From positions 285,016 through 349,015 of the forward strand of contig NZ_LMQW01000001.1 of the NCBI RefSeq assembly GCF_001425485.1: a DNA stretch of 64,000 nt, written 5' to 3'. A model generated the notes under the pieces. The model did not search any database. It saw only the letters and a program-made list of their open reading frames with translations, and was not told the origin of the DNA. Every line of letters starts with the position of its first letter. Position 1 is the stretch's first letter. The position numbers and the translations under genes are program-made. Shown here piece after piece: positions 1 through 64,000 of the stretch. The stretch is from Aureimonas sp. Leaf427. Its GTDB lineage: Bacteria; Pseudomonadota; Alphaproteobacteria; Rhizobiales; Rhizobiaceae.

Positions 1-712
1 CCATATGGTGGACGAGCGCCCCGCAGCACCCCTCGCCCTTCGGCACCACGACCTCGACGCCGAGCCGGCCGAGCAGCCGCACGGTCGCCTCGTTGATGCG
101 CGGGTCCAGCACGGACTGCGCGCAGCCCCGCAGCAGCGCCACGCGCTTCGACGCCGCGCCCGCCGCACTCGGCCGGTGGACGGAGGGCTCGTTCACCGCC
201 GATGCGGCGGGAATCGATGTCGGGGCGAGGCGCAGCATCGCGGCCAGCGGCTTCAGCGGCGCGATGCCGGCGAAGAGCGGGATCAGCGGGCGCGCGAGCC
301 TTGCCAGGACGAGGCTCGCCCGGAACCGCCCGGGATAGGGCAGCACCCGCGCCAGAACCTCGCGGATCGCCCGGTCGATCAGGGGCCGCCGATAGGTCTT
401 CTCGATATGGGTGCGCGCGTGGTCGACGAGATGCATGTAGTTCACGCCGGACGGGCAGGTCGTCATGCAGGCGAGGCAGGACAGGCAGCGGTCGATATGC
501 TTGACCACCTTTTCGTCCGCCGGCCGGTCGTTTTCCAGCATGTCCTTGATGAGGTAGATGCGCCCGCGCGGACTGTCGAGCTCGTTGCCGAGCGTCACGT
601 AGGTCGGACACGTCGCCGTGCAGAACCCGCAATGCACGCATTTGCGGATGATGGATTCGGACTCCGCGACGGCGGGATCGGCGAGCTGGGCGGGGGAGAA
701 GGTGGTTTGCAT
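1..712 (-). CDS. glcF: Glycolate oxidase iron-sulfur subunit GlcF (3' end cut by window edge)
   Basis: This is the Fe-S electron-transfer subunit of the membrane-associated glycolate oxidase GlcDEF, which oxidises glycolate to glyoxylate. The first 237 codons are visible; the C-terminal part lies beyond position 1. Two ferredoxin-type clusters are seen: Cys25, 28, 31 and 35 (CVHCGFCTATCP) and Cys76, 79, 82 and 86 (CLSCLACMTTCP). The start of a CCG domain follows (CAQSVLDP, then GEGCCGAL). The ATG begins one base after the stop of the upstream NucS-like gene, so it is read from the same transcript as glcD and glcE. In most relatives glcF directly follows glcE; here two unrelated small genes intervene. 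The assignment rests on motif content and on glcD and glcE upstream. Confidence 0.93.
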   Translation of the reverse strand, partial: MQTTFSPAQLADPAVAESESIIRKCVHCGFCTATCPTYVTLGNELDSPRGRIYLIKDMLENDRPADEKVVKHIDRCLSCLACMTTCPSGVNYMHLVDHARTHIEKTYRRPLIDRAIREVLARVLPYPGRFRASLVLARLARPLIPLFAGIAPLKPLAAMLRLAPTSIPAASAVNEPSVHRPSAAGAASKRVALLRGCAQSVLDPRINEATVRLLGRLGVEVVVPKGEGCCGALVHHM

Positions 713-1468
713 TCAGGCAATCGTCTCCATCGCGGACTCGGACTCCGACTCAAACAGAAATTCGATCGAGTAGCGCATCAGCTCGATGCTCGGGACCACC
801 CGCGCCGCCGCTTTGACGCGCCGGTCGAAGTCGTGCGCGACGAGGATTCCGCGCACGACGCGCCCTGCTTCCTCGACCGCCACGTCGCCCATGTAGCCGA
901 GGATCTGGCCGATGGCCCGGCTATCGGCCGTACCCGCCTTGAGTTCGATCACGACGAGCTCGCCCGCGTCGTTCTCGCACATGATGTCGATGAAGCCGGA
1001 CGAGACGGAGCGTTCGGCACCATCGTCGATGATCGTCAGCGACGCATCGAGCTTGGCGATACTCCGGCGCAGTTCGGCTTGCATATCCCGCTCCAGCGCG
1101 AATCGCTGCCGAGCCTGATCGGCATCGACGGGTGCGTGCACGATGCTGGGCGCAACTTTGTCCGGGACGGAGGCGTCGGCGTTGGACGACAGGAAGGTCG
1201 CATAACGCAGCGCGGCGCCTTTGTAGGATTGCAGGCTCTTGCGAATGCTGCCTTCGAGCTGGAGCTTGGATGGATTGGGAAGATTGCGTCGCTCATCTTC
1301 GACCCCGTAGGTCAATTCCTTGATGACATTTCCCAAGGTGCCGCTCGCGAGATGGGCCGCCAGATCGCCGTACGCTTCTTCGACTTTACGAACCCGGTAG
1401 AGCTGAGCCACGCGGGTGTTGACGGCATATTGGCGGGCAACGAGCCAATCCTGATAGTCATCGCGCAT
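713..1468 (-). CDS. NucS-like (DUF91) endonuclease-domain protein inside the glc operon
   Basis: This 251-residue protein has a C-terminal domain resembling the nuclease domain of NucS (DUF91 family, PD-(D/E)XK fold). Visible motifs are FIDIM with Asp161, IELKAG with Glu175 and Lys177, and IGQILGYM with Gln188 and Tyr192, matching the D...ExK...Q core. The N-terminal 110 residues are helical and I do not recognise them. The start overlaps the end of the DUF433 gene by 11 bp, and the stop is immediately followed by the glcF ATG, so translation is probably coupled on both sides. The family includes nucleases that cut mismatched or branched DNA, but the target here is unknown. Its place between glcE and glcF has no obvious metabolic logic and suggests insertion of a mobile pair into the operon. 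The family call is fairly firm; the function is not. Confidence 0.75.
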   Translation of the reverse strand: MRDDYQDWLVARQYAVNTRVAQLYRVRKVEEAYGDLAAHLASGTLGNVIKELTYGVEDERRNLPNPSKLQLEGSIRKSLQSYKGAALRYATFLSSNADASVPDKVAPSIVHAPVDADQARQRFALERDMQAELRRSIAKLDASLTIIDDGAERSVSSGFIDIMCENDAGELVVIELKAGTADSRAIGQILGYMGDVAVEEAGRVVRGILVAHDFDRRVKAAARVVPSIELMRYSIEFLFESESESAMETIA

Positions 1469-1679
1469 GGAAGCGCTCGGCGATCCGCAAGGAGGCCAGC
1501 CTGAGCGTAGCCCTTGCCCTCTCGAGCCCCACTGATGGAAACTCTTCGGCGATGTCGAGGATCGTACGTCCGGCGATCAGATTTTCGAAAAGCGCGCTTA
1601 CGGGAACCTCGGTTCCCTTGAAGACCGGGAGCCCACCGAGGTCATCGATCTTGCGCTCGAAAAGATCGTTCTCTTCCAT
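1458..1679 (-). CDS. DUF433 family small protein (possible antitoxin-like partner)
   Basis: A 73-residue protein with the DUF433 signature: GLPVFKGTEVPVSALFENL, followed by ILDIAEEFPSV and a short helical tail. DUF433 proteins have a winged-helix-like fold and often pair with PIN or other toxin-like proteins. Here the partner is the NucS-like gene, which it overlaps by 11 bp. The ATG at 1679 is preferred over one eight codons upstream because AAGGAA lies about eight bases before it. The gene begins 35 bp after glcE stops, so it is transcribed with the glc genes. An antitoxin role is inference from family and pairing only. Confidence 0.72.
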   Translation of the reverse strand: MEENDLFERKIDDLGGLPVFKGTEVPVSALFENLIAGRTILDIAEEFPSVGLERARATLRLASLRIAERFHAR

Positions 1680-1714
1680 GGCGTAAAGTTCCTTCCCGGG
1701 CATGTCGCTCGACT

Positions 1715-2944
1715 CTAACCCATCCGCCCTGGATTGAGCACGCCCGCGGGGTCGAACTGGTCCTTCAGACGCCCCGCCAGCGCGGCCAGAGCCGCCGGCT
1801 GAGGCTGGAAGACCGGCGTCGCGGCGCGGACGGCGTCGCTCGCCCGAACCAGCATCGCATGGCCGCCGCCATGGCGCTCGACCGCGGCGCGCACGAGTTC
1901 GGCTTCCGGCTCGCCCTCGAGGCGCAGCCAGACGAGACCGCCCTGCCAGTCGTAGAACGCATCGACCGCCATCGCCATGCGAAGGGCCAGAACCACGTCC
2001 GGCCCGCGCGTCGGCGCGACCGAGAGCCGCCAGACCGGCCTGTCCGTGCCGTCGGCGAAGGGAACGACGTCGCGGATGTCGCGCCAGAGGGCCCGGCTCG
2101 CCTCGCGCTCCAGGACCTCCAGCCACCCGACCCGGGCGAGCGCCGGCCCGAGATGGGCCGCGCGTGCGGCGACGGAAGGGCCGAAGCCCTCCAGCCGCAG
2201 ACAGGTCGCCGCCTCCGCGCCGAGCGCTCCCGCGGCAACGCGCGACGCGACGTAGCGCGGCAGGTGGGCGGCGCCCGAGACTTCGGCGGAAGAGCCCATG
2301 GCCGCCGCCATCGCGCCGGCCGCGGCGGCATCGTCGAGCCCGCGCAGGACCAGCGTCGTCTCCGTCTCCGCCTTCGGCAGAACCTTGATCGTCGCGTCCG
2401 TCAGGACGGCGAGCGTGCCGAAGGAGCCGGTGAGACCCTTGGAGAGGTCATAGCCGGTGACGTTCTTCACGACGCGCCCGCCCGCCTTGAAGACTTCGGC
2501 ACGGCCGGAGACGGCGGCGACGCCGAGCACATGGTCGCGGGCCGCACCCTGCTTCAGCCGGCGGGGGCCGGAGAGGTTGCAGGCGAGAACGCCGCCGAGC
2601 GTCCCCTGCCCTCGGGCCATGCCGAACAGCGGCCCATAGTCCAGCGGCTCGAACTCCAGCCGCTGCCCCGCCTCGTCCACCAGCCGCTCGATCTCGGCGA
2701 TCGGCGTGCCGGCCCGCGCCGAAAGGACCAGCTCGTCCGGCTCGTAGAGCGTGACGCCCGAAAGGCCGGCGAGCGAGAGCGTGCGCGCCGCCTGCACGGG
2801 CCGTCCGAGCCCGCGCTTCGAGCCGGTCCCCTCGATCGCCAGCGGCTCCCTTTGCGAGACGGCGGCCGCGACGATCTCGCGCACCTCCTCGACGCTCTGT
2901 GGAACGAGGACCGTGCGGTCTGAGGTATCGATCGCAAGGCTCAT
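1715..2944 (-). CDS. glcE: Glycolate oxidase FAD-binding subunit GlcE
   Basis: The 409-residue second flavin subunit of glycolate oxidase. The N-terminal FAD-binding type 4 fold is visible: IEGTGSKRGLGRP in the P-loop-like region near residues 38-50, GTLGGVLACNLSGPRR near 113-128, and VVKNVTGYDLSKGLTGSFGTLAVLT near 158-182. Length matches the family. It lies 84 bp downstream of glcD and upstream of the inserted DUF433/NucS-like pair. GlcE forms the complex with GlcD and GlcF that passes electrons from glycolate to the quinone pool. No anomalies were seen. Confidence 0.95.
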   Translation of the reverse strand: MSLAIDTSDRTVLVPQSVEEVREIVAAAVSQREPLAIEGTGSKRGLGRPVQAARTLSLAGLSGVTLYEPDELVLSARAGTPIAEIERLVDEAGQRLEFEPLDYGPLFGMARGQGTLGGVLACNLSGPRRLKQGAARDHVLGVAAVSGRAEVFKAGGRVVKNVTGYDLSKGLTGSFGTLAVLTDATIKVLPKAETETTLVLRGLDDAAAAGAMAAAMGSSAEVSGAAHLPRYVASRVAAGALGAEAATCLRLEGFGPSVAARAAHLGPALARVGWLEVLEREASRALWRDIRDVVPFADGTDRPVWRLSVAPTRGPDVVLALRMAMAVDAFYDWQGGLVWLRLEGEPEAELVRAAVERHGGGHAMLVRASDAVRAATPVFQPQPAALAALAGRLKDQFDPAGVLNPGRMG

Positions 2945-3028
2945 GGGAAGACGGCACCGTGGTGATGGGCTGCAAGGCGGGCGGCAAAGCCGAGACGGGA
3001 GCGGTTCCTAAAGCTCATCGCTCGTCTC

Positions 3029-4522
3029 TCAGAACCGCGGCAGGTCGGGAAAGGCGACCTGGCCCTTGTGGACATGCATGCGGCCGAGTTCGGCGCAGCG
3101 ATGGAGGACGGGAAAGACCTTGCCTGGATTGAGGAGGTGCTTGGCGTCGAAGGCGCATTTGACGCGCTGCTGGTGCCGGAGATCGTCCTCGGAAAACATT
3201 TCCGGCATGAGGTCGCGCTTCTCGATGCCGACGCCGTGCTCGCCCGTCAGAACGCCGCCGACGGAGACGCAGAGGCGCAGGATGTCGTTGCCGAACTCCT
3301 CGGCCGCCTCCAGCTCGCCCGGCTTGTTGGCATCGTAGAGGATCAGCGGGTGGAGGTTGCCGTCGCCGGCATGGAAGACGTTGGCGACCTTCAGACCGTA
3401 TTTTTCGGACAGCGCCTTCATGCCGGCCAGCACGGTCGGCAGTTCCTTGCGCGGAATGGTCCCGTCCATGCAGTAGTAATCCGGCGAGATGCGCCCGACC
3501 GCCGGAAAGGCGGCCTTGCGCCCGGCCCAAAAGGCGGCGCGCTCTTCCTCGCTCGTCGAGACGCGGCAGGTGCCGGACCCGTTGGCGAGCGCGATGGCCT
3601 CGACCTCGGCGAGAAGATGATCCACCTCCGCGCGCGGCCCGTCGAGCTCGACGATCAGCAGCGCCTCGACGTCGAGCGGATAGCCGGCATGAACGAAGGC
3701 CTCCGCCGCTTCGATGGCGGGCCGGTCCATCATCTCCATGCCGCCGGGAATGATGCCCTTGGCGATGATCGCCGCGACGCAGGCGCCGGCCTGTTCGGAG
3801 GAGGGAAAGCCGATGAGCACCGCGCGCGCCGTCTCCGGCGCCTGCAGGATGCGCACCGTCACTTCCGTCACGACCCCGAGCAACCCTTCCGACCCCGTCA
3901 TCAGGCCGAGCAGATCGTAGCCTTCCGAATCCAGATGCTTGCCGCCGAGCCGGACGACCTCGCCCTCGATCGTCACGAACTCGATGCCGAGCACGTTGTT
4001 GGCGGTGAGCCCGTATTTCAGGCAGTGCACGCCGCCCGAATTCTCCGCGACATTGCCGCCGATCGAGCAGGCGATCTGCGAGGAGGGATCGGGGGCGTAG
4101 TAGAAGCCGCGATGCTCCACCGCGCGGGTGATGCCGAGATTGGTGACGCCCGGCTGCACGGTGGCGCAGCGATTGTCGAAGTCGATGTCGAGCACGCGGT
4201 CGAAGCGCGAGAGGACGAGCAGCACCCCGTCCTCCAGCGGCAGCGCGCCGCCGGACAGAGAGGTGCCCGAGCCGCGGGGCACGACGGGAATGTCGCGCTC
4301 ATGGCAATAGCGCAGCACCGCCGCGACCTCGGCGACCGTCTCCGGCAGAACGACCGCGAGCGGCAGCTGGCGATAGGCGGTCAGCCCGTCCGTCTCGAAG
4401 ACGCGCATCTCCTCGCGCGCCTCCACCACGCCCTCCCCCGGCACGATCGCCTTCAGGCCGGCCACGATCTCGGCGCGGCGGCTGAGGATGGCCTCGCTCG
4501 GCTTCGGCATCAGGACGGACAT
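3029..4522 (-). CDS. glcD: Glycolate oxidase FAD-linked catalytic subunit GlcD
   Basis: The 497-residue catalytic flavoprotein of glycolate oxidase. The N-terminal FAD-binding type 4 domain shows VVPRGSGTSLSGGALP and SIGGNVAENSGGVHCLKYG; the C-terminal FAD-oxidase domain includes FHAGDGNLHPLILYD and GEHGVGIEKR, typical of GlcD and D-lactate dehydrogenases. The ATG at 4522 is chosen because a GAAGGAG ribosome site lies eight bases upstream and MSVLMPKPSEAIL is the usual family start; a longer open frame upstream lacks such a site. It is the first gene of the glc operon and divergent from lutA across a 157-bp region. GlcD is preferred over D-lactate dehydrogenase because glcE and glcF accompany it. 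Confidence 0.95.
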   Translation of the reverse strand: MSVLMPKPSEAILSRRAEIVAGLKAIVPGEGVVEAREEMRVFETDGLTAYRQLPLAVVLPETVAEVAAVLRYCHERDIPVVPRGSGTSLSGGALPLEDGVLLVLSRFDRVLDIDFDNRCATVQPGVTNLGITRAVEHRGFYYAPDPSSQIACSIGGNVAENSGGVHCLKYGLTANNVLGIEFVTIEGEVVRLGGKHLDSEGYDLLGLMTGSEGLLGVVTEVTVRILQAPETARAVLIGFPSSEQAGACVAAIIAKGIIPGGMEMMDRPAIEAAEAFVHAGYPLDVEALLIVELDGPRAEVDHLLAEVEAIALANGSGTCRVSTSEEERAAFWAGRKAAFPAVGRISPDYYCMDGTIPRKELPTVLAGMKALSEKYGLKVANVFHAGDGNLHPLILYDANKPGELEAAEEFGNDILRLCVSVGGVLTGEHGVGIEKRDLMPEMFSEDDLRHQQRVKCAFDAKHLLNPGKVFPVLHRCAELGRMHVHKGQVAFPDLPRF

Positions 4523-4605
4523 GGAACAGGCTCCTTCTCGCCCGGACGAGGCGCCGCGATCACCGAATCTAGAAGCATGCGGCTTCGCGTCCATGAAGCG
4601 CGGCA

Positions 4606-4619
4606 ACTGGTAGCCCAGT
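4606..4619. promoter_or_regulatory. Inverted repeat between divergent glcD and lutA
   Basis: ACTGG-tagc-CCAGT, a perfect 5-bp inverted repeat, lies midway between the divergent starts of glcD (4522) and lutA (4680). Regulators of glycolate and lactate operons are often GntR/FadR-type proteins that bind short palindromes containing TGGTNNNNCCA, and this resembles one. No regulator gene is adjacent, so the assignment is tentative. Confidence 0.35.
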
Positions 4620-4679
4620 CTCGCATTCGGTTTGGAATCCGTCTACATCAAGCCTGACGCGAACTGGGAGATCAATGGG

Positions 4680-5480
4680 ATGGGCAGCAACGCAGCGACA
4701 GGCCCGGCCGGCCCGGCCTCGAAGACCGGCCCCCGCGTCGGCCTCTTCGTGACCTGCCTCGTCGACCTGTTCCGCCCGAGCGTCGGCTTCGCCGCGCTGA
4801 AGCTCCTGGAGGATGCCGGCTGCACGGTCGAAGTGCCGGCGAACCAGACCTGCTGCGGCCAGCCCACCTATAATTCCGGCGACCGCGCGGACACGGCCGC
4901 CATCGCCAAGTCGGTCATCGAAAGCTTCGAGGGCTTCGACTACGTCGTCGCGCCCTCCGGCTCCTGCGCGGCCATGCTGAAGCGCCACTATCCCGAGCTC
5001 TTCACGGGCGATGCCGAATGGGAGCCCCGCGCCGACGCCTTCGCGCCGCGCGTCTTCGAACTCGTCAGCTTCCTCGTCGACGTTCTCGGCGTGACGGAGG
5101 TCGAGGCGGCGGTGAGCGCCACGGCCACCTATCACGATTCCTGCTCGGGCCTTCGCGAGCTCGGCGTGCGCGCCCAGCCCCGCGCCCTCCTCGGCAGCGT
5201 CGACGGGTTGGAGCTGAAGGAGTTGCGCGACGCCGACGTCTGCTGCGGCTTCGGCGGCACGTTCTGCGTGAAATATCCCGACATCTCCAACGCCATCGTC
5301 ACCAAGAAGTCGAAGGCGATCGAGGAGAGCGGCGCCGACATGCTGCTCGCCGGCGATCTCGGCTGCCTCATGAACATGGACGGCAAGCTGAAGCGCCGGG
5401 GCGTCGCCATGGAGGTCCGCCACGTCGCGGAGGTCCTCGCCGGCATGACCGACACCCCGCCCATCGGTGGCAAGCTGTGA
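4680..5480 (+). CDS. lutA: L-lactate utilisation protein LutA (cysteine-rich Fe-S subunit)
   Basis: The 266-residue CCG-domain (Fe-S)-binding protein of the LutABC complex, which oxidises L-lactate to pyruvate. Two CCG-type cysteine sets are visible: TCLVDLFRP...NQTCCGQPTYNSG in the N-terminal half and YHDSCSGLRELG...DVCCGFGGTFCVKYPDIS in the C-terminal half. The ATG at 4680 is preferred because GGGAGA lies eight bases upstream. It opens the plus-strand operon lutA-DUF29-DUF29-lutB-lutC. The split of lutA from lutB by two small genes is unusual. Confidence 0.9.
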   Translation: MGSNAATGPAGPASKTGPRVGLFVTCLVDLFRPSVGFAALKLLEDAGCTVEVPANQTCCGQPTYNSGDRADTAAIAKSVIESFEGFDYVVAPSGSCAAMLKRHYPELFTGDAEWEPRADAFAPRVFELVSFLVDVLGVTEVEAAVSATATYHDSCSGLRELGVRAQPRALLGSVDGLELKELRDADVCCGFGGTFCVKYPDISNAIVTKKSKAIEESGADMLLAGDLGCLMNMDGKLKRRGVAMEVRHVAEVLAGMTDTPPIGGKL

Positions 5481-5562
5481 GGTCGATGACCCTGCGATGC
5501 GCGTGCGCCCTTGGCTTCGATGAGTTAGAATGCCCGTCGATCCACGATCGCGGAGCCCGACC

Positions 5563-6066
5563 ATGAGCCTGGCGAAGGACAGACCCTATTATCCGCAGCC
5601 GGCGGACTACGAGGACGACACCTATTCCTGGGCGATGGAGCAGGCGCAGCTCTTGAGACTGGGCCGCTTCTCGGAACTCGATCTTCCCAACCTGATCGAG
5701 GAAATCGAGGGGATCGGCCTCGAGACGAAGCGACAACTGAGCTTCCACTATCGCGATCTCGTCGCTGCACTCCTCGAATGGCAGGCTTTGCCGGCGGATC
5801 GAAGACCGGCACTCGGCCGGGAAATCCTGGAGGCGCGGATCGGCATTCTGGACGAGGAACGCGAAAGTCGCTGGCTCCGCGACAACGCTGGCAGAATGAT
5901 TCAGGAGGCGTATCCGCCTGCCGTACGGCTTGCGATGGCGGGAACAGGCCTGCCGCGAGAGCGCTTCCCCTACGAGTGTCCCTATTCTCTGGCCTTCCTT
6001 CGCGATCTCGATGCCATGCCCATGGGCTCGTTCTCTTCAACGATTTCGAAGGATGACGCGGCCTGA
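5563..6066 (+). CDS. DUF29 family protein
   Basis: A 167-residue DUF29 protein. The family hallmarks are DDTYSWAMEQAQLLRLGRF near the N-terminus, LDLPNLIEEIEGIG in the first helical hairpin, and FPYECPYSLAFLRDLDAMP at the C-terminus. DUF29 proteins are small helical proteins common in cyanobacteria and alphaproteobacteria; function is unknown. The central LLKWxxQP segment is diverged (LVAALLEWQALPADRR). GGAG seven bases upstream supports the ATG at 5563. The stop overlaps the next gene's ATG (TGATG), so the two are translationally coupled. Confidence 0.82.
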   Translation: MSLAKDRPYYPQPADYEDDTYSWAMEQAQLLRLGRFSELDLPNLIEEIEGIGLETKRQLSFHYRDLVAALLEWQALPADRRPALGREILEARIGILDEERESRWLRDNAGRMIQEAYPPAVRLAMAGTGLPRERFPYECPYSLAFLRDLDAMPMGSFSSTISKDDAA

Positions 6067-6395
6067 TGGTCGGCAAGAGCAAGAAGCGAGGTCAAAGATC
6101 AAGCTATCGATTGCTGATGCTGCATCTCCTGAAATGGGAATTTCAGCCCGAACGCCGTTCGCGCTCCTGGCGAAACACCATCGACCGGGAACGGGAGAAC
6201 ATCATCGATTACGAAGAAAAGGGCAAAGGGCGCAGGATCGGCGAGGCCGACTTCGATGACCTCTACCAGTCCGCTCGTCGGCTGGCCGCGGACGAAACCG
6301 GTCTCCCCCTCGGCGCTTTCCCGTCCTTATGCCCCTATTCCCTCGACATGCTCCGCGACCTTTCAGCGATGCCGGACCCAAGCCCATGCAGATGA
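6066..6395 (+). CDS. Short DUF29-like protein lacking the N-terminal half
   Basis: A 109-residue protein matching only the second half of DUF29: LLMLHLLKWEFQPERRSRSW near residues 16-35 and GLPLGAFPSLCPYSLDMLRDL near 79-99. The first helical hairpin (YxxDFYAW...LDLENLIEEIE) is missing, although the preceding gene supplies a similar segment. It overlaps that gene by one base and lutB by four (ATGA), giving three coupled reading frames. It may be a truncated duplicate, or half of a two-chain DUF29 unit with its neighbour. The conserved residues it keeps argue against simple decay. Confidence 0.72.
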   Translation: MVGKSKKRGQRSSYRLLMLHLLKWEFQPERRSRSWRNTIDRERENIIDYEEKGKGRRIGEADFDDLYQSARRLAADETGLPLGAFPSLCPYSLDMLRDLSAMPDPSPCR

Positions 6396-7834
6396 CATCC
6401 CACGCCTTCAAGGCGAACTCCGTCGCGGCGCTGGCCGACCCGGCGCTCCAGCGCGCCATGGCCAATGTCGAGACGAAGTTCGTCGACAAGCGGCGCCTCG
6501 CGGCCGAGGCGCTGCCGGAGTTCGACGCGCTTCGCGACAATGCGGTGGCGATCAAGAACCACACGCTGAAACATCTCGACCTCTATATCGAGGCCTATGC
6601 CGCGAAGGTGGAGGCGGCCGGCGGCGTGGTGCACTTCGCCGAGGACGCGGCCCATGCGCGCGCCATCGTGCTCGACATCGCGAGGCGGCGCGGCGCCAAG
6701 ACCGTGACCAAGGGCAAGACCATGGTCTCCGAGGAGATCGGGCTCAACGATTTCCTGACGGAGAACGGCATCACCCCCGTCGAGACCGATCTCGGCGAAT
6801 ACATCATCCAGCTGCGCGGCGAGCATCCGAGCCACATCATCGCGCCCGCCGTCCACGTCAACCGCGACCAGGTGGAGGCCGACTTCCGGCGGTTCCACAC
6901 CCATCTCGATCCCGCGCGCGACCTCACCGAGCCGGTGACGCTCCTTTCCGAAGCCCGCGCGATCCTGCGCCAGAAGTACGGCGAGGCCGATATCGGCGTC
7001 ACCGGCGCGAACTTCCTGATCGCCGAGACCGGCACCTCCGTCATCGTCACCAACGAGGGCAACGGCGACCTGACGCAGCTGCTCGGCAAGTGCCACGTCG
7101 TGCTCGCCTCGATCGAGAAGATGGTGCCGACCCTGGAGGACACCGCGCAGATCCTGCGCCTCCTCGCGCGCTCGGCGACCGGCCAGGAGGCGAGCGTCTA
7201 CACGTCCTTCTCCACCGGGCCGAAGCGGCCCGACGACCCGGACGGGCCGGAGGAGTATCACGTCATCCTCCTCGACAACGGGCGCACGGCCATGCTCGGC
7301 ACCGAGTTCGAGGAGATGCTCCGCTGCATCCGCTGCGGCGCCTGCATGAACCATTGCCCGGTCTACCATGCCGTCGGCGGCCACACCTATGGCTCGGTCT
7401 ATCCGGGCCCGATGGGCGCGGTGCTGACGCCGAGCCTGTCCGGCATCCACAAGTCCGGCCACCTGCCGAACGCCTCCACCTTCTGCGGCCGCTGCGAGAG
7501 CGTCTGCCCCATGCGCATTCCGCTGCCGAAGATGATGCGCCACTGGCGCGAGAAGGAGTTCGAGGGCGGCCTCCAGGCCAAGCCCGCGCGCGCCGGCCTC
7601 CTGCTCTGGGCCTATGCCGCCCGCCGCCCGCGCCTCTACCGGCTGGCCGTCTCGCTCGCCATGCCGATCCTCTCGCGCATGGCGGGAAGCCGCCACCGCT
7701 TCAAGAGCCTGCCGCTCGCCGGCGGCTGGACGAAATGGCGCGATCTTCCGGCGCCGGAGGGCCGCACCTTCCAGCAGCAATATGCCGAGCGCTTCGGGCG
7801 CGATCCCGCCGCCAAGACGGGAGCGGCGCGATGA
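6392..7834 (+). CDS. lutB: L-lactate utilisation iron-sulfur protein LutB
   Basis: The 480-residue LutB/LldF subunit, which carries 4Fe-4S clusters for electron transfer in L-lactate oxidation. An N-terminal LUD domain includes TKGKTMVSEEIGLN and GANFLIAETGTSVIVTNEGN. Two Fe-S motifs follow: Cys312, 315, 318 and 322 (CIRCGACMNHCP) and Cys365, 368 and 372 (CGRCESVCP). A C-terminal extension typical of LutB is present. The start at 6392 overlaps the DUF29-like stop as ATGA; an in-frame ATG two codons earlier is an alternative. LutC overlaps its 3' end by four bases. Confidence 0.94.
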   Translation: MTSHAFKANSVAALADPALQRAMANVETKFVDKRRLAAEALPEFDALRDNAVAIKNHTLKHLDLYIEAYAAKVEAAGGVVHFAEDAAHARAIVLDIARRRGAKTVTKGKTMVSEEIGLNDFLTENGITPVETDLGEYIIQLRGEHPSHIIAPAVHVNRDQVEADFRRFHTHLDPARDLTEPVTLLSEARAILRQKYGEADIGVTGANFLIAETGTSVIVTNEGNGDLTQLLGKCHVVLASIEKMVPTLEDTAQILRLLARSATGQEASVYTSFSTGPKRPDDPDGPEEYHVILLDNGRTAMLGTEFEEMLRCIRCGACMNHCPVYHAVGGHTYGSVYPGPMGAVLTPSLSGIHKSGHLPNASTFCGRCESVCPMRIPLPKMMRHWREKEFEGGLQAKPARAGLLLWAYAARRPRLYRLAVSLAMPILSRMAGSRHRFKSLPLAGGWTKWRDLPAPEGRTFQQQYAERFGRDPAAKTGAAR

Positions 7835-8511
7835 GCGGCTCTTCGAGGGACGCGATCCTCTCGCGCATCCGCGGCGCGGTCGGCGCGCGGCCGCGCGACC
7901 CCGAGCGCCTCGCCCGCGTCGAGGGCAGGCTCGCCGGCGCCCCGCTCGGCATCATTCCGGCACGTGGGCAATTGCCGCCGGAGGAGCGCGTGACGCTCTT
8001 TTCCGCCATGGTGGAGGCCGCGAGCGCGACGCTCTCGCGCGTCGCAAGCTACGAGGAGGTGCCGGCCGCCGTCGCCGAATGGCTACGGGCGGCGAACCAG
8101 CCGGCGAGCTTGCGCGTCGGCGCCGACGCGCGCCTCGCCAAGGCCGATTTCGGGACCACGACGCTCGACGTCAGCCACGGCCCGAGCGCGGGCGACGATC
8201 TGAACGGCCTCTCCCATGCCGAGGGCGGCATCGCGGAAACGGGCACGCTGATCCTGCTCTCCGGGCCGGACAATCCGACGAGCCTCAACTTCCTGCCGGA
8301 GAACCACATCGTCGTCGTCGCGGCGAAGGATGTCTTCGGCGACATGGAGGCGCTCTGGCCGCGCCTGCGCGAACGCTACGGCAAGGGCCAGATGCCCCGC
8401 TCGGTGAATTTCATCACCGGCCCGTCCCGGTCCGCCGATATCGAGCAGACGCTGCTTTTGGGCGCCCATGGCCCGAGGGCACTGCATGTGGTGATCGTCG
8501 GAGACGCCTGA
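7831..8511 (+). CDS. lutC: L-lactate utilisation protein LutC (LUD domain)
   Basis: The 226-residue LutC/YkgG subunit, with a single LUD domain visible as GLSHAEGGIAETGTLILLSG and LNFLPENHIVVV, then GPSRSADIEQTLLLGAHGP near the C-terminus. Its ATG overlaps the lutB stop (ATGA), which fixes the start. It completes the LutABC complex. A strong hairpin six bases downstream separates it from convergent xseA. Confidence 0.93.
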   Translation: MSGSSRDAILSRIRGAVGARPRDPERLARVEGRLAGAPLGIIPARGQLPPEERVTLFSAMVEAASATLSRVASYEEVPAAVAEWLRAANQPASLRVGADARLAKADFGTTTLDVSHGPSAGDDLNGLSHAEGGIAETGTLILLSGPDNPTSLNFLPENHIVVVAAKDVFGDMEALWPRLRERYGKGQMPRSVNFITGPSRSADIEQTLLLGAHGPRALHVVIVGDA

Positions 8512-8516
8512 TGTCT

Positions 8517-8552
8517 CGAGGCTGGTGCCGGGAGAACCCGGCTCCAGCCTCG
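8517..8552. terminator. Hairpin between convergent lutC and xseA
   Basis: A 16-base stem (15 of 16 paired, one T-T mismatch) with an AGAA tetraloop occupies the 51-bp gap between the stops of lutC (plus) and xseA (minus). No T-tract follows on either strand, so it may act with Rho or mainly protect 3' ends. Its symmetry allows it to serve both transcripts. Confidence 0.6.
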
Positions 8553-8562
8553 ATCGAGCGCG

Positions 8563-10155
8563 TCAGAACAGCGTTCCCTGGCCGCCCAGCACGGCCTTCG
8601 CCGCCCGTTTCGCGGGGCGCGGCTTTGCCGCGGTCGCCGCCGTCGCGTCCGGGCTGATGGCGCCGGTCGCGATGGCCGAGCGGCGCTGGTCGGCGGAGAA
8701 CTCGACCTCGAACTCCAGGCCGGGCACGAGGTCCTCCGCGCGGGTGATCGGGCGGTTGTCGGCATCGCGGATGATCGCATAGCCGCGTTTGAGCACCTGA
8801 CGCGGGTCGAGGCTCGCCGCGATGCGCGCGGCCGACAAAAGCGCGGCCCGGTTGCGCGTTTCCAGCCCCTCCATCGCGCCGTCGAGCCGGGTGGCGAGCG
8901 TGTCCAGCCGGTGGCGCGAGGCGGCGGCCATGGCGCCGATCTGATGCGGGCGCAGCTCCGCCACCGTGCGGTCGAAGGCCTGGCGCCGCTTCCAGACGAG
9001 GCTCTGGAGCGCGTGCAGCGCGCCGCCCTCGCCATGGCGCAGCTCAGCCCGCTTGTGCCGCACGAGCGCTTCCAGATTCTGCGGCGACAACCGGGCCGCC
9101 GTGCCGCCGAAGGCGCGGCGCTTTTCGCCGACGGCGAGCGCGAGGCAGCGGCCGATCTCGTTGGCGCTCTCGTCGAGCCTTCGGCGCGGCAAGGCCAGCA
9201 GCATGTCCGGCGTCGGCAGGCCGCGCGCCAGCGCCGCCACGCCCCGGCGCTCCTCGGCAAAGCGGCGCGAGATCGCGGCGGAATGGCGCGCGTGAAGCGC
9301 GGCGATGCCGGCGAGGAGATCGGCGCGCACGGGCACCGCCATCTCGGCCGCGCCCGTCGGCGTCGGCGCGCGCCGGTCGGCGGCATGGTCGATCAGCGTC
9401 CAATCGGTCTCGTGGCCGACCGCCGAGATCAGCGGAATGTCGGACGCCGCCGCCGCGCGCACCACCGCCTCGTCGTTGAAGCCCCAGAGGTCCTCCAGGC
9501 TGCCGCCGCCGCGCGCCACGATGATGAGGTCCGGCCGGGGCAGGCCGTTCGAGCCGTCGAGCGCATTGAGGCCCGCGATGCCGGCGGCGACCTCGTTGCC
9601 CGACGTCTCACCCTGCACGCGCACGGGCCAGACGAGGAGATGGACGGGAAAGCGGTCCGCGATGCGGTGGCGGATGTCGCGGATGACGGCGCCGGTCGGC
9701 GAGGTGACGATGCCGATCACGCGCGGCATGTAGGGGATGGGCTTCTTGGCGCTTTCGGCGAAGAGCCCTTCCGCTTCGAGCTTCTGGCGCCGCTCGTTCA
9801 GGAGCGCCATCAGCGCGCCCGCGCCGGCGGGCTCCATCTGCTCGATGACGATCTGATACTTCGAGGAACCCGGATAGGTCGTGAGCTTGCCGGTCGCGAT
9901 CACCTCCAGCCCTTCCTCGGGCTTGAAGGCGAGCTTACCGAAGCTCGTGCGCCAGACGACCGCCTCGAGACGCGCGCGGTCGTCCTTCAGCGCGAAATAG
10001 GCGTGGCCGGAGGAATGCGGGCCGCGATAGCCGGAAATCTCGCCGCGAACGCGCACATGGTCGAACCGCTCCTCGACCGTGCGCTTCAGCGCGCCCGAGA
10101 GTTCGGAGACGGAATATTCGAAGAGATTGGAGGCCGGCTGGTCGGTCTGGCTCAT
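8563..10155 (-). CDS. xseA: Exodeoxyribonuclease VII large subunit XseA
   Basis: The 530-residue catalytic large subunit of exonuclease VII, which degrades single-stranded DNA to oligonucleotides with XseB. The N-terminal OB domain is seen at residues 10-110 ([37 protein letters not shown]). The nuclease core has [34 protein letters not shown] and [29 protein letters not shown], with a coiled-coil region beyond. The C-terminal 40 residues are a basic Ala/Lys-rich tail, longer than in enterobacteria. xseB is not in this window. Confidence 0.96.
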
Positions 10156-10201
10156 CGGATGCTTTTCGGGAAAGCCGCGCCGTTTGGCAAGCGGCCGGTC
10201 C

Positions 10202-11152
10202 TCACCAGCCGGCGGCGGCCATGGAAGGGCGCGGGCGCGGCGCGCGGATCACGCGCGCCTCGGGCAGGCGCCGCGTCGCCGGCGGCTCGGCGGGCTGCGC
10301 GAGATTCTCCAGGCTGTCGCGGATGTGCGAGACCAACGCGTCGATGACGGGCTTGTCCGACGTCTTGCCCCGCAGCATGCCGATCTCGGCATCGGGCAGC
10401 GTCGGAAAGCCGTCGGCCTCGCCGAGAACGCGCATCCCCGAGCGCAGCGCGCATTCGGGCAGGACGCTGACCGCGAGCCCCGACAGGACCGCGGAGGTGA
10501 CGATCGTCGCCGACCAGGAGGTGAAGAGGATGCGGTGCGGGCGCCCGATCGCCTTCAGCGCATCGATGCACTGCGTGCGCCACTGGCAGTCCGACCGGCC
10601 GATGGCGAGCGGCAGGACCGGCTCCAGATGCACGTCGTGGGCGGCGGAGGTGACGAAATGCAGCGGCTCGCGCCGCACGATCTCGGCCTGCGCCGAGCGG
10701 CTGACGCAGACGAGCGCGACATCGAGATGGCCCTTCTCGACATGCTCGATGAGGTTGATGGAAGGCTCGCAGGCGATCTGCAGCTCGACCTTCGGGTTGG
10801 AGCGCGAGAAGCGCGCCATGATCTCGGGCAGGAGACGCTCGGCATAGTCGTCGGGCAGGCCGATGCGCACATGGCCCTCGATCTGCTCCTCGTCGAAGGC
10901 CGACAGGGCCTCGATGCTCAGGCTCATCATCTTGCGGGCATAGATCAGGAGCCGCGAGCCCTCGTCGCTGAGGCGCACGTTCCGCCCCGTGCGCTCGAAG
11001 AGCTGCACGCCCAGCCGATCCTCCAGCTTGCGCATCTGCATCGAGACGGCCGACTGCGTCTTGAACACCTCGTCGGCGGCGCGCGTGAAGCTGCCGGTGT
11101 CGACGATGGCGACGAAGGTGCGCAACTGGTCGAGATCGAGCGGAGCTGCCAT
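10202..11152 (-). CDS. LysR-type transcriptional regulator (VtlR/LsrB-like)
   Basis: A 316-residue LysR regulator. The N-terminal winged helix reads [43 protein letters not shown] in pieces (residues 5-47), and a LysR substrate-binding domain follows. The ATG at 11152 has an AGGAT ribosome site six bases upstream. The divergent neighbour is a DUF1127 gene. In Brucella the LysR protein VtlR controls small DUF1127 proteins and an AbcR sRNA, and the helix-turn-helix here looks like that subgroup. Equivalence to VtlR or LsrB is inference from this context and recalled similarity. Confidence 0.85.
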
Positions 11153-11247
11153 CGAGAGATCCTCATGCCGGACGAAGGCCGCCGCAGGAAAGGGAGCCGG
11201 CCGTCGCATCATCGAAGCTGATACCGATCATAAGCAACATTCGTTGG

Positions 11248-11257
11248 ATTGATCAAT
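11248..11257. promoter_or_regulatory. Palindrome in the LysR/DUF1127 divergent promoter region
   Basis: ATTGATCAAT is a perfect 10-bp palindrome in the 249-bp region between the divergent LysR gene and the DUF1127 gene. It contains the T...A symmetry expected of a LysR box and is a plausible operator for the adjacent regulator. The rest of this region shows no clear gene or second strong repeat. Confidence 0.35.
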
Positions 11258-11401
11258 CGCTCCCCTCTAAATCTCATCCTGTCAGACAAGACCGACGCCG
11301 ACCCCAGCAACCGCCGGAAGATGAACCTTCCCGTGGACCGGCGGAGCCTTGCCCGACGAGACCCGCGATGAACGCCTGAGGGCCCGAAGGAGCCTTGCGC
11401 C

Positions 11402-11668
11402 ATGACCATCTTCACGAGACAGACGCCGACCCGGCGGCTCACGTTCCACCTGCCCTCGCCGATGATTCTGTGGGCGGCCGCACGGGCCATGGTGAAGACG
11501 GCCATGAACCGCCGCGCCGCGCGCCATGTCGGCGATCTGCCGGACTACCTTCTCACCGATATCGGCCTGAAGCGTGACGACGTCCACGAGGCTCTGCAGC
11601 AGAGCTGGAGAAGCGATCCCACCTATCAACTCGCGATGACAGCTGCCAAGCGCCGCCGCTCGGCATGA
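11402..11668 (+). CDS. DUF1127 family small basic protein
   Basis: An 88-residue protein with the YjiS-like DUF1127 motif in its middle: RRAARHVGDLPDYLLTDIGL followed by KRDDVHEAL. Family members are small, Arg-rich proteins; some alphaproteobacterial ones affect RNA turnover, stress and phosphate or fucose phenotypes. The N-terminal 30 residues are mildly hydrophobic. It is monocistronic, flanked upstream by the divergent LysR gene and downstream by a clear rho-independent terminator. Confidence 0.85.
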   Translation: MTIFTRQTPTRRLTFHLPSPMILWAAARAMVKTAMNRRAARHVGDLPDYLLTDIGLKRDDVHEALQQSWRSDPTYQLAMTAAKRRRSA

Positions 11669-11699
11669 TCGACCGCCAGTCCCGCAACCCCGATACGTG

Positions 11700-11731
11700 A
11701 ACGGCCCGCATCTCGCGGGCCGTTTTCGTTT
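11700..11731 (+). terminator. Rho-independent terminator after the DUF1127 gene
   Basis: A perfect 10-bp stem (AACGGCCCGC / GCGGGCCGTT) with an ATCTC loop is followed by TTCGTTT. It sits 31 bp after the DUF1127 stop and before the 3' end of the convergent CorC-type gene. Confidence 0.85.
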
Positions 11732-11756
11732 GGGGGGGACGATGTCTCGACGCCGA

Positions 11757-13073
11757 TCAGAACGAGGTGCCGTCGTCCTCGTCGACGCTCGGCAGCGGCG
11801 CGGTCGCCATGACCTTGTCGATCCGGCGACCGTCGAGATCCATGACCTCGAAGGTCCAGCCCTCGTATTCGACGCTCTCCCCGACCTCCGGGATGTGACC
11901 GAAGCGCTCCAGCATGAAGCCGGCCAGCGTCTCGTAGTCGCGCTCCTTCGGCATGCGCAGCTTCTCCACCACGCGCTCCACGTCGTCGATCGGCATGCCG
12001 GCGTCCAGAAGCCAGGAGCCGTCGTTGCGCTGCACGGCGCTGTACTCGTCCTCCAGCCCCTCCGGCATCGAGCCGGCAATGGCGACGAGAATGTCCGTCG
12101 GCGTGACGAGACCCTCGAAGGACCCGTATTCGTCGAGCACGATCGCCATGTGGAGATGGGAGGACCGGAAGCGCTCCAGGAGCTTCAGGATCGGCATGGT
12201 CTCGTTGACGAAGAGCGGCTCGCGCAGCGCCAGCGTCAGGTCGATCGTGCCGGTGCGGCGCATCTGCTGGAGAAGGTCCTTGGCCTGGACGACGCCCACG
12301 ATGTCGTCGTTCTCCACCCCGATCACCGGCAGGCGCGAATGGCCGGACGAGTTGACCTCGTCGAGAATGTCCTCGGGCGTGTCGGTCGATGAGATCCAGG
12401 CGGCGTCCGGGCGCGGCACCATGATGGAGCGCACGGTGCGGTCCGCGATGCGCAGGACGCCCTCCAGCATCTCGCGCTCCTTCTGCTCGAAGACGCCGGA
12501 CTGCGTGCCCTCCGCGATCATCGCCTTCACGTCCTCTTCCGTCACCATGTTCGTGTCCTCGGTCGAGGCGCCGAAGATGCTGGAGACGGCCATGGTCGAG
12601 ACGCGCAGGAGCCAGACGACGGGCGCGCCGACGACGGCGAGGCCCGCCATGAAGGGCGCGACGAAGGCCGCGATGCCCTCCGGGTGCTTCATCGCGAAGC
12701 GCTTGGGCACGAGCTCGCCGAAGATCAGCGAGAGATAGGTGATGATGATGACGACGATGATGAAGGCCGCCGTATCGGCATAGGCGCCGACGCCCGTGAT
12801 CGGGCGCAGGAGATCGGCGAGCGGCGTGGCGAAGACCGAGCCGCCGTAGGCGCCCGCGAAGATGCCGACGAGCGTGATGCCGATCTGGACCGTGGAGAGG
12901 AAGCCCGTCGGGTCCTCGGTCAGTTCGAGCGCGCGCTTGGCGCCGCGCTTGCCTTCGGCCGCCATCTGCTGGAGGCGCGAGCGTTTCGCCGAGACCATGG
13001 CGAGTTCGGACATCGCGAAAAAGCCGTTCAGAACGATCAGCAAAAACACGATCAGGGCATTGAGCAGAAGCAT
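11757..13073 (-). CDS. CNNM/CorC-type membrane protein (DUF21 + CBS pair + CorC_HlyC)
   Basis: A 438-residue hemolysin-C/CorC family protein. An N-terminal DUF21 membrane domain has about four hydrophobic segments (residues 1-25, 55-80, 90-115, 130-150). A CBS pair spans about 205-325 (MVPRPDAAWISS, GHSRLPVIG, AIVLDEYGSFEGLVTPTDIL), and a CorC_HlyC domain ends the protein. Such proteins are linked to Mg2+/Co2+ efflux. The ATG at 13073 precedes MLLLNALIVFLLIVLNGFF, the expected first transmembrane helix; an upstream in-frame extension is Arg-rich and unlikely. The ribosome site is weak. Confidence 0.88.
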   Translation of the reverse strand: MLLLNALIVFLLIVLNGFFAMSELAMVSAKRSRLQQMAAEGKRGAKRALELTEDPTGFLSTVQIGITLVGIFAGAYGGSVFATPLADLLRPITGVGAYADTAAFIIVVIIITYLSLIFGELVPKRFAMKHPEGIAAFVAPFMAGLAVVGAPVVWLLRVSTMAVSSIFGASTEDTNMVTEEDVKAMIAEGTQSGVFEQKEREMLEGVLRIADRTVRSIMVPRPDAAWISSTDTPEDILDEVNSSGHSRLPVIGVENDDIVGVVQAKDLLQQMRRTGTIDLTLALREPLFVNETMPILKLLERFRSSHLHMAIVLDEYGSFEGLVTPTDILVAIAGSMPEGLEDEYSAVQRNDGSWLLDAGMPIDDVERVVEKLRMPKERDYETLAGFMLERFGHIPEVGESVEYEGWTFEVMDLDGRRIDKVMATAPLPSVDEDDGTSF

Positions 13074-13280
13074 CGGTCCACCGGTCACGGGCCGAATGGC
13101 CCAGGCGTCGTTCCAGATAGGACGGCAGCCCGGCAAGCCAACCACGATGCGCGAGGGGATCGCACGCCGAGTGGCCCGCAAGCGGACGCGCGGACACGGC
13201 AAGCGCCCGACGACGCCCTCCCATACCAGAGGATCGGGTGCAGCGCGATATGGAATGCTGGAACCTGCAAGCTTCGGCGG

Positions 13281-13297
13281 GCGGACGGCTCGTCCGC
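13281..13297 (-). terminator. Possible hairpin after the DUF937 gene
   Basis: GCGGACG-gct-CGTCCGC, a perfect 7-bp stem, lies 16 bp beyond the stop of the minus-strand DUF937 gene. No T-tract follows. The rest of the 240 bp between this gene and the CorC-type gene shows no gene. Confidence 0.35.
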
Positions 13298-13313
13298 GGC
13301 GGTCGCGCCGGCG

Positions 13314-14219
13314 TCAGGACGCCTTGGACGGCCGGCCGTAGCGCTCGAACAGCGCCGCCATCTCGCGCGCATAGCCGTCGCCGAGACTCTGCCCCGAGCG
13401 CATCAGACCTTCCACGAGATCGCCGGACGGGGCGGGTGCCGCGGGCTCTGGGGCCGGCGGCGGCGGCGGCTCCTTCTGCGCGGCCGCGCCGCTCATGCCG
13501 TCGGCGAAGGCCTTGAACATGGCCGCGAAGGGCGCCATCGGGTCGATCGGCGGCGGGGCCTTGGGGCTTTCCGGCTTCTTCGCTTCGGCGGCCGGGCCGG
13601 GCTGCATCCAGGAGAGGCTCGCCTTCAGCGACTGCGAGAAGACGTCGGCCATGCCGCCGAGGGGGCCGGCCATCGGGTTCGCGAAGGCGGCGCCCCGCCC
13701 GCTGTCGGACGGGCGCGAAAGCGCCTCGACGGCGTTCGCCCCGCGCCGCATCATCTCGGCCGTCGCCCCGCCGAGATCGCCGGTGGCAAGGCCCGCCGGC
13801 GCGTTGCGCGTCAGATTTTCCATCGAGGTGCGGACCATGGCCTGCATCGTCAGGGCGGCAAGCCCCGGCATCAGCTTCTGCAGCGTGTCCGGCGCGATCC
13901 CGGCGACGAGCGAGGCCTGTCGCGCGACGGCCGAGACGAGCGCATCCGAGCCGAAGAAGGTCTTGGTGAAGATCTCACCGGCATGGCCCTGCCCGGGCGT
14001 CGCGCCGGACAGCCCGGGCACGAGGCCGTAGAAGGCCTTCGACAGGTCCTGCCAGCTCTTCGGGTCGGCCAGCGCGTTCTGGAAGCCGATGGCGAAGGCG
14101 GGTGCCAGCGCCTGCGTCGCCTTTTCCAGCTCCTTCTGGCTCAGCCGGAACTGTTCGGCCAACGCCTCCCCGAAGAGCCGGGGATCGGTGACCGTCAACC
14201 AGTCGTCGAAGCTCGCCAT
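13314..14219 (-). CDS. DUF937-like protein with proline-rich C-terminal region
   Basis: A 301-residue protein whose N-terminal half resembles rhizobial DUF937 proteins: LAEQFRLSQKELEKATQALAPAF near residues 16-38, then SDALVSAVARQASLVAGIAPD and LQKLMPGLAALTMQAMVR. The C-terminal half is Pro/Ala-rich (PPPPPAPEPAAPAP) before a short helix (residues 275-295) and is probably disordered. Function is unknown. GGGAGA five bases before the ATG at 14219 supports this start. A shorter family core with a disordered extension appears to be the architecture here. Confidence 0.7.
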   Translation of the reverse strand: MASFDDWLTVTDPRLFGEALAEQFRLSQKELEKATQALAPAFAIGFQNALADPKSWQDLSKAFYGLVPGLSGATPGQGHAGEIFTKTFFGSDALVSAVARQASLVAGIAPDTLQKLMPGLAALTMQAMVRTSMENLTRNAPAGLATGDLGGATAEMMRRGANAVEALSRPSDSGRGAAFANPMAGPLGGMADVFSQSLKASLSWMQPGPAAEAKKPESPKAPPPIDPMAPFAAMFKAFADGMSGAAAQKEPPPPPAPEPAAPAPSGDLVEGLMRSGQSLGDGYAREMAALFERYGRPSKAS

Positions 14220-14404
14220 GACCGTCTCCCGAGCGCTTCGCGTCATGTCCCGCGAAATGTCACGCTCCGATGCCGAGCATGACCGCCTTCGACCCGCCTG
14301 CCAAGCGGAAGGCGCACGCCGCACGTTGTGCTCACATGCTTTTCGCGCATTCCAAGCCGCGCCGGCATGTGTTTGCGGTTTCGCGCGACCGGCGAAGCTG
14401 CCGA

Positions 14405-14423
14405 CCTCCCCTTTCAAGGGAGG
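14405..14423. repeat. Short palindromic CCTCCC/GGGAGG repeat
   Basis: CCTCCC-cctttcaa-type loop-GGGAGG forms a hairpin between the gshA 3' end and the DUF937 gene. The same CT-rich palindrome with a central TTCAAG or TTGAG occurs twice near 44.1 kb, suggesting a dispersed intergenic element. The 233-bp gap here contains nothing else I can identify. Confidence 0.45.
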
Positions 14424-14453
14424 AGATCAGGCCGATCGCAAACGCTTGCCCGA

Positions 14454-15827
14454 TCAGTAGGTGAGGTGCCGGAAGAGACGGTCCATGGAGCCGTCCCACT
14501 CGCCCTCGTAGCGCCGGACCAGCTCCTCGGCCGAGGTCGTGCCGCGGCCGACGATGTCCTCGAGGGGGCCGAGGAAGATGCTTTCGTCGAACCCGTCCTC
14601 GTTCAGCCGCTTGCGGGAGACGAGCCCCCGGCGGGAGATGTCGAGAACGGCGCGCGCGACGTCGAGCATCGTGCCGCCGCGGAACGGGGTGCGAAGACCG
14701 GAACGCGGAACCTCGGCGCGCAGCGCCGCGACCTCCTCGAAGCTCCAGTCGGCGGTCAGGCTCGCGGCGTCCGCCAGCGCGGCCTCGTCGTAGAGAAGGC
14801 CGACCCAGAAGGCGGGCAGCGCGCAGATGCCGCGCCAGGGACCGCCGTCGGCCCCGCGCATTTCCAGGAAGCGCTTCAGGCGAACGTCCGGGAAGAGCGT
14901 CGAGAGATGGTTCGTCCAGTCGCCCATCGAGGGCTCGGGATCGGCGATCTCGCCCTTCAGCGCCCCGTCGAGGAACTGGCGGAACGTCACATGCGTGGCG
15001 TCGTGATAGCGGCCCTCGCGCATGACGAAGTACATCGGCACGTCGAGCGCCCAGGTCGCGTAGTCGGCATAGGTGAAGCCGGGCTCGAAGACGAAGGGCA
15101 GAAGCCCCGAGCGCCGGTTGTCCACGTCCGACCAGACGTCGGAGCGCCAGGAGACGAGACCGTTCGGCGTTCCCTCCGTGAAGGGCGAATTGGCGAAGAG
15201 CGCGGAGGCCAGCGGCTGCAGGCGCATGCCGACCTGCATCTTGGTGCGCATGTCGGCTTCGGAGGAGAAGTCGAGATTGACCTGGATCGTCGTCGTGCGA
15301 AACATCATGTCGAGGCCGCGCGTGCCGACCTTCGGCATGTAGCGCTCCATGATGGCGTAGCGCGACTTCGGCATGCGCGGCGTCTCGGCCAGCGTCCAGA
15401 GCGGGCTGGAGCCGAGGCCGAGGAACTCGATGCCGAGCTCGCTTGCGACCTTGCGCACATCCGCCAGATGCCGGTTCGATTCGCGGCAGGTGTCGTGGAT
15501 CGTCTCGAGCGGCGCGCCGGAGAGCTCGAACTGGCCGCCCGGCTCCAGCGAGATGGCGCCCTCGCCCTCCCCGCCGGCAAGGCCGATCAGCTTGCCGTCG
15601 TCGACGATCGGCTCCCAGCCGGAGATCGCCTGCATGCCCTCCAGAAGCTTGCGGATGCCGCGCTCGCCTTCGTAGGGAACGGGCGAGAGGTCGCCGGGAT
15701 AATAGCCGAACTTCTCGTGCTCGGTGCCGATCCGGAAATCCGCCGGCGGCTTCTCGCCGCCCTTCAGATGGCCGACGAGGTCGTCGAACGACGCCACCGG
15801 CGTCATGTCGGTCGTGTCGCGCGCCAT
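14454..15827 (-). CDS. gshA: Glutamate-cysteine ligase (proteobacterial/plant class)
   Basis: A 457-residue GshA of the class shared by alphaproteobacteria and plants, which makes gamma-glutamylcysteine, the first step of glutathione synthesis. Recognisable segments include FRIGTEHEKFGY (residues 31-42), ISLEPGGQFELSG, FLGLGSSPLWTLAETPRMPKSRY, FEPGFTYADYATWALDVPMYFV and FLEMRGADGGPWR. Length is normal. It is downstream of rsmE on the same strand with a 124-bp gap. Confidence 0.95.
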   Translation of the reverse strand: MARDTTDMTPVASFDDLVGHLKGGEKPPADFRIGTEHEKFGYYPGDLSPVPYEGERGIRKLLEGMQAISGWEPIVDDGKLIGLAGGEGEGAISLEPGGQFELSGAPLETIHDTCRESNRHLADVRKVASELGIEFLGLGSSPLWTLAETPRMPKSRYAIMERYMPKVGTRGLDMMFRTTTIQVNLDFSSEADMRTKMQVGMRLQPLASALFANSPFTEGTPNGLVSWRSDVWSDVDNRRSGLLPFVFEPGFTYADYATWALDVPMYFVMREGRYHDATHVTFRQFLDGALKGEIADPEPSMGDWTNHLSTLFPDVRLKRFLEMRGADGGPWRGICALPAFWVGLLYDEAALADAASLTADWSFEEVAALRAEVPRSGLRTPFRGGTMLDVARAVLDISRRGLVSRKRLNEDGFDESIFLGPLEDIVGRGTTSAEELVRRYEGEWDGSMDRLFRHLTY

Positions 15828-15951
15828 GCAGTCGTCCTCGAAACGCTCGGGCCCGCCGCTCGCGGCCTCCCTATGGTTCCGGCTGTCTCCATTTTTTCAG
15901 GCGCGGGCGCAAGAGCTTTCGATTGAACGCCGGGTTGCGCGAGGGCCGCCT

Positions 15952-16698
15952 TCAACCGTCCGACCAGTCCCCGACGCTGGCCTGCACGACGGCGAGCGCG
16001 GCCACCGCCGCCGTGTCGGCGCGAAGAATGCGCGGCCCGAGCGAGATCGCGAGCGTCGCGGGATGGGCGAGGAGAAGCGCGCGCTCGGGTTCCGAGAACC
16101 CGCCTTCCGGGCCGATCAGAAGCGAGATCGGCCGGCGCGGCGCCGCCTTCAGCGCCTCGATCGCGCTGCCCTCCGGCGCCCGCTCGTCGCAGAAGACGAG
16201 GCTGCGGCCGGCATCGAAATTCGCCAGCACCTCGGCGAGCCGGATCGTCGGCGCGATCTCGGGCAGCGCCAGGATGCCGCACTGCTCGGCCGCCTCCACC
16301 GCATTGGCGGCGATGCGGTCGAGGTTCACGCGCGGCGCCTGGACGTGCTGCGTCAGCACGGCCTGCAGCCGTCCGGCGCCCATCTCGACGGCCTTCTGCA
16401 CCATGTAGTCGAGCCGGGCCTGCTTCAGCGGCGCGAAGAGATAGTGGAGGTCCCCCGCCGGCACCTGTTCGCGCAGGCGCCGGAGCGGGCGAAGCGTCAG
16501 GCGCTTCTTGGAGAGCGGCACGAGCTCGGCGCGCCACTCCCCGTCGCGTCCGTTGAAGAGAAGCACGGTGTCGCCGGCGCCGAGGCGCAGGACGTTCTGC
16601 AGATAGTTCGCCTGGGCCGGCTCGGCCTCGATCGCCATGCCCTCGGACAGATCCGCCGCCACGTGAAGGCGCGGGCTCTTGAAATCGTGATCGGGCAT
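15952..16698 (-). CDS. rsmE: 16S rRNA (uracil-1498-N3)-methyltransferase RsmE
   Basis: A 248-residue SPOUT methyltransferase that modifies U1498 of 16S rRNA. The N-terminal PUA-like region (residues 8-75) is followed by the knotted SPOUT domain with LLIGPEGGFSEPERALL and LGPRILRADTAAVAALAVVQ, the SAM-binding signature. The ATG at 16698 is taken; no strong ribosome site is seen. It is divergent from an SDR gene across 99 bp. Confidence 0.92.
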   Translation of the reverse strand: MPDHDFKSPRLHVAADLSEGMAIEAEPAQANYLQNVLRLGAGDTVLLFNGRDGEWRAELVPLSKKRLTLRPLRRLREQVPAGDLHYLFAPLKQARLDYMVQKAVEMGAGRLQAVLTQHVQAPRVNLDRIAANAVEAAEQCGILALPEIAPTIRLAEVLANFDAGRSLVFCDERAPEGSAIEALKAAPRRPISLLIGPEGGFSEPERALLLAHPATLAISLGPRILRADTAAVAALAVVQASVGDWSDG

Positions 16699-16797
16699 GG
16701 ACGGCGATGCGCTCCGCGAAACGGGGGGTCGCCGAAACCTATGGGGGCCGGGGGCCGTTGTCACGCTTCCCGCCAACGCGCTCGATCGGACCACCGC

Positions 16798-17595
16798 ATG
16801 GATCTCGGAATCAAGGACAAGGTCGCTCTCATCACCGGCGCCGACGGCGGCATGGGATTTGCCACGGCGCAGATCCTGGCGGCGGACGGCGCCAAGCTCG
16901 TTCTCACCGACCGGAGCCGGTCTGCCCTGGCCGAGCAGGCGCTCCTGCTCGGAACCGAGACGCTGTGCATCGCCGCCGACGTCACCAAGCAGAGCGAGGT
17001 GGACGGCGTGGTCGAGGCCGCGACCGAGCGCTTCGGGCGGATCGACATCGTGGTGCACACGGCCGGCATCACCGGCGCCAAAGGGCATCCGCTCGAGATG
17101 AAGGACTCCGACTACGAGGAGGCCTGGCGGACCGACTTCCTGTCCGCCGTCCACGTCGCGCGCGCCACCTTTCCGCAGATGCGCGAGCGCCGCTGGGGCC
17201 GATTCGTCTGCATCGCCTCCGAAAACGCGGTGCAGCCCTATTGGGAGGAGGCGACCTACAACGTCGCCAAGGCGGCGCTCGCGACCTTCGTGAAGAACCT
17301 CTCCTACAGGGAGGCCGAGCACGGCATTCTCTGCAACACGGTCTCGCCCGCCTTCATCGCGACCGACATGACCGACGAGATGATGAAAAAGCGCGCCGAG
17401 GAACGCGGCACCTCCTTCGAGGAGGCGGTCGAGAGCTTTCTCGAGGAGGAGCGGCCGGGCATCGTTCTGAAGCGCCGGGGCCGGGCCGAGGAGGTCGCGG
17501 CCGTCATCGCGCTGCTCGTCTCCGAACGCGGCTCCTTCGTCAACGGCTCCAACGTCCGCGTCGACGGCGGCTCGGTCCAGTCGGTCCAGAGCTGA
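16798..17595 (+). CDS. Short-chain dehydrogenase/reductase (SDR)
   Basis: A 265-residue classical SDR. The NAD(P) motif TGADGGMG spans residues 13-20, the NNAG-equivalent HTAG is at 87-90, and Ser141, Tyr154 and Lys158 (YNVAK) form the catalytic set. The C-terminal end GSFVNGSNVRVDGG is typical of the FabG-like group. Asp38 after the second strand suggests an NAD preference. Substrate is unknown and the neighbours give no hint. It has its own terminator. Confidence 0.88.
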   Translation: MDLGIKDKVALITGADGGMGFATAQILAADGAKLVLTDRSRSALAEQALLLGTETLCIAADVTKQSEVDGVVEAATERFGRIDIVVHTAGITGAKGHPLEMKDSDYEEAWRTDFLSAVHVARATFPQMRERRWGRFVCIASENAVQPYWEEATYNVAKAALATFVKNLSYREAEHGILCNTVSPAFIATDMTDEMMKKRAEERGTSFEEAVESFLEEERPGIVLKRRGRAEEVAAVIALLVSERGSFVNGSNVRVDGGSVQSVQS

Positions 17596-17620
17596 GACCG
17601 GCGAACGCCCGAAACGAAGA

Positions 17621-17653
17621 CGCCGCCCCTTTCGGAGCGGCGCCTCGGTTTTT
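17621..17653 (+). terminator. Rho-independent terminator after the SDR gene
   Basis: GCCGCCCC-tttc-GGAGCGGC, with one mismatch in eight pairs, is followed by a T5 run at 17649-17653. It separates the plus-strand SDR gene from the convergent peptide-transporter operon. Confidence 0.7.
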
Positions 17654-17705
17654 GTCAGGTATCAAGTGGGAACCGGTTATCCCTGAGAAACTCGAGCGGG
17701 ACCGG

Positions 17706-19217
17706 TCAGTTCTTCTTGACGTCTTCCAGCCAGAAGCGGCCGAGCGGGTTCTGGTAGAAGCCTTCGATATTGGCGCGCGTCACGTTGATATAGGGGCTGT
17801 AGTAGAGGTCGATCCAGTTGACGTCGTCCTTCGCCGTCTTCTGCAGCTCGACATACATGGCCTCGCGCTTGACCGGATCGGCCTCCGTGCGCGCCTTGGC
17901 GACGAGGTCCTTCACCGCGTCGTTCTTGTAGCGCGTCATGTAGTTGAGGTTCGAATCGTGGCCGAGGACGAAGGTCGTCTTCTGGTCGGGATCGAGCACG
18001 TCGTTCGTCCAGTAGCCGACCGCGACGTCGAAATCGCCGGCGACGAACATGTCCCACTGCGAGGCGGCGTCCACCTTGTTGATGTTGACGGAAACGCCGG
18101 CGGCGGCGAGCTGCTGCTGCATGAGGACGGCGATCTGCTCGTCCACCTCGTCGCCCGCCTTGACGTTGTAGTCGAGCGTCAGGTCCGTGGCGCCGGCGGC
18201 CGCCAGCATTTCCTTGGCCTTTTCGGGCTCGTAGGGACGGCGAAGATTGTCGGCGTAATAGTAGAGCGCGCCCTTCGGAACGTAGGAGTTCGCGACCTCG
18301 CCGATGCCGAAGGTCACGGCATTGACGATCGCCTGCTTGTCGATCGCCATGTCCAGCGCCTGGCGCACGGCTTTGTCGGCGAGCTTGCCCTTCTCGTGAT
18401 TGATAAGAAGCGCGTCCTCGCGGGTGGACGTGTCGAGGGAGACCTTCAGATTGGCGTCGGTCTTTAGCTGCTCGACGCGCGAGAAGGGAACGAAGATCGC
18501 CGCATCCAGCTCGCCCGCCTGCACGTTCAGCATGCGCGTGTTGTCGTCGGGCACCGAGATCCACTCGACGCCGTCGAGGCTGACCTTGTCGGCGTCCCAG
18601 TAGTTCGGGTTCTTCTCCAGGATGACCCGGTCGCCCCGGACCCATTCCTTCACGGAGAAGGCGCCCGAGCCGATCGGCGCGGAGGCGAACTCGGCCCCCT
18701 TGGCCTCGACCACGGCTTTGGGAAGAACCGAGACGTTGGGCAGCGCGAGCGAGGCGAGGAAGGGCACGGAGGGCTCCTTCAGCTTGACCACCAGCGTCTT
18801 CGGATCGCTGGCCACGGCCGATTCCACGACCGAATAGGACGAGGTCCAGAGCGAGGCCGGATCGTCGCGGATGCGCAGGAGCGAGAAGGCGGCATCCTCG
18901 GCGGTCACCGGCGAGCCGTCCGAGAACTTCGCGTCGCGCAGCTTGAACGTGTAGGTCAGCTTGTCGTCGGAAACGGTCCAGCTCTCCGCGATGCCCGGCT
19001 CGAGCTTGGTGCCCGTCTTGTCGACGCGCACGAGCACGTCGAAGACGTTGGAATAGACCCAGTTGTCGACGTTCTGGGCGGTGGCGATCGGATCGAACGT
19101 GGTGGAATCCTCGCGCCGCCCGATGGTGAGAATGCCGGCGGCCTCGGCGATCGAGGTGCCGAGGGTCAAAGCGGCGAGCACGGTCGCGGCGAGAAGGCGG
19201 GCCTTGGATCGGGTCAT
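17706..19217 (-). CDS. Peptide ABC transporter substrate-binding protein (SBP family 5)
   Basis: A 503-residue periplasmic binding protein of the Opp/Dpp type. The signal peptide is residues 1-26, with cleavage likely after AEA. Family 5 features include LEPGIAESWTVSDDKLTYTFKLRDAKFSDG in pieces, NPNYWD, VRQALDMAIDK and PYEPEKAKEMLAAAG. It is the last gene of a six-gene operon whose order is pip, two permeases, two ATPases and this gene; its ATG overlaps the preceding ATPase stop (ATGA). The co-transcribed peptidase suggests short, perhaps proline-containing, peptides as substrate. Confidence 0.9.
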   Translation of the reverse strand: MTRSKARLLAATVLAALTLGTSIAEAAGILTIGRREDSTTFDPIATAQNVDNWVYSNVFDVLVRVDKTGTKLEPGIAESWTVSDDKLTYTFKLRDAKFSDGSPVTAEDAAFSLLRIRDDPASLWTSSYSVVESAVASDPKTLVVKLKEPSVPFLASLALPNVSVLPKAVVEAKGAEFASAPIGSGAFSVKEWVRGDRVILEKNPNYWDADKVSLDGVEWISVPDDNTRMLNVQAGELDAAIFVPFSRVEQLKTDANLKVSLDTSTREDALLINHEKGKLADKAVRQALDMAIDKQAIVNAVTFGIGEVANSYVPKGALYYYADNLRRPYEPEKAKEMLAAAGATDLTLDYNVKAGDEVDEQIAVLMQQQLAAAGVSVNINKVDAASQWDMFVAGDFDVAVGYWTNDVLDPDQKTTFVLGHDSNLNYMTRYKNDAVKDLVAKARTEADPVKREAMYVELQKTAKDDVNWIDLYYSPYINVTRANIEGFYQNPLGRFWLEDVKKN

Positions 19218-20284
19218 GCGGATATCTCCAGGGTTTGATGGCGGGCAGGCGTCGGGGAGGGCGAAAGAAGGGTGCCGGGCGCCAGGATGCAGGCCCAGCC
19301 ATGGCCGTCGCGGCGCGCCAGGATCGGCGGGGCGCCGGTCCGGCAGGGCTCCTCGGCATGGGCGCAGCGCGGATGGAAGGCGCAGCCGTCGGGCAGCGCC
19401 ATCGGGCTCGGCGGCTCGCCGCCCATGGCCGCGTCTGGCAGGCGCATATCCGGGTCGATCTCCGGAATCGCGGCGATGAGGGCGGCCGTATAGGGATGGC
19501 GCGGGGCGGCGAAGACGGCCTCCGTCGGCCCCTCCTCCACGATCCGGCCGAGATACATGACCGCGACGCGGTCGCAGAGCCGGCGCACGATGGCCAGATC
19601 ATGCGCGATGAAGACGAGCGTCAGGCCGATCCGCTCCTGCAGGTCCAGGAAGAGGTTGATGATCTGGCCCTGGATCGACACGTCGAGCGCGGCGATGCAC
19701 TCGTCGGCGATGACGAGATCGGGCTCCACCGCGAGCGCGCGCGCGATGCCCACCCGCTGGCACTGGCCGCCGGAGAGCGCGCGCGGCCGCCGGTCGCCGA
19801 GCGCGGGATCGAGGCCGACCAGCGACAGGAGCTCGGCGACGCGCGCCGCCTCGCCGCCGCGCGGAACCTTGCCATGCACGCGCAGGACCTCCGCCAGCGT
19901 CTCGTTGACAGTGAGGCGCGGGTTCAGCGAATTGGCGGGGTCCTGGAAGACCATGGCGGTTCGCCGCCGAAGCGTCGCCAGCGCGGCGCGCCGGCCGTCG
20001 GAAACGCGGATGCCGTCGAAGGTGACATGGCCGGAGCCGACCTTTTCCAGCCCGAGCAGCGCCCGCCCGAGCGTGGACTTGCCCGAACCGCTCTCGCCGA
20101 CGATGCCGAGCGTCTCGCCCCGCCGCACGCTGAGCGAGACGCCGTTCACCGCGCGCACCTCGCGCTTGGAGAGCCCCAGGAACCCGCCGCCGGGCGCCGT
20201 GAAGCTGACCGTCACGTCGTCGGCCTCCAAGATGGGCGCCTCGGATGCGGGCTCCGGGGAGCGATGCGGCTTGACGATCCTCAT
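19214..20284 (-). CDS. Peptide ABC transporter ATP-binding protein (DppF/OppF type)
   Basis: A 356-residue ABC ATPase with Walker A GESGSGKST, the ABC signature LSGGQCQR, a Walker B region LVIADECIAALDVSIQGQ and H-loop FIAHDLAIV. The C-terminal oligopeptide-transporter extension has the cysteine set CAFHPRCAHAEEPC and WAC of the Opp/Dpp ATPases. The Walker B/D-loop reads IADECIAALD where DEPTSALD is usual; the catalytic Glu is kept. Its ATG overlaps the DppD-type stop and its stop overlaps the SBP start. Confidence 0.9.
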   Translation of the reverse strand: MRIVKPHRSPEPASEAPILEADDVTVSFTAPGGGFLGLSKREVRAVNGVSLSVRRGETLGIVGESGSGKSTLGRALLGLEKVGSGHVTFDGIRVSDGRRAALATLRRRTAMVFQDPANSLNPRLTVNETLAEVLRVHGKVPRGGEAARVAELLSLVGLDPALGDRRPRALSGGQCQRVGIARALAVEPDLVIADECIAALDVSIQGQIINLFLDLQERIGLTLVFIAHDLAIVRRLCDRVAVMYLGRIVEEGPTEAVFAAPRHPYTAALIAAIPEIDPDMRLPDAAMGGEPPSPMALPDGCAFHPRCAHAEEPCRTGAPPILARRDGHGWACILAPGTLLSPSPTPARHQTLEISA

Positions 20285-21279
20285 GGCCGGATCTCCGCCG
20301 CCGCGGACAGGCCGGCCGGATGGAAGCAGGCGACGTCGTGTGCCGGACCGAAGGCGGCGAGCGGCGGCTGGGCGCTCCGGCAGTCCTCGGCCGCGCTCGG
20401 GCAGCGCGGATGGAACCGGCAGCCCGGCGGCATGGCGCCCGGCGAGGGCGGCTGGCCCTCGATCGTGCGAAGCCGCCTCAGACCCGCGCTCGACGCCGGC
20501 TGGCAGGCGACGAGCCCGGCCGAATAGGGATGGCGCGGCGCCAGGAGCACCTCGCGCTTCGGCCCGCTCTCGCAGAGCCGGCCGGCATAGAGGACCGCGA
20601 TCCCGTCGCAGAGCTGGGAGACGACGCCGAGATCGTGCGTGACGAAGATGATGGAAAGCCCCCGCCGGTCGCGCAGGTCCTGGAGAAGCCGGAGGATCTG
20701 CGCCTGCACGGTCACGTCGAGCGCAGTCGTCGGCTCGTCCGCGATGAGGAGTTTCGGATCGGAGGCGAGCGCGACGGCGATCATGGCGCGCTGGCGCATG
20801 CCGCCGGAGAATTCGTGGAGATAGGCCTTCGCCCGCTGCTTGGGATCGGGAATGCCGACCTGCCGCAGAAGCTCCACCGCCTCCCCGTCCGCCTCGCGCC
20901 GCGAGAGACCCTTGGAATGGCGCACGGTCTCGGCGATCTGCGCGCCGATGCGCATGACGGGGTCGAGATGGCTCGACGGGTTCTGGAAGATCATGCCCAT
21001 GCCGCGCCCGCGCAGCTTGGCAAAATCGGGTTCGGCGAGCCCGCCGATCTCCGCGCCGTCGAAGCGGACCCGGCGCGCCTCGATCGCCAGCGTCTCCGGC
21101 AGAAGCCGCATCAGCGCCCGGCATGCGACCGTCTTGCCCGATCCGCTCTCGCCGACGAGGCCGAGGATCTCGCCGCGTCCGAGCGTGAAGGAAAGCTCGT
21201 CGACGATGCGCCGCTCGGCGCCCCCGACATGGGCCGCGACGGTGAGGCCCTCGACCTCCAGGAGGATCGACCCGCTCAT
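20281..21279 (-). CDS. Peptide ABC transporter ATP-binding protein (DppD/OppD type)
   Basis: A 332-residue ABC ATPase with Walker A GESGSGKT, Q-loop FQNPSSHLDPVMRIG, signature FSGGMRQR, Walker B LLIADEPTTALD and switch His in FVTHDLGVV. The C-terminal cysteine-rich extension (CRFHPRCPSAAEDC) is typical of OppD/DppD. It pairs with the DppF-type gene to form the ATPase heterodimer. The ATG at 21279 overlaps the upstream permease stop. Confidence 0.9.
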   Translation of the reverse strand: MSGSILLEVEGLTVAAHVGGAERRIVDELSFTLGRGEILGLVGESGSGKTVACRALMRLLPETLAIEARRVRFDGAEIGGLAEPDFAKLRGRGMGMIFQNPSSHLDPVMRIGAQIAETVRHSKGLSRREADGEAVELLRQVGIPDPKQRAKAYLHEFSGGMRQRAMIAVALASDPKLLIADEPTTALDVTVQAQILRLLQDLRDRRGLSIIFVTHDLGVVSQLCDGIAVLYAGRLCESGPKREVLLAPRHPYSAGLVACQPASSAGLRRLRTIEGQPPSPGAMPPGCRFHPRCPSAAEDCRSAQPPLAAFGPAHDVACFHPAGLSAAAEIRP

Positions 21280-22145
21280 GCCCGCTCTCCCAGGACCTCG
21301 CCGAGCCCGTCCGCGACGAGGCTGAAGGCGAAGGCGAGCGTGACGATGGCAAGGCCGGGAAAGGCCGATATCCACCAGGCGCGCGAGATGAAGGCCTGCC
21401 CCTCCGCGACCATGATGCCCCATTCCGCCGCCGGCGGCTGAACGCCGAGCCCGAGATAGGAGATTGCCGCGCCCGACAGGAGCACGAGCACGCAGTCGGA
21501 CATGGCGAAGACGATCGAGGCGGTCAGCGCGTTCGGCAGGAGATGGCGGAACATGATGCGGGCATGGGAGAAGCCGAGAGAGCGGGCGGCAAGCGCGAAG
21601 TCGCTGTTCTTGAGGACGAGGATCTGCGCCCGCACGAGCCGCGCATAGGAGACCCAGCCGACCAGCGCCATGGCGATGAAGAAGCTCTGCAGGCCGGGCC
21701 CGAGGATGGTGATGACGGCAAGCATCAGGACCAGGAACGGGAAGGCGATGACGACGTCGACGATCCGCATGAAGACCGTATCGACGAAGCCGCCGAAATA
21801 GCCCGCGATCGTGCCGACCGCCGTGCCGATCGCGAAGGGGAAGACCACGCCGAAGACGGCGATCTGGAGATCGACCCGCATGGCCGCGACGACGCGGGAG
21901 AGAACGTCGCGGCCGTAATTGTCGGTGCCGAACGGATGGAGGAGAGAGGGCGGCGAGAGCCGCGCGGTCGCGTCCTGGAAGATCGGATCGTAGGGCGCGA
22001 CGAGATCGGACAGGAGCGCGACGAGGACGAAGGCCAAGAGCATCGCGAGGCCCGCCGCGAGCGGCACGGGAAGCCCCGCGATCCGCCGCGACGGCCGCGC
22101 CCGGGCGACCGCGAGCACCGCCGGCGAGGGCGCGAGCGCGCTCAC
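21276..22145 (-). CDS. Peptide ABC transporter permease (DppC type)
   Basis: A 289-residue inner-membrane permease with about six hydrophobic segments. The N-terminal OppC signature (LLHPFGTDNYGRDVLSR near residues 68-84) and the EAA-like loop RSLGFSHARIMFRHLLPNALTAS are both visible. It overlaps its neighbours by four bases on each side, indicating tight coupling. It forms the channel with the DppB-type subunit. Confidence 0.92.
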   Translation of the reverse strand: MSALAPSPAVLAVARARPSRRIAGLPVPLAAGLAMLLAFVLVALLSDLVAPYDPIFQDATARLSPPSLLHPFGTDNYGRDVLSRVVAAMRVDLQIAVFGVVFPFAIGTAVGTIAGYFGGFVDTVFMRIVDVVIAFPFLVLMLAVITILGPGLQSFFIAMALVGWVSYARLVRAQILVLKNSDFALAARSLGFSHARIMFRHLLPNALTASIVFAMSDCVLVLLSGAAISYLGLGVQPPAAEWGIMVAEGQAFISRAWWISAFPGLAIVTLAFAFSLVADGLGEVLGERA

Positions 22146-23080
22146 AGCTTCACCCGCGGATCGACCGTGACGGTCAGGATGTCGGCGGTGAAGTTGACGA
22201 TGACGGTCGCGACCGCAAAAGCCATGGCGACGCTCTGGACCACCATGTAGTCGCGCGAGAAGATGGCGCGCACCAGGAGCTGCCCCATGCCCGGAATGGC
22301 GAAGACCTGCTCCACCACGACCGTGCCCCCGATCAGCCAGCCGATGTTGACGGCGAGGAGGTTGAGCGTCGGCAGGATGGAGTTGGGCAGGACGTGGCGG
22401 CGGAAGATGATCCGCTCCGGCAGGCCCCGGGCCCGCGCCGCGAGCGCCACGTCCGAGCGCATCTGCTGCACCAGCGTGGCGCGCAGGCTGCGCGTCAGCA
22501 CCGCCGAGAGCGAGAGCGCGATGGTGAGCCAGGGCAGGACCATGTGATGCAGCTTCTCGGGCAGCGTGCGCCCGTAGCCCGAGACGGGGAACCAGCCGAG
22601 ACCGACGCTGAAGAGGATGATCAGCATGATCGCCAGCCAGAAGTTCGGCAGGCCCAGCCCCGCCGTCGAGAAGAAGCGCACGGCGCTGTCGGCCAGACTC
22701 CCCGGCCGCTGCGCGGACAGCGAGGCGAGCGGCACGGCGATCAGGAGCGAGAGGAGGACGGCGCCCGCGACGAGGACCAGCGTCGGCTCGATGCGCTGGA
22801 GGACGAGGCCGAGCACGTCGATCTTGTAGAGAATCGAGCGCCCCATCTCGCCCTGGAAGAGGTTCTTGAGGAAGTAGACATATTGCATCGCCAGGGACTG
22901 ATCGAGCCCGAACTCGGCGCGCACCCGCGCCAAGGCCTCCGGCGTCGCCCGCGTGCCGAGAATCAGCCGGGCGGGATCGCCCGGGATCGAGCGCACGAGC
23001 ACGAAGGTGATCACGCTGATCCCGAAGAGGACCGGGATCATCTGCAGCGGACGCTTGAGGACGAAGCCGTAGCGATGCAT
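22142..23080 (-). CDS. Peptide ABC transporter permease (DppB type)
   Basis: A 312-residue permease of the DppB/OppB family. The N-terminal segment LKRPLQMIPVLFGISVITFVL is the expected first helix, and RSIPGDPARLILG is the family motif after it. The EAA-like loop includes RARGLPERIIFRRHVLPNSILP. It begins 35 bp after the pip gene stops, making the transporter genes the downstream part of the pip operon. Confidence 0.92.
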   Translation of the reverse strand: MHRYGFVLKRPLQMIPVLFGISVITFVLVRSIPGDPARLILGTRATPEALARVRAEFGLDQSLAMQYVYFLKNLFQGEMGRSILYKIDVLGLVLQRIEPTLVLVAGAVLLSLLIAVPLASLSAQRPGSLADSAVRFFSTAGLGLPNFWLAIMLIILFSVGLGWFPVSGYGRTLPEKLHHMVLPWLTIALSLSAVLTRSLRATLVQQMRSDVALAARARGLPERIIFRRHVLPNSILPTLNLLAVNIGWLIGGTVVVEQVFAIPGMGQLLVRAIFSRDYMVVQSVAMAFAVATVIVNFTADILTVTVDPRVKL

Positions 23081-23115
23081 CTCTCAGATGGCTCCCCTCA
23101 GATCCGCCATCCTCA

Positions 23116-24009
23116 TCAGCCGCGCCCGCCCCGACGCTTCAGGAAGTCGATGAGGACGGGGAAGAAGGCGTCGGGCTCCTCGAAGAAGGGCATGTGGCTG
23201 GAATTGGGGAAGACCTTGATCTCGGCATCGGGCAGCGCGCGGTGCATGCGCATGGCGCAGGCCGGCGTCAGCTCGTCGTGCTGGCCGACGGTGACGAGCG
23301 TCGGAACCGTGATCCGGTGCATGTCGGGCACGCGGTTCCAGTCCTTGAGATTGCCCGTATAGGTGAACTCGTTCGGCCCCTGGATCGTCTCGTAGGGCCC
23401 CATGTTCCAATCGTCGAGCGAACGGCGGACGGGCGCGGGCCATTCCGAAAGACGGCAGACATGGCGGTAGTTGAGGACCGTGATGGCGCCCTGGTATTCC
23501 GGGTGGTCGAGCGTGCCCTCCGCCTCGTGCCGCTGCATCATGGCGGTCGTCTCCGGCCCCAGCGCCTCGCGCAGCCGGTTCAGCTCGCCGACGAGATGGG
23601 GAATGTCGGCGGCGGTGTTTTCGAGGACCAGCGTCTTCAACGCGTCCGGATGCGTCAGCGCGTATTCCACCGAGAGCCAGCCGCCCCAGGACTGGCCGAT
23701 CAGGTGGACCTTGCCGAGGCCGAGCGCCTGGCGGACGGTCTCGACCTCCGCGACATAGCGCGTGATCGTCCAGAGCGCGGGATCGGTCGGCCGGTCGGAC
23801 CGGCCGGTGCCGAGCTGGTCGAAGGCGACGACGCGGTAACCCTCGTCGATGAGGCAGGAATGCGAATCGCGAAGATAGTCGCAGGGCAGGCCGGGGCCGC
23901 CGTTGAGCAGGAGCACGACGTCGTCGCCCGAGCCGAAGGAATAGGTCACGACCTTGCCGCCCTCGACCTCGACCTCTTTCGTCTCGTCCGGCTGGATTTC
24001 ACGCCACAT
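23116..24009 (-). CDS. pip: Proline iminopeptidase-like alpha/beta hydrolase (peptidase S33)
   Basis: A 297-residue alpha/beta hydrolase of the proline-iminopeptidase group. The oxyanion-hole motif LNGGPG is at residues 35-40, the nucleophile elbow GQSWGG has Ser107, and Asp245 (GQHDELTP) and His272 (NSSHMPFFEEP) complete the triad. It is the first gene of the peptide-transporter operon and divergent from a LuxR solo. Adjacent pip genes are the hallmark of plant-signal-responsive LuxR solos (OryR, XccR, PsoR, PipR). The actual substrate may be an amide or peptide other than N-terminal proline. Confidence 0.88.
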   Translation of the reverse strand: MWREIQPDETKEVEVEGGKVVTYSFGSGDDVVLLLNGGPGLPCDYLRDSHSCLIDEGYRVVAFDQLGTGRSDRPTDPALWTITRYVAEVETVRQALGLGKVHLIGQSWGGWLSVEYALTHPDALKTLVLENTAADIPHLVGELNRLREALGPETTAMMQRHEAEGTLDHPEYQGAITVLNYRHVCRLSEWPAPVRRSLDDWNMGPYETIQGPNEFTYTGNLKDWNRVPDMHRITVPTLVTVGQHDELTPACAMRMHRALPDAEIKVFPNSSHMPFFEEPDAFFPVLIDFLKRRGGRG

Positions 24010-24076
24010 GCCAAGCTTCCGTCGTTCGATTTCGCCTTCGTGAAGACCTTAGTCGACCGACGCCGGCCCGCGTAAG

Positions 24077-24092
24077 CTATCAAAAACGATAG
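24077..24092. promoter_or_regulatory. Lux-box-like element between luxR solo and pip
   Basis: CTATC-aaaaac-GATAG is a perfect 5-bp inverted repeat and fits CT-N12-AG, the minimal lux-box form bound by LuxR-family dimers. It sits 67 bp before the pip start and 80 bp before the luxR start. A second palindrome, GTGC-tt-GCAC, lies at 24105-24114. The outer bases do not match the fuller lux-box consensus, so this is a candidate site. Confidence 0.55.
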
Positions 24093-24172
24093 GGTCGAGC
24101 AGGAGTGCTTGCACAAAGCCGCCTATAATGTGACCATGCCTCATCGACAGGCATAGCCTTTAAGCGACGGCG

Positions 24173-24934
24173 ATGGCACGACATATCTCCTATTACGAAG
24201 AGCTTCTCGAAGGCGCCGCCACGATCGACGGCAAGCTCGACCGGGCCAAGGCCGAGATGGAGCATCTCGGCCTGACCGCGCTGATCTACGACTACACGCC
24301 CGTGACCTTCTCCCACACGGGCGACCTGATCACGCCGTCCTTCTTCGGCATGCGCGACGTGCCGGAGGATATGTCGAAGCTCTGGTCGGACAGCGGCTTC
24401 TACCAGATCGACCCGGTGCAGCAGCTCGCCCTGCGCTCGGCCAAGCCCTTCGTCTGGAGCTATCGGCCGGAAGACGAGACGGTTCTGGCGCGCACGATCA
24501 CCGATCTCCACGCGCCCGTCGTCGGCTATGTCCGCGACACCCGCATCACCTGCGGCATGACGGTGCCGATCCACCTTCCGCGCGGCGACTGCGCGACGGT
24601 GACGGGCATCCGCCACGACGCCTCGAGCGGCTTCGACCGCGAGGCGCAGGAGTTCCTCGCCGACTTCGCGATTCTCGCCCATGTGCTGCACGAATCGGTG
24701 GAGCCGCTGTTCGGCCCGGGCGAGCGCGCCTCGCGCGCCGCACGTCTGACCCCGCGCGAGACCGAATGTGTCCGCTTCTCGGCCGAGGGCCTCTCGGCCA
24801 AGGAGGTCTCGCTGAAGATCGGCCGCTCCGAGCCCACCGTCCAGATGCACCTCAACGCCGCCGCCCGAAAGCTCGACGCCCGCAACAAGGCCCAGCTCAT
24901 GGCCCGCGCCGCCCATTACCGCCTGCTTGCCTGA
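24173..24934 (+). CDS. LuxR solo of the plant-signal-responsive subfamily (PipR/OryR-like)
   Basis: A 253-residue LuxR regulator with an N-terminal autoinducer-binding domain (about 20-170) and a C-terminal GerE helix-turn-helix (about 190-245). Aligned to TraR, the signal pocket keeps Asp80, Pro81, Trp95 and probably Gly128. TraR Trp57 and Tyr61 are replaced by Met67 and Trp71. That Met/Trp pair marks the solos of plant-associated bacteria that respond to plant compounds rather than acyl-homoserine lactones. No luxI gene is in the window. The divergent pip-transporter operon is its likely target. The divergent gap of 163 bp holds a lux-box-like repeat. Confidence 0.88.
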   Translation: MARHISYYEELLEGAATIDGKLDRAKAEMEHLGLTALIYDYTPVTFSHTGDLITPSFFGMRDVPEDMSKLWSDSGFYQIDPVQQLALRSAKPFVWSYRPEDETVLARTITDLHAPVVGYVRDTRITCGMTVPIHLPRGDCATVTGIRHDASSGFDREAQEFLADFAILAHVLHESVEPLFGPGERASRAARLTPRETECVRFSAEGLSAKEVSLKIGRSEPTVQMHLNAAARKLDARNKAQLMARAAHYRLLA

Positions 24935-25044
24935 GTCTCTCGCCGTCGAGCTCTGCGCGCCTGCCGCATGACGGCGCTCGAAGGCGTGAGCACCTCTGGA
25001 CCAGGCGACACAGCTCCCTGACCGAACGCATCCGCGTCTCGAAG

Positions 25045-25320
25045 CTAAAGCGGCTCGGAAGGACCATCCGTCACCCATTTCCGAAGTGCGGCGTTGAGGC
25101 GGGTCTGCCAGCCCTTGCCGCTTGCCCGAAGCGCTTCGGCGACGTCGTGATCGACGCGGATGGTCAGACGCTCCTTCGGGTGGACGAGCGGCGGCCTTCC
25201 GCGCCGGACCAACACGCCATTCTCATGAAGATCGGCGCGTTCGAACATTTCATCGGTCCATTCCGGCGCGTCGTCGGGATCAACCCAGCCGATCGCGGAC
25301 TTTTCTGGCTTCGCGTTCAT
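25045..25320 (-). CDS. brnA: BrnA-family antitoxin
   Basis: A 91-residue BrnA-type antitoxin. The N-terminal half (DDAPEWTDEMFERADLHENG) is the toxin-binding region of the family. The C-terminal half (KERLTIRVDHDVAEALRASGKGWQTRLNAALRKWV) is a ribbon-helix-helix-like DNA-binding domain. It overlaps brnT by 41 bp. BrnA normally neutralises BrnT and represses the operon. A decayed relative of its N-terminus is found near 51.1 kb. Confidence 0.85.
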   Translation of the reverse strand: MNAKPEKSAIGWVDPDDAPEWTDEMFERADLHENGVLVRRGRPPLVHPKERLTIRVDHDVAEALRASGKGWQTRLNAALRKWVTDGPSEPL

Positions 25321-25552
25321 GGCAGTGCCTCATGGAAATGACGTGCCGTCCCTCGCCGCGCGGCGTCCACACGATCATCACGACGCGCCCGGCGAGGAGG
25401 CCGTAGGTCTGGAAACGCGCTTCGCCATAGTCGAACCGGTCGTCGCGAAGATCGAGCGTACGGCCGGCGAACACCTCTCCGGCCTCGGCGAAATCGAGAC
25501 CCCGTTCGATCAGGGTTCGGTCACGCTTGGCGGGATCGAACGTGATGTCCAT
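25280..25552 (-). CDS. brnT: BrnT-family ribonuclease toxin
   Basis: A 90-residue BrnT toxin, a small ribonuclease of the RelE-like fold. Visible features are FDPAKRDRTLIERGLDFAEAGEVF near the N-terminus, the core strand GRVVMIVWTPRG, and the C-terminal HVISMRHCHEREARKV, equivalent to the ISxRxAxxxE motif. The ATG at 25552 is chosen because MDITFDPAKR is the usual family start. It is first in the brnTA operon, as is normal. Confidence 0.85.
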   Translation of the reverse strand: MDITFDPAKRDRTLIERGLDFAEAGEVFAGRTLDLRDDRFDYGEARFQTYGLLAGRVVMIVWTPRGEGRHVISMRHCHEREARKVRDRLG

Positions 25553-25958
25553 TCGAATTCTTGTGCCGACATTATGCATCGGCGTCAAACATTATCGTGC
25601 GCACAATATCTTCGGTTCGACCGAGAGGACAGAGATCGGCGACGCGGGAGTGGCGCATCGGATCATCTGCTCGAACATGCGCAGGACGCCATCATCGATC
25701 GCGGGATCGCAATCGAAGAGATCAGCCGGCGTATGGCAGAGCGACGAGAAGGCTCTCTTACGGCACGACAAACGACTCTGGATGATGAGGGTGGCGAATG
25801 GCGGTCCACATCTTGCCACGCTCGTGTCGCCCGAAGCGGCCGAACCTTCGGGAATACCGTTCGAAATCGATGGCGTCAGATGTCAGCATGGACGCAACAG
25901 AAAGCCTCGCCTAGGGCGATCGACACCACGCTATCGTACCGAGAACACCGTGGCTTTA
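25553..25958. other. Region without a recognisable gene between brnTA and tRNA-His
   Basis: About 400 bp with no supportable gene. Short frames exist on both strands but none resembles a known family. Just upstream of brnT the 8-bp palindrome GTGCGCAC (25597-25604), in a locally AT-rich stretch, is a candidate BrnA operator. The stretch is next to a tRNA gene, a common insertion point for mobile DNA, but no integrase or attachment repeat was found. Confidence 0.4.
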
Positions 25959-26035
25959 TGGTACGGTTGGGTGGGTTCGAACCACCGACCTCTGGAGCCA
26001 CAATCCAACGCTCTAACCAACTGAGCTACAACCGC
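25959..26035 (-). tRNA. tRNA-His (anticodon GTG), alphaproteobacterial form with A73 and no G-1
   Basis: A 77-nt cloverleaf including an encoded CCA. The anticodon loop is TTGTGGC with GTG at 34-36. The D arm (GCTCAGTTGG) and T arm (GGTTCGAACCC) are normal. The acceptor stem GCGGTTG/CAACCGT leaves a G1-U72 wobble, and the discriminator is A73. The base before G1 is T, so the usual G-1:C73 histidine identity pair is absent. This matches the unusual tRNA-His known from many alphaproteobacteria, which is charged by a divergent HisRS. Confidence 0.95.
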
Positions 26036-26041
26036 ACACCA

Positions 26042-26057
26042 AATGCCCGCGGGCATT
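26042..26057. promoter_or_regulatory. Perfect 16-bp palindrome just upstream of tRNA-His
   Basis: AATGCCCGCGGGCATT lies six bases upstream of the tRNA 5' end. It could be part of the tRNA leader or promoter, or a separate hairpin. Position is suggestive; function is unknown. Confidence 0.3.
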
Positions 26058-26126
26058 GCGTGGTCCCCATAAAATCTTTCGCTCCTTCGCGCAAGCGATA
26101 AGCGGCTCCGCGGGCGAAAGACGGGT

Positions 26127-26170
26127 GGGAAAATGCGATGGGGCCGGTGCGTGCGCCGCCCGGCCCCATC
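26127..26170 (-). terminator. Rho-independent terminator after the phasin gene
   Basis: GATGGGGCCGG and CCGGCCCCATC form a perfect 11-bp stem (26137-26170), followed on the minus strand by GCATTTTCC. It lies 27 bp beyond the phasin stop. Confidence 0.75.
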
Positions 26171-26197
26171 CGATCGATCCTCGAAGAGAGGACCCTC

Positions 26198-26707
26198 TTA
26201 GTAGGACTTCGCCGAGTCCGTCGCCTTCTGGAAGGCTTCGCGGCCGGGCTTCATCAGCTCCTGGGCGACCTGCTGGGCGAGCGACTGGATGTCCTTGGAC
26301 TGGTCGGTCGCAAGCTCCACCTGCTTGCGCAGGTACGAGGTCTGCAGCTCGATGACCTCGGAGAAGGACTTGGCCGCCATCAGCTTGTCGAGGTGCTGGA
26401 AGCCGACCTCGGCATTGTTGCGGAGCGCGTCGATCGCCTTCTTCGACAGCTGGAGCGAACCCTGATGGGCGCTTTCCAGGGTCGTCTCGAGCGTCTTGGT
26501 CGCGTCGTCGGCGGCCGACTTCATGCGCGAATAGGCCTCCTTCGACTGCTCGACGGACTTCTGCGTCATCGCGCGGAAGGTCTCGGTCATCTTGGAAGGG
26601 TCCATCATGGATTGTGCGGAACCCATGAACTCCTGCGCGTTGCGCAGAGAAGCTTCGCCGGCGGCCTTGGCTGCGTCCGACGCCTGGTTGAAATCCTGCT
26701 CCGACAT
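26198..26707 (-). CDS. Phasin family protein (PHB granule-associated)
   Basis: A 169-residue, almost wholly helical protein of the alphaproteobacterial phasin family. The core LETTLESAHQGSLQLSKKAIDALRNNAEVGFQHLDKLM and SFSEVIELQTSYLRKQ (residues about 75-130) are characteristic; each is given in pieces here. Phasins coat polyhydroxybutyrate granules and control their size. It is monocistronic with its own terminator. Its upstream region carries TGC-N3-GCA and other palindromes that could bind a PhaR/AniA-type repressor. Confidence 0.9.
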   Translation of the reverse strand: MSEQDFNQASDAAKAAGEASLRNAQEFMGSAQSMMDPSKMTETFRAMTQKSVEQSKEAYSRMKSAADDATKTLETTLESAHQGSLQLSKKAIDALRNNAEVGFQHLDKLMAAKSFSEVIELQTSYLRKQVELATDQSKDIQSLAQQVAQELMKPGREAFQKATDSAKSY

Positions 26708-26784
26708 GGCTGCATCTCCCTAAACTCGTTGAAATCAGTGCCAGATTGGGCGTTTTGCGGGCCCACCCACCCTAGAACGAGCCC

Positions 26785-26816
26785 ACGTTTACCAACGTTC
26801 ATTGTGCAATGCAACA
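26785..26816. promoter_or_regulatory. Palindromes upstream of the phasin gene
   Basis: ACGTT-tacc-AACGT (26785-26798) and TGC-aat-GCA (26805-26813, within TTGTGCAATGCAACA) lie about 80-110 bp upstream of the phasin ATG. TGC-N3-GCA resembles sites bound by PhaR-type polymer sensors, which repress phasin genes. The match is partial and the assignment is tentative. Confidence 0.35.
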
Positions 26817-26857
26817 TAGAAGCTTCCTTGCCCTCTTTCGGTTGCATTCGGGATTAA

Positions 26858-26871
26858 CCCTTTCGAAAGGG
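26858..26871. promoter_or_regulatory. Perfect 14-bp palindrome between phasin and sensor-kinase genes
   Basis: CCCTTTCGAAAGGG is a perfect palindrome in the 274-bp divergent region between the phasin and PdhS-like genes. It could be an operator for either gene; I do not recognise the regulator. Confidence 0.35.
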
Positions 26872-26922
26872 AATGGTGCCGCAGGAACAGTTGATTCTGG
26901 CCAGCGAAGCGTCGCGTCCCTA

Positions 26923-26937
26923 TTAAGGTCATGTTAA
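26923..26937 (+). promoter_or_regulatory. CtrA-type box (TTAA-N7-TTAA) before the PdhS-like kinase
   Basis: TTAA-ggtcatg-TTAA matches the alphaproteobacterial CtrA consensus TTAA-N7-TTAA exactly. It contains an in-frame ATG (26931), which argues that this ATG is not the start and that the kinase begins at 26982, 45 bp after the box. CtrA is the phosphorylated output of the DivK/PleC/PdhS network, so feedback on this kinase is plausible. Confidence 0.55.
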
Positions 26938-26981
26938 GCAAATCCGGCATCCGGCCGCAGAAACCGCATGGATCCGCACCG

Positions 26982-29900
26982 ATGACGACGAGGACGACAC
27001 CTTCGACGAGCGAGATCGTCGCCGATGCGAGCCTGCGCGACGCAGCGCTGGCCGGCGCGGCCGTGATCGCTCTCGACGTCGAGTTGAACGCCGTTCTCTT
27101 CGCGGATGCAGCAGGCCGTGCGATCGTCGGCCCGCCCGGAGCGGCGGCGACGCCGACCCTGCGGCAGGTCCGCTCCGCCGCGCGGCAGCTGGCGGAAGCC
27201 GGCCACGCCCGCGTCTCGCTGCGCCAGTCGACCCGCGCCGGCACGAAGATGATCGAGGCGGCGCTCATGCTTCGCCCGGCGGATGGGGCCCGCGCGCCCT
27301 TCGTGCTCCTGACCATCCCCGATCTCGGCCGGCCGCTCGACGACGCCGATCTCGTCGCGGCCGTGGCTCCGCCCGAAAGCGCGGCCTGCACCTTCGTCGA
27401 AGGCCTCCTTCATTACGCGACGGCCTCTTTCGACGCCGCCTCCGGCAGCGCTCTCGCCGCCGATGTCGCCGCCTTCGAGGCCGGCGAGGACGCGATCGCG
27501 ACGCGGGATGCGGGCGAGATCCGCTGGACGCTCGTGCGCGCCCCCTTCGGCCGCACCGTCGCCTGGGCCGAAGCCCGCCCGGCGCCGGCTGCGGAGGTTC
27601 CAGCGCCTGAACGCCTGCCTTCGCAGGCGCCGGCCTCGCTTCCATCGGCCGAAGCCCCCGAGGCATCGGCGGGGTTCGCGACCTTTTCCGTCAAGCGCGC
27701 GAAGCTCGGCGAGCGCCGGCCCGGCATGTCGATGGGCGCGCTCCTCGAGCGCTGGCATTCGCGCGGCCCCGAAGCGCCGGCGGAGCGCACCGGGCCGGAG
27801 ACCGGATCGGCCCTGCCGGACGCAACCGAGCGGACGGACGCGCCAGCAACGACCGCAGAGGAAAACCCCGCCGAGCTTTCGAGCCCGGCCGTGCTCGACG
27901 CGCTGCCCGGCGAACAGGCGCAGCCGGATGTGCAGGAGCTTGAAGACGATACGCCGCTCGACGTGATCGCCAGCGAGCCGGCGGACGACGAGACCCCGGC
28001 GGATCGGGAGACGCTGGACGCCGCAGACGGCGCGGAAGCGCCGGTTGTCCCGCCGACGACAGATGCGGACATTTCCACAGCGGCCGAACCGTCGGACCAG
28101 CCGGACACGACGCTGGCTTTGGAAGCGCCGGCCCCCATCGCCGAACCGGCTCTCGCAACCGATGCCGCGCCCGAAGAAGCGCGCGACGGCAGCGCGCCGG
28201 TGCGCAGCGTGGCTGCCGCAGGTGCGCCTGCCTTCGTTCCGCGTTTCGACGTGCCGCCCGTGCGCTTCGTCTGGCAGATCGACCGCGAGGGCGCGTTCCG
28301 CTTTCTCTCGCCCGATTTCGCCGGCGCGGTCGGCCCGAACGCGGCCGATGTCGTCGGGCGCAGCTTCGCGACCGTCTCCAAGGTCTTCGGATTCGACGAG
28401 ACGCGCGAGATCGCGCGCCTTCTGGAGCGGCGCGACACTTGGTCCGGCCGCACCATCTTCTGGCCGATCGAGGGCAGCGACCGCAAGGCGCCGGTCGATC
28501 TGGCGGCCCTCCCCGTCTATGGCCGCGACCGCAGCTTCGACGGCTTTCGCGGCTTCGGAATCGTCCGGCTCAACGAATCCGTGCCGGACGAGGAAGGCCT
28601 CGGCCTGCATCTGACGCAAGGCCCCGCCCCCGCGCGCGACGATGCGCCGGACGCGACCTGCGGCGACGAAGCGCCGGCCGCAGAGCCGCCGCGCGAGAAG
28701 CCGTTCCTGCGCCGCTTCGAGGCGGAAAGCTTCGGCCGCCGGGTGGAACCGCCCGTCGAGCCCGAGGCCGCACCCGAGGCGGACTCGGCGCAGAAGGTCA
28801 TCCGCCTGGAAGAGCGTCGGCGCCCCCGCGAGGGCGTGCTGTCGACGGCCGAGGAGGCCGCGTTCCGCGCCATCGGCGCCAAGCTCGGCAGCAAGGCGGA
28901 AGCCGAGTCTCCAGGCGCGCTGCGCTTCGAGGAGCCGGCTGTTCCCGAACAGGCGCCCGAAGACGCCGCCGGGGCACCTTCGCCGCAGATGGCGAAGGCC
29001 GGAACGGGCGCTGCCCTGTCCTCCGCCGTGACCGATCCGATCGAGCCTGCGCTCGAAGCTTTGTCGGAAAAGCTCGCTCGGGCCGAGGCGGAAGCCGATC
29101 GTCGGCTGGCCTCCCGCAAGCCTCCCGCCGAAACGGACGCGCCTCCCGCACCTGTCGAGGACACAGCGGCGCTCGACGCGCCCCTGGCGGCCGCGGAGCC
29201 CCAGCGCCTCGACGTCGCGGCAGAGGCCGGCGAGTCCTCGACCGCATCCGGTGAGGTTTCCGCCGGTCTGCCGGACGGTGCGGCAAGCGCCGTCGAAGCG
29301 CTTGCGTTCGAACCCGCCGCAGGCGCCGAAGCCCGCGAAACCGCACAGGACCTCGACGAGGACGACGAAGACGAACCGCCGCTCGACGTCGCGGTCTTCG
29401 AGCGCCTTTTCGCCGGCCTGCCTCTGGCCGTCCTCGTCCAGGTTCGCGAGACCACCGTCTACAGCAATGCCGAATTCGCGCGCCTCACCGGCCATGCCGA
29501 TGCCGAGGCGGTGGAGGCGGCGGGCGGACTGGATGCGCTGGTGCTCGACCGGCAGGGCGAGGGCACGCTGGCGCTCGTGCGCGCCGATGGCGAGGTCGTG
29601 GAAGTGCGCGCGCATATGCAGCGGATCGCCGAAGGCGGCCGCTCCGCGCTGCTCATGTCCTTTCTCAGCGTCGCGGACGAGGAAGCCGCGGCCATCCCCG
29701 CGCTCGAGGACCTGCGCCAGGAGGTGGAGGAGCTCCAGGCCGTGCTCGACACGGCGACGGACGGCGTCGTCCTCCTCGACAGCAGCGGCAATATCCGCGC
29801 CATGAACGGCTCGGCCCACGCCCTTTTCGGCATCGGCGTGGACGAGGCCTTCGGCCGGCACCTGTCCAGCCTCTTCGCCCACGAGAGCCAGAAGGCGACC

Positions 29901-30830
29901 GTCGACTATCTGGACATGCTGCGCGACGACGGGATCGGCGGCATTCTCAACGACGGGCGCGAGGTCATCGGGCGCGTCTCGCAGGGCGGCTTCATTCCGC
30001 TCTTCATCACCATCGGCCGCCTCACCGGCGAGCGCGGCTGGTGCGTCGTCATCCGCGACATCGCCCATTGGAAGCGGATCGAGGAGGACCTCGTCAACGC
30101 CCGCCGGCAGGCCGAGGCCGCGAGCCTCCACAAGAGCCGCTTCCTGGCCAATATCAGCCACGAGCTGCGCACGCCGCTGAACGCCATCATCGGCTTCGCC
30201 GACGTCATGTCCTCGGAATGCTTCGGCCCGATCGGCAACGAGCGCTATCTGGAATATCTCGGCGACATCAAGCGCTCGGGGCACCACGTCCTCGACCTCG
30301 TCAACGACCTCCTCGACATTTCCAAGATCGAGGCCGGCAAGGTCGATCTCTCCTTCGAGGCCGTCTCGCTGAACGAGGTCATCTCCGAGGCCGTGTCGCT
30401 GATGCAGCCGCAGGCGAACCGGGAGCGCGTGATCGTGCGCTCCAACCTGCCCTCCTCCGTGCCTCCCGTCGTCGCCGACCGGCGCACCATGCGCCAGATC
30501 GCGCTGAACCTTCTGGCCAACGCCATCCGCTTCACGCCGGCGGGCGGGCAGATCATCGCCTCCACCACCTATGCGGCGGAAGGCGACGTGCTCCTGCGCT
30601 TCCGCGACTCCGGCATCGGCATGACCGAGCGCGAGATCGAGCTGGCGCTGACGCCCTTCCAGCAGGTCCATGCGCCCAGCGCCAACCGCGGCGAGGGAAC
30701 CGGCCTCGGCCTGCCCCTCACCAAGGCAATGGTCGAGGCGAACCGCGCCTATTTCTCGATCCAGTCGACGCCGGGCGAGGGAACTCTGGTCGAGATCGTC
30801 TTCCCGGCTCCGCGCGTCCTCGCGGAGTGA
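26982..30830 (+). CDS. Very large PdhS/PleC-type sensor histidine kinase
   Basis: A 1282-residue sensor kinase. The C-terminal core is intact: His1060 in SHELRTPLNAIIGF, the DivK-kinase-like stretch FGPIGNERYLEYLGDI, N-box QIALNLLANAIRF, G1 DSGIGM and G2 GEGTGLGLPL. Three PAS-like domains lie near residues 426-525, 805-895 and 916-1030. Two long Ala/Pro/Glu-rich regions (about 200-420 and 540-800) are probably disordered. No transmembrane helix is seen, so it should be cytosolic, like Brucella PdhS but longer. The ATG at 26931 would add 17 residues, but it lies inside a CtrA-type box. Assignment to the DivJ/PleC/PdhS group is inference from the HisKA sequence. Confidence 0.85.
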   Translation: MTTRTTPSTSEIVADASLRDAALAGAAVIALDVELNAVLFADAAGRAIVGPPGAAATPTLRQVRSAARQLAEAGHARVSLRQSTRAGTKMIEAALMLRPADGARAPFVLLTIPDLGRPLDDADLVAAVAPPESAACTFVEGLLHYATASFDAASGSALAADVAAFEAGEDAIATRDAGEIRWTLVRAPFGRTVAWAEARPAPAAEVPAPERLPSQAPASLPSAEAPEASAGFATFSVKRAKLGERRPGMSMGALLERWHSRGPEAPAERTGPETGSALPDATERTDAPATTAEENPAELSSPAVLDALPGEQAQPDVQELEDDTPLDVIASEPADDETPADRETLDAADGAEAPVVPPTTDADISTAAEPSDQPDTTLALEAPAPIAEPALATDAAPEEARDGSAPVRSVAAAGAPAFVPRFDVPPVRFVWQIDREGAFRFLSPDFAGAVGPNAADVVGRSFATVSKVFGFDETREIARLLERRDTWSGRTIFWPIEGSDRKAPVDLAALPVYGRDRSFDGFRGFGIVRLNESVPDEEGLGLHLTQGPAPARDDAPDATCGDEAPAAEPPREKPFLRRFEAESFGRRVEPPVEPEAAPEADSAQKVIRLEERRRPREGVLSTAEEAAFRAIGAKLGSKAEAESPGALRFEEPAVPEQAPEDAAGAPSPQMAKAGTGAALSSAVTDPIEPALEALSEKLARAEAEADRRLASRKPPAETDAPPAPVEDTAALDAPLAAAEPQRLDVAAEAGESSTASGEVSAGLPDGAASAVEALAFEPAAGAEARETAQDLDEDDEDEPPLDVAVFERLFAGLPLAVLVQVRETTVYSNAEFARLTGHADAEAVEAAGGLDALVLDRQGEGTLALVRADGEVVEVRAHMQRIAEGGRSALLMSFLSVADEEAAAIPALEDLRQEVEELQAVLDTATDGVVLLDSSGNIRAMNGSAHALFGIGVDEAFGRHLSSLFAHESQKATVDYLDMLRDDGIGGILNDGREVIGRVSQGGFIPLFITIGRLTGERGWCVVIRDIAHWKRIEEDLVNARRQAEAASLHKSRFLANISHELRTPLNAIIGFADVMSSECFGPIGNERYLEYLGDIKRSGHHVLDLVNDLLDISKIEAGKVDLSFEAVSLNEVISEAVSLMQPQANRERVIVRSNLPSSVPPVVADRRTMRQIALNLLANAIRFTPAGGQIIASTTYAAEGDVLLRFRDSGIGMTEREIELALTPFQQVHAPSANRGEGTGLGLPLTKAMVEANRAYFSIQSTPGEGTLVEIVFPAPRVLAE

Positions 30831-30907
30831 GGCCGCCGGTCGGCGCCGGATGCGGAGGCGAGGCAGCGATCCGAAAAGCCTCTCCGAAACATGAGCTTGT
30901 GCGGCAA

Positions 30908-30964
30908 CTTGGAATAGCTCCAATTTAGAGCCATTCCAAGTATTTGAAATCACTGATAATTCAA
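30908..30964. promoter_or_regulatory. Two inverted repeats upstream of the iron-transport genes
   Basis: A 33-nt hairpin (CTTGGAATaGCTC / GAGCcATTCCAAG, 12 of 13 paired, loop CAATTTA) spans 30908-30940. TTGAA-N11-TTCAA follows at 30944-30964, in a locally AT-rich stretch 91-147 bp before the binding-protein gene. Iron genes in this order are controlled by Irr or RirA; part of the first repeat (TTTAGAN4TTCNAA) loosely resembles an Irr box. The hairpin could instead be the kinase-gene terminator, but no T-tract follows. Confidence 0.4.
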
Positions 30965-31054
30965 TCTTCTCAAGCTTGCGTCGCGGCTCACGATCCGTCA
31001 TGTCGCCAGGGTCGCCGCTGAACGCGGCCCTCTCGTCGCCGAGGAGATTTCGAC

Positions 31055-32101
31055 ATGACGACCCGATTCAAAGGCTTTCGCCGCAGCCTCGTTCTGGCCG
31101 CGCTCGCCTCGTCCCTGGCCGCTGGCACGGCCGCTGCCGCCGACGTCAACATCTACACCTCGCGCCAGCCCGCGCTGATCCAGCCTCTTCTCGACGCCTT
31201 CACCAAGGAGACGGGTCTTTCGACGGCCGCGATCTTCATCGACAAGGGCCTGCAGGAGCGCATCGCCGCCGAGGGCGCCAACTCGCCCGCAGACGTGATC
31301 ATGACCGTCGATGTCGGCAATCTCGACGCCGCCAAGAAGGCCGGCATCGTCCAGCCCCTGACGAACGAGACGCTGGAGAAGAACATTCCCGCCGAGTTCC
31401 GCGACACGGACAAAGAGTGGTTCGGCCTCACCGCCCGCGGCCGCGTGATCTACGCCTCCAAGGACCGCGTGAAGGAGACCGCGATCACCTACGAGGAGCT
31501 CGCCGATCCGAAGTGGAAGGGCAAGCTCTGCACGCGCTCCGGCCAGCATCAGTACAACGTCGCCCTGATTGCGGCCTATATCGCCCATCACGGCGAGGAA
31601 GCCGCCAGGACATGGCTCACCGGCGTGCGCGACAATCTCGCCCGCAAGCCCGAGGGCGGCGACCGCGACCAGGCCAAGGCGATCGCGGCCGGCGAATGCG
31701 ACGTGGCGCTCGGCAACACCTACTATGTCGGCCTCATGCAGACCAACGAGAAGGAGCCGGCGCAGAAGGACTGGGCGAAGGCGATCAGCGTCGTCATGCC
31801 GACCTTCGACAACGGCCGCACCCATGTGAACATCTCCGGCATCGCGCTCGCCAAGAACGCGCCGAACAAGGAGAACGCCATCAAGCTGATGGAATATCTC
31901 TCCGGCGACGAGGCGCAGCGGATCTATTCGGAGATCAACTACGAATACCCGCTGGAGCCCGGCATCGCGGTTTCCGACGCGGTGAAGGCCTTCGGCGATC
32001 TGAAGCCGGACACGCTGCCCTTGGCCGAGATCGCCAAGTTCCGCACCAAGGCCTCCGAACTCGTCGACGCCGTCGGCTACGACGACGGCCCGCAGAGCTG
32101 A
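31055..32101 (+). CDS. Ferric iron ABC transporter substrate-binding protein (FutA/FbpA-like)
   Basis: A 348-residue periplasmic Fe(III)-binding protein. The signal peptide is about residues 1-29 (ending AAAAD). The mature start VNIYTSRQPALIQPLLDAF is diagnostic of the FutA/IdiA/FbpA group, and the iron-binding di-tyrosine is visible in GNTYYVGLM near residue 226. A GAGGAGA ribosome site lies seven bases upstream. The permease gene follows 112 bp downstream; no ATPase gene is present. Confidence 0.92.
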   Translation: MTTRFKGFRRSLVLAALASSLAAGTAAAADVNIYTSRQPALIQPLLDAFTKETGLSTAAIFIDKGLQERIAAEGANSPADVIMTVDVGNLDAAKKAGIVQPLTNETLEKNIPAEFRDTDKEWFGLTARGRVIYASKDRVKETAITYEELADPKWKGKLCTRSGQHQYNVALIAAYIAHHGEEAARTWLTGVRDNLARKPEGGDRDQAKAIAAGECDVALGNTYYVGLMQTNEKEPAQKDWAKAISVVMPTFDNGRTHVNISGIALAKNAPNKENAIKLMEYLSGDEAQRIYSEINYEYPLEPGIAVSDAVKAFGDLKPDTLPLAEIAKFRTKASELVDAVGYDDGPQS

Positions 32102-32213
32102 TCGCTCCGCCGACATGAGATGAGAGACGCACCGGCGCCCGGCGGCTCGACCGCCCCGGGCGCCGTTCGCCGTTTTCGCCCCTTCCAGCCCGGCCCATCG
32201 CGAGAGAGACGCC

Positions 32214-33908
32214 ATGTCCGCGTCCGTGCCCATTGCCAAGCCGGCCGCCGCCGGCCCCGTCGGCCGCAGCCGGCACGACCGCGCCTATCTCGCCGCCGGC
32301 ATCCTCGTCGCGCTGGCGGTGATCCTGCCGCTCGCCTCGCTTCTCGTCATCGCCCTGTCCGGCAGTGCAGCGAACTGGCCGCACATCGCCCAGTCGATCC
32401 TGCCGCAGGCGAGCCGCGTGACGCTTCTCCTGATGCTGGGCGTCGCGATCCTGTCGGGCACGGTCGGCGTCCTCACCGCCTGGCTGGTCGCGACCTTCGA
32501 CTTTCCCGGCCGGCGCCTCTTCGCCTGGGCGCTCGTGCTGCCGCTGGCCGTGCCCACCTATATCGCGGCCTATTGCTTCGTGGAGTTCCTCCACTTCACC
32601 GGCCCCGTGCAGACGGGTCTGCGCGCGCTCTTCGGCTTCGAGACCCGGCGCGACTACTGGTTCCCGGACGTGCGCTCGCTCGGCGGAGCCGTCGTGATCC
32701 TCTCCTCGGTGCTCTACCCCTACGTCTTCCTCACCGTGCGCATGGTCTTCCTGATGCAGGGGCGCAAGGCGGCCGACGTCGCGCGCACGCTCGGCGCCTC
32801 GCGGGCGCGGGTCTTTTTCCGCGTGCTCCTGCCGATGGCGCGCCCCGCCATCGCCGTCGGCGTGACGCTGGCTTTGATGGAGGCGGTGAACGACATCGGC
32901 GCGGTCGAGTTTCTGGGCGTGCGCACCCTCACCTTCGCCGTCTATTCGACCTGGCTGAACCGGGGGGACCTCGAAGGCGCGACGCAGATCGCGCTTCTGA
33001 TGCTCTCCGTCATCGTCGCCCTCGTCGCCATCGAGCGCTTCGCCCGCCGCCGCCAGCGCTTCACGCTGCACCGCGCGGACCGCCCCCGCGCAGGCCGCGA
33101 GCGGCTGGGCGGCGGCCGGGCCTGGCTCGCGACGGTGGCCTGCCTCCTCCCCATCGCGTCCGGCTTCGGCATTCCGGCCGTCGTCCTCGGCGCCTTCGCG
33201 ATGCGGCGGCTGGACCAGGCGGCGGACCCGCAGCTCTGGCGCGCCCTCCTCCACACGGTCGCGATCGCGGGCGCGGCGGGCGCGGTGACCGTCGCGGCGG
33301 CCTTCGTCATGGCCTACGGCATCCGCCTGACGCATTCCAAGCGCCTCGCAACCCTCGCCCGCATCGGCGCGCTCGGCTACGCCGTCCCCGGCACGGTTCT
33401 CGCCATCGGCATCCTCGTGCCGCTCGCCGCCTTCGACAACGCGCTGGACGCCGCGATGCGGGCATCCTTCGGCGTCTCGACCGGACTTCTCCTGTCGGGC
33501 TCGGGCTTTGCCATCGTCTACGCCTGTTTCGTGCGGTTCATGGCGATGGGCCACGGCTCGGTGGAAAGCGGCTTCGCCAAGCTCTCCTCCCATTTCGACA
33601 TGGCCGCCCGCACGCTCGGCCGCGGCCCCGGCGGAACCTTGCGCGAGGTGCTCCTGCCGCTGATGCGCCCCGCCGTCCTCACCGCCTTCCTCCTCGTCTT
33701 CGTCGACGCCTCCAAGGAACTCTCCGCGACCATCCTGCTCCGGCCCTTCGACTTCGAGACCCTCGCCACCTTCGTCTACGCCTCCGCCTCCCGCTCGGCC
33801 TTCGAGGACGGCGCGCTGGCCGCCCTTCTCATCGTCCTCGTCGGCATCCTGCCGGTGATCCTCCTCACCCGCTCGCTGACGGAGGCCGTCAGCGAAGAGG
33901 TCCACTGA
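32214..33908 (+). CDS. Ferric iron ABC transporter permease (FutB/FbpB-like, two-domain)
   Basis: A 564-residue permease made of two fused six-helix halves, as usual for FbpB/AfuB. Each half ends with an EAA-type loop: RTLGASRARVFFRVLLPMARPAI near residues 190-212 and RTLGRGPGGTLREVLLPLMRPAV near 465-487. The protein should form the channel for ferric iron delivered by the upstream binding protein. The expected FbpC/FutC ATPase gene does not follow; the next gene is a convergent quinone oxidoreductase. An unlinked ATPase must be recruited if the system is functional. Confidence 0.92.
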   Translation: MSASVPIAKPAAAGPVGRSRHDRAYLAAGILVALAVILPLASLLVIALSGSAANWPHIAQSILPQASRVTLLLMLGVAILSGTVGVLTAWLVATFDFPGRRLFAWALVLPLAVPTYIAAYCFVEFLHFTGPVQTGLRALFGFETRRDYWFPDVRSLGGAVVILSSVLYPYVFLTVRMVFLMQGRKAADVARTLGASRARVFFRVLLPMARPAIAVGVTLALMEAVNDIGAVEFLGVRTLTFAVYSTWLNRGDLEGATQIALLMLSVIVALVAIERFARRRQRFTLHRADRPRAGRERLGGGRAWLATVACLLPIASGFGIPAVVLGAFAMRRLDQAADPQLWRALLHTVAIAGAAGAVTVAAAFVMAYGIRLTHSKRLATLARIGALGYAVPGTVLAIGILVPLAAFDNALDAAMRASFGVSTGLLLSGSGFAIVYACFVRFMAMGHGSVESGFAKLSSHFDMAARTLGRGPGGTLREVLLPLMRPAVLTAFLLVFVDASKELSATILLRPFDFETLATFVYASASRSAFEDGALAALLIVLVGILPVILLTRSLTEAVSEEVH

Positions 33909-33913
33909 CGGTT

Positions 33914-33934
33914 CGGCCCGCCATCGCCGGGCCG
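33914..33934. terminator. Hairpin between convergent iron permease and quinone oxidoreductase genes
   Basis: CGGCCCG-ccatcgc-CGGGCCG, a perfect 7-bp stem, occupies most of the 37-bp gap between two convergent stops and could serve both transcripts. There is no T-tract. Confidence 0.5.
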
Positions 33935-33945
33935 TCCGGCCCGTC

Positions 33946-34914
33946 TCACGGACGAAGGATGGAGGCCCCGACCGTCGTCCCCGCTTCGAGATCGGCATGG
34001 GCGCGGGCGGCGTCCTCCAGCCGATAGGAAGCGCCCGGGCCGCTCGCGACGCCCGATGCGATCATGGAAAGGACGGCCCCGGCGGCCGTCGGATAGGTCG
34101 TCTCCTCCGCCGAATAGGCCATGACGCTCGGACGCGCGAAGACGGCCGAGCGCAGCGGCCCGACCTCTTCGACCGCCAGCGGCGGGATGGGGCCTGCCGC
34201 CTGCCCGATGCTGGCGACGGTGCCGAACCGCCGGATGCAGCCGAACGTCGCGACCAGCCTGTCGCCCCCGATGCCGTCGATCGCGAAATCGACGCCCCGT
34301 CCGTCCGTCAAGATCGAAACATCCGCCGCCCAGTCGGCATCGCGCCCGACGACGACATGGTCCGCCCCGTTCGCCCGCGCGATCTCGGCCTTGGCGGGAG
34401 AGCCGACGGTTCCGATCACGGTCGCGCCGAGACGCTTGGCCCATCGCGTCAGCAGCGACCCGAGACCGCCGGCCGCGGCGTGAACGAGCAGCACCGAGCC
34501 GGGCTCGACGGGATAGGTGCGCGTCAGGAGCATGTGAACGGTCAGGCCCTTCAGGAGCCAGGCGGCGGCAAGGTCCTCCGGCACGTCGGACGGCAGGGGC
34601 ACGGCCCGCCAGGCCGGCAGACGCCTCGTCGCCGCATAGGCGCCGACGCTTCCGGCATACGCGACGCGCTGGCCGATCGAGAGGCCTTCGACGCCCTCGC
34701 CCAGCGCCTCGACGATGCCCGCGCCCTCCACGCCGGGAACGCCGTCCTTCGGAAGCGGGTAGAGGCCCGTGCGATGATAGACGTCGATGAAGTTGACGCC
34801 GATCGCGCGGTGGCGAATCCGTATCTCTCCGGGACCGGGCGATGCCGCCGGCCAGTCGATCGGCTTTAGTTCCTCCGGCCCGCCCGGCATCGTCACTCGA
34901 ATGGCCTTGTCCAT
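33946..34914 (-). CDS. NADPH:quinone oxidoreductase (zinc-independent MDR family)
   Basis: A 322-residue QorA-type medium-chain reductase. The N-terminal GroES-like fold includes GVNFIDVYHRTGLYPL and PGVEGAGIVEALG. The nucleotide-binding part has VHAAAGGLGSLLTRWAKRLGATVIG near residues 143-168. No structural zinc cysteines are seen, as expected. AAGGAGA six bases upstream supports the start. It is divergent from a LysR gene across 92 bp that contains an inverted repeat, so it is the likely target of that regulator. Confidence 0.88.
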   Translation of the reverse strand: MDKAIRVTMPGGPEELKPIDWPAASPGPGEIRIRHRAIGVNFIDVYHRTGLYPLPKDGVPGVEGAGIVEALGEGVEGLSIGQRVAYAGSVGAYAATRRLPAWRAVPLPSDVPEDLAAAWLLKGLTVHMLLTRTYPVEPGSVLLVHAAAGGLGSLLTRWAKRLGATVIGTVGSPAKAEIARANGADHVVVGRDADWAADVSILTDGRGVDFAIDGIGGDRLVATFGCIRRFGTVASIGQAAGPIPPLAVEEVGPLRSAVFARPSVMAYSAEETTYPTAAGAVLSMIASGVASGPGASYRLEDAARAHADLEAGTTVGASILRP

Positions 34915-34958
34915 CGGTCTCTCCTTCGAAAGACGAAAGCCGTAGACGCGGGCCTTCC

Positions 34959-34976
34959 GATCGGAAATTCTCGATC
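34959..34976. promoter_or_regulatory. LysR-box-like inverted repeat between qor and lysR
   Basis: GATCG-gaaattct-CGATC (18 bp) lies near the centre of the 92-bp divergent region between the quinone oxidoreductase and the LysR gene. Position and symmetry suit a LysR operator. Confidence 0.45.
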
Positions 34977-35006
34977 TCCGCACAGCGTATGTGAGAAAAC
35001 GACCGG

Positions 35007-35843
35007 ATGGACTGGGAAGACCTTCGCCATTTCGGCGCCTTCGCAACCGGCGGAAGCCTGTCGGCGGCCGCAAGGGCCCTCGGCGTGGAACACGCCACCG
35101 TCGCAAGGCGGATCGCGGCGCTGGAAGCGGCCATCGGGTTGAAGCTCGTGGACCGGCGCGGCCGGCGACTCCTCCTGACCGCCGAGGGCGAACACATCGC
35201 CCGCATCGCCGAGCGGATGGCGGCGGAAACGCTGGCGCTCGGCCGATTCGCGGATGGCGCACGGTTGGACCTCACGGGCGAGATCGCGATCAGCGCGCCG
35301 CCGGCCTATGCCGCTCGTGTCCTCGCGTCTCGTCTCGCCGCGTTCCAAACCGGCCATCCCCGGCTTCGGATTCGCCTGCTCGGCGACGCGCGCTTCATCT
35401 CCCTCGATCGGCGCGAGGCCGATATCGCGATCCGTCTGACGCGGCCGACCGAGGGCGATCTGACGATCGCCAAGCTTGCGGATATGACCTTCGACCTATG
35501 GGGCAGCGCCGCCTATCTCGCCGCGACGCGCCCGCCGGACTGGCGCTTCATCGGATCGGACGGCGCTATCGGCGGATCGCCGCAGCAGCGGGCGCTGGAG
35601 CGCTGGGCCCTGACCGAAACCACCGCCTTCCGCTCGGACCACGCCGAGATCCAACTGGCCCTCGTCAAGGCCCATGCCGGCCTTGCCATGCTCCCGACCT
35701 TCATGACCGACGGCGAGCCGAACCTCGCGCGGGCGCGCCCCGAGGACGCGCCGCTGGTTCGGGAGGTCTGGGTGGCCGTGCACTCCGATCTGCGCAACTC
35801 CGCCCCCGTCCGCGCCGTCATGGACTGCCTGCGGGAGATCTGA
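35007..35843 (+). CDS. LysR-type transcriptional regulator (short form)
   Basis: A 278-residue LysR regulator with N-terminal helix-turn-helix (LRHFGAFATGGSLSAAARALGVEHATVARRIAALE, residues about 6-40) and a shortened effector domain. It resembles the DsdC/GcvA-like proteins that control divergent oxidoreductases. The divergent quinone oxidoreductase with a shared inverted repeat is the natural target. The effector is unknown. Confidence 0.85.
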   Translation: MDWEDLRHFGAFATGGSLSAAARALGVEHATVARRIAALEAAIGLKLVDRRGRRLLLTAEGEHIARIAERMAAETLALGRFADGARLDLTGEIAISAPPAYAARVLASRLAAFQTGHPRLRIRLLGDARFISLDRREADIAIRLTRPTEGDLTIAKLADMTFDLWGSAAYLAATRPPDWRFIGSDGAIGGSPQQRALERWALTETTAFRSDHAEIQLALVKAHAGLAMLPTFMTDGEPNLARARPEDAPLVREVWVAVHSDLRNSAPVRAVMDCLREI

Positions 35844-35850
35844 TCCCGCC

Positions 35851-37806
35851 TTATGCCTCCGAGAGCTCCGTCCGCCCCGCGAAAAGCTCCAGAGCCTCGG
35901 GATTGGCCAGCGCGTCCTTGTTCTTCACGGGGCGGCCGTGGACGACCTCGCGGACGGCGAGTTCCACGATCTTGCCGGACTTAGTGCGCGGGATGTCGGA
36001 GACGGCGAGGACCTTCGCCGGGACGTGGCGGGGCGAGGCGCCGGTGCGGACCGCGGTGCGGATGCGCTGGACGAGCGCGGCGTCGAGATCGACGCCCGAG
36101 GCCGGCCGCACGAAGAGGACGACGCGCACGTCGCCGTCCCAGTCCTGCCCGATGCAGATGGCCTCGACGACCTCCTCCATCTGCTCGACGATGTTGTAGA
36201 TCTCCGCCGTGCCGATGCGCACGCCTTGCGGGTTCAGCGTCGCGTCCGATCGCCCGTGGATGACGATGCCGCCGGACGGGGTCCATTCGGCGAAGTCGCC
36301 ATGGCACCAGATGCCCGGGAAGGTCTCGAAATAGGCGGCGCGATAGCGCGCCATGTCCGGGTCGTTCCAGAAGGCGATCGGCATGGAGGGGAAGGCCTTG
36401 GTGCAGACGAGATCTCCCTTCTCGCCGCGAACCGGACGGCCCTCGTCGCTCCAGACGTCGACCGCCATGCCGAGCCCGGCGCCTTGGATTTCGCCCTCGC
36501 GCACCGGCAGCCAGGGCACGCCGAGGACGAAGCAGGAGACGATGTCCGTGCCGCCCGAGATGGAGGCCAGATGAACGTCCGACTTGATGCCGGAATAGAC
36601 GAAGTCGAAGCCTTCCGGCGAGAGCGGCGAGCCGGTGGAGGCGATGACCTCGACCGCGGAGAGATCGTGCGTCTCGATCGGCCGCAGGCCCTCCTTGCGC
36701 ACGGCGTCGATGAACTTGGCGCTCGTGCCGAAGAAGTTCGCCTTCTCCGCGGCGATGTAGTCGAAGATCGCGTTGCCATCGGGGTGGAAGGGCGAGCCGT
36801 CGTAGAGAAGCAGCGTCGCGCCGGACCCGAGCGCCGAGACGAGCCAATTCCACATCATCCAGCCGCAGGTCGTGAAGTAGAAGACGCGCGAGCCCTCCAC
36901 GATGCCGGAATGGAGCCGGTGCTCCTTCAGGTGCTGGAGAAGCGTGCCGCCCGCCGAATGGACGATGCATTTGGGCACGCCCGTCGTGCCGGAGGAAAAG
37001 AGAATGTAGAGCGGATGGGCGAAGGGCAGGCGCTCGAAGGCCAGCGGCGCGGGCTCGAAGGGCGCGAGGAACGCCTCCAGCGTCGTCCCGCCGGGCAGGC
37101 CGCCCGCAACGGCTGCGGCCTCGCCGATATAGGGAACGACGACCGTCCGGCCGACCTTCAGCGCCCCGACGATCTCGCTAAGCTTCTCCGCGATGCGGAT
37201 CGTCTTGCCGGCGTAGAAATAGCCGTCGGAGACGAAGAGGAGCTTCGGCTCGATCTGCCCGAACCGGTCGGTGACGCCGCGCGTGCCGAAATCGGGCGAG
37301 CAGGAGCACCAGACGGCGCCGATCGAGGCCGCGGCCAGCATGGCGGCGACGGTTTCGGCCATGTTCGGCATCATGGCGGCGACGCGGTCTCCGGCGACGA
37401 TGCCCTCCGCCCGCAGCGCCTGCGCCAGCCGGGAGACGAGCGCGCGGAGCCCGTCGAAGGAGAGCCGCGTCTCCACCTTGTCCTCGCCGCGAAAGACGAT
37501 CGCCTCGCCCGAGCCCTCGCCGCGCAGAAGGTTTTCCGCAAAGTTCAGCCGCGCCTGCGGGAAGAAGCGGGCCGTCAGCATGTCGCCGGGCTCCACGAGC
37601 GTCTCTTCGCCGGGCTCGCCGACGGTGCCGCAGTGATCCCAGACCGCCCGCCAGAAGGCCCCGCGATCCTCGATCGACCAGGCGTGCAGCGCCTCGTAGT
37701 CGCCGAAGGACCGGCCGGATCGCCGCTCGGCTTCCCGGGCGAAGGCGGTCAGCGGATGGGCCGCGACGCGGTCCGCGCTCGGGCTCCAGAGCAGTCGTCC
37801 AGCCAT
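35851..37806 (-). CDS. Acetoacetyl-CoA synthetase
   Basis: A 651-residue ANL-superfamily ligase that converts acetoacetate, ATP and CoA to acetoacetyl-CoA. Motifs include the phosphate loop [15 protein letters not shown] (about residue 265), [10 protein letters not shown], the adenylate motif [16 protein letters not shown], and the C-terminal catalytic lysine in [16 protein letters not shown]. The ATG at 37806 gives the family start [10 protein letters not shown]. The enzyme would link acetoacetate, including that from PHB breakdown, to central metabolism; a phasin gene is nearby. Confidence 0.93.
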
Positions 37807-38053
37807 GCGTCTCGCCCCCTTCGCGACCCGGGCGCCTCGCCCCGGCCGATCGCCCCGACATCCGGGCAGGCCGCCCGGTTCGGGCCAAAGGATTGGCATT
37901 GCCGAAGAGCCGCCGCAAGCGGGTATCGCGCCCTCCCCGCCCCCGCACCCGCGGGATGCGACGCCGCCATTGCGTCCTGCGCGTCAGACGTTAGAAGGTG
38001 AAGAGCCCCGGGGGGAAACGAGTTTGACGACAGAGCGGGAGAGCGATGCGCCG

Positions 38054-39829
38054 ATGCCGCGAAAGTCGCGGCGCCGGCCGCTGGCATGGGCGATCCCGGT
38101 CGTGGCGATCCTCGTCTTTCTCGCGGCATCCGCCTTGCGCCAGATCTCGCTCGGCGGCGAGGCCGCGCGCCGGTCGATCGCGAGCGAACTCGGCGCCCTG
38201 ACGGGGCTTCCCGTGACCTTCGGCGGCGGCCGGCCGGAATTCCGTCTCCTCCCCATGCCGCGCCTCGTCGTGGAGGAGGTCGTCATCGGCTCCCGCGAGA
38301 AGGGCCCCCGCCTGACCATTGCCGGGATGACGGCCGATCTCGACCTCTGGGCGGCGCTTCTCGGACGCACCGAGATCGACCGGCTCGTGCTCCTCGCCCC
38401 CGCTCTGTCCGTCCCGCCGGGCACGGCGCCCGACACCTCCCTGCGCAAGACCTTCGCGCCCTTCCTGTCCCGCCTGCACGGGCTCGGCGACGTGGAAATC
38501 CGCGACGGCGTCCTCTCCGGCCCGAACCCCGCCGACCCGGCCATCGTCTCCGCCGCCAATCTCAACCTGTCCTGGCCGCAGGAGGCCGCCGCGGCCAGCC
38601 TGTCCGGCACCTATTCCTGGAACGGCCAGCCCGTCCGGCTCGGCTTCCGCCTCGCCGCCCCCCAGGACTGGCTCGAAGGCCGATCGAGCACGGTCGATTT
38701 CGACATGACCTCGCCGCAGCTCGACCTCGCCTTCGACGGCACGGCCTCGGCGGACAGGCGCCTGTCGGGCCGCCTCCAGGCCTCGCTTCCCTCGCTTTCG
38801 CGCTCGCTCCGATGGCTCGGCGACCGGAGCTTCGCGGTGCCGGAGATCGGGCCGCTCTCCATCGCGGCCGATGTCGCCTCCGAGGGCGACAGGCTGAGCC
38901 TTTCCAATGCCAGCGTCACCGTCGACGGTTTTGCCGGTCGCGGCGCGCTGGACCTCGTCTTCCCCGCCGACCGCCGGCCGAGCCTCGGCGGCACGCTCGC
39001 CTTCGAGCGCCTGGATCTCGACGGTCTGGCCCAGGCCCTGGCGCCCCTGCCGCAGACGCCCTTCGAGGCGGCGCGGCCGATCTCCGTCGGCTTCGTCCGC
39101 GAGCTCGACATCGACCTTCGCGTCTCGGCGGGCGAAGGCCGGATCGGCGCGCTCGCGCTCACCGATCTCGCCGGCACCGTGAAGCTGACGGACGGCGTGG
39201 CGACGCTCGACATCGGCGATACCGGGCTCCTCGGCGGCAACGGACAGATGCGCGTCGCCATCGACACGCGCACCGCGCCGCCCGCGCTGAAGGGCTCCGC
39301 CTCGATGCGGGGCGTGGAAGCGGCCGGGCTCCTCTCGGCCCTCGGCCTTTCCGCCAACACGCTCTCGGGCGTCGCCGACCTGTCCCTGGGGGTCGAGGCG
39401 CCGGTCACGAACTGGGCCGACATCTTCAATCGCCATCGCGTCGCCGGCACGCTGCAGATCCGCTCCGGCGCGATCGGCGGGCTCGATCCGCAGGCCCTGC
39501 GTACGGCCGGCAGCGACATCTTCGATCCGGACTCGGCGACGGCCCTGCCCTTCTCCGCCCTCGGCGCCGAGATCGCCAGCGTCGGGCCGCGCGTGACGCT
39601 GACCTCGCTGCGCATCCGCGCGGAAGGCGGGACGATCGAGGGGTCCGGCCTCCTCGTCGACGCCGCCAACACGGCCGATCTCGAAGGCACGTTCGAGCCC
39701 GCCGCCGATCCCGCAGCCGACGGGTCGCAGGCTCCCGCGTTGACGAAGCCGAAACCAATCTCGTTAAGAATGCGAGGGACTTGGCCCCATCCCGCCATCC
39801 TCGCGTCGGCGTCCGCCGACGAGGAGTGA
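38054..39829 (+). CDS. AsmA family protein
   Basis: A 591-residue AsmA-like protein. One N-terminal transmembrane segment (LAWAIPVVAILVFLAASAL, about 9-27) is followed by a large beta-rich region with the AsmA start ASELGALTGLPVTFGGGRPEF-like pattern and a C-terminal AsmA_2 segment (LSGVADLSLGVEAP, LQIRSGAIGGLD). Such proteins span the periplasm and are linked to phospholipid transport to the outer membrane. An in-frame TTG at 38024 with a G-rich upstream stretch is an alternative start. It runs divergently from the acetoacetyl-CoA synthetase gene. Confidence 0.85.
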   Translation: MPRKSRRRPLAWAIPVVAILVFLAASALRQISLGGEAARRSIASELGALTGLPVTFGGGRPEFRLLPMPRLVVEEVVIGSREKGPRLTIAGMTADLDLWAALLGRTEIDRLVLLAPALSVPPGTAPDTSLRKTFAPFLSRLHGLGDVEIRDGVLSGPNPADPAIVSAANLNLSWPQEAAAASLSGTYSWNGQPVRLGFRLAAPQDWLEGRSSTVDFDMTSPQLDLAFDGTASADRRLSGRLQASLPSLSRSLRWLGDRSFAVPEIGPLSIAADVASEGDRLSLSNASVTVDGFAGRGALDLVFPADRRPSLGGTLAFERLDLDGLAQALAPLPQTPFEAARPISVGFVRELDIDLRVSAGEGRIGALALTDLAGTVKLTDGVATLDIGDTGLLGGNGQMRVAIDTRTAPPALKGSASMRGVEAAGLLSALGLSANTLSGVADLSLGVEAPVTNWADIFNRHRVAGTLQIRSGAIGGLDPQALRTAGSDIFDPDSATALPFSALGAEIASVGPRVTLTSLRIRAEGGTIEGSGLLVDAANTADLEGTFEPAADPAADGSQAPALTKPKPISLRMRGTWPHPAILASASADEE

Positions 39830-39877
39830 GAGCATCGCGGGGGCGCGGGCGACACCGGTTCGAGGACGAAAAGCCCC

Positions 39878-40999
39878 ATGCGAAACCTGCGCGAAACGAC
39901 GAAAGGCGCCACCGCCGGTGCCGCCTCCATCCTGACCCTCGCCGTTTCGCTTCTCGCTCTCTCCGTCCCGCAGGCTGGGGCCGAAGAGGCGAAGGGCGGG
40001 TCCGGCTGCTCGCAGCGCTACCATGCCTCGCTCGGCGAGATCGCCAAGACCGAATATCCCGCGCTGAAGGCCGCGACGCGCATGCCGGGAACGGTGCAGG
40101 CGGGCGATCCCGGCCTGCCCGGCAATCTCCTCTTCCCGCCCCTCTCCGTCGGCCAGCGCACGCGCGAGGAGACCGCGGCGCTGCGCTTCGCCGCCTCCCT
40201 CGCCCGCGCCAAGGGCCGCACGGGCGGGACGTCGGATGCCGACGCGGCCTGGATGGCCGATCGCCTGCGCACCGCGCTCGGGGACTATCTCACGCAGTCG
40301 CCCTCGCCCTATCTCTGCAGCGGCGTCGAGGACTATATCGCGGAGCTGCGCGGCGACGCGCGGCGCCTGGGTCCGCCGCCCATCCAGCGCGAGGCCCTGA
40401 TCGCGGCGCAGACCTCGGTAGTACAGCGCGCCGTCTCGGCGGCGCTCCTCGCCATGAAGCCCGTGCCGTTGCCCGCCGACAAGCCGGCCGACCGCCCCGC
40501 CGGCGGCGCGCTGAGCGAGCTTCGGCCCACGATGGGCCCTGACCGGGTGGACATGACCATCTCCACCGGCTCGACCTCCAACACGCCGCGCCAGGACCCC
40601 GACCTGCCCGAGCGCGCGCCGGAGGTTCCGCAGCGCTTCGACACCGCCGCCGACCTCACGGGCGCCGTCGACCGCCTGACGGCGGCGGCCACGGCCGGCG
40701 GGTTCCTGGCAGCGAGCCCGCTGCCCGCGCCCGCAGGCCCGATGCCGGCGATCTCGCCGGCGACCTATCCGGTTCTGGCGCGTCTTGCCGAGGTCCGGCC
40801 CGTCGTCACCGGCACGCGCCCGGCCGTCACCGACCGCACGGTGCGCCTGCGGCTCGCGACCGCGCTCTCCGCCATCGAGACGCTGGACTATCTGATGCGC
40901 TCGCGGACCGAGGTGGTCGATCCCGTCGCCGCCGCGATGGACGCGACCTTCGGTGCGATCCTCAAGGCGCATGAGGCCGACTGCACCTGCCGCAACTGA
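39878..40999 (+). CDS. Secreted hypothetical protein
   Basis: A 373-residue protein I do not recognise. An N-terminal signal peptide is visible (hydrophobic stretch at about 16-32, likely cleavage near QAGA|EEA). The mature part has an Ala-rich helical region, a central proline-rich linker (PLPADKPADRPAGG; PAPAGPMPAISPATYP) and a C-terminal tail with two close cysteines (CTCRN). Two further cysteines are at CSQRY and CSGVED. It starts 48 bp after the AsmA gene and may be co-transcribed, suggesting an envelope role. Confidence 0.7.
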   Translation: MRNLRETTKGATAGAASILTLAVSLLALSVPQAGAEEAKGGSGCSQRYHASLGEIAKTEYPALKAATRMPGTVQAGDPGLPGNLLFPPLSVGQRTREETAALRFAASLARAKGRTGGTSDADAAWMADRLRTALGDYLTQSPSPYLCSGVEDYIAELRGDARRLGPPPIQREALIAAQTSVVQRAVSAALLAMKPVPLPADKPADRPAGGALSELRPTMGPDRVDMTISTGSTSNTPRQDPDLPERAPEVPQRFDTAADLTGAVDRLTAAATAGGFLAASPLPAPAGPMPAISPATYPVLARLAEVRPVVTGTRPAVTDRTVRLRLATALSAIETLDYLMRSRTEVVDPVAAAMDATFGAILKAHEADCTCRN

Positions 41000-41039
41000 T
41001 CCGGCAAGCCGGAGCGAAGGGGCCGCCGGGGGCCGAGGC

Positions 41040-41858
41040 TCAGCCGCCGGCCGCCAGACGCTCGTCGCGCTCGCGCCGGACGAGCTGGCGCTTGGAGAGG
41101 ATGCCGGCGATGATGACGCCGACGGAGACGATGGCGATCAGGATCGTGCAGATCGCGTTGATCTCCGGCGTCACGCCGAGGCGGACCTGGGAGTAGATGC
41201 GCATCGGCAGCGTCGTCGCGCCCGGCCCGGAGGCGAAGCTCGCGATGACGAGATCGTCCAGCGACAGGGTGAAGGCCAGCATCCAGCCCGACGCGACGGC
41301 CGTCCAGATCACCGGCAGCGTGATGAGGAAGAAGGTCTTGGCGGGCGGGCAGCCGAGATCCTGCGCGGCCTCCTCCAGGCTGCGGTCGACCGAGACGAGG
41401 CGCGACTGAACGACCACGGCGACGAAGCACATGGTGAAGGTCGTGTGCGCGATCGTCACCGTCCAGAAGCCGCGATCGAAGCCGAGGGCGACGAAGAGAA
41501 GAAGCAGCGACAGGCCTGTGATCACCTCCGGCATGACGAGCGGAGCGTAGATCATGCCGGAGAAGAGCAGCCGCCCCCGGAAGTTCGCGAACCGCACGAG
41601 CGCCAGCGCGCCGAGCGTGCCGAGAACGGTCGCGAACGTCGCCGAAAGCACCGCGACCCGCACCGTCACCCAGGCGGCGTCCAGCATCTGCTGATTCTGG
41701 AAGAGCTGGCTGTACCAGTGGGTCGAGAACCCGCCCCAGACCGTCACCAGCCGCGAGGCGTTGAACGAATAGACCACGAGCAGCACGATCGGCAGGTAGA
41801 GGAAGGCGAAGCCGAGAGTGACCGAGACGATGTTGAAGGGACGCCAGCCTTTGCCCAT
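41040..41858 (-). CDS. potI: Putrescine ABC transporter permease PotI
   Basis: A 272-residue permease of the PotC/PotI family with six hydrophobic segments. The EAA-like loop EAAQDLGCPPAKTFFLITLPVIWTAV is near residues 173-198. It is the last gene of potFGHI; its ATG overlaps the potH stop by one base (TGATG). The potI name follows from gene order and the PotF-type binding protein rather than from residue-level evidence. Confidence 0.9.
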   Translation of the reverse strand: MGKGWRPFNIVSVTLGFAFLYLPIVLLVVYSFNASRLVTVWGGFSTHWYSQLFQNQQMLDAAWVTVRVAVLSATFATVLGTLGALALVRFANFRGRLLFSGMIYAPLVMPEVITGLSLLLLFVALGFDRGFWTVTIAHTTFTMCFVAVVVQSRLVSVDRSLEEAAQDLGCPPAKTFFLITLPVIWTAVASGWMLAFTLSLDDLVIASFASGPGATTLPMRIYSQVRLGVTPEINAICTILIAIVSVGVIIAGILSKRQLVRRERDERLAAGG

Positions 41859-42778
41859 CACGCCACCTTCGCCTGAACGCGCTGGAAGATCACGATCGGG
41901 ATCACCAGGACGAGGAGCAGAATGACCGCGACGGCCGAGGAGACCGGCCAGTCGCGATTGGAGAAGAACTCGTCCCAGAGCGTCTTGCCGATCATCAGCG
42001 TGCCGGAGCCGCCGAGAAGATCGGGAATGACGAACTCGCCGACCGCCGGAATGAAGACGAGGAAGACGCCGGCGATCACGCCGGGCAGCGAAAGCGGGAA
42101 GGTCACGGTCCAGAAGGCCTTGATGGGCGGGCAGCCGAGATCGGCGGCGGCCTCGATCAGCCGATGGTCCATGCGCTCCAGGCTCGCGTAGATCGGCAGG
42201 ACCATGAAGGGCAGGTAGGAATAGACGATGCCGATATGGATCGCGATCTCGCTGTTCAGGATCTGCAACGGTTGCGTGATCACCCCGGCGAAGAGCAGGA
42301 ACTGGTTGAGCAGCCCCTCCGGCTTCAGAATGCCGATCCAGGCGTAGACGCGGATGAGGAAGCTCGTCCAGAAGGGCAGGATCGTCATCATCAGGAGGAT
42401 GGGACGAAGCCCCGCCGGCGCGCGCGCCATGCCGTAGGCGAAGGGATAGGCGACGAGGAGCGAGAGCGCGGTCGCGATGCCGGCGATGCGCAAGCTGGAG
42501 AGATAGGCGTTGAGATAGAGCGGGTCGTCCGCGATCCAGGAATAGTTCGCGAAGTTCAGCTGCCGGACGGCATCGAGAAAGCCCGACAGCGTGTCCAGCG
42601 GAAAGACCGGGATATAGGGCGGCTGGGCGATCGCGGTCTCGGACAGCGAGATCTTGAGGACGATCAGGAAGGGCGCGAGAAAGAAGAGCGCGAGCCAGAG
42701 ATAGGGCAGGCCGATGACGGTGCGGCGATAAAGGCTGCCACCTTGCGTCTTCGGCGTGATCGGGCCGGAGGAAGCCAT
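41858..42778 (-). CDS. potH: Putrescine ABC transporter permease PotH
   Basis: A 306-residue permease of the PotB/PotH family. The first helix follows VIGLPYLWLALFFLAPFLIVLKISLSE in pieces, and the EAA loop reads EAAADLGCPPIKAFWTVTFPLSLPGVIAG near residues 218-246. It lies 12 bp after potG and overlaps potI by one base. Confidence 0.9.
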   Translation of the reverse strand: MASSGPITPKTQGGSLYRRTVIGLPYLWLALFFLAPFLIVLKISLSETAIAQPPYIPVFPLDTLSGFLDAVRQLNFANYSWIADDPLYLNAYLSSLRIAGIATALSLLVAYPFAYGMARAPAGLRPILLMMTILPFWTSFLIRVYAWIGILKPEGLLNQFLLFAGVITQPLQILNSEIAIHIGIVYSYLPFMVLPIYASLERMDHRLIEAAADLGCPPIKAFWTVTFPLSLPGVIAGVFLVFIPAVGEFVIPDLLGGSGTLMIGKTLWDEFFSNRDWPVSSAVAVILLLVLVIPIVIFQRVQAKVA

Positions 42779-42790
42779 GTCGCCCGCCCC

Positions 42791-43942
42791 TCAGTTCGCG
42801 AGCACGATGCCGGCGTCCGGCGAGAAGGTCAGCCAGACCTCGTCGTCCCAGGACAGCGGCTCGGCGACGCTGCGCGAGGCGTTGATCGTCGTCGCCCGCA
42901 GGATCTCGCCGGTGGGAAGCTTCACGTTGTAGAGCGTGACGTCGCCGAGATAGGCGATGTCCCAGACCTCGCCCTTCAGCGCGTTGACCGAGGCATCCTC
43001 CGGCGGACGGCGGCCGATGCGCATCTTTTCCGGACGGATCGCGAAGAAGCCGGTGGAGCCGGGCTCGAGATCGCGCGGCGTCTCCACCTCGACGGTCGTG
43101 CCGGCCGCCGACAGCCGCAGGCGGCCCCCGACGCGCTCTTCGACGGCGCCTTCCAGAATGTTCACGTTGCCGATGAAGTCGGCGACGTAGCGATTGTCCG
43201 GCGCCTCGTAGATGATGGCGGGCGTCGCGACCTGCGCGATGCGCCCCTCGCGCATCAGCGCCACGCGGTCGGCCATGACCATCGCCTCTTCCTGGTCGTG
43301 GGTGACGACGACGAAGGTGAGGCCGAGCTGCTGCTGCAGGTCCATCAGCTCGAACTGCGTCTCCTCGCGCAGCTTCTTGTCGAGCGCGCCGAGCGGCTCG
43401 TCGAGAAGCAGCACCTTCGGACGCTTGGCGAGCGAGCGGGCGAGTGCCACGCGCTGCTGCTGCCCGCCCGACAGCTGCTGGGGCTTGCGCTTGGCGAAGG
43501 GCGTCAGCTTCACGAGCTTTAGCATCTCGGCGACGCGGTCGTCGCGCTCCGACTTCGCCATGCCGTCCTGCTTCAGGCCGAAGGCGATGTTCTTCTCCAC
43601 GCTCATATGCGGGAAGAGCGCGTAGGACTGGAACATCATGTTCACAGGCCGCTTGTAGGGCGGCACGCCGACGAGGCTCCGCCCCTCCAGCGTCACGTCG
43701 CCGGTCGTCGGGTCCTCGAAGCCGGCCAGCATGCGCAGAAGCGTCGACTTCCCGCAGCCGGATGGCCCGAGCAGGGCGAAGAACTCGCGGGCATGGATGC
43801 CGAGACTCAGCCCGTCCACGGCCGTGAAGTCGCCGAAGCGCTTGGTGATGTCGGTGAACTGGATCAGCGGCTTGGCCGCCGGATCGTTCCAGGGCTCGAA
43901 GGCGCGCCGGATATTGCCGAGAGATTTGGGGGCGGCCGCCAT
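42791..43942 (-). CDS. potG: Putrescine ABC transporter ATP-binding protein PotG
   Basis: A 383-residue ATPase of the PotA/PotG group. Walker A GPSGCGKST, signature LSGGQQQR, Walker B VLLLDEPLGALD and switch His in VVTHDQEEAM are all present. The C-terminal TOBE domain (FFAIRPEKMRIG and beyond) is typical. The ATG at 43942 is preferred; a longer frame extends upstream across palindromic repeats and is not credible. A 240-bp gap with hairpins separates it from potF. Confidence 0.92.
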   Translation of the reverse strand: MAAAPKSLGNIRRAFEPWNDPAAKPLIQFTDITKRFGDFTAVDGLSLGIHAREFFALLGPSGCGKSTLLRMLAGFEDPTTGDVTLEGRSLVGVPPYKRPVNMMFQSYALFPHMSVEKNIAFGLKQDGMAKSERDDRVAEMLKLVKLTPFAKRKPQQLSGGQQQRVALARSLAKRPKVLLLDEPLGALDKKLREETQFELMDLQQQLGLTFVVVTHDQEEAMVMADRVALMREGRIAQVATPAIIYEAPDNRYVADFIGNVNILEGAVEERVGGRLRLSAAGTTVEVETPRDLEPGSTGFFAIRPEKMRIGRRPPEDASVNALKGEVWDIAYLGDVTLYNVKLPTGEILRATTINASRSVAEPLSWDDEVWLTFSPDAGIVLAN

Positions 43943-44056
43943 GCGGGGACTTTCGTTCGGCAGAAATGGTGAAGGCGAGGAATGAACGGGCGCGGCACGA
44001 CCGGTTCGGGACATCAAAGGATCGTGCGAGGCCCCCTCTGTCCTTGCCGGACATAT

Positions 44057-44126
44057 CCCCCTGAAGGGGGAAATCACAGCTTCGAGGGCAAGAGACAAGC
44101 CTGATCTCCCCCCTTGAGGGGGAGAT
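44057..44126. repeat. Two CT-rich palindromes between potF and potG
   Basis: CCCCC-tgaa-GGGGG (44057-44070) and ATCTCCCCC-cttga-GGGGGAGAT (44104-44126) form strong hairpins in the potF-potG gap. The form matches a third copy near 14.4 kb, so this is a dispersed intergenic element. Here it probably stabilises the potF message or attenuates read-through into potGHI, giving the excess of binding protein that is usual for such systems. The rest of the gap holds no gene. Confidence 0.65.
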
Positions 44127-44182
44127 GCCGGCAGGCAGAGGGGGGCGCCGTCGAGCGCCGCCCCGAGCCGCCCGCCCGACCC

Positions 44183-45277
44183 TTACTGCCCGGTCTTCAC
44201 CGTCGTGAACGCCCGCGTCACGAGTCGCTGCGTCTTCGCGTCGTAGGGCAGCTTCGTATAGAGGTTCGCCAGCGTCGCATCGTCGGGATAGACCGCCTTG
44301 TCGGCGAGCGTATCGGGATTGACGAGCGGCTGGGACGCCTTGTTGCCGTTGGCATAGGAGACGTAGTTCGTCGCCTTGGCGATGACCTCGGGCTTCATCA
44401 TGTAGTTGATGAAGGCATGGGCATTGTCGACATGCGGCGCGTCGGCCGGGATGGCGAGCTGGTCGAAGAAGAGGAGCGCGCCTTCCTTGGGGATGGAATA
44501 GGCGACTTCGACGCCCTGCCCGGCTTCCGCCGCGCGGTCGCGCGCCTGGAAGACGTCGCCGGAGAAGCCGACCGCGACGCAGATGTCGCCGTTCGCGAGG
44601 CCGTTCACGTATTCAGACGAGTGGAACTTGCGCACGAAGGGCCGGACTTTGAGGAGCAGATCCTCGGCCTTCTGGACGTCCTCGGCGCTCTTGGCGTTCG
44701 GGTCGAGACCGAGATAGTGCAGCGCCGCCGTGATCATCTCGGCGCCCGAATCCAGCATGTCGATGCCGCACTTGGAAAGCACTTCGGCATTCTTCGGATC
44801 GAAGACGAGCGACCAGCTGTCGGTCGGCGCGTTCGGAAGAAGCTCCGCCACCTTCTTCTTGTTGTAGCCGATGCCCGTCGTGCCCCACATGTAGTTCACG
44901 GAATAGGCGTTGTCGGGATCGTAGGTCGCGACCTGCTTGGAGATCACGTCCCACATATTGGTGATGTTGGGCAGCTTCGACTTGTCGAGCTTCTGGAAGA
45001 CGCCGGCCTCGATCTGGCGGCCGAGATACTCGGCGGAGGGAACGACGACGTCGTAGCCGGTGCCGCCGGCCAGAAGCTTGGTCTCCAGGATCTCGTTGGA
45101 ATCGAAGACGTCATAGACGACCTCGATGCCGGTTTCCTTGGTGAAGTCCTTCAGGATCGAATCGTCGATATAGTCGGACCAGTTGTAGACCCGAACGACC
45201 TTTTCCTGCGCCAGGGCGGCGGTCGCGACGAGAGAGAGAACCGCCGAGGCGGCGATCAGGGCAAGTCTTTGCTTCAT
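44183..45277 (-). CDS. potF: Putrescine-binding periplasmic protein PotF
   Basis: A 364-residue polyamine-binding protein. Signal peptide is residues 1-23 (ending ALA|QEK). The mature N-terminus VVRVYNWSDYIDDSILKDF is diagnostic of PotD/PotF, as are YDVVVPSAEYLGRQIEAGVF and YMWGTTGIGYNKKKV in the middle. Putrescine preference is inferred from the PotF-like sequence and from puuA/puuB-like genes near 52-55 kb. Confidence 0.92.
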   Translation of the reverse strand: MKQRLALIAASAVLSLVATAALAQEKVVRVYNWSDYIDDSILKDFTKETGIEVVYDVFDSNEILETKLLAGGTGYDVVVPSAEYLGRQIEAGVFQKLDKSKLPNITNMWDVISKQVATYDPDNAYSVNYMWGTTGIGYNKKKVAELLPNAPTDSWSLVFDPKNAEVLSKCGIDMLDSGAEMITAALHYLGLDPNAKSAEDVQKAEDLLLKVRPFVRKFHSSEYVNGLANGDICVAVGFSGDVFQARDRAAEAGQGVEVAYSIPKEGALLFFDQLAIPADAPHVDNAHAFINYMMKPEVIAKATNYVSYANGNKASQPLVNPDTLADKAVYPDDATLANLYTKLPYDAKTQRLVTRAFTTVKTGQ

Positions 45278-45401
45278 CGAGGAATTTGACCTTCTTCCAT
45301 CGCGGTGCCGGCCACGGCCGCATGGGAAACCGATAAACCGAAGACGCCAGCGCTTCGGGAACCCGCCTCACTATTGAGCATTCGCCGCCGTCTGCCTAGC
45401 C

Positions 45402-45962
45402 CTATTGCAGGTCCGTCGCGGAACCTTCATGGAGCCCGGTGCGAAGCGCGCCGCTGCGCCGCACCATGTAGCGCGCTTCGGCACCGTAGGGGACGAGCTT
45501 GGCGGGATCGGCGGAGGCGGTCTCGTCGACGAAACCGAAGCGGCTCCAGAAGGGCCCGGTTCCGTAGACCGAGATCAGCATCACGGCCGGAAAGCGCTCG
45601 CCGACGCCGAGGATGCGCCCGATCGCCTCGCCCGCAAGACCCCGCCCCCGGCATTCCGGCCCGAGCGCGATGTCGTGGAGATAGAGCGCGTCCGCCTCCG
45701 GATCGAGCCGGCCGAGCAGCGTGTCGAGCGGCGGCGGCGCGCCGAGCTTGGCGGGATGGGAGAGGATGTAGCCGGAGAGGCGCGCCTCGCCCGAAAGGCC
45801 GGGCAGCGCGAGGCAGCCTTGCGGAAAGAGCGCCAGCCGCTCGGCCATGACCTCCGGCCGCTCGAAGAAGCCGGGATGGACGACGGCGGCCAGCGCGTCG
45901 AGCCCCGACAGATCCTCGGGGCGAAGCGGACGCCAGCGGGAGGTTCCGGCCGGTTCGCTCAT
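45402..45962 (-). CDS. GNAT family N-acetyltransferase
   Basis: A 186-residue GNAT protein. The acetyl-CoA site is visible as LHDIALGPECRGRGLAGEAIGRIL near residues 94-117, and YGTGPFWSRFGFVDE is the typical beta-strand 6/7 region. Its start overlaps the stop of the upstream hydroxylase gene (ATGA), so the two form an operon. The substrate is unknown. Confidence 0.82.
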   Translation of the reverse strand: MSEPAGTSRWRPLRPEDLSGLDALAAVVHPGFFERPEVMAERLALFPQGCLALPGLSGEARLSGYILSHPAKLGAPPPLDTLLGRLDPEADALYLHDIALGPECRGRGLAGEAIGRILGVGERFPAVMLISVYGTGPFWSRFGFVDETASADPAKLVPYGAEARYMVRRSGALRTGLHEGSATDLQ

Positions 45963-46759
45963 CGGTGCTTGCGGCCTTCGCCGTAGAACATCTTCTCCCA
46001 GGCCTTGTGGGCCTTGTAGCCCTCGCGGATGAAAGGCGTGAAGACGGCGAGATTGAGCACCGCTTTGTTCGTGAGATTGGCGGGAAAGCGCAGCGGCTTC
46101 TCGAAATCGACGAAGAGCACCACGCGCACCTCGTCCGAGTGGTTCCAGGCCTCGTGCTCGTAGGCGTCGTCGAAGATCAGCGCCTCGCCTTCCTTCCAGT
46201 GCCGCGTCTCGGTGTCGATGCGGATGCCAACCTTGTCCGGCTGGTCCGGCACGATCAGGCCGAGATGGAAGCGCAGCACGCCGTTATACGGCCCGCGATG
46301 GGGCGGCAGGTGCTTGCCCGGCTCGAAGATCGAGAACATCGCGCTCTTGAGGCCGGGGATCTTCTGCAGGATGCGCCAGGTCTCGGGACACTGGCGGATC
46401 GCCTCCTCCGACTTGATGCCGTAGCCGCAGAGGAAGAAGGTCTTCCAGTTCTGGTCCGACGAGATGGAGCGCACCTCGGAAGAGATCTCGTGGAAGGCAG
46501 GCAGATCGCCCTTGCGCACCAGCACCTTGTCGAGCTCGGCGCGGATCGCCGTCCACTCCGCCTCGACCTCGCGCGCCCAGGGGAAATCGTCGGTCGGATA
46601 GACCGCCGGATTGCCGACCGCCGAATGGCGCAGATTGAGCTTCTCCGCCCCATCGACGAGCGTCTGCACGGCTTTGGCGACGAAGCCGCCGCGGGACATC
46701 GTGTCCTCGAGCCCTTCCGTCTTGGCCTTCTGCGTCTTCTGCTGGATGCGCTGGTCCAT
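45959..46759 (-). CDS. Aspartyl/asparaginyl beta-hydroxylase family protein (LpxO-like)
   Basis: A 266-residue Fe(II)/2-oxoglutarate dioxygenase of the Asp/Asn hydroxylase family that includes the lipid A hydroxylase LpxO. Visible are the iron-ligand region LPPHRGPYNGVLRFHLGL near residues 153-170 and the second ligand segment FDDAYEHEAWNHSDEVRVVLFVD near 202-224. Lipid A or ornithine-lipid hydroxylation are both possible; protein hydroxylation is less likely. The ATG at 46759 follows a GAGGG site. It is the first gene of a two-gene operon with the GNAT gene. Confidence 0.85.
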   Translation of the reverse strand: MDQRIQQKTQKAKTEGLEDTMSRGGFVAKAVQTLVDGAEKLNLRHSAVGNPAVYPTDDFPWAREVEAEWTAIRAELDKVLVRKGDLPAFHEISSEVRSISSDQNWKTFFLCGYGIKSEEAIRQCPETWRILQKIPGLKSAMFSIFEPGKHLPPHRGPYNGVLRFHLGLIVPDQPDKVGIRIDTETRHWKEGEALIFDDAYEHEAWNHSDEVRVVLFVDFEKPLRFPANLTNKAVLNLAVFTPFIREGYKAHKAWEKMFYGEGRKHR

Positions 46760-46844
46760 GCTGCTGCCCTCGCGTTCCGGTGCCGGCATCGCCGTCGCAC
46801 CGATCGACACCGGACATAGCGGCGGCGACGCCCTTGTCACAAGT

Positions 46845-48263
46845 CTATTGAAAATCGAATCCGCCGAGCCCCGTCACCGCTTCGTCCAGCGCGAGCGGGC
46901 GCGTCAGGGGCGGGGCGGCGCGCGCGAGGCATCCCTGGCGCTCGCAGAGCCGGCAGGCGGGCCCGACCGGCGTCGCCCGGCGGCCCTCGCCCATCGCCCG
47001 GCCATAGACGGTCTGCCCGGCCAGCGCGGCATCGAGCCCGAGCAGGATCGCGGTGCGCCGGGGCCGCTCGCCGAAGCCCGCCGCCGGCCCCTCCACCGTG
47101 CGCGCGATGGTGAGGAAGGCCGCGCCGTCCGGCATCTCGACGGTCTCGACGAGCACGCGCCCGCCTTCCGCGAAGGTGGAATGGATGAGAAGCTTGGGGC
47201 AGTCGCCGCCGAAGCGCTGGGCGGGAAAGCCGCGCGCGCCGGCCCGGCGCAGCCGGTTGCCCGCGCCGTCCGCCTCCACGAGAAAGAAGGGCAGGCCGGG
47301 CGCGGCCTGACGCTGGAGCGTCGTCAGCCGCGTCGCCGCCTGCTCGAACGAGGCCTCGAAGCGATGGCTGAGAACCTCGATATCGTAGTGCACGCGCTCC
47401 GCGGCGGCCTGGAACGGCGCATAGGGCATGATCAGCGCATGGGCCGCATAGCGCAGAAGCTCGAACCTTGCGAGCCGCAGCGCCTCGGCGCTGGCGAAGC
47501 CGAAGGTCTCGGCCTCCGCGGCGATGGCGCCGCCGAAGGCGAGCAGCGCCACCTCCGTCGCGACCTCGCGCAGCCGGTCGGCGGGCGACAGGCGCTCGGA
47601 GACGAAGAGGCGACGCGAATGGCGGTCGAAGCGCCGGCGCCAGAGCGGCATGGTCTCGACCGGCAGGATGCGCACGGCGACCTCGTGCTCGCGCCGCAGC
47701 CAGCCCCGCAGGAGGCCCATCAGGTCGTCGCCCGCGCCGAGCGTCGCGCGAAAGGCCTCCGCCGCCCCCTCCACCACGGGAAAATGGTTCGGCCGGTTCT
47801 CGAAGACCTCCTGCACCTCGTCGCTCGGCAGGCGCGCGCCGGTGGCGCGGGTCTGGTGGCCCTCGTGGGCGAGCAGCGCCGAGAGATCGGAGAGCCGGTC
47901 CTGGCTCTCGCGATAGGCGCGGTAGAGCTTGGCGATTCCGGCTGCGATGTTGGGCGCGCCCTCCGCCACCTCCACCAGCTCGCCGTCGCCGGGAAGCTCG
48001 GCGGAGAGAAGAGGATCGGCGAAGACGGCGCGCAATTCGGCCGCCGTGCCCGGCCCGTCCCCGCGCAGGTCCGCCAGATCGAGATCGAAGACCTCCGCCA
48101 TCTTGAGGATGAGCTGGACGGTGAGCGGGCGCTGGTTGCGCTCGATGAGGTTCAGATAGGAGGGCGAGATGCCGAGGCGCTGGGCCATGGCCGTCTGCGT
48201 CAGGCCGAGCCCGCTGCGCACGCGCCGGATGCGGGGCCCGGCGAAGATCTTGTTTTCGGCCAA
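46845..48263 (-). CDS. XRE-family short-chain fatty acid regulator (ScfR/RamB type)
   Basis: A 472-residue regulator with an N-terminal XRE helix-turn-helix (IRRVRSGLGLTQTAMAQRLGISPSYLNLIE, about 10-40), a central IrrE-like metallopeptidase region and a C-terminal DUF2083 domain with cysteines (CRLCERQGCLARA). Such proteins sense acyl-CoA or acetate status and control glyoxylate-shunt and propionate genes. The start is taken as TTG 48263, preceded by GGAGAG eight bases upstream; a TTG 14 codons earlier falls inside a palindrome. It is divergent from aceA, its obvious target. Confidence 0.85.
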   Translation of the reverse strand: MAENKIFAGPRIRRVRSGLGLTQTAMAQRLGISPSYLNLIERNQRPLTVQLILKMAEVFDLDLADLRGDGPGTAAELRAVFADPLLSAELPGDGELVEVAEGAPNIAAGIAKLYRAYRESQDRLSDLSALLAHEGHQTRATGARLPSDEVQEVFENRPNHFPVVEGAAEAFRATLGAGDDLMGLLRGWLRREHEVAVRILPVETMPLWRRRFDRHSRRLFVSERLSPADRLREVATEVALLAFGGAIAAEAETFGFASAEALRLARFELLRYAAHALIMPYAPFQAAAERVHYDIEVLSHRFEASFEQAATRLTTLQRQAAPGLPFFLVEADGAGNRLRRAGARGFPAQRFGGDCPKLLIHSTFAEGGRVLVETVEMPDGAAFLTIARTVEGPAAGFGERPRRTAILLGLDAALAGQTVYGRAMGEGRRATPVGPACRLCERQGCLARAAPPLTRPLALDEAVTGLGGFDFQ

Positions 48264-48298
48264 TATCCCGGCTCTCCGATGCGGCGTCGCGACGATTT

Positions 48299-48331
48299 GT
48301 GACAAACCTTGTCAAACTCTGACCGTGACAA
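48299..48331. promoter_or_regulatory. Operator-like repeats between scfR-type gene and aceA
   Basis: GACAA-acc-TTGTC (48301-48313) is a perfect inverted repeat. GTGACAA occurs at 48299 and again at 48325, 26 bp apart, and a further GTCACAA lies at 48358. Clustered copies between the divergent regulator and isocitrate lyase genes fit an operator array for the regulator. No other strong feature is seen in this 245-bp region. Confidence 0.5.
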
Positions 48332-48508
48332 TCTTTACAGATTTACTGCGCCGCACCGTCACAAGCAAGACAGACCGACCCCTTTCAAGCCGGCGGATCG
48401 GCTTCTTGATCTGGACCGATCCGTCGCCGGATGTCACATCCTACACACGCCGAACGGAGACAGACTGAACCGACGGCTTCCGCGAGACCCGCAGTAGGAT
48501 GGCACCAA

Positions 48509-49795
<1,287 letters not shown>

Positions 49796-49801
49796 GATCA
49801 A

Positions 49802-49875
49802 GAGGCATTGAAAATGCCTCGCGATCAACCGCTTGCGAATGTCTCGAGCCTCTGACGCAATCGAGACATTCGCAA
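49802..49875. terminator. Two strong hairpins downstream of aceA
   Basis: GAGGCATT-gaa-AATGCCTC (49802-49820), a perfect 8-bp stem, begins seven bases after aceA. A second, perfect 15-bp inverted repeat (49833-49847 and 49861-49875, loop 13) follows. Neither is followed by a T-tract. They may stabilise the aceA message, terminate it with Rho, or be part of a small RNA. Confidence 0.6.
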
Positions 49876-49999
49876 TCTCTTCAACGGCCGGATGCGTGAG
49901 CATCCTCGAACGTTGGCATAATGCCTGACTTCGGGCGCCCCGTTCCGGGCGCCCGACCTTCGGCCACGACCAGACCCCATCCTTCTAGGGAGAGAGACC

Positions 50000-50263
50000 A
50001 TGAGTGCTGTCGCCGAAACCACCGACCTTCGCCCCAAGACCCGCGTCCGCGAGCGCGCCGAGGAGCAGTCCTCCGCGATGGACGACACCCAGCAGTCCGC
50101 CATCCGCATGCTGGCCAACGACCTCCATCGCCTGAACCAGTCGGTCATGCGCGCCGTCGAGTCCGGCGTCTCCGTCGAACTCGTCCGCTCCGCCCGCCAC
50201 CATTCCGGCGCCGGCAACTGGGGCGACCTTCTGATCCCCGTCGTCGTCAAGACGGAGAGCTGA
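50000..50263 (+). CDS. Small conserved-looking hypothetical protein downstream of aceA
   Basis: An 87-residue protein with no family I can name. After a charged, disordered N-terminus of about 25 residues, a helical core (SAIRMLANDLHRLNQSVMRAVESG) leads to VELVRSARHHSGAGNWGDLLIP. The last motif, with His-His and Trp, looks like a conserved feature. A GGGAGAGAG ribosome site is well placed before the ATG. Its position after isocitrate lyase, with its own terminator, suggests an independent small transcript. Confidence 0.7.
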   Translation: MSAVAETTDLRPKTRVRERAEEQSSAMDDTQQSAIRMLANDLHRLNQSVMRAVESGVSVELVRSARHHSGAGNWGDLLIPVVVKTES

Positions 50264-50325
50264 CGGCCGCGAAAACGGCAAAGCGCCGGACTGCGGAACG
50301 AACTCGTGACGGGGAGACACGCGAG

Positions 50326-50356
50326 GGGAGTGGATGCGCGAGCATCCGCTCCCTTT
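50326..50356 (+). terminator. Hairpin terminator after the small gene
   Basis: GGGAGTGGATGC and GCATCCGCTCCC pair over 12 bases (one G-T) around a GCGA loop and are followed by TTTGTGT. It lies 62 bp after the small gene and before the brnTA promoter. Confidence 0.6.
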
Positions 50357-50397
50357 GTGTTTGGGATCGCATGGCGGAAGACATCCCGCATTCTAAG

Positions 50398-50409
50398 CCG
50401 TATATACGG
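50398..50409. promoter_or_regulatory. Palindromic operator before the second brnTA
   Basis: CCGTATATACGG, a perfect 12-bp palindrome, ends four bases before the brnT ATG at 50413. BrnA-type antitoxins repress their own operon by binding such sites near the promoter. An earlier in-frame ATG (50371) would place this palindrome inside the coding region, so the later start is favoured. Confidence 0.6.
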
Positions 50410-50412
50410 GAT

Positions 50413-50667
50413 ATGGAGATCGTCTGGGACGAGCCGAAGCGACGCGCCAACCTTGCCAAGCACGGGATGGACTTCGTCGATCTCGACCTCCGCTTCTTCG
50501 AGGAGGCCGTGATCGGCCCCGCCAAGAACGGGCGCAGGCTCGCGGTCGGACGGCTCGACGGCATCGTGACGGTCGTCTTCGCACATCTCGGGACGGAAGG
50601 CATTTCCGTCATCAGCATGCGCCCGGCCTCCGCCAGGGAAAGGAAGAACCATGGCGAAACCCTTTGA
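50413..50667 (+). CDS. brnT: BrnT-family ribonuclease toxin (second copy)
   Basis: An 84-residue BrnT toxin: WDEPKRRANLAKHGMDFVDLDLRFF at the N-terminus, the core strand GIVTVVFAHLG and the C-terminal ISVISMRPASARERK motif. It is clearly different in sequence from the copy at 25.3 kb, so it is not a recent duplicate. It overlaps brnA by 17 bp. The start at 50413 follows a palindromic operator; 50371 is a less likely alternative. Confidence 0.85.
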   Translation: MEIVWDEPKRRANLAKHGMDFVDLDLRFFEEAVIGPAKNGRRLAVGRLDGIVTVVFAHLGTEGISVISMRPASARERKNHGETL

Positions 50668-50995
50668 CCCCGCGCATGCCGCCGCGAACGGCTACACGCG
50701 CGACGACTGGGACGCGGTCGACAGTCCCGAACTGACCGAGGAGGAACTGGCGGAGTTCAAACCGATGCGCGAGGCCCTGCCCGACCTCCATGCCGCTCTT
50801 CGAGCGGCGCGACAGCGTGGACCGGCCCGAACGAAGACGCCGGTCTCCATCCGCCTCGACGACGATCTTCTCGCCAAGCTCCGCGCCTCCGGTCCCGGCT
50901 GGCAGAGCCGCGTCAACGATGCGGTCCGGCGCATGATCGAGGATGGCGGCGACACCGGCGAAGGAGATCGGGTTCAGCGGGCGACACGGTCGTAG
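50651..50995 (+). CDS. brnA: BrnA-family antitoxin (second copy)
   Basis: A 114-residue antitoxin. The C-terminal half KTPVSIRLDDDLLAKLRASGPGWQSRVNDAVRRMIE is the ribbon-helix-helix-like domain of BrnA. The N-terminal half (YTRDDWDAVDSPELTEEELAEFKPMREALP) is acidic and binds the toxin. It overlaps the end of brnT, as expected. The last 12 residues are a basic tail. Confidence 0.85.
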   Translation: MAKPFDPAHAAANGYTRDDWDAVDSPELTEEELAEFKPMREALPDLHAALRAARQRGPARTKTPVSIRLDDDLLAKLRASGPGWQSRVNDAVRRMIEDGGDTGEGDRVQRATRS

Positions 50996-51049
50996 GTCGA
51001 GTACGAGACCCGATGGCGACGGGGAGGATGCAAATCCGCTCGAACACAC

Positions 51050-51160
51050 ATGAAAAACGGGATTGGTCGGATTGCTCCCAACAAAGCTATCGAATGGGCC
51101 GACAAGCGGTTCGGGACCGTGAAACTTCATCGCAATAGCGTGCTCTTGGTCGACATGTGC
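51050..51160 (+). pseudogene. Remnant of a third brnA antitoxin
   Basis: The translation IGRIAPNKAIEWADKRFG followed by TVKLHRNSVLL matches, position for position, the N-terminal part of the BrnA encoded at 25.0-25.3 kb (IGWVDPDDAPEWTDEMFE, then RADLHENGVLV). The similarity stops after about 35 residues; the DNA-binding half and a partner toxin are missing. It is best read as debris of an antitoxin gene, though the frame runs on without homology. Confidence 0.5.
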
Positions 51161-51167
51161 CCGTCGA

Positions 51168-51623
51168 TCAGCCGCCGATCGACTGGAAGATGGATAGAAG
51201 GTCGATGCCGGCAAATCGCAGGATCACGACGAGGCCTATCAGACAGAGCGTGTAGAGAGACGCTGCCACCATCGAGTTCCAGACCGCGGTCCAGAACGTT
51301 CCGCGCAATGCGTCCTCGCGGATGCGCGGCGTGTTCTCGTCGATGACGGAGCTTGCAAATGCGAGAAGGACGGCATCCGCCTCCTTCTGCGCGCCGGCGA
51401 TGCGCGTGTTCGTCCAGGTGCGGATGTACTCGTCGAGTTCTCCGGCATTGGGCTTGCGCCCGATGCGCTCGAAAAAGTCCGTCGCCCACTCACGCTTCGC
51501 GATCTTATAGAGACAATAAGCGACCATTCCCGGAAGAACCTGATCTTCCGGAAGAGTGACGTTCACGAATCGTTCGAAGATAGGATTGTAGTGACGCTCC
51601 TCGGAGCCTCGCACGTCACTCAC
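51168..51623 (-). CDS. Membrane-anchored hypothetical protein (unknown two-gene module)
   Basis: A 151-residue protein I do not recognise. The N-terminal part is soluble and helical (GMVAYCLYKIAKREWATDFF; DEYIRTWTNTRIAG; ASSVIDENTPRIREDALRG). One strong transmembrane segment follows near residues 118-138 (SLYTLCLIGLVVILRFAGI), with a short C-terminal tail. The GTG at 51623, one base after the stop of the upstream small gene, is taken as the start. The pair lies among brnTA modules, which suggests an accessory, perhaps defence or stress-related, role; this is inference from position only. Confidence 0.6.
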   Translation of the reverse strand: MSDVRGSEERHYNPIFERFVNVTLPEDQVLPGMVAYCLYKIAKREWATDFFERIGRKPNAGELDEYIRTWTNTRIAGAQKEADAVLLAFASSVIDENTPRIREDALRGTFWTAVWNSMVAASLYTLCLIGLVVILRFAGIDLLSIFQSIGG

Positions 51624-51624
51624 G

Positions 51625-51831
51625 TCAGTTTCCCGACTTGACCGTCTCGATAGCGGTTCGCAACCGAACGCCGGCCGCATCCTTTGCCGAAGCGAATGTG
51701 CCGCCCTTCACCACCTTGACGCGCCCCATTCCCGGCACATCGATCGTGTCGATGAAACGGCCCGAGGCAAGAGTCCTCGACGTCGTGGCGGTCCGACCTT
51801 TACGCGGCTCTGCGACCTTCGCGGACGTCAT
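51625..51831 (-). CDS. Small basic hypothetical protein (partner of the membrane protein)
   Basis: A 68-residue protein with a basic, disordered N-terminus (AEPRKGRTATTSRTLASGRF) and a C-terminal helix (KDAAGVRLRTAIETV). It has no family I can name. Its stop is one base before the GTG of the membrane protein, so the two are translated together. Short proteins with an SRTxxxGRF segment often sit beside toxin-like genes, but that is only an impression. Confidence 0.55.
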   Translation of the reverse strand: MTSAKVAEPRKGRTATTSRTLASGRFIDTIDVPGMGRVKVVKGGTFASAKDAAGVRLRTAIETVKSGN

Positions 51832-52050
51832 CGATTCAACTCCGAGGGAAGCCAGGCAAGAAACCGAGCCAAGTCACATTGTGCTAGCCGAGATAGGATA
51901 TGGCAACGGGGGCCGGTGAGACAAACGCCGGAATCATCGATTCCGTCGATAGAGGGGTCGTCGGGTACGCGCCACTTCCGCCGTCGGCACCTTTCCCCCG
52001 GTTCGCGCCCCGGCTATGCTTCGGGCTCGATTCAGCCCCCGAAAGAATTC

Positions 52051-53592
52051 ATGTCGGACACGACCAAATCGAAATCCTCGCGGCCCACGACGCCGGATAG
52101 GATCGACCGCAAGCGCTTGTCCGCGGGGGGAGCCGTGCCGGAGGCGACGGCGGTGAAGCCGGCCGCGAGCCCGCGCGATGCGGCGCCCGTCATCCTCCAG
52201 CCCGACGAGACCCGCGAGTTCGTGGAATCCAAGCGCGGCGTGCGCTCCATGGCGGAGGCGTCCGAGTGGCTGCGCGCCCGGGGCATCGAGGATATCGAGT
52301 GCATCACGCCCGATCTGGCGGGCGTGGCGCGCGGCAAGATGATGCCGGCCAAGAAGTTCACGGGCAACACCTCGCTCGCTTTGCCCTCGGCCCTCTTCAT
52401 GCACACGATCTCGGGCGAATATCCCGAGGAGACCGGCGAGTTCCGCTATTCGCCGAACGACGGCGACCTGAAGCTCGTGCCCGATCTCTCCACGCTCTCG
52501 ACCGTCCCCTGGGAGAGCGATCCGACCGCGCAGATCATCTGCGATCTCGTCGACACAGGCGGGGCCGCCGTCGGCTATACGCCGCGCAACGTCCTGAAGC
52601 GCGTGCTCGCCCTCTACGAGAACCAGGGCTGGGAGCCGATCGTCGCGCCCGAGATCGAGTTCTACCTCGTCTCCAAGAACGTCGATCCCGACTATCCGCT
52701 GACGCCCCCGATCGGCCGTTCGGGCCGGATGATCCAGAGCGGGCAGGCCTATTCGATCGGCGGCGTCAACGAGTTCGACGAGCTGATCGACGACATCTAC
52801 CATTTCTCGGAAGCCCAGGGGCTCGAGATCGACACGCTGATCCACGAGGACGGCGCGGCGCAGCTGGAGATCAACCTGCGGCACGGCAGCCCGATCGAGC
52901 TTGCCGATCAGGTCTTCATGTTCAAGCGGACCATCCGCGAAGCGGCCATGAAGCACGACATCTACGCGACCTTCATGGCCAAGCCCATCCAGGGCCAGCC
53001 GGGCTCGGCCATGCACATCCACCAGTCGGTGATCGACAAGCGGACGGGCGCCAACGTCTTCTCGGAGGAGGACGGCTCGCCCTCGCAGCTTTTCTACCAC
53101 TTCATCGGCGGCATGCAGCGCTACGTGCCGGCGGCGCTCGTGATGATGGCGCCTTACGTCAATTCCTATCGCCGCCTGACCTACGGCATGTCCGCGCCCA
53201 CCAACAACGCCTGGGGCTACGACAACCGCACGACGGCCTTCCGCGTGCCGACCTCGGACGCCTCCGGCCGGCGCGTCGAGAACCGGCTGCCCTCCTCCGA
53301 CGCCAATCCCTACCTGGCGCTCGCCGCCTCGCTGGCCTGCGGCTATCTCGGCATGGTCGGCGGCCTCCAGCCGGACGAACCGACCGACCGCACGGTCAAC
53401 GAGGACGGCGTCATCTCGCTGCCGCGCGGGCTTCTGGAAGCCGTCGCCGTCTTCGAGGCGGAAAAGGCGTTCCACGAGGTCTTCTCGCGCGAGTTCGTCG
53501 GCACCTATGCCGGCATCAAGCGCGGCGAGTTCGAGACCTTCATGCAGGTGATCAGCCCCTGGGAGCGCGAGTTCCTGCTCCTGAACGTCTGA
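52051..53592 (+). CDS. puuA: Glutamine synthetase-family protein, probably gamma-glutamylputrescine synthetase
   Basis: A 513-residue member of the type I glutamine synthetase family. Catalytic features are VAPEIEFYLVSK, EDGAAQLEINLRHG, GSAMHIHQSV and the C-terminal VENRLPSSDANPYLALAASL. The first 55 residues are a disordered extension beyond the usual family start. The overlapping downstream gene encodes a PuuB-like oxidase, which favours glutamylation of putrescine or another amine over ammonia assimilation. The GS adenylylation loop is absent. Confidence 0.8.
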   Translation: MSDTTKSKSSRPTTPDRIDRKRLSAGGAVPEATAVKPAASPRDAAPVILQPDETREFVESKRGVRSMAEASEWLRARGIEDIECITPDLAGVARGKMMPAKKFTGNTSLALPSALFMHTISGEYPEETGEFRYSPNDGDLKLVPDLSTLSTVPWESDPTAQIICDLVDTGGAAVGYTPRNVLKRVLALYENQGWEPIVAPEIEFYLVSKNVDPDYPLTPPIGRSGRMIQSGQAYSIGGVNEFDELIDDIYHFSEAQGLEIDTLIHEDGAAQLEINLRHGSPIELADQVFMFKRTIREAAMKHDIYATFMAKPIQGQPGSAMHIHQSVIDKRTGANVFSEEDGSPSQLFYHFIGGMQRYVPAALVMMAPYVNSYRRLTYGMSAPTNNAWGYDNRTTAFRVPTSDASGRRVENRLPSSDANPYLALAASLACGYLGMVGGLQPDEPTDRTVNEDGVISLPRGLLEAVAVFEAEKAFHEVFSREFVGTYAGIKRGEFETFMQVISPWEREFLLLNV

Positions 53593-54908
53593 TGGGAACG
53601 CCCCCCTCCTCCGGCCCGGCCGGCGATCCGCCCTACCAGTCTCCGATCTCGCCCGGCCGGTCCTGGTACGAGGATTCGGTTCCCGAGCGCCCGCGCTATC
53701 CCAAACTCGAGGGCGATCTCGATACGGACGTGCTGGTCGTCGGCGGCGGGTTCACGGGCCTTTCGGCCGCGGCCCATCTGGCGAGCGCTGGCATCGACGT
53801 CGCCGTGGTGGAAGCCGCCCGCTTCGGCGACGGAGCGTCGGGCCGCAACGGCGGCCAGCTCGGCACGGGACAGCGCCTCTGGTCCTCCGAACTGGCGGAG
53901 CGCTACGGCGCCGAGCGCGCCAAGGCGCTGTTCGACCTCGCCGAGGATGCCAAGGCCCATCTTCTCGACTTCACCGCGGCCCATGGCATCGAGGTCGATT
54001 TCCGCCGGGGCCAGCTCTCGGTCGCCCACAAGCAGCGCTACGTCGCCGATTACGAGGCGCAGGCGGAAGACCTGTCCGCCAACTACGACTATCCCCATGC
54101 CCGCTTCATGGGACCGGAGGAGACCGCCGCGCGCACCGGCTCAAAGCGCTATTTCGGCGGAATGGACGACCAGGGGACGGGGCACATCCACCCGTTGAAG
54201 CTCCTCGTCGGCACGGCGAAAGTGGCCGCGGCCGCCGGGGCGAAGCTCTTCGAGGAGACGCCCATCCTGTCGCTGACGGGAACGGGAAGCGTGCTCGCGA
54301 CCACCCGGACGGGCCGCATCCGCGCAAGCCGCGCGCTCGTCGCGACCAACGCCCATGGCGGCGATCTCAGCGAGGCGGCGGCGCGCCACATCATGCCGAT
54401 CCGCTCCTTCATCGGGGCGACGGAGCCGCTGGCCGAACCAGAACGCGTCATCCCGGGCGGCGAGTCCGTCGACGATTCGCGCTTTTCCGTGCGCTACTTC
54501 CGCAAGAGCGCGGACGGGCGCCTGCTCTTCGGCGGGCGCGAGGCCTATACGTCCGAGACCGGCGACATCTCGGCGCATATCCGCCGGCAGATCGCGGAGG
54601 TCTATCCGCATCTGAAGGACGTGCCGATCAGCCATGCCTGGGGCGGCTCGGTCGGCATCACCATGGAGCGGCTTCCCTATGTGCGCCAGGTCGAGCCCGG
54701 CATCACGGCGATCGGCGGCTTTTCCGGCCATGGCGTCATGATGGCGAACTTCGCCGGCCGTCTCTTCGCCGAGCGCCTGTCGGGAAACCGCGACCGGCTG
54801 GCCCTTCTGGAAGACCTCGAAATCACGCCGTTTCCCGGCGGACGCGCCCTTCGAACACCGCTTCTGGTCCTCGCCATGACGTGGTACGCCCTCAGGGACC
54901 GCTTCTGA
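53592..54908 (+). CDS. puuB: FAD-dependent gamma-glutamylputrescine oxidase-like protein
   Basis: A 438-residue DAO-family flavoenzyme. The dinucleotide motif VLVVGGGFTGLSAAAHLASAG is near residues 48-68 and the PuuB-typical SGRNGGQLGTGQR follows near 85-97. The C-terminal GGFSGHGVMMANFAGRLFAE is the second FAD contact. Its ATG overlaps the puuA stop (TGATG). The enzyme would oxidise gamma-glutamylputrescine to the aldehyde, with H2O2 release, linking to the potFGHI importer. Confidence 0.85.
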   Translation: MGTPPSSGPAGDPPYQSPISPGRSWYEDSVPERPRYPKLEGDLDTDVLVVGGGFTGLSAAAHLASAGIDVAVVEAARFGDGASGRNGGQLGTGQRLWSSELAERYGAERAKALFDLAEDAKAHLLDFTAAHGIEVDFRRGQLSVAHKQRYVADYEAQAEDLSANYDYPHARFMGPEETAARTGSKRYFGGMDDQGTGHIHPLKLLVGTAKVAAAAGAKLFEETPILSLTGTGSVLATTRTGRIRASRALVATNAHGGDLSEAAARHIMPIRSFIGATEPLAEPERVIPGGESVDDSRFSVRYFRKSADGRLLFGGREAYTSETGDISAHIRRQIAEVYPHLKDVPISHAWGGSVGITMERLPYVRQVEPGITAIGGFSGHGVMMANFAGRLFAERLSGNRDRLALLEDLEITPFPGGRALRTPLLVLAMTWYALRDRF

Positions 54909-55011
54909 AACGCCGGCGCGCCGCCGCGGTTTCGGAAGCTGGGAACGGATCGATCCTCCATGGTGGCGGTCGGCGAGACTTGCTTCGGAGCGTCTAGGTT
55001 CCACCTATGAG

Positions 55012-55284
55012 CATAGAGGCTGTTATGAATCTTGGACAGGTGATGTTCCGCTCGTGTTGGGTCGCGGGGTAGGAGCCCGATGCCGCCGGTAGCGGGGCTA
55101 CCGGCAAAGAGGGTGACACACATCCGCGGCCCAACACGAGCGGCCCTTCGGGTCGTGTGAGAGACGCCATCCGGGGTGTCGGTAGATCAGAGAAGACGGA
55201 TAGTCTTGCCTGATCTACCTCCTACCGGTCTGATCGTCGCTGACACGACACAACACCTGTCCAAGGTTCATAACAGCCTCTATG
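55012..55284 (+). ncRNA. Novel 273-nt structured element, probably a non-coding or 5' leader RNA
   Basis: The ends are a 31-nt inverted repeat (55012-55042 with 55254-55284) pairing at every position, 30 Watson-Crick and one U-G. Inside are a 20-nt helix (55048-55067 with 55124-55143; 19 Watson-Crick, one U-G), a perfect 9-bp hairpin with GGG loop (55085-55105), and a 10-bp stem-loop (55181-55190 with 55210-55219). GGTAGGAG (55068-55075) complements CTCCTACC (55219-55226) and would form a pseudoknot. ACACGA (55134-55139) can pair instead with TCGTGT (55153-55158), competing with the 20-nt helix. Both imperfect pairs are U-G only on the plus strand, which points to plus-strand RNA. I match it to no known RNA family. 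A MITE-like element is the alternative. Confidence 0.6.
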
Positions 55285-55292
55285 GCTCCGGG

Positions 55293-56027
55293 ATGATGGA
55301 TTCGGTACTTCCTTTGCTGACGAACGACCTGCCCGTGATGGCGCCGCCGGACCCGCAGGCGGACGCCCGATCGCTCCGCCGCCGCCTTCGCGCCGAAAGT
55401 CGCGAGAGCCATGAAGCGCTCGACGCGACGTTCGACGGGATGGCCGACGCTGCCGGACCGGACACTTACGCCCGCTTTCTCCTCGTCAACGAGGCCTGCC
55501 ACCGCGCGATCGAGCCGATCCTCGAGAGAAGCCCGCTGCCCGACGTGGCGCCGGGTTTCCGCGTGAAGAGTCGTTCGCCGTCGCTCGCCGCCGATCTCGA
55601 CGCCATGGGCCTTCGCCCGCTCGAAGCACCTGCCTTCCCGCTTTCCGCGCCGAATGCGGCCGAGACGGTCGGCATCGTCTACGTTCTCGAAGGCTCGCGG
55701 CTCGGCGCCGGCTTCATCCTGTCGCGCCTGCGCGGCCGGGATCTCGGCGAAGCCTGGTCGAAGGCCGCCTTCGCCTATCTCGAAGGCCCCGACGAGCCCC
55801 ATGCCCTGCGAGGCTTTCTGATCGAGGCAACCGCTTCGCTGGGTAGCGGGGACGAGGGCGAGCGCAACGTCGACCGTGCCGTCGCGGCCGCGGATGCGAC
55901 CTTCCGGTACTTCCTCGACGTGGAGCGCCTGTCCCGCGCAGATGCGGAGCGCCTGTCCAGCGCAGACGCGGAGCGTCTGTCCAGCGCAGACGCGGAGCGT
56001 CTGTCGCGCGCGGGAGAACGCGCTTGA
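55293..56027 (+). CDS. Biliverdin-producing heme oxygenase
   Basis: A 244-residue heme oxygenase of the HemO/BphO type, which opens heme to biliverdin, the bacteriophytochrome chromophore. The proximal heme ligand is His40 in RESHEALDATF, and the distal helix shows VYVLEGSRLGAGFILSRL. The start is uncertain: ATG 55293, 55296 and 55338 are all in frame and none has a good ribosome site. The structured element ends eight bases before 55293. The C-terminus carries a 24-bp tandem repeat encoding ERLSxADA units. Its stop overlaps the bacteriophytochrome start. Confidence 0.85.
   Translation: MMDSVLPLLTNDLPVMAPPDPQADARSLRRRLRAESRESHEALDATFDGMADAAGPDTYARFLLVNEACHRAIEPILERSPLPDVAPGFRVKSRSPSLAADLDAMGLRPLEAPAFPLSAPNAAETVGIVYVLEGSRLGAGFILSRLRGRDLGEAWSKAAFAYLEGPDEPHALRGFLIEATASLGSGDEGERNVDRAVAAADATFRYFLDVERLSRADAERLSSADAERLSSADAERLSRAGERA
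55923..56014 (+). repeat. 24-bp tandem repeat at the 3' end of the heme oxygenase gene
   Basis: Nearly four copies of a 24-bp unit begin at 55923, 55947, 55971 and 55995; the last is partial. Each encodes ERLSxADA. The unit is a multiple of three, so copy-number change keeps the frame. It ends ten bases before the bacteriophytochrome start and overlaps no known domain. Confidence 0.85.
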
Positions 56028-58636
56028 GCGGCGGTGTTCCAGGCTTCGACGGGCCGGTCGATCTCTCCAATTGCGACCGCGAGCCGATCCATCTTCTCGG
56101 CCACATACAGCCCTTCGGCTTCCTGATCGCGGTCTCGATGGACTGGCTGATCCAGCATGTCTCGGCCAATATCGGCGAGTTCCTCGCCTGCGATCCCGAG
56201 ACGCTGCCCGGCGAGAACCTCCTGAACGTCCTGCCGGAAAACGCGATCCACTCGATCCGCGGGCGCCTCCAGATGCTGGCGGCGGGCGAGGGCACGGAGC
56301 GTCTCTTCGGCTGCGATCTCCTCGGCGACGAGCGGCCCTTCGACGTCGCGGTCCATGTCTCGGGCTCGACGATCCTGATCGAAGCGGAGCCCGCCGAGAC
56401 GACCATGGCGATCAATCCGAGCGCCATGGTCAAGAGCATGATCGCCCGCATCCAGAAGGCGGCGACGCTGACCGATCTGCACAAGAACGCCGTGCGCCAG
56501 CTGCGCGGCGTCACCGGGTTCGACCGCGTCATGCTCTACCGCTTCGCCGAATCCGGTTCCGGCGAGGTCGTGGCGGAATCGGTGCGCAGCGGCCTGGAGA
56601 CCTTTCTCGGCCTGAACTATCCCGCGACCGACATTCCGGCCCAGGCCCGCCAGCTCTACATCCGCAACCAGATCCGCATCATCTCCGATGTCGGCGCGGT
56701 CACGGTGCCGATCGAGCCGCCGCTGGACCCCTTGGGCAAGCCCCTCGATCTCTCGCTCTCGCTGCTGCGCTCGGTCTCGCCGATCCACATCGAATATCTG
56801 CAGAACATGGGCGTCGCCGCCTCGTTCTCGATTTCGATCGTGATCGGCGGCAAGCTCTGGGGCCTCTTCGCCTTCCATCACTACGCGCCCCGCCACCTCT
56901 CGATGGAGATGCGCTCCGCGCTCGAACTCTTCGGGCAGATGGTCTCCTTCATGATCGAGGCACGGCTCTATTCCGAGCGGCGCCAGATGGAGGAGACGAC
57001 CCGCGAGGTGCACGACCGCTTCCTCAGCAAGATCGTCGCGGCGACCGGCAGCGTCGAGGCGCTCGGCGACTATGCGGACGAGCTGCGCGAGATCATTCCC
57101 TGCGACGGGCTGATGGTCTGGGCGAAGGGAGAGGCGCGGCGCTTCGGCCGCACGCCGACCGAGGACGAGATGCCGGGCCTTGCCCGCTTCCTCAACCGCG
57201 CCGCCGCCAGCCGCATCTACGGAACCGACGAGCTGGGCTTTCTCTATCCGCCCGCGCAGGATTTCGCGGACCGGGCGGCCGGCATCCTCGCCATCCCGAT
57301 CTCCCGCTCGCCGCGCGACTACGTGATCTTCTGCCGGGGCGAGGTCGTGCGCACCGTCGACTGGGCGGGCGATCCCCGCTCCAAGCCCGTGACGACCGGC
57401 CCGAACGGCCCGCGCCTGACGCCGCGCAAGAGCTTCGAGGCCTGGCGCGAGACCGTGCGCGGCAAGAGCATTCCCTGGACGCCCTCCGAACTGAAGGCGG
57501 CCGATGCGCTTCGCGTCTCGATCCTGGAAGTCCTCATCCGCTACAACGAGGAGAGCGAGCGGCAGAAGCAGCTGGCGAGCGAGCGCCAGGAGCTTCTGAT
57601 CGCGGAGCTGAACCACCGCGTGCGCAACATTCTCGGCCTCATGCGCGCGCTGGTCTCGCAGAGCCGGCCGGGCGCGAAATCGATCGACGATTTCGCCGCC
57701 ATCATCGGCGGGCGCATCCAGGCGCTGGCGCGCGCGCACGACCAGATCACCTCCGACAACGCCTCCGCCATCTCGCTCGCCGAGATCGTCTCGACGGAGG
57801 TTTCGGCCTATATCGGCGCCAAGGCGAGCCGCGTGCATCTGTCCGGTCCCGACATCCATGTCGAGGCGCGGGCCTTTTCCACGCTCGCGCTCGTCTTCCA
57901 TGAAATGGTCACGAACTCGGCCAAATATGGCGCTCTGTCCGATTCGCATGGCTCGATCTCGGTGCAGTGGCGCATCGAGGACGATGGCGGCTGCAGGATC
58001 GAATGGCGCGAGAGCGGCGGTCCGGCCGTGACGGCACCGACGCGGCGCGGCTTCGGCTCCACGATCATCGAGCGCGCCATTCCCCACGACCTGCAGGGAT
58101 CGGCGCAGCTTCGCTACCGCCTTCCCGGCCTGGAAGCGGATTTCACCCTGCCCGCCGGCGTCTTCCACCCGGTTGCACCCGAAATGGCGCGCCTCGCGGC
58201 GGCGTCCAAGGAAACCGCCCGCATGGCATCCGTCGCAAACCCGTCCTCGCTCAGCGGGATGACCGGGCTCATCGTCGAAGACAACATGATCATCTCCATG
58301 GATGCCGAGCAGCTCATGCTCGACAATGGGATGACGCAGGTCTTCGTGGCCGCGAGCGTGGCCGAGGCGCGCAAGATCATCGTGCGCGAGACGCTCGACG
58401 TCGCGCTGCTCGACGTCAATCTCGGCAACGAGACGAGCTTCCCGCTGGTCGGCGACCTGAAGGCGAGGAACGTGCCCTTCGTCTTCGTGACGGGCTATGG
58501 CGAGAACGTGGACCTTCCCGTGGAAGCCAATGGCGCCCGCGCCATCAAGAAGCCCTTCGCCAGCGACCAGCTGATCGACGCTCTGGGCACCGCTGCGCGC
58601 TCGGAACGGGCCGTTCCGACCACTTCAAACGATTGA
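56024..58636 (+). CDS. bphP: Bacteriophytochrome HWE histidine kinase with C-terminal receiver domain
   Basis: An 870-residue red/far-red photoreceptor kinase: PAS (about 15-115), GAF (about 135-310), PHY (about 320-500), HWE kinase (about 520-720) and receiver (about 745-860). Cys17 in NCDREPIHLLGHIQPFG is the biliverdin attachment site of bacterial phytochromes. The GAF motif YPATDIPAQARQLY is present. The kinase has phospho-acceptor His531 (ELNHRVRNILGLM) and the HWE N-box HEMVTNSAKYGALS; the receiver has Asp797 (ALLDVNLG). It starts with TTG, overlapping the heme oxygenase stop, with GGGAGAA five bases upstream. The output partner is not in the window. Confidence 0.95.
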   Translation: MSGGVPGFDGPVDLSNCDREPIHLLGHIQPFGFLIAVSMDWLIQHVSANIGEFLACDPETLPGENLLNVLPENAIHSIRGRLQMLAAGEGTERLFGCDLLGDERPFDVAVHVSGSTILIEAEPAETTMAINPSAMVKSMIARIQKAATLTDLHKNAVRQLRGVTGFDRVMLYRFAESGSGEVVAESVRSGLETFLGLNYPATDIPAQARQLYIRNQIRIISDVGAVTVPIEPPLDPLGKPLDLSLSLLRSVSPIHIEYLQNMGVAASFSISIVIGGKLWGLFAFHHYAPRHLSMEMRSALELFGQMVSFMIEARLYSERRQMEETTREVHDRFLSKIVAATGSVEALGDYADELREIIPCDGLMVWAKGEARRFGRTPTEDEMPGLARFLNRAAASRIYGTDELGFLYPPAQDFADRAAGILAIPISRSPRDYVIFCRGEVVRTVDWAGDPRSKPVTTGPNGPRLTPRKSFEAWRETVRGKSIPWTPSELKAADALRVSILEVLIRYNEESERQKQLASERQELLIAELNHRVRNILGLMRALVSQSRPGAKSIDDFAAIIGGRIQALARAHDQITSDNASAISLAEIVSTEVSAYIGAKASRVHLSGPDIHVEARAFSTLALVFHEMVTNSAKYGALSDSHGSISVQWRIEDDGGCRIEWRESGGPAVTAPTRRGFGSTIIERAIPHDLQGSAQLRYRLPGLEADFTLPAGVFHPVAPEMARLAAASKETARMASVANPSSLSGMTGLIVEDNMIISMDAEQLMLDNGMTQVFVAASVAEARKIIVRETLDVALLDVNLGNETSFPLVGDLKARNVPFVFVTGYGENVDLPVEANGARAIKKPFASDQLIDALGTAARSERAVPTTSND

Positions 58637-58809
58637 ATCTGCCAAAAACAGCGATTGATCGTCTCTGAATCGCGTTTGCCGCGCTGCAAGAGACTGGAAA
58701 AGCGCGAAGGCTTGGATTACTCCCAAGGCACGGCCATCGAGCGCGCGGACGTCCCGCGCAGCCGGCGCCCGAGATGCGCGGGGATTTCGCCCCGCCCGGA
58801 AAGGATTCG

Positions 58810-60288
<1,479 letters not shown>

Positions 60289-60343
60289 CCGGGCTCCCAA
60301 CGACACAAGCCGCGCAAGCGAGCGAACGGGCAGGGAGACCGGC

Positions 60344-61060
60344 ATGAACAGCGTGTTTCACAGATACGAGTCGCGCGAGGCGCTGGCCGAGGCGCTGGCG
60401 GCCGGCGTCGCGGCGGTTCTGGTCGGCGGCATCGCGACGACGGGCGCGGCGACGCTCGCCGTCTCCGGCGGCTCCACCCCGAAGCTCTTCCTGGAAACGC
60501 TCGGCCGCGCCGAGATCGACTGGAGCGCCGTCACGGTCACGCTGGTCGACGAGCGCTGGGTGCCCGCAGACCACGCGCGCTCCAATGCGGGCTTCCTCGC
60601 CCGCCATTTCCTGAAAGGCCCCGCCGCGGCCGCGCGTTTCGAGCCGCTCTATGCCGAGACCGAGACGCCCGAGGAATCCCTTTCCGATCTCACCGCCCGC
60701 ATCGGCGGCCTGCACCATCCGTTCGACGCCGTCATCCTCGGCATGGGCGCCGACGGGCACACGGCCTCCTTCTTTCCCGGCGCGGACAAGCTGGCCGAGG
60801 CGATCGACCCGGCTAATCACAGCCCGCTCGCGGTGCTCCGCGCCGAGGGCGCCGGCGAGCCGCGCATCAGCCTGACGCTCGCCCGGCTGGTGGACGCGCA
60901 TTTCCTCGCCCTCCACATCGAGGGCGACGAGAAGCTCGCCGTTCTGGAGACGGCCAAGGGCGACGGTCCCGTCGAGGATCTGCCCGTCCGCTCCGTGCTG
61001 CGCGCGCCCCGCGAGGAGCCGCTGCAGGTCTTCTGGACGCCGGCCGGCGCACCGGCCTGA
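60344..61060 (+). CDS. pgl: 6-phosphogluconolactonase
   Basis: A 238-residue lactonase of the NagB-like fold. Motifs are LAVSGGSTPKLF near residues 39-50, VDERWVPADHARSNAGFLARHF, and GMGADGHTASFFPG near 136-149. It lies 55 bp after zwf, in the same transcript, and hydrolyses the lactone to 6-phosphogluconate. Confidence 0.95.
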   Translation: MNSVFHRYESREALAEALAAGVAAVLVGGIATTGAATLAVSGGSTPKLFLETLGRAEIDWSAVTVTLVDERWVPADHARSNAGFLARHFLKGPAAAARFEPLYAETETPEESLSDLTARIGGLHHPFDAVILGMGADGHTASFFPGADKLAEAIDPANHSPLAVLRAEGAGEPRISLTLARLVDAHFLALHIEGDEKLAVLETAKGDGPVEDLPVRSVLRAPREEPLQVFWTPAGAPA

Positions 61061-61212
61061 GCGATGCCGGACGGGCTCCGCCCAGCTTGGAACCGCTCTG
61101 AATTTCAATCGATTTAGCGTTTGTTCTTCGCTATGATCGCGCTGCAATATCGAACCTTCGCCGACACGCGCCCCGGCCGAACCGGCCCCGCTTTCGAGAG
61201 GCATGAGCTGAC

Positions 61213-63033
61213 ATGACCGCCGACCGCCGCATCGAAGAGATCACCGACCGCATCCGCGAGCGCTCCGCCAAGACGCGCGAGACCTACCTCTCGCGCATTC
61301 GCGCCAAGGGCGCGGAAAAGCCGGTGCGCTCGCATCTCACCTGCGGCAACCTCGCCCACGGCTTCGCCGCCTGCGGCCCGACGGACAAGGAGCGGCTGAC
61401 GGAGAACCGGGTCGCCAATCTCGGCATCGTCACCTCCTACAACGACATGCTCTCGGCCCATCAGCCCTTCGAGACCTACCCCGAGATCATCCGCCAGACC
61501 GCGCGCGAGGCCGGCGCGACGGCGCAGGTCGCCGGCGGCGTGCCCGCCATGTGCGACGGCGTCACGCAGGGTCAGACGGGCATGGAGCTGTCGCTCTTCT
61601 CGCGCGACATCATCGCCATGTCCGCCGGCGTCGGCCTCAGCCACGACATGTTCGATGCGGTCGTCTATCTCGGCGTCTGCGACAAGATCGTCCCGGGCCT
61701 CGCCATCGCCGCCCTCACCTTCGGCCATCTGCCCGCGATCTTCATTCCCGCCGGCCCGATGACCTCGGGCCTGCCGAACGACGAGAAGAGCCGCGTGCGC
61801 CAGCTCTACGCGGAAGGCAAGGTCGGCCGCGACGCGCTGCTGGAGGCGGAGTCCAAATCCTATCACGGGCCGGGCACCTGCACCTTCTACGGCACCGCCA
61901 ATTCCAACCAGATGCTGATGGAGATCATGGGCCTGCACACGCCGGCCTCCTCCTTCGTCAATCCCAACACGCCGCTGCGCGACGCGCTCACCAAGGAGGC
62001 GACGCACCGCGCCCTCGCCATCACTGCGATGGGCAACGAATACACGCCGGCGGGCCTCGTCGTGGACGAGCGGGCGGTCGTCAACGGCGTCGTCGGCCTC
62101 CACGCGACGGGCGGCTCGACCAACCACACGATGCACCTCGTCGCCATCGCGCGCGCGGCCGGCATCCAGCTCACCTGGAACGACATTTCCGACCTCTCGG
62201 ACGCCACCCCCCTGCTCGCCCGCGTCTATCCGAACGGGCTCGCCGACGTGAACCACTTCCATGCCGCCGGCGGCATGGGCTTCCTCATCCGCGAGCTTCT
62301 CGACCACGGCCTGCTGCACGACGACGTGCGCACCGCCTGGGGCCAGGGCCTCAGGGCCTATGCCGTCGAGGCCAAGCTCGGCACGGACGGCTCGGTCGTG
62401 CGCACGGCGGCGCCGGTAGAAAGCGGCGACCCGAAGGTTCTGACGACGGCCGACAAGCCCTTCTCGACCAATGGCGGGCTGAAGATGCTGACCGGAAACA
62501 TGGGCAAGGCGGTCATCAAGGTCTCCGCCGTCAAGCCCGAGCGCCGCGTCGTCGAGGCGCCTGCCAAGGTCTTCCACGACCAGGACGAGCTGAAGAAGGC
62601 CTTCGACGCCGGCCAGCTCACCGGCGATTTCGTCGCCGTCGTGCGCTTCCAGGGACCGCAGTCCAACGGCATGCCGGAGCTGCACAAGCTGACGCCGCTT
62701 CTCGGCGTGCTTCTCGATCGCGGTCAGAAGGTCGCCCTCGTCACGGACGGGCGCATGTCGGGCGCCTCCGGCAAGGTGCCGGCGGCGATCCACGTCACGC
62801 CCGAGGCCAAGGCCGGCGGCATCATCGGGCGCATCCGCGAGGGCGACATGATCCGCCTCGACGCCGAGAAGGGCACGCTGGAAATCCTCGTCGGCGAGGC
62901 CGAGCTGGCGGGCCGCCCGAATGTCGAGGCCGACCTTTCGGCCAACGAGTTCGGCCTCGGCCGCGAACTCTTCGCCACCTTCCGCGCCGCCGTCGGCCCG
63001 GCCGACCAGGGCGCCAGCGTCTTCTTCAACTGA
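61213..63033 (+). CDS. edd: 6-phosphogluconate dehydratase
   Basis: A 606-residue IlvD/Edd-family dehydratase forming 2-keto-3-deoxy-6-phosphogluconate. Family motifs include [19 protein letters not shown] near residues 116-134, [41 protein letters not shown] and [17 protein letters not shown] 4Fe-4S cluster is expected. It is 152 bp after pgl and may also have its own promoter. KDPG aldolase is not in the window. Confidence 0.96.
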
Positions 63034-63053
63034 TCGACATACGTCTCGAAAGA

Positions 63054-63090
63054 AAAAGGCCCGGGCGACAGCGCCCGGGCCTTTTCGTTT
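63054..63090. terminator. Bidirectional rho-independent terminator after edd
   Basis: A perfect 14-bp stem (AAAAGGCCCGGGCG / CGCCCGGGCCTTTT) with an ACAG loop, followed by CGTTT on the plus strand and with the A-run acting as T-run on the minus strand. It serves edd and the convergent polysaccharide gene. Confidence 0.92.
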
Positions 63091-63111
63091 CCGGAAGATC
63101 GCCGCCGTCGC

Positions 63112-64000
63112 TTATCCGAGGCGGCCGCTCGTCGCCTTGCGCCGGCGGATTTCGGCGATGGTCTCGCGGATCGAGGCGATGTCGTGCGCCAGCTCCGCCG
63201 CTTCCGCTTTGGGCGCACGGGCGGGCGCGGAACCCGCTCCCATCTGCGACAGCGCCCGCACGCGCTCGCGGAGCTTGGCCCGGTCCTCGGCTTCCCCGCT
63301 TTCGACCGGCGGGACGGCCCGAGCGGGCGCCGGCGCCGGTTCCTCGAAGATCTCGGCGGGCGCGCGGCGAAGCAGCTGGCCTTCGCGGGCGGCCTCGGAG
63401 CCGAGCGGCGCCGGGCTCGACGCGGGCTCCGCCGGCTCGCGCACGCTGGCCTCGATCGCTCGGGCCTCCACCTCGACCGGGACCGCCACCTCGTTCGGCG
63501 GGCTCGCGACGTCGGGCTCCGCAACAATTCGGGGCAAGCGAGAGGCGCGGTCGAGCTCGGAGACGCCCTCCATCACCGCCGGCTCCAGGCGACGGTCGGG
63601 CGCGCTCGGCGCGGTCTCGGGCGTCTCAAGAGGCCCCGACGGGGCCGGCGCTGCGGCGGCAAGATCCCGGCGCGGAGCGGCCGTCGCGGCGCCCGTCAGA
63701 ACCTTCAGGACGGCGAGCACGGTGGCGAGCGCGATCCCGGCCGCGAGGCCCATGACGAGACCGGCGAGGAGGACGATCTTCTTCGACATGCCGGACGCCT
63801 CGAACGGCGTGGTCGCATCGGAGATCACGCGGACATTGGCGGTGTTGAGGCTCTCCTGCTCGCTCGTCTCGCGGGCCCGCAGCAGAAACGCCTCGTAGAC
63901 GGCGCGCGAGGCATCGACCTCGCGCTCCAGCTCGCGAAGCTTCACGAAGGAGCCGGACGTTTCCACCTGCTTGGCCTTCAGCTCCTCGATCTGGGCGGTC
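63112..64000 (-). CDS. Polysaccharide co-polymerase/chain-length protein, C-terminal part (5' end beyond window)
   Basis: About 295 codons of the C-terminus are seen; the frame runs out of the window at 64000. [38 protein letters not shown] is, in pieces, the conserved GNVR-type segment of Wzz/ExoP/GumC proteins before the second transmembrane helix ([23 protein letters not shown]). The remaining cytosolic tail of about 190 residues is Ala/Pro/Glu-rich and lacks a Walker kinase domain, ending in a helix ([20 protein letters not shown]). It probably works in exopolysaccharide export with a separate kinase. Confidence 0.8.

Follow-up and report, generated by a model that had tools for sequence, protein, structure and literature searches.

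A 269-bp stretch lying directly upstream of a heme oxygenase frame in Aureimonas sp. Leaf427 is very probably a non-autonomous element (MITE) that is moved by an IS5-family transposase, and whose interior fold is kept by selection and serves the element rather than the heme oxygenase. Among the three readings offered in a preliminary description of this DNA, that of a small mobile element with terminal repeats is the one that stands, whereas that of a riboswitch or leader controlling biliverdin supply is not borne out. In the mechanism proposed here, an element with IS5-family-like outer repeats would be moved in trans by an IS5-family (DUF4096/DDE) transposase. Its interior fold of about 200 nt is kept through compensatory changes and carried, as a core, on several different terminal repeats, and the fold would serve the element, either because insertions then do no harm or because it promotes its own mobilisation.

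Locus, boundaries and fold

Within the window, i.e., the whole stretch of 64,000 nt that was analysed, the element is located 3' of a frame for a DAO-family oxidoreductase (ending at 54908) and 5' of a frame with its ATG at 55293 that matches heme oxygenase weakly, with 22.4 bits against a Pfam cut-off of 23; a bacteriophytochrome comes next. The heme oxygenase frame itself ends in tandem eight-residue repeats (ADAERLSS, window about 55900-56027). At Rfam gathering scores, tRNA is the sole match in the whole window. The structured 273-nt stretch reported earlier at 55012-55284 is real, with a minimum free energy of -181.8 kcal/mol compared with -99.6 +/- 5.3 in 200 shuffles (z -15.5, none of the 200 as good), and both long helices ascribed to it were found: the outer one, formed by arms of 35 nt at 55012-55046 and 55250-55284 (94% complementary), and a second one, formed by arms of 20 nt at 55048-55067 and 55124-55143 (95% complementary). 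Its limits were nevertheless drawn too wide, since the ends TAGAGG...CCTCTA are, with small changes, common to the full-length copies and set the family boundary at 55014-55282. The interior forms a cloverleaf in which a small hairpin separates two long arms. Two pairings link one arm to the other, named PKa (55068-55075 with 55219-55226) and PKb (55114-55119 with 55176-55181). The order of the parts is terminal-repeat helix, arm 2 (55048-55143), junction hairpin, arm 3 (55153-55248) and terminal repeat, as listed here:

55014-55282, plus strand: whole mobile element, TA...TA, 269 bp; boundaries common to full-length copies; the TA, target duplication or preferred target, is included
55014-55046, plus strand: left terminal inverted repeat; outer part like IS5-family IS ends, inner part closing the cloverleaf
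55048-55067, plus strand: 5' strand of stem 2, the base of arm 2; 12 of 21 pairs double-changed in the 11-copy test
55068-55075, plus strand: 5' strand of PKa, GGUAGGAG, arm-to-arm pairing
55085-55105, plus strand: arm-2 tip hairpin, GCCGGUAGCGGGGCUACCGGC, containing the motif GUAGCGGGGCUAC common to several families
55114-55119, plus strand: 5' strand of PKb, UGACAC (CGACGC in most relatives)
55124-55143, plus strand: 3' strand of stem 2
55144-55152, plus strand: junction hairpin, CCC-UUC-GGG
55153-55166, plus strand: 5' strand of stem 3, the base of arm 3
55176-55181, plus strand: 3' strand of PKb, GUGUCG (GCGUCG in most relatives)
55181-55219, plus strand: arm-3 tip hairpin; in several copies of Ensifer adhaerens SD006, a nested repeat occupies the matching loop
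55219-55226, plus strand: 3' strand of PKa, CUCCUACC
55235-55248, plus strand: 3' strand of stem 3
55250-55282, plus strand: right terminal inverted repeat

The possible pseudoknot of the preliminary description is PKa, whose strands (GGUAGGAG/CUCCUACC) pair exactly; it belongs to the best-conserved parts of the family, its six counted pairs being kept in 11 of 11 copies, with G-U in 4 of 66 cells. The helix described as competing (55134-55139 with 55153-55158) keeps 4 to 6 of its 6 pairs across the 11 copies and may or may not act as a switch. The U-G imperfection of the outer helix, which had been taken as a trace of plus-strand selection, is private to the window copy (the position is C-G in nine of the ten other copies and unpaired in one) and has no bearing on selection. 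In seven Ensifer adhaerens SD006 copies (L073, L075, L087, L088, L089, L090 and L093), the arm-3 loop contains an unrelated palindromic repeat of about 104 bp that has been copied along with the element, and a subtype with an extra hairpin of about 36 nt beside a PKb strand is present both in the own genome (L030) and in the sister species (L036, L037).

Copies, target sites and the probable mobilising transposase

The own genome contains six full-length copies with 91-100% identity, plus several fragments, and the sister species (genome G001) contains five copies with 66-78% identity; none of the other 58 relatives gave a DNA match with an E-value better than 0.002. A 25-bp end pattern, allowing up to three mismatches, matched 19 times in the own genome, and 104 repeat ends were counted in genome G587, with the reversed-pattern control giving zero in both cases. 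Many G587 contigs begin about 120 bases inside a copy; the repeats thus appear to interrupt the assembly, which makes copy number difficult to establish. An isolated terminal repeat of 25 bp, without an element (L032:1501-1525, own genome), lies near the start of an open frame that resembles a membrane protein by eye.

Two subfamilies can be told apart. In subfamily A, TA is present at both ends in 8 of 11 copies. Subfamily B comprises 28 stretches, with Ensifer, Sinorhizobium, Rhizobium and Mycoplana as named hosts plus two Rhizobiales; it has the ends TACCAACC...GGTTGGTA and 3-bp TNA duplications in 22 of 33 rows, these rows including L078, a shortened second view of the L048 copy, as well as L082, L086, L094 and L071, whose end was missed. 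An empty site was found for one insertion of subfamily B in Ensifer canadensis, which is absent from the other 14 of the best 15 of 94 plasmid records: those 14 match the two flanks as separate pieces (confirmed at base level in two of them), and the query record covers everything. Neither the window copy nor the copy L179 gave a match in plasmid records. Thirty-three-bp terminal inverted repeats, a size of 269 bp (below 500 bp), dispersed copies, target-site duplications and an empty site, the last for the one subfamily-B insertion and not for the window copy, are all features of a MITE, and together they make mobility well supported from the comparison of copies. Target duplications, which the preliminary description had proposed to look for, point to mobility and are no argument against a functional fold.

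There is no transposase inside the element, which leads to the question of what moves it. At sequence level, the ends of the element can be identified with those of IS5-family insertion sequences (IS). Three genomes were searched for DUF4096, which yielded 23 matches, and matching ends were looked for at 20 of the loci; in genome G201, this revealed an IS of about 865 bp with the ends CTAGAGGCTGTTATGGAC and a 271-residue IS5-family transposase (NF033580, 196 bits, cut-off 110, with DUF4096 and DDE_Tnp_1 also over cut-off). The element of the sister species starts with TTAGAGGCTGTTATGGAC, and the own copy L006 agrees at 17 of 18 positions. The own genome also contains a broken IS remnant with a similar end (L258), so that for the TA-type ends both an IS5-family IS and a remnant are at hand. 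It is therefore probable that a DUF4096/DDE transposase of this family moves the element in trans. An autonomous version carrying the whole repeat was not found: among the correctly oriented repeat pairs listed for G587 none exceeded 323 bp, and none was longer than 374 bp in Ensifer adhaerens SD006 or Rhizobium sp. GN54; such repeats also interrupt assemblies.

Ends and interior do not always travel together. A smaller element in the own genome (L005:1161-1378, minus strand), about 120 bp from a full-length copy, has TACCGACG ends of the TACC type and a TTA duplication and combines an A-like arm 2 with a shorter arm 3, and in genome G585 an A-like end sits on a different core (L128); these mixtures indicate that ends and core have been exchanged. 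Another IS of the own genome, L241, has CTAGGGCCTGTTGACA-type ends, like the gammaproteobacterial elements. Damaged copies exist as well. Ten of 13 correctly oriented repeat pairs in Ensifer adhaerens SD006 are full-length (at least 267 bp, with or without the nested repeat), as are six of eight in Rhizobium sp. GN54 (at least 267 bp), and the remaining ones measure 336, 177, 176, 177 and 92 bp. Four short copies were read, three lacking arm 2 and one lacking both arms, with differing junctions, and in L144 arm 2 has been inverted where it stands, an outcome that recombination across its own stem would be expected to produce. Copies with deleted or inverted arms show that an element can persist without the fold; the predominance of full-length repeat pairs would nevertheless fit a fold that aids the spread or the tolerance of the element.

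The same copies bear on the heme oxygenase. The notion that the element is a leader or riboswitch acting in cis on the heme oxygenase-bacteriophytochrome operon was attractive because of the very stable fold and of the position of the element, whose 3' end lies 10 bases before the ATG at 55293, a spacing set by the point of insertion. It is now extremely improbable, as the copies are dispersed, have no conserved position and show no orientation bias towards genes: at 70 loci, the upstream gene was on the same strand 25 times and on the opposite one 28 times, and the downstream gene 28 and 25 times, in a count made with crude gene calls, with nine loci having a frame across the junction and six lacking a call set aside, and with the orientation of distant elements being uncertain. 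Moreover, no full element was found near the heme oxygenase homologues (45-46% identical) in three other genomes of the genus: in the sister species, a copy is present on the heme oxygenase contig about 130 kb away, and in the other two genomes the DNA and covariance-model searches gave no full element. Random orientation with respect to genes also means that selection is probably for the element and not for its neighbour.

Two further candidates were rejected. Eight of 11 copies have one minus-strand frame that stays open (89-101 codons for the longest run without a stop), but lengths vary (269, 271, 307 and 308) and substitutions are spread evenly over codon positions (22/24/24), which speaks against a coding element. 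An intron was discarded too: a crude gene caller gave a frame spanning the junction at 9 of 70 empty sites, and the junction is near one end of this frame at L056, L057, L111 and L112, and well inside it at L046.

Compensatory change and the folded strand

Selection on base pairing is strongly supported by the pattern of substitutions. The preliminary description had named the lack of homologues with compensatory changes as grounds for giving up the structure; when this was examined, such changes exceeded those in shuffled alignments in both subfamilies, and the intuition that the fold is under selection proved right. RNAalifold on the 11-copy alignment gave 99 pairs, 29 of them with a kept double change. 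With the structure including PKa and PKb, 30 of 104 pairs were double-changed in these 11 copies of subfamily A (20.7 in shuffles, 0 of 500 as high), with 102 double-changed cells (37.6 +/- 4.6 in shuffles, again 0 of 500); further pair types were unexceptional (50 against 48.7, a count reached in 179 of 500 shuffles). In subfamily B, 37 of 109 pairs were double-changed against 11.8 in shuffles, and 101 cells against 27.6, neither being reached in 500 shuffles. Controls in which the partner strand was slid yielded 1-5 double-changed pairs for the 11 copies and 8-12 for subfamily B.

The arm-to-arm pairings were assessed separately on 38 of 72 rows, one per locus and with nine near-duplicate loci left out. 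For PKa, both Watson-Crick cells (227 against 206.4 +/- 4.7) and double-changed cells (26 against 13.9 +/- 2.7) exceeded every one of 2000 shuffles. The signal for PKb is modest, since 36 of 2000 shuffles reach it for Watson-Crick pairs, 208 when G-U is included and 92 for double changes; one compensated change in PKb distinguishes the window copy (GACAC/GUGUC) from most copies (GACGC/GCGUC). Extra pair types were unexceptional for both, being reached in 501 (PKa) and 759 (PKb) of 2000 shuffles. The pairing strands form the most conserved class of columns, with a mean majority of 0.947 and 0.965 in the two subfamilies. An alignment-free test of cognate pairing was dropped, because its signals were weak and one of its two controls (B5-A3) was equally significant.

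These data have to be weighed against the simplest view of such a sequence, namely that of a plain MITE whose interior is a by-product, its arms having arisen by inverted duplication and being kept complementary by hairpin-templated correction without any selection on the fold. Template-switch repair between hairpin arms could yield compensatory changes without selection, arms can be deleted and inverted, some of the covariation measures are unexceptional, and the transcripts of MITEs are generally very structured, as PMC10969869 describes. The conservation of the pairing strands argues against it, given that they are not local hairpins, as does the covariation of PKa between lineages, and so does the recurrence of the layout, often together with the tip motif and the pairings, in Alpha- and Gammaproteobacteria on different terminal repeats. 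A by-product therefore appears quite improbable.

A stronger competitor to the proposed RNA accepts selection on the fold and places it on DNA, with extruded hairpins or cruciforms steering transposition, replication or repair and RNA playing no part. Fold energy lends it support by showing no strand bias, the plus strand folding better in 22 of 52 cores with a mean difference of 0.1 kcal/mol; whole-arm deletions and the arm inversion show arms behaving as DNA hairpins, and the architecture is so nearly strand-symmetric that the covariance model matches both strands. The distinction can be sought in G-U and A-C pairs. When orientation was fixed independently, by the arm-2 tip motif only, G-U exceeded A-C by 23:7 in PKa and PKb together (binomial p 0.005 if the rows were independent, which those of related lineages are not), in 17 of 72 rows, ten loci and the rows with more than two mismatches to the motif being left out. 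In stem 2 the ratios are 41:5 and 16:1 in the two subfamilies, whereas the terminal repeats have no such excess of G-U (5:16 in A4, and 5:5). Over all helices, the ratios are 29:20 in A1 and 85:62 in A4; as in the terminal repeats of A4, A-C is the commoner one both for the arm-3 tip of A1 (0:13) and for PKa of A4 (2:22). No need for internal structure is known for IS5-family DDE transposases, which also counts against a DNA fold. On balance, a role of the fold purely as DNA seems unlikely, if worth serious consideration.

For the MITE with a selected fold, we lean towards plus-strand RNA as the selected molecule, and do not claim it. The fold would act single-stranded, most likely as plus-strand RNA derived from read-through transcription, and the long outer helix, a likely RNase III site, would allow a compact RNA to be released. 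A scan with the sigma-70 consensus found no promoter.

Distribution and relation to known systems

A covariance model of the core was run against genome samples that overlap, with filters that lose weak matches. At family level, 21 of 394 genomes gave a match (E <= 0.01); the order sample gave 16 of 397, the class sample 16 of 385 and the phylum sample 9 of 398 (E <= 1e-4), the own genome being counted each time and the phylum sample including three genomes outside Alphaproteobacteria. As the model matches both strands of these cross-shaped elements, the orientation of distant matches is unreliable (copies L148-L151 of genome G409 are listed on the wrong strand), and the score alone is no proof of homology; shared motifs do prove it. 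One match in the family sample, L059, shows no repeats, looks like a chance match and was rejected, and other weak matches may be of the same kind.

In 52 measured elements, taken from the own genome, the family, the order and two plasmids, 16-47 bases of the terminal repeats can be aligned, and the layout with two arms is seen again; the arm-2 tip GUAGCGGGGCUAC is present on the same strand, with no more than two mismatches, in 17 rows. A BLAST search with L202, which comes from outside the class, found plasmid matches in five records, from Azotobacter chroococcum (two), Pseudomonas aeruginosa PA83, Halomonas and Burkholderia stagnalis, and copies folded from one Azotobacter, one Pseudomonas and one Halomonas had the same layout. 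The architecture thus recurs in Alphaproteobacteria, Azotobacter, Pseudomonas and Halomonas, with different terminal repeats and target duplications (TA or TNA). Carriage by phages or E. coli was not detected with one gammaproteobacterial query each, plus one exact pattern in viral contigs.

Large folded non-coding RNAs such as HEARO/OMEGA RNA, GOLLD and ROOL are known, some of them associated with mobile elements. Their likeness to the element lies in the size of the fold; however, at permissive thresholds no Rfam 15 family covers an element, the sole overlap at gathering score being a Cobalamin riboswitch match (L202:1330-1492, 40.1 bits, gathering 31.5) that touches only an element end. A literature search with six literal element sequences and keywords found no description, its coverage excluding most subscription papers and preprints, so that it is no proof of novelty.

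Several repeats of known type can be compared as well. Bacterial MITEs (Correia/NEMIS, ERIC, RUP, YPAL, QMITE) are structured stem-loops with very structured transcripts, according to PMC10969869, and the element resembles them in being short, mostly intergenic and devoid of genes, in having terminal inverted repeats and short target duplications, in the putative structured transcripts and in the presumed mobilisation in trans by a related IS (PMC10969869). In contrast to the stem-loops of mostly one or few genera described there, it is a two-arm cloverleaf with two arm-to-arm pairings, spread over two proteobacterial classes and on several kinds of ends. The CIR repeats of Caulobacter and Brucella, likewise alphaproteobacterial and intergenic, have two arms, about 110 bp, no terminal repeats and a conserved GANTC in the description that PMC2229807 gives of the work of Chen and Shapiro (2003); going by that description, the element is not a CIR, as it measures about 270 bp, has long terminal repeats and contains GANTC in few copies (2 of 11 and 2 of 29). 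With IS5-family IS that have a DUF4096 transposase (IS427-like), it shares the TA target and, over the outer 17-18 bp, the terminal repeats, a TA duplication being reported for ISPsp10 of the IS427 group in PMC4133298; unlike them, it has no transposase, and no IS was seen with the arms of the element inside.

It is also conceivable, as a more tentative proposal, that the selfish unit is the RNA core, which would then represent a new class of large non-coding RNA with pseudoknots and would borrow the ends of different IS elements. In that case, the lineage persisting across Alpha- and Gammaproteobacteria would be the RNA core and not the terminal repeats, a bacterial counterpart of the eukaryotic elements that owe their success to a folded RNA. 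As regards the selected-fold MITE itself, such elements are usually viewed as IS leftovers, whereas here a knotted fold is kept across two classes while the transposon ends change. The vague idea of structured MITE transcripts thereby becomes a testable claim on one specific molecule, an attractive heme-related riboswitch reading is corrected, and a family of about 200 nt without an Rfam model, whether RNA or single-stranded DNA, is found in culturable symbionts and soil bacteria. At one locus (L110:1832-2548), three tandem matches to YrlA (Y RNA-like), one of them over the gathering score, adjoin an element.
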